From positions 1 through 10,393 of the forward strand of contig CAMCUJ010000029.1 in the NCBI GenBank assembly GCA_945878965.1: 10,393 bases of DNA, given 5' to 3'. Made by a program: the position numbers and the translations under genes. Under the pieces are notes generated by a model. The model had not been told where the DNA came from. It worked only from the letters and a program-made list of their open reading frames with translations, and ran no database searches. Source of the stretch: an uncultured Clostridia bacterium. Its GTDB lineage: Bacteria > Bacillota > Clostridia > Monoglobales > Monoglobaceae. Of the stretch, positions 1 through 10,393 are shown piece after piece (the stretch's first letter is position 1; the number at the start of each line of letters is the position of its first letter).

Positions 1-575
1 GTCTGAAGTGCCTTGTAAATTATCATAGCCACTTCACCCCTTGAAACAGAGGAATATGCATCTTTTGAGATATTTTCGGTAAGACCTAAGCTTGCCGCCT
101 TAACAAGATATGAATACGGCCAGTTGTCGCCAAGTACATCCGTTCCGTAGCCAAGCATTCTGAGCGTTACAGTAACCGCCTCTGCAAGGTTTATGTTGTT
201 GTTTGGTCTGAATTCACCGTTTGGATATCCGATTATAAGACCGTTGTTTGAAACAGTATTTATATAACCGTTGCCCCAGAAGTTTACGTCAACATCGCTG
301 AACTTTTTAATTCCGCTAAGACCCGATGCCGCATCTTCATTTCCCGATACAATAGATGCAATCTTTGAAAACTCCGCACGGCTTATCGCAGCATCCGGAT
401 TAAAATAACCTCCGTAACCCGACACTATGCCGTAAAGACTTATTGCCTCTACAGCCTCAGCATAAACCGCATCATTCGGAACATCATTATAGCTTGAAGC
501 AAATGCCGATGAAGTAAATGCAGATAATGTAAATGCCGCAGAAAGTATTCCGCATAACAATTTTTTCATTTTCAT
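1..575 (-). CDS. SLH-domain surface protein, N-terminal part (runs off window)
   Basis: The first 191 residues are visible and the gene continues past base 1. Residues 1-26 form a typical signal peptide: basic MKMKK, a hydrophobic core, then an AFA cleavage site before SSYNDV. Three S-layer-homology repeats follow at about residues 29-76, 91-142 and 148-190. Each shows the family pattern: a helix, a G-x-x-x-G-Y/P turn with F-x-P (GYGGYFNPDAAISRAEF; GYPNGEFRPNNNINLAEA), and the SRAEF or SRGEVA segment. SLH triplets bind pyruvylated secondary cell-wall polysaccharide, so the protein should be anchored on the cell surface; its effector part lies outside the window. The start at 575 is chosen because AGGAGAAG (584-591) lies 8 nt upstream. 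It begins 58 bp after the permease stop on the same strand with no terminator hairpin between, so co-transcription is likely. The identification as an SLH protein is firm; its specific role is unknown. Confidence 0.9.
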   Translation of the reverse strand, partial: MKMKKLLCGILSAAFTLSAFTSSAFASSYNDVPNDAVYAEAVEAISLYGIVSGYGGYFNPDAAISRAEFSKIASIVSGNEDAASGLSGIKKFSDVDVNFWGNGYINTVSNNGLIIGYPNGEFRPNNNINLAEAVTVTLRMLGYGTDVLGDNWPYSYLVKAASLGLTENISKDAYSSVSRGEVAMIIYKALQ

Positions 576-583
576 TATATCAA

Positions 584-591
584 CTTCTCCT
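584..591 (-). promoter_or_regulatory. Ribosome binding site of the SLH gene
   Basis: AGGAGAAG on the minus strand, 8 nt before the ATG at 575. It decides that start over the in-frame ATG two codons later. Confidence 0.7.
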
Positions 592-633
592 ATCTTTTAT
601 TTTCTATGTAACTTGCTGCTATGCCAAACTCCG

Positions 634-1812
634 TTAATCCGCATGAAGCGCATCAATAGGGTTAAGCTTTGACGCCTTATTTGCCGGTGCCCAGCCAAAG
701 AATATGCCGACCATTGCCGAGAATAAGAATGCTGCCAGCATTACCGAAACCTGAGGGAACGCATTTACACCCATCAACATTCCTATAGTGACCGAACCTG
801 CGATTCCCAGGACTATTCCGACCAGTCCTCCCATACAGCTTACAACCACAGACTCTATCAAAAACTGTGAAAGTATATTAAATCTTCTTGCACCAATCGC
901 CTTTCTTATACCTATCTCTCGTGTACGTTCCGTAACCGATACAAGCATAATATTCATAATTCCTATACCGCCGACTAAAAGTGAAATTCCTGCAATTCCG
1001 GCTGTTAAAAGCGTCATCGTACCGGTTATCTCGTCTATGGCGTCAAGCATACTTGAAACAGCAAAAACTCTGTAGCCGTCCTCATCGCCCAGTTTTTTAA
1101 ACAGAAAATTTTCAAGCATATCCGCTGCCTGCTCCGAAGACTCGGGAGTTGTTGCCCAAACAGTGTATGAACTTATCTTTGAAGTATTGAATAACAGTCT
1201 GCCTGCCGTATAAGGTATTACTACCAAATCATCATCGGAAGCTTCCTCAGAATCTGCTTTTTCCTCAAATACTCCGACTATTGTATAAATCTGTCCGTTA
1301 AGCTTAATCTGTTTATCTATGGGACTTTCAAATCCAAATAAATCCTGTGCATTATACGAACCGATTATTGCCACCTTACGTCTGTCACGTATATCAGAGC
1401 TGTTTATAAACCTGCCCTCTGAAATCTCTCTGTCCTTAATTGTAATATATTCCGGAGTCGTTCCTGTAACCGAAACAGAAGAATTGGTATTCATATACTT
1501 AACGGTTACTCCGCTTAAGGACATATTAGGTACAACATATTGTATATAATCAGGATTCTCCTCCGCAAATTCAAGAAGCTCTTCATATTCTACCGTTTTT
1601 GCCTTATTGTTTCCGGTAAGCATAACACTTATGCTGTTTGCACCAAGTGATGAAATCTGATCCGTAATACTTCCTGTTGAGCCCTGAACCACACTTACCA
1701 GTATAATTACCGCACAAACACCGATTATAATTCCGAGCATTGTCAAAAAAGTTCTGAGCTTGCTTGACATAATACTCTTCATACCCATTTTAAATGCCTG
1801 CGAAAAATTCAA
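634..1812 (-). CDS. MacB-type ABC transporter permease
   Basis: This 392-aa protein has the standard MacB/FtsX-like layout. There is one N-terminal membrane helix (about 21-44), a large extracytoplasmic domain (about 45-265, the MacB_PCD type), then three membrane helices (about 267-291, 322-346, 356-377). The family hallmark GIMNIMLVSVTERTREIGIRKAIGA-like segment lies at about 284-308, just after the second helix, and is the cytoplasmic coupling region that contacts the ATPase. Such permeases work as homodimers with a separate ATPase and act as mechanotransmission exporters rather than classic channels. The start is TTG, supported by AAAGGAAG at 1820-1827, 7 nt upstream; the first internal ATG (residue 9) has no comparable site. 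It is the third gene of the adaptor-ATPase-permease operon, 49 bp after the ATPase. The substrate is not predictable; relatives move peptides, lipids, antibiotics or lantibiotics. Confidence 0.93.
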   Translation of the reverse strand: MNFSQAFKMGMKSIMSSKLRTFLTMLGIIIGVCAVIILVSVVQGSTGSITDQISSLGANSISVMLTGNNKAKTVEYEELLEFAEENPDYIQYVVPNMSLSGVTVKYMNTNSSVSVTGTTPEYITIKDREISEGRFINSSDIRDRRKVAIIGSYNAQDLFGFESPIDKQIKLNGQIYTIVGVFEEKADSEEASDDDLVVIPYTAGRLLFNTSKISSYTVWATTPESSEQAADMLENFLFKKLGDEDGYRVFAVSSMLDAIDEITGTMTLLTAGIAGISLLVGGIGIMNIMLVSVTERTREIGIRKAIGARRFNILSQFLIESVVVSCMGGLVGIVLGIAGSVTIGMLMGVNAFPQVSVMLAAFLFSAMVGIFFGWAPANKASKLNPIDALHAD

Positions 1813-1819
1813 GCTATCA

Positions 1820-1827
1820 CTTCCTTT
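1820..1827 (-). promoter_or_regulatory. Ribosome binding site deciding a TTG start
   Basis: AAAGGAAG on the minus strand sits 7 nt before the TTG at 1812-1810. This is the evidence that the permease begins with TTG rather than with the ATG eight codons downstream. Confidence 0.65.
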
Positions 1828-1861
1828 ATCTGTTATTATTTAACAGAAATTTTCGTTTATT

Positions 1862-2596
1862 TTAAACATTAACCTCATTCTTATCACCGTCAATCAAACT
1901 GTCGAATACAATTTTTCCGTCCATAATTCTTATAATTCTCTCAGCCTCATGTGCTATTTTGTTATCATGAGTAATAAGAACAATAGTCTTTCCCTCCTTG
2001 TGAAGTTCCTTAAGCATCTCCAAAACCTCCGTACCGGTCTTTGAATCAAGTGCACCGGTCGGCTCATCTGCAAGAATCATAGGCGGTCTTGCCGCAAGCG
2101 CTCTTGCGATAGATACTCTCTGCTGCTGTCCTCCCGAAAGCTCCGACGGCTTATGATGACGTCTGTCATAAAGCCCTACACGACTAAGCGCTGTTTTTAT
2201 AAGCTCTTTTCTCTTTACTCCGGAAACCCCGGCATATATCAAAGGAAGCTCCACATTTTCCTCAACCGTAAGCTTGGGAAGCAGATTGTATTGTTGAAAT
2301 ATAAATCCTATCTTCTGATTTCTGATCTTTGCCTGTTCGTCATCTCTAAGCTTACTTACTTCTTTTCCGTCAATATAATATGTTCCGCTTGTCGGTGTAT
2401 CAAGACAGCCTATCATATTCATAAGCGTTGACTTTCCCGAACCGGACGGACCTATGATTGATACAAATTCCTTATGCTTAATCTTAACATTTACTCCGTT
2501 TAACGCTCTTACTTCGTTATCACCCATCTTATAGATTTTATACATATCAGAAATATCAATCATATATTCAGCGTTTACAGAATTCTTATCATCCAT
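1862..2596 (-). CDS. MacB-type ABC transporter ATP-binding protein
   Basis: This 244-aa ATPase belongs to the LolD/MacB/FtsE-like exporter group. Every nucleotide-binding motif is intact: Walker [10 protein letters not shown] (about 49-57), the Q-loop in [10 protein letters not shown] (about 99-108), signature LSGGQQQR (153-160), Walker [10 protein letters not shown] (173-181) with catalytic Glu, D-loop ALDSKTG, and H-loop His in LITHD (about 210). It should dimerise on the cytoplasmic face of the permease encoded 49 bp downstream and power it by ATP hydrolysis. The reading frame is open up to a TTG at 2620, but that codon has no good ribosome site. AGAAAGGA (2605-2612) sits 8 nt before the ATG at 2596, which I take as the start; the ATG at 2602 is too close to it. 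The gene begins 29 bp after the adaptor stop, so the two are clearly in one operon. Confidence 0.93.
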
Positions 2597-2604
2597 AACC
2601 ATAA

Positions 2605-2612
2605 TCCTTTCT
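2605..2612 (-). promoter_or_regulatory. Ribosome binding site deciding the ATPase start
   Basis: AGAAAGGA on the minus strand lies 8 nt before the ATG at 2596 but only 2 nt before the ATG at 2602, and it lies inside the frame if TTG 2620 were used. It therefore favours 2596. Confidence 0.55.
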
Positions 2613-2625
2613 GTCTGCAAAAACT

Positions 2626-4527
2626 TTATCGTGAAGATCCGCCGGACGAACCGCCGGAAGAGCCGCTTCTTTGACTGCTTCCGCCGCTGCGGTTTCCGCC
2701 ATTGCCACCGGGATGGTTAGCACCGCCGCCGGGAGCACCGCCGCCGGGAGCACCACCGCCCATTGCACCTGGGCCCATCATCATAAATGAATCGTTCTGA
2801 CTTGCAGCCGCAGGCATATAAGTAATTACATCGCCTTCATTTAGTCCTGACTTAATCTCTACATTGGTTCCGTCTGATATTCCAAGCTGTACTTCTCTAA
2901 GAACAAACCCTTCAGGAATTCCTGTTCCTTTATTTTTTCCGTCGGCATTTTTTGTATCGCCGTTTGGCATACCCGCCTCGGGTGCCTTTTCATTCGGCAT
3001 ATCACGCTGTGGTTCACCATTTGGCATATCAATGCTTGGCATTTCTTCCGATTTTCTTTCACCCTCAGGCATTCTATCTCGAGGTCTGTTCTTATCTTCT
3101 GAATTCGGTTCCGATGATTTAACCAAAACCTTAGCCGTTATACCGTTAGAACCTGTAAGTGCTTCCTCCGGAATTGTTATAACATCTTTTGCTTCTGCAA
3201 CAACAATGTTTGCATTAACATTCATTCCCGATTTAAGCTCACCCGGTTCTGCAATAGTTATTTCTACATCATAGGTTGTAACACCGTCGCCGGTTGAAAT
3301 ACCCTCTGCCGCAATGTTTGAAACAACACCGTCAAATGTCTTTCCGCTTATTGCGTCTGCGTCTACCACTGCAGTCTGACCAAGCTGAATATCCGATATA
3401 TCAAGCTCATCAACACTTATAATAAATTTAACACAGCTCATATCAGCAACAACCATCATTACGGTTTGCGAATTTGAATTGTCGATTTTATCGCCTACCT
3501 TACTGGTCTTTGTGATAACGGTACCCGAGATAGGAGATGTTATGGTATAATTTTCAAGATTCTTCATACTTGAACGAAGACTTAGTTCATTGTCTGCCAT
3601 ATTGATTTCATTACTGCGTTTCTCGTCCATAAGACTTTCATTTTCAAGAACCGCTATAAGCTGACCCTTTCTTACATAATCGCCTTCCTTAACATTAAGC
3701 GTTTTAACCGTACCGCCTACATCTGCTATAACCGAAGTTACTGTACCGTTTTCAATTGTTCCCGATGATGCTGAATAAACATCACCGCTGTTTGTATGTA
3801 CCGAAGCTGAAACTGTAGTTCCTATACCAAGCGCACCCGGATTAGGAACTGTAATTTCCACATTTCTGACGCTGCTTCCGTCCTGGGATGTACTTTCATT
3901 TGCCGCAAATTTATAGCTTACATAACCCTCAAGAGATGTCATATACATCGCACTTGTAAGAGTTACGGGATTTCCGACCGCAATCTTATCAAACTCACTT
4001 GCAAGAAACGGAACCTTAACCTTAAGCTCATCTGTATCTGTAATGGTTGCAACCTCACCGCTTGCACACTGTGCGGTTTCCTTTAGCTTCAAATTTCCCA
4101 AAACTCCCGAAGCCGGAGCATATATATTAAGCTTACTTATATCTTTAAGCGTATTATCTTGCGAAATCTTAGCTTTTTCTATACTGTTATTTGTTTTATC
4201 AATAGTAATCTGTGCATCCTCATCATCTATTCTGTAAAGCACATCATCTTCATTTACAAAATCACCTTCTTCAAAAGGTGCTTCTAATATTTCACCTTTT
4301 ACAAGTGCCGTTATTTCATATCTGTCATTTGGTTCAATTACTCCGCTCGCCTCAATTGTTTTAGTTATTGAACCTCTGCTTGCCGCAGCCTCAATATAAC
4401 CGCTGTCTTCCTGTTTAGCATTCTTAATTTTACTTACTGCTGCAGCTATAACAGTTCCGACTAAAGCAATAGCTATTATAACGGAAATCAATATTATAAC
4501 CCGTTTCTTAGTGAAGAATTTCTTCAT
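2626..4527 (-). CDS. Membrane-fusion (HlyD/MacA-type) adaptor with duplicated lipoyl unit
   Basis: This 633-aa protein is the extracytoplasmic adaptor of the MacAB-like pump. A basic start and one membrane helix (about 8-33) anchor it. Two successive lipoyl/barrel-sandwich plus beta-barrel units follow. Unit 1 spans about 50-246, with half-motifs near 71-101 (VKGEILEAPFEEGDFVNEDD) and 133-165 (YAPASGVLG). Unit 2 spans about 255-444, with half-motifs near 262-297 (NVKEGDYVRKGQLIAVLEN) and 326-360 (ITSPISGTVITK). The barrels match each other: VEITVPNPGALGIGTTVSA against VEITIAEPGELKSGMNVNA. A membrane-proximal domain (about 446-570) is split by a Pro/Met/Asp-rich insert (about 472-540), and the C terminus (about 585-633) is Gly/Ser-rich. 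Usual MacA-type adaptors are about 370-400 aa with one such unit. The start has AAAGGGG 10 nt upstream. It is the first gene of the operon. The adaptor assignment is firm; the purpose of the extra parts is unknown. Confidence 0.9.
   Translation of the reverse strand: MKKFFTKKRVIILISVIIAIALVGTVIAAAVSKIKNAKQEDSGYIEAAASRGSITKTIEASGVIEPNDRYEITALVKGEILEAPFEEGDFVNEDDVLYRIDDEDAQITIDKTNNSIEKAKISQDNTLKDISKLNIYAPASGVLGNLKLKETAQCASGEVATITDTDELKVKVPFLASEFDKIAVGNPVTLTSAMYMTSLEGYVSYKFAANESTSQDGSSVRNVEITVPNPGALGIGTTVSASVHTNSGDVYSASSGTIENGTVTSVIADVGGTVKTLNVKEGDYVRKGQLIAVLENESLMDEKRSNEINMADNELSLRSSMKNLENYTITSPISGTVITKTSKVGDKIDNSNSQTVMMVVADMSCVKFIISVDELDISDIQLGQTAVVDADAISGKTFDGVVSNIAAEGISTGDGVTTYDVEITIAEPGELKSGMNVNANIVVAEAKDVITIPEEALTGSNGITAKVLVKSSEPNSEDKNRPRDRMPEGERKSEEMPSIDMPNGEPQRDMPNEKAPEAGMPNGDTKNADGKNKGTGIPEGFVLREVQLGISDGTNVEIKSGLNEGDVITYMPAAASQNDSFMMMGPGAMGGGAPGGGAPGGGANHPGGNGGNRSGGSSQRSGSSGGSSGGSSR
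2720..2760 (-). repeat. 15-bp tandem repeat encoding Gly-Gly-Gly-Ala-Pro
   Basis: The plus-strand unit GCACCGCCGCCGGGA occurs twice exactly (2720-2734, 2735-2749), with a third partial copy carrying one mismatch (2750-2760). It lies in frame within the adaptor and encodes consecutive GGGAP units near the C terminus. It is much more GC-rich than its surroundings and looks like a slippage-prone minisatellite. Confidence 0.8.
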
Positions 4528-4689
4528 ATGAAATTTTCCCCTTTCCTTGACATTAAACTATAAATTATATATTTAGTTTATCATATAAATGTGAACACAT
4601 TGTGACTTATAAAAACATTTTTTAACTAATTAAATGTAAAACACTGCATTTATTATTGTACTTTTTAACCAATAAAATATAAAAAATTC
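4528..4689. promoter_or_regulatory. Upstream region of the mac operon, weak minus-strand promoter
   Basis: This very AT-rich stretch has no gene. AAAGGGG at 4538-4544 is the adaptor ribosome site. On the minus strand TATAAT (4564-4569) is an obvious -10, but the best -35, TTCACA (4590-4595), is 20 bp away, longer than the ideal 17. The -35 overlaps a small palindromic patch, TGTGAACACATTGTG (4590-4604), which could be an operator. Poor spacing together with a palindrome suggests an activator- or repressor-controlled promoter. This is inference from spacing only. Confidence 0.35.
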
Positions 4690-4718
4690 TTGACAAAACA
4701 GACTCAACATACTATAAT
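4690..4718 (+). promoter_or_regulatory. Consensus promoter of the riboswitch-antiporter transcript
   Basis: TTGACA (4690-4695), a 17-bp spacer, and TATAAT (4713-4718): a perfect match to the housekeeping sigma consensus. Transcription should start near 4725, directly at the 5' edge of the riboswitch. Such a strong promoter fits a gene controlled after initiation by transcription attenuation. Confidence 0.88.
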
Positions 4719-4725
4719 AATTACT

Positions 4726-4806
4726 AAGGGAATGAGGCTCTCCCGTGACCTTTTGTCAAAACCGCAAATTTACAAATCAACTTGATTTTAATGCTGATGG
4801 CTTCTG
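4726..4806 (+). promoter_or_regulatory. Fluoride riboswitch aptamer (crcB motif)
   Basis: The leader matches the crcB-motif fold. P1 is GGGA (4728-4731) with UCCC (4741-4744), closing the loop AUGAGGCUC. A short optional hairpin follows, UGAC (4746-4749) with GUCA (4755-4758). Then come the conserved AAACCGC and a distal hairpin: GCA (4764-4766) with UGC (4792-4794), and AAAUC (4774-4778) with GAUUU (4784-4788). The 3' segment is GCUGAUGGCUUCUGUG. The pseudoknot forms between loop GAGGCU (4734-4739) and GGCUUC (4799-4804), with two G-U pairs. Compared from memory with the Thermotoga petrophila aptamer (GGGCGAUGAGGCC and GCUGAUGGCCUCUACUG), the linchpin and Mg-phosphate positions A6, U7, G8, U38, A40, U41, G42 and U48 correspond to A4732, U4733, G4734, U4795, A4797, U4798, G4799 and U4805, all conserved. 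It should sense fluoride bound through Mg ions. Confidence 0.87.
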
Positions 4807-4836
4807 TGAGAAATCACGGGAGTATCAGCTTTTTTT
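4793..4836 (+). terminator. Intrinsic terminator, expression platform of the fluoride riboswitch
   Basis: GCTGAT (4793-4798) pairs with ATCAGC (4824-4829). Inside it CTTCTGTGA (4801-4809) pairs with TCACGGGAG (4814-4822) around a GAAA tetraloop, with two G-U pairs. Seven T residues follow (4830-4836). The 5' arm contains the pseudoknot strand GGCUUC (4799-4804) and the linchpin bases, so the fluoride-bound aptamer and the terminator are mutually exclusive. Fluoride should therefore turn the downstream gene on, as in known crcB-motif switches. Confidence 0.88.
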
Positions 4837-4873
4837 GCGTATGAATATATAATTTTTGGAAGGAATGATCTTA

Positions 4874-6049
4874 ATGCTATTAAGTCTTGGAATTATTTTT
4901 ATTTTCGGTATTATTCTTGGTACTATTTTTGAAAAACTCAGAATGCCGAAGCTGCTCGGAATGCTAATTTTGGGAATTGTAACAGGTCCGTACTGCCTTA
5001 ATATAATAGATGAAAGCGTTTTATCAATATCATCGGAATTAAGGAGAATAGCACTTGTAATTATACTTACACGTGCGGGACTTAATCTTAACATATCCGA
5101 CCTTAAAAAAATAGGCAGACCGGCATTTCTTCTCTGCTTTGTTCCGGCTGTTTTTGAAATTGCGGGAATTTCGATACTTGCGCCAATCCTCCTTAAAATT
5201 TCAGTCAGCGAAGCGCTTGTTTTGGGAGCGGTTCTTGCCGCTGTTTCACCGGCTGTAATAGTTCCGAAAATGCTTACGCTTATGGAAAACGGATACGGCA
5301 AAGATAAATCAATTCCACAGATGCTGCTTGCCGGAGCCTCGGTTGATGATGTAATAGTAATAGTTCTGTTTGGCATATTTACAGAGATGTTAAGCGGAGA
5401 TAATGCAGCACTAATCAGCCTTGCTAAAATCCCTGTATCTGTAATTCTCGGAACAGCAGTCGGAATAATCTGCGGAATTATATTATCCTACATATTCAAA
5501 TCAAAAAAGCTAAGCATAAACGAAAAGGTACTAATAACACTTTCTGCATCGTTTTTATTGCTTGCGCTCGAAGATAAGCTTACAGGTATTATAACAATAT
5601 CCGCACTTCTTTCAATAATGATACTTGGTATAACACTCAATATCAAGGACAGCGACACTTCAAAACAACTATCCGCATCATTTTCGGGGCTTTGGAGCGG
5701 AGCGGAAATACTGTTATTCGTATTGGTAGGAGCAAGTGTTGACGTAAGCTATGCACTCAATGCCGGAATTACAGTAATCATATTAATTCTTCTTGCATTA
5801 ATTTTCAGAATGGCAGGAGTATTTTTATGTATGCTTAAAACGCCACTTAACAAAAAGGAACGAATATTCTGTATGATAAGCTATACACCGAAGGCAACCG
5901 TTCAGGCGGCAATAGGCTCAATTCCGATTTCAATGGGACTTTCGTGCGGAAACATAATTCTTACCGCCGCAGTATGCGCAATACTTATAACCGCACCGCT
6001 TGGTGCGTTTATGATTGAGCTTACATATAAACGGCTACTTTCACATTGA
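4874..6049 (+). CDS. Cation:proton antiporter (CPA family), fluoride-controlled
   Basis: This 391-aa, very hydrophobic protein has about a dozen membrane segments and the Na+/H+ exchanger fold (PF00999 type). Recognisable landmarks are the N-terminal helix with KLRMPKLLGMLILGIVTGPY (about 21-40), LVIILTRAGLNL (about 61-72), the unwound-helix segment AAVSPAVIVP (about 122-131), the ion-binding ASVDDVIVI with Asp158-Asp159, and YTPKATVQAAIG with Lys340. A double Asp plus a Lys in the later helix is typical of electrogenic antiporters such as NhaA, unlike the Asn-Asp/Arg pattern of many electroneutral CPA1 members. There is no C-terminal TrkA-N regulatory domain. The frame is open from a TTG at 4856, but GGAAGGA (4858-4864) lies 9 nt before the ATG at 4874, which I choose. 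It is the only gene behind the fluoride riboswitch, so its role is probably fluoride or associated pH/ion stress. The transported ion cannot be read from the sequence. Confidence 0.9.
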   Translation: MLLSLGIIFIFGIILGTIFEKLRMPKLLGMLILGIVTGPYCLNIIDESVLSISSELRRIALVIILTRAGLNLNISDLKKIGRPAFLLCFVPAVFEIAGISILAPILLKISVSEALVLGAVLAAVSPAVIVPKMLTLMENGYGKDKSIPQMLLAGASVDDVIVIVLFGIFTEMLSGDNAALISLAKIPVSVILGTAVGIICGIILSYIFKSKKLSINEKVLITLSASFLLLALEDKLTGIITISALLSIMILGITLNIKDSDTSKQLSASFSGLWSGAEILLFVLVGASVDVSYALNAGITVIILILLALIFRMAGVFLCMLKTPLNKKERIFCMISYTPKATVQAAIGSIPISMGLSCGNIILTAAVCAILITAPLGAFMIELTYKRLLSH

Positions 6050-6096
6050 TAAAACTATTCACAAACGGACTATATGGAAAATTAATGAAAGATATA

Positions 6097-6125
6097 TTGA
6101 CAAAAGCGAAATAATAGAATATAAT
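6097..6125 (+). promoter_or_regulatory. Consensus promoter of smpB
   Basis: TTGACA (6097-6102), a 17-bp spacer, and TATAAT (6120-6125), again a perfect housekeeping consensus. The predicted start near 6132 leaves a leader of about 43 nt. smpB is therefore expressed independently of the fluoride switch upstream. No terminator is visible between the antiporter stop and this promoter, so read-through could add to it. Confidence 0.85.
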
Positions 6126-6174
6126 TGAATTATGATTAATACAGTGATTAATGGAGAAAGGCAGTGGTACAAAT

Positions 6175-6645
6175 ATGGCAAAAAACAAAGAAAAAAACTC
6201 AGCAATTGCACAGAACAAAAAAGCGTATCACGATTATTTTATAGAGGAAGAATATGAGGCAGGAATAGAGCTTTTCGGAACGGAGGTTAAATCCATACGT
6301 GCCGGCAAGGTAAATCTTAAGGACAGCTATATCTCCGTAAGAACAGGAGAAGCGATAGTTATGGGAATGCACATTTCACCTTATGAAAAGGGAAATATAT
6401 TTAACAAAGACCCGTTAAGACCGAAAAGGCTTCTTCTTCACAGAAAAGAGATAAACAAGCTAATCGGAAAATCTCAGCAGGACGGTTACACACTAATTCC
6501 GCTTAAGATGTATTTCAAAGGCTCATATGTAAAGCTTCTTATCGGAGTCTGCCGCGGTAAAAAGGACTATGACAAACGTGCTTCAATTGCAGAGCGTGAC
6601 TCAAAACGCAGAATGGACCGTGCAATGAAGGAAAATTACAGATAG
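6175..6645 (+). CDS. smpB: SsrA-binding protein SmpB
   Basis: This 156-aa basic protein binds tmRNA (SsrA) and brings it to stalled ribosomes for trans-translation. Family signatures are [26 protein letters not shown] near the N terminus, [43 protein letters not shown], the [17 protein letters not shown] strand, and a C-terminal tail [25 protein letters not shown]. That tail forms a helix in the decoding channel. The length matches the usual 150-160 aa from the ATG at 6175. An in-frame ATG at 6151 would add eight residues but has no ribosome site upstream. The purine run GGAGAAAGG (6153-6161) lies before 6175, although its 13-nt spacing is rather long. The tmRNA gene itself is not in this window. 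Confidence 0.96.
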
Positions 6646-6743
6646 GCGGCAGTATTCGCTTCCGCACATCGGAAATGAAACTCTGTAATGAAGTATTCCC
6701 GTTCATACTCTATAATGTGATAAGGTCATATGATAATTACTAA

Positions 6744-6781
6744 AATAAAGGCCGCTGCAATTAAATGCGACAGCCTTTATT
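6744..6781 (+). terminator. Intrinsic terminator after smpB
   Basis: AATAAAGGC (6744-6752) pairs with GCCTTTATT (6773-6781), and inner pairs include GCTG with CAGC. T-rich sequence follows to about 6795. The arms are A-rich on the 5' side and T-rich on the 3' side, so it could stop transcription from either direction. It lies 98 bp after the smpB stop. Confidence 0.72.
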
Positions 6782-6799
6782 ATGTTCTATTTTTAATTC

Positions 6800-6823
6800 A
6801 ATAAGGCGCAGAGCGCCGTTATT
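6800..6823. repeat. Short GC-rich palindrome
   Basis: AATAAGGCGC (6800-6809), an AGA loop, then GCGCCGTTATT (6813-6823). The arms are perfectly complementary except for one extra G at 6818. No T-run follows on either strand, so it is not an ordinary terminator. Confidence 0.6.
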
Positions 6824-6828
6824 CAACG

Positions 6829-6861
6829 TTTTCAGTGGGAAAAAGGTACTCCCACTGAAAA
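6829..6861. repeat. 12-bp perfect inverted repeat
   Basis: TTTTCAGTGGGA (6829-6840) and TCCCACTGAAAA (6850-6861) are perfectly complementary around a 9-base loop. On both strands the arm order is T-rich first and A-rich last, the reverse of an intrinsic terminator. It is better described as a palindromic element of unknown role in the convergent intergenic gap. Confidence 0.7.
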
Positions 6862-6872
6862 AATTAAGGCAA

Positions 6873-6900
6873 TACCGCACAATTATAGTGCGGTAATTTT
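6873..6900. terminator. Hairpin overlapping the glycosyltransferase stop codon, possible bidirectional terminator
   Basis: TACCGCAC (6873-6880) pairs with GTGCGGTA (6888-6895) around AATTATA. On the plus strand AATTTT follows directly; on the minus strand a T-run starts about eight bases later. The minus-strand stop codon of the 776-aa glycosyltransferase (6883-6885) lies in the loop. It probably ends the glycosyltransferase operon and backs up the smpB terminator. Confidence 0.55.
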
Positions 6901-9213
6901 CTCAAAAAGCTCAACAGCATCATTTATATTGCAAACTCCAAACTTGGATGCATCAAGCGTAAGTGAATCATCATCACCAAACCCCTCTTTATAGGTCTTT
7001 TTTATACTTCCTGAAATTTCACTTGAATCCGGCTTGACAGTTTTAAACTCTTTTGGCTCAATCATAGGTTTATATATGTTTTCATCAAACCACTTGAGAA
7101 ATTCTTCACCATGCTTAGCCGCTGTAAATCTGAAGTAGTGCAGCTTTTTATCAAGCATTATATCATCATATCTAAAATTACCGGCCAACTTTTTAAACAT
7201 TTTTTTCCAATCAGTTAATTGTTCAACTTTATCCATGGATATAATACCTATGGTCACCGCTCTTAATAAACTATTAAACAAAGAACTCGTATCAGTACTT
7301 ATTTCCGGAAGCAATCTTTCGGTTTTAGACATAGAAAATCCGCCAATATTATTGGTTTTATACATATCAGCCATTCTTACAGCCTCATCAGCAACATTAT
7401 CGGATACTTTATTAGCGTTAAATCCCTCTGAACTGCTTGTCATTCCGGCAATTGTAATAGGATAATTAACATTAAGAACCTCTTTATTAATTATAGAATT
7501 TATCACTCCTATATAAATATCCTGACATATTCCGTTCCATAAATAACCTGTCTTGTCAAGAAGCGTTTCAAAATATGAACGCCTGAAGCCCGAATTTATA
7601 TAAAGCATTGGCATAAGATACATCAAGTCTTTATTTTCATTAACAGCCGCAAGCAAAGCAATAAAAGGTGAACTTTTTTCGTAAACTATGTTATCCTTTT
7701 TATAACACTTCGGAATTATAAATTGGTTTGCTTGTCCGTTATTAAATCCCGGCCATACGTAAAAGCCTCTGTCCCATTGTATTATCTCATCATTTGGGTT
7801 CTCCTTTAAAACCCTGCTTAAGGCTTCAAGTCCCCACGGAAGTACTCCGTCATCTGAGCCTATAGCAAAAATAAATTCACCTTTAGCCATCAAATAAGCA
7901 TACTCAAAGCTTTTTGGAAGATGTAAATCTCTCGGAGTTTTATAATATTTAATTTTAGGGTCATTAAGCTCCTTGCATAAATCATATACTGCTGTATTTC
8001 CATTGGTTGAATTATCACTTACAACTATTTCATAACTGCCCTTAAATCTCTGATTTAAACAAGTCTTAATAGTATGTCTTAAGCTTACGGCAGAATTTCT
8101 CGCCGGAATAACAATCGAAAATTCGCATTCAGCCGGAGCCTCAATTGCCTTCTGTGCATCAATGCCATAAATCATACTTATATATGACATATAACTTCCC
8201 GCCCAGCCAAATGCTAAATATTCCTCAGTTCCGTCCGACATAAAATTAGATAATCTCTGCATCTGTTTTCTGAGAGCATCACGCTCCCGCAAATCATCCA
8301 TTAATGCTCCGCTGCACAAAACCGCAGCAAATTTTTTATCGGTATATTCCTTAATTACATAATCAATAATTTCAGCTCTGTTATCTCCTATACTCTTGCC
8401 GTTTAATATGATATCAACCGGACTGATTATTATAACCCCTTCATTATCCTGTGCATTTTCAAGACTTATCCCCACTGTATCTCTCATATCAATTTCATAA
8501 TCCACCGGACACTCAATAGGTTTGTCAATCAAAAACACCTTCTTTCCAAGAATAGATAAAATTGTTGCCGCCACCTCACAGTCACTTGTATCATTCTCAG
8601 ATACTGCAATTATAAACGTATCATACTCATCGGAATTTACATACTCATCAAGAAATCCGAAGTTAGGCTGTGAGTTTATAAAATTCCTCGGAATAAAGCC
8701 TATATTCCTTTTCGTCAGCAAATATGCCGCCAAACAATAACAAACATAATTAGCTATAATAAAATACCCATCTTGTAACTTTAATAATGACTCATTCGAT
8801 TCAGTATTATCCAAAAACTCATCTTTAATTTTATCCAAGCTGTTAAACTCAGCATTTATCTCATCATTATATTTTTGATACGGCTTACCAAAGCATATCC
8901 ACGGATTAAATTTATTTCTTTTTGAATCAGACACATCATTATATGCCATATTCATTCTCAAATAAACGTTTGACATTTCTTCAACGCCGCTATATCTATA
9001 TAAAGGCCACATCTTTCTTGCCATTAATTTATAAACCTCAGAAAACGGCTTTTTTAATTTAAGCATTGCCTCTGCTTTTGCAACGAACCACATAAGCCTT
9101 ACAGGCTTAATCTTGAAAAGCTCGTCTAATTCTTTAATTGTATTTTCAGCATTTTCACTTGTTAAGTTTTTTCTTAAGCCTTCTATTTTATCAAGATATT
9201 GCTTTTCGTTCAT
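6883..9213 (-). CDS. Large multidomain protein with family-2 glycosyltransferase domain
   Basis: This 776-aa protein has a GT-A, family-2 glycosyltransferase domain in its middle (about 365-590). It begins with FSIVIPARNSAVSLRHTIKTCL, continues with EIVVSDNSTNG, and has FAIGSDDG with Asp454-Asp455 as the metal- and nucleotide-sugar-binding motif. A later CQDIYIG (Asp565) may hold the catalytic base. Residues 1-360 are not a family I can name. They include an alpha-helical N terminus (about 1-170) and an alpha/beta stretch (about 196-305: TFIIAVSEND, KKVFLID, GVIIISP, FAAVLCSG) resembling a Rossmann-like fold. Residues about 600-776 are a largely helical, charged tail without a recognised domain. 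It has no signal peptide or membrane helix, so it is cytoplasmic. AAAGGAG sits about 6 nt before the ATG at 9213. It lies 24 bp after the next glycosyltransferase gene, in one operon. Sugar donor and acceptor are unknown. Confidence 0.85.
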   Translation of the reverse strand: MNEKQYLDKIEGLRKNLTSENAENTIKELDELFKIKPVRLMWFVAKAEAMLKLKKPFSEVYKLMARKMWPLYRYSGVEEMSNVYLRMNMAYNDVSDSKRNKFNPWICFGKPYQKYNDEINAEFNSLDKIKDEFLDNTESNESLLKLQDGYFIIANYVCYCLAAYLLTKRNIGFIPRNFINSQPNFGFLDEYVNSDEYDTFIIAVSENDTSDCEVAATILSILGKKVFLIDKPIECPVDYEIDMRDTVGISLENAQDNEGVIIISPVDIILNGKSIGDNRAEIIDYVIKEYTDKKFAAVLCSGALMDDLRERDALRKQMQRLSNFMSDGTEEYLAFGWAGSYMSYISMIYGIDAQKAIEAPAECEFSIVIPARNSAVSLRHTIKTCLNQRFKGSYEIVVSDNSTNGNTAVYDLCKELNDPKIKYYKTPRDLHLPKSFEYAYLMAKGEFIFAIGSDDGVLPWGLEALSRVLKENPNDEIIQWDRGFYVWPGFNNGQANQFIIPKCYKKDNIVYEKSSPFIALLAAVNENKDLMYLMPMLYINSGFRRSYFETLLDKTGYLWNGICQDIYIGVINSIINKEVLNVNYPITIAGMTSSSEGFNANKVSDNVADEAVRMADMYKTNNIGGFSMSKTERLLPEISTDTSSLFNSLLRAVTIGIISMDKVEQLTDWKKMFKKLAGNFRYDDIMLDKKLHYFRFTAAKHGEEFLKWFDENIYKPMIEPKEFKTVKPDSSEISGSIKKTYKEGFGDDDSLTLDASKFGVCNINDAVELFEKITAL

Positions 9214-9237
9214 ATTATGCTCCTTTAACTTATTTAG

Positions 9238-10293
9238 TTAAATTTCAAGAGGTATAAAACCCTCCGGAGGGTCATAAGACTTAGTTCTTGAAAGAGGATT
9301 TTCACCCTGTATTTCATTTAACATATCATCAAGCTCTTTACCGCTAATAGGTATACATTTCATAAGCTTTTTATATGTAATATCCTCCACAATATCACGC
9401 TTATATACAGGTGCAAGAAGCAAATATCTGTGTGCCGCATCATTAAGCTTATTTTGCAGCATCTTAAAAGCATATCTTAAGCACATTGAACCAAGCTTCT
9501 CGACAGCCTCATTATATCGTGCTGCCGGCTTTGTCATTCCAAAAGCCTTTGAAACATCAACAAATGCATTTATAAGCTGATAATGCTCGGTTATTCCCAA
9601 AAGATTTTTTTCCGATTCATTGGTTTCATTTCCGCTATGTACACGATAGTTGCATAACGGTTCTTTAATATAAGCGATATCGCCTGCCATCGAAAATAAA
9701 AAGTTTTCATACCAATCACCGGCAACATTCCATATTCTTCTGTATTGGCTTGTTTGAGAAAATGAGGATAAACGTGTGATTCTTTGTCCTGGAATTGCAA
9801 TACCCGCCATCATAAACACTGCCGCCTGATCTTCTCCCTTAATAATACAGCTTTGATTATAAAACGGCTGAGTTTTTATAATATTTCCATTTTCATCAAT
9901 CTCATTTCTATGAGTCATAACCATTGAAACATTCGGATATTCATCAAAGACAGATATGCATTTTTCTATGAATGTAGGCTCAATACTATCATCACTTGCA
10001 AGTGTATAAAGAAATTCTCCTTCAGCATCTCGAGTTGCAAGCTGTGAATTTCTATCACTGCCTAAATTTCTTTTATTATCAGTAACATTAAAATATACTC
10101 CACGCTCTTTAAACTTTTCTCTGTAACTCAAAGCTATATCATAAGAATTATCCGTAGAATTATTATCTCTGAAATATACTTCAATATTTTGATATGTCTG
10201 ATTTAAAACACTATCTAAACAATTTCTTAAATAATGTCCATAATTATAATTTGGTATGCATATACTTACCAAAGGTGAATTTTCTTTCATCAT
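9238..10293 (-). CDS. Family-2 glycosyltransferase
   Basis: This 351-aa cytoplasmic enzyme has its GT-A domain at the N terminus. It opens with VSICIPNYNYGHYLRNCLDSVLNQ-type sequence (about 9-32), then VYFRDNNSTDNS (about 39-50), and the metal-binding ASDDSIEP with Asp101-Asp102. A later WNVAGDWYENFLF (about 188-200) is placed where the catalytic base usually sits, followed by CNYRVHSGNET (about 214-224), a common family-2 closing motif. The C-terminal 130 residues are helical and may bind the acceptor. The family transfers sugars from nucleotide-sugar donors with inversion. AGAGGG (10301-10306) lies 7 nt before the ATG at 10293; a second ATG follows directly. The gene starts 12 bp after the stop of the upstream gene and is followed within 24 bp by the larger glycosyltransferase, so the set probably builds one glycan. 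The target (capsule, cell-wall polymer or glycoprotein) is not evident. Confidence 0.92.
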   Translation of the reverse strand: MMKENSPLVSICIPNYNYGHYLRNCLDSVLNQTYQNIEVYFRDNNSTDNSYDIALSYREKFKERGVYFNVTDNKRNLGSDRNSQLATRDAEGEFLYTLASDDSIEPTFIEKCISVFDEYPNVSMVMTHRNEIDENGNIIKTQPFYNQSCIIKGEDQAAVFMMAGIAIPGQRITRLSSFSQTSQYRRIWNVAGDWYENFLFSMAGDIAYIKEPLCNYRVHSGNETNESEKNLLGITEHYQLINAFVDVSKAFGMTKPAARYNEAVEKLGSMCLRYAFKMLQNKLNDAAHRYLLLAPVYKRDIVEDITYKKLMKCIPISGKELDDMLNEIQGENPLSRTKSYDPPEGFIPLEI

Positions 10294-10305
10294 TTTTCTA
10301 CCCTC

Positions 10306-10393
10306 TTATCTTATATTCTCTACACTAAGTGGCTTTGTAAAATCTATATATCCCTGTTCCGCAGCCATTGCAGTCATACCTTTACCAGGAGCG
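10306..10393 (-). CDS. C-terminal end of an unidentified upstream gene
   Basis: On the minus strand one frame is open from the window edge to a TAA at 10308-10306 and gives 28 residues, ending IDFTKPLSVENIR. The stop codon overlaps the ribosome site of the glycosyltransferase that begins 12 bp later, the pattern of an operon. Too little is visible to name the family; the downstream neighbours suggest a glycan-related product. The open frame in a short stretch is weak evidence alone, but its position and spacing make it credible. Confidence 0.6.
   Translation of the reverse strand, partial: APGKGMTAMAAEQGYIDFTKPLSVENIR

Follow-up and report, generated by a model that had tools for sequence, protein, structure and literature searches.

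The analyzed window is a stretch of 10,393 nucleotides from an uncultured Clostridia bacterium of the Monoglobaceae (contig CAMCUJ010000029.1). It carries, on its forward strand, an antiporter gene preceded by a consensus promoter and a structured leader, with the following features:

4690..4718, + strand: consensus sigma-70-type promoter, TTGACA-17-TATAAT (promoter scan and sequence)
4728..4806, + strand: predicted fluoride aptamer (RF01734, 32.6 bits over 4719-4813; held-out clade model, 54.2 bits)
4728..4744, + strand: P1 hairpin, 4728-4731 paired with 4741-4744, AUGAGGC in the loop (sequence, pair counts)
4734..4739, + strand: pseudoknot 5' strand, GAGGCU (pair counts, sequence)
4746..4758, + strand: small extra hairpin, 4746-4749 paired with 4755-4758, inserted with respect to the RF01734 model (covariation in relatives)
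4764..4794, + strand: P3, 4764-4766 paired with 4792-4794, loop of 25 nt (RF01734 alignment, pair counts)
4799..4804, + strand: pseudoknot 3' strand, GGCUUC, common to the terminator 5' arm (pair counts)
4793..4836, + strand: predicted intrinsic terminator, arms 4793-4809 and 4814-4829, GAAA loop, U7 at 4830-4836 (fold, covariation, shuffles)
4858..4864, + strand: Shine-Dalgarno-like GGAAGGA, 3' of and outside the terminator (sequence)
4874..6049, + strand: antiporter gene, 391 aa, PF00999, DD motif, nearest structures SLC9B2/NHA2 (domain and structure-chain searches)

The first-pass annotation had described this leader as a fluoride riboswitch lying between a perfect promoter and an antiporter gene. 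The promoter is indeed a full TTGACA-17-TATAAT at 4690-4718, and the crcB signatures AUGAGGC, AAACCGC and GCUGAUGGCUUCUGUG all lie where that annotation had placed them. The pseudoknot partners that it proposed, 4734-4739 and 4799-4804, were borne out as six pairs, two of them G-U. P3 consists of only three pairs closing a long, AT-rich loop, which could make for a weaker aptamer. Riboswitch and terminator together span 4728-4836, and the antiporter start (4874) lies 37 bases further on.

The same annotation had suggested scoring the leader with the Rfam crcB covariance model. An Rfam scan of the whole window at the gathering threshold gave no match. In an E-value scan of 4650-4950, RF01734 matched 4719-4813 over its full length (model 1-64) with 32.6 bits and an E-value of 1.6e-7, which supports family membership though the score is 1.4 bits short of the Rfam curated cut-off of 34, the window being the sole case under this cut-off among 23 genomes with a switch-antiporter pair. 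The low score is probably due to two insertions: 12 nt are added behind P1, and P3 contains a stretch of 24 nt in place of the model's 4. When a clade covariance model was trained on the leaders of 22 relatives and not on the window, the window scored 54.2 bits (E 5.8e-16). This model scored 38.9-77.1 bits on 12 more hairpin-bearing leaders, picked by eye out of 30 class-sample leaders, and 14.2-19.2 bits on the four scored among the remaining 18. It found nothing, even with E allowed up to 1, in the ten antiporter loci that have no Rfam match. Within the window's genome (1.52 Mb, 79% complete), the runner-up of seven RF01734 matches reached only E 0.277. At E up to 10, RF01734 gave matches in all 14 control genomes, above the cut-off in 4 of them; hence, later genome searches were run at E ≤0.001. 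Two other Rfam matches in the scan of 4650-4950, snoR64a (E 1.7) and MIR1919 (E 7.4), were taken as chance, and a tRNA/tmRNA scan of the window returned none. On the basis of these sequence comparisons, membership of the leader in the fluoride (crcB, RF01734) riboswitch family was considered confirmed.

Conservation was then assessed on an alignment of 23 leaders, i.e., every leader with an RF01734 match, the window included. Aptamer pairs were formed in 90.9% of the cells (P1 96.7%, pseudoknot 94.9%, P3 97.0%) and terminator pairs in 86.1%. Doubly changed cells numbered 33 in the aptamer against 8.6 in shuffles and 21 in the terminator against 7.5, counts that are inflated by the kinship of the leaders. 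Changes on both sides affected one pair in P1, two in the pseudoknot and one in P3; in the terminator they affected five pairs, a number reached by 78 of 500 shuffles. When the partners were slid by 1-3 columns, pairing fell to at most 61.0% for the aptamer and 55.1% for the terminator. The window itself bears a compensatory change, the pseudoknot pair 4738-4800 being C-G in place of the U-A of 21 of the 23 leaders. The fluoride/Mg-site and linchpin bases, of which equivalents had been claimed at first pass, are all there (4732-4734, 4797-4799 and 4805), and the equivalents of A6, U7, G8, A40, U41, G42 and U48 are invariant in 23/23 leaders. We presume that A6, U7, G8 and G42 number onto 4732-4734 and 4799. 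The linchpin A40-U48 and U41 are named in the excerpts of PMC11077080, where the U41A mutant of the B. cereus switch is unresponsive; its counterpart in the window would be U4798A. The promoter is not constant: the consensus with all 12 bases occurs in 4 of the 23 leaders, and the best promoter in leaders L012, L028 and L030 still has 4-5 mismatches.

An inserted covarying segment after P1 is carried by 22 of the 23 leaders, L036 being without it. Its pairs are formed in 77.3% of the cells and four of the five show changes on both sides; the outermost, between columns 18 and 40, occurs in only 8/22 leaders and is absent from the window. By eye, 12 of the 30 class-sample leaders bear this extra hairpin, next to an antiporter in 10 cases, Fluc in one and an unassigned gene in one. 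Lying between P1 and the AAACCGC segment, the extra hairpin is a mark of one aptamer subgroup (with leaders in L008-L039). In the excerpts of PMC13273304, the covariation motif of RF01734 comprises just P1, the pseudoknot and P3. As we read the excerpted part of PMC8004769 on the Bacillus cereus switch, its P2 and P3 are the Rfam-named P3 and pseudoknot, and its P2 differs from the extra hairpin found here. No description of the latter was found in the excerpts returned by a literature search, and one may still exist.

The overlap of the terminator 5' arm with the pseudoknot, put forward at first pass, also stands: arm 4793-4809 takes in 4799-4804, making terminator and pseudoknot mutually exclusive, and the terminator covaries. 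The terminator piece alone folds to -22.7 kcal/mol, and in 300 shuffles of 4719-4840 that preserved dinucleotides, no hairpin ahead of a T run was as stable, the best reaching -13.1. In all 23 leaders, the piece from the P3 3'-strand GCU to the T run, a cut chosen by the analyst, forms one hairpin with that G in the first pair. A simple terminator scan of 4400-5200 called none and missed the one at 4793-4836. Energy minimization of the full leader (4724-4837), which takes no account of pseudoknots or of the order of folding during transcription, gave the terminator form without P1 (z -2.8). According to the excerpts of PMC11077080 and PMC13273304, the pseudoknot strand is common to aptamer and terminator and fluoride blocks the change to the terminator; the excerpted text of PMC2864571 (Genome Biology 2010) predicts that such overlaps mean higher expression with more ligand. 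Because of the terminator/pseudoknot overlap and this published mechanism, fluoride-dependent read-through is expected. The ribosome-binding site is downstream of the terminator, which makes transcription the most likely level of control. Region 4728-4836 is thus very probably a transcriptional fluoride ON riboswitch ahead of the antiporter, its binding of fluoride, the ON direction and its role in the cell being extrapolated from published members.

Transcription would start a few bases upstream of P1, judging from the promoter, and the aptamer (P1, pseudoknot, P3) would fold first. Binding of fluoride would keep strand 4799-4804 locked in the pseudoknot, so that the terminator stays open and RNA polymerase enters the antiporter gene. 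When fluoride is absent, the pseudoknot would be ousted by the 3' arm 4814-4829, the hairpin would shut and transcription would stop near 4836. The antiporter would then probably aid pH and cation balance upon HF entry.

The gene behind the leader was indeed that of an antiporter, with PF00999 (Na_H_Exchanger) matching at 155.3 bits against a cut-off of 26.2. The closest solved chains were those of SLC9B2/NHA2 (E 5.9e-39), followed by Na(+)/H(+) antiporter 1 of 4czb (E 1e-8), which we take to be NapA. The DD motif marks CPA2. It was found in the window antiporter and in 28 of 30 others checked, partial L025 and L038 being left out; the two that the pattern did not match are those of L029 and L034. 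None of the NCBIfam antiporter cut-offs was reached: the best model, PRK05326, gave 76.5 bits against 355, and TIGR00932 (CPA2) 55.3 against 238.3. The protein is accordingly described only as CPA2-like from its sequence. A second perfect TTGACA-17-TATAAT stands at 6097-6125, ahead of smpB (ORF from 6151). With such a promoter of its own, smpB is probably not part of the antiporter transcript.

Relatives were profiled by a contig search with the antiporter, yielding 31 loci, of which 30 could be assessed, as L025 starts inside the antiporter gene without upstream DNA. In 21/31 loci the switch preceded the antiporter in the same orientation, 15 of 20 loci showing it at the gathering cut-off and 6 of the other 11 at E 0.01; upstream DNA was present in nine of the ten loci without a switch. 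At genus level, the search covered the window's own genome only. Of 38 genomes in the window's family, the switch occurs in two, both with a close antiporter; a third has a distant one (31% identity). Among 196 genomes sampled from the class, with completeness of at least 85% except that the window's own was added, the switch was found in 38, at 49 places (E 1e-5, with stricter filters that lose weak matches). Among the best-scoring 30 of these, at most one per genome, 18 had antiporter homologues (at least 46% identity) as neighbors, 5 Fluc and 3 CLC-F-like genes, and in four no antiporter, Fluc or CLC-F-like gene was detected by tblastn in the fetched stretch.

In each of the 23 switch-antiporter genomes, which were selected for having the pair and from which its frequency cannot be derived, RF01734 matched exactly once (E 0.001). 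Fluc was found in only one of them, against 42 of the 196 class-sample genomes; as the two groups were drawn differently, a lack of Fluc special to switch-antiporter genomes is only suggestive. CLC proteins occurred in 12 of the 23, at 13 places. The GSGIP/GREGP motifs are assumed here to separate chloride types from CLC-F. By this reading five CLCs, that of the window genome among them, look like chloride types and six look CLC-F-like, two more (L052 and L053) being undecided. With these two counted as CLC-F, neither Fluc nor a CLC-F-like exporter was found by these searches in 14/23 genomes, seven of which carry titles of isolate assemblies, namely two of Proteiniclasticum ruminis and one each of Velocimicrobium porci, Anaerocolumna aminovalerica, Fusibacter bizertensis, Finegoldia magna and Ezakiella coagulans. 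Antiporter-only genomes were not found described in the excerpts returned by the literature search, and such descriptions may exist nonetheless.

Taken to its furthest, this pattern would mean that in many Bacillota one NHA2-like antiporter is the whole riboswitch-controlled response, replacing the exporters, conferring resistance alone and possibly moving fluoride, which we regard as unlikely. The narrower proposal that the antiporter itself is the cells' fluoride exporter, and not just a pH/cation balancer, is compatible with an ON switch and draws on the antiporter being the sole switch target found in 23/23 genomes and on the 14 without a known exporter. It nevertheless appears quite improbable, as the protein's domain is that of a cation/proton antiporter and the DD motif is present, several of the genomes are MAGs and maybe incomplete (79% completeness for that of the window), other exporters may exist, and Fluc is present in just a minority of the class sample anyway.

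As for the leader, a decayed switch could be envisaged, in which the terminator works, the insertion-bearing aptamer is deaf to fluoride and the leader merely attenuates. The sub-threshold Rfam score, alone of its kind among the 23 genomes, and the long P3 loop would fit such a decay. However, the fluoride-site and linchpin equivalents are retained, the C4738-G4800 change preserves the pseudoknot, the held-out clade score is high, and the same-family relative L039, whose P3 loop is lengthened too, still reaches 40.9 bits with RF01734, making decay very improbable. A second antiterminator, in which 4814-4822 pairs with 4740-4748 and breaks P1, yielding an inverted or leaky response, was set aside as barely credible: its nine perfect Watson-Crick pairs (-15.6 kcal/mol, against -10.5 when this arm pairs with 4801-4809 as in the terminator), its whole-leader fold of -28.7 against -32.1 and the window's own-pair duplex of -16.8, equaled in 2/529 own and cross-species pairs, itself included, are outweighed by the absence of conservation across leaders (pairing in 58.5% of the cells, compared with 60.0% after shuffling; duplexes within a leader averaging -5.2 and those across species -5.5; a strong duplex in just the window and L015 of the 23) and by the terminator being the predicted minimum fold. 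This pairing is treated as incidental or as local tuning. In L015 (2390-2480), the terminator 3' arm strongly complements the P1 3' strand (-15.8 kcal/mol).

The transcriptional ON switch thus retained resembles the RF01734 switches of B. cereus and T. petrophila in P1, pseudoknot, P3 and conserved site bases, as well as in the pseudoknot strand lying within the terminator 5' arm. Compared with the RF01734 model, it adds the 12-nt small-hairpin insert after P1 and has 24 nt instead of 4 in the P3 loop. The history of this riboswitch class is recounted in PMC7266159, as far as its excerpts go, and those of PMC11139923 rank Na+/H+ antiporters next after exporters among the riboswitch-linked classes. 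The excerpted text of PMC11477304 describes C. difficile CD0656-7, a CLC and NhaP-type pair under a fluoride switch. There, as in the window, an antiporter is under a fluoride riboswitch; however, the CLC gene comes first and the antiporter second in one apparent operon, whereas in the window the antiporter is directly behind the switch and the downstream smpB has its own consensus promoter. The window protein shares PF00999 and the DD motif with CPA2/NHA antiporters (SLC9B2/NHA2; 4czb), and differs from SLC9B2/NHA2 in being bacterial, 391 aa long and under every NCBIfam cut-off. As the ON-switch anatomy is known and antiporters are a known target class, the finding is ordinary. What it contributes is a new member with a long aptamer that the Rfam cut-off misses, and a set of genomes with the antiporter as lone switch target and no known exporter seen, in which the role of the antiporter in fluoride tolerance could be tested with no exporter to interfere.

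Elsewhere in the window, genes for a membrane-fusion protein, an ABC ATPase and a MacB/FtsX permease follow one another on the reverse strand (634-4527), with Pro, Met, Gly and Ser abundant in the long tail of the membrane-fusion protein. Beside these HlyD/ABC/MacB-type genes, the divergent intergenic region holds an AT-rich inverted repeat (4552-4590), a possible operator. Also on the reverse strand (6883-10293) are two family-2 glycosyltransferase genes, the 776-aa product having its Pfam match at residues 366-496 only.
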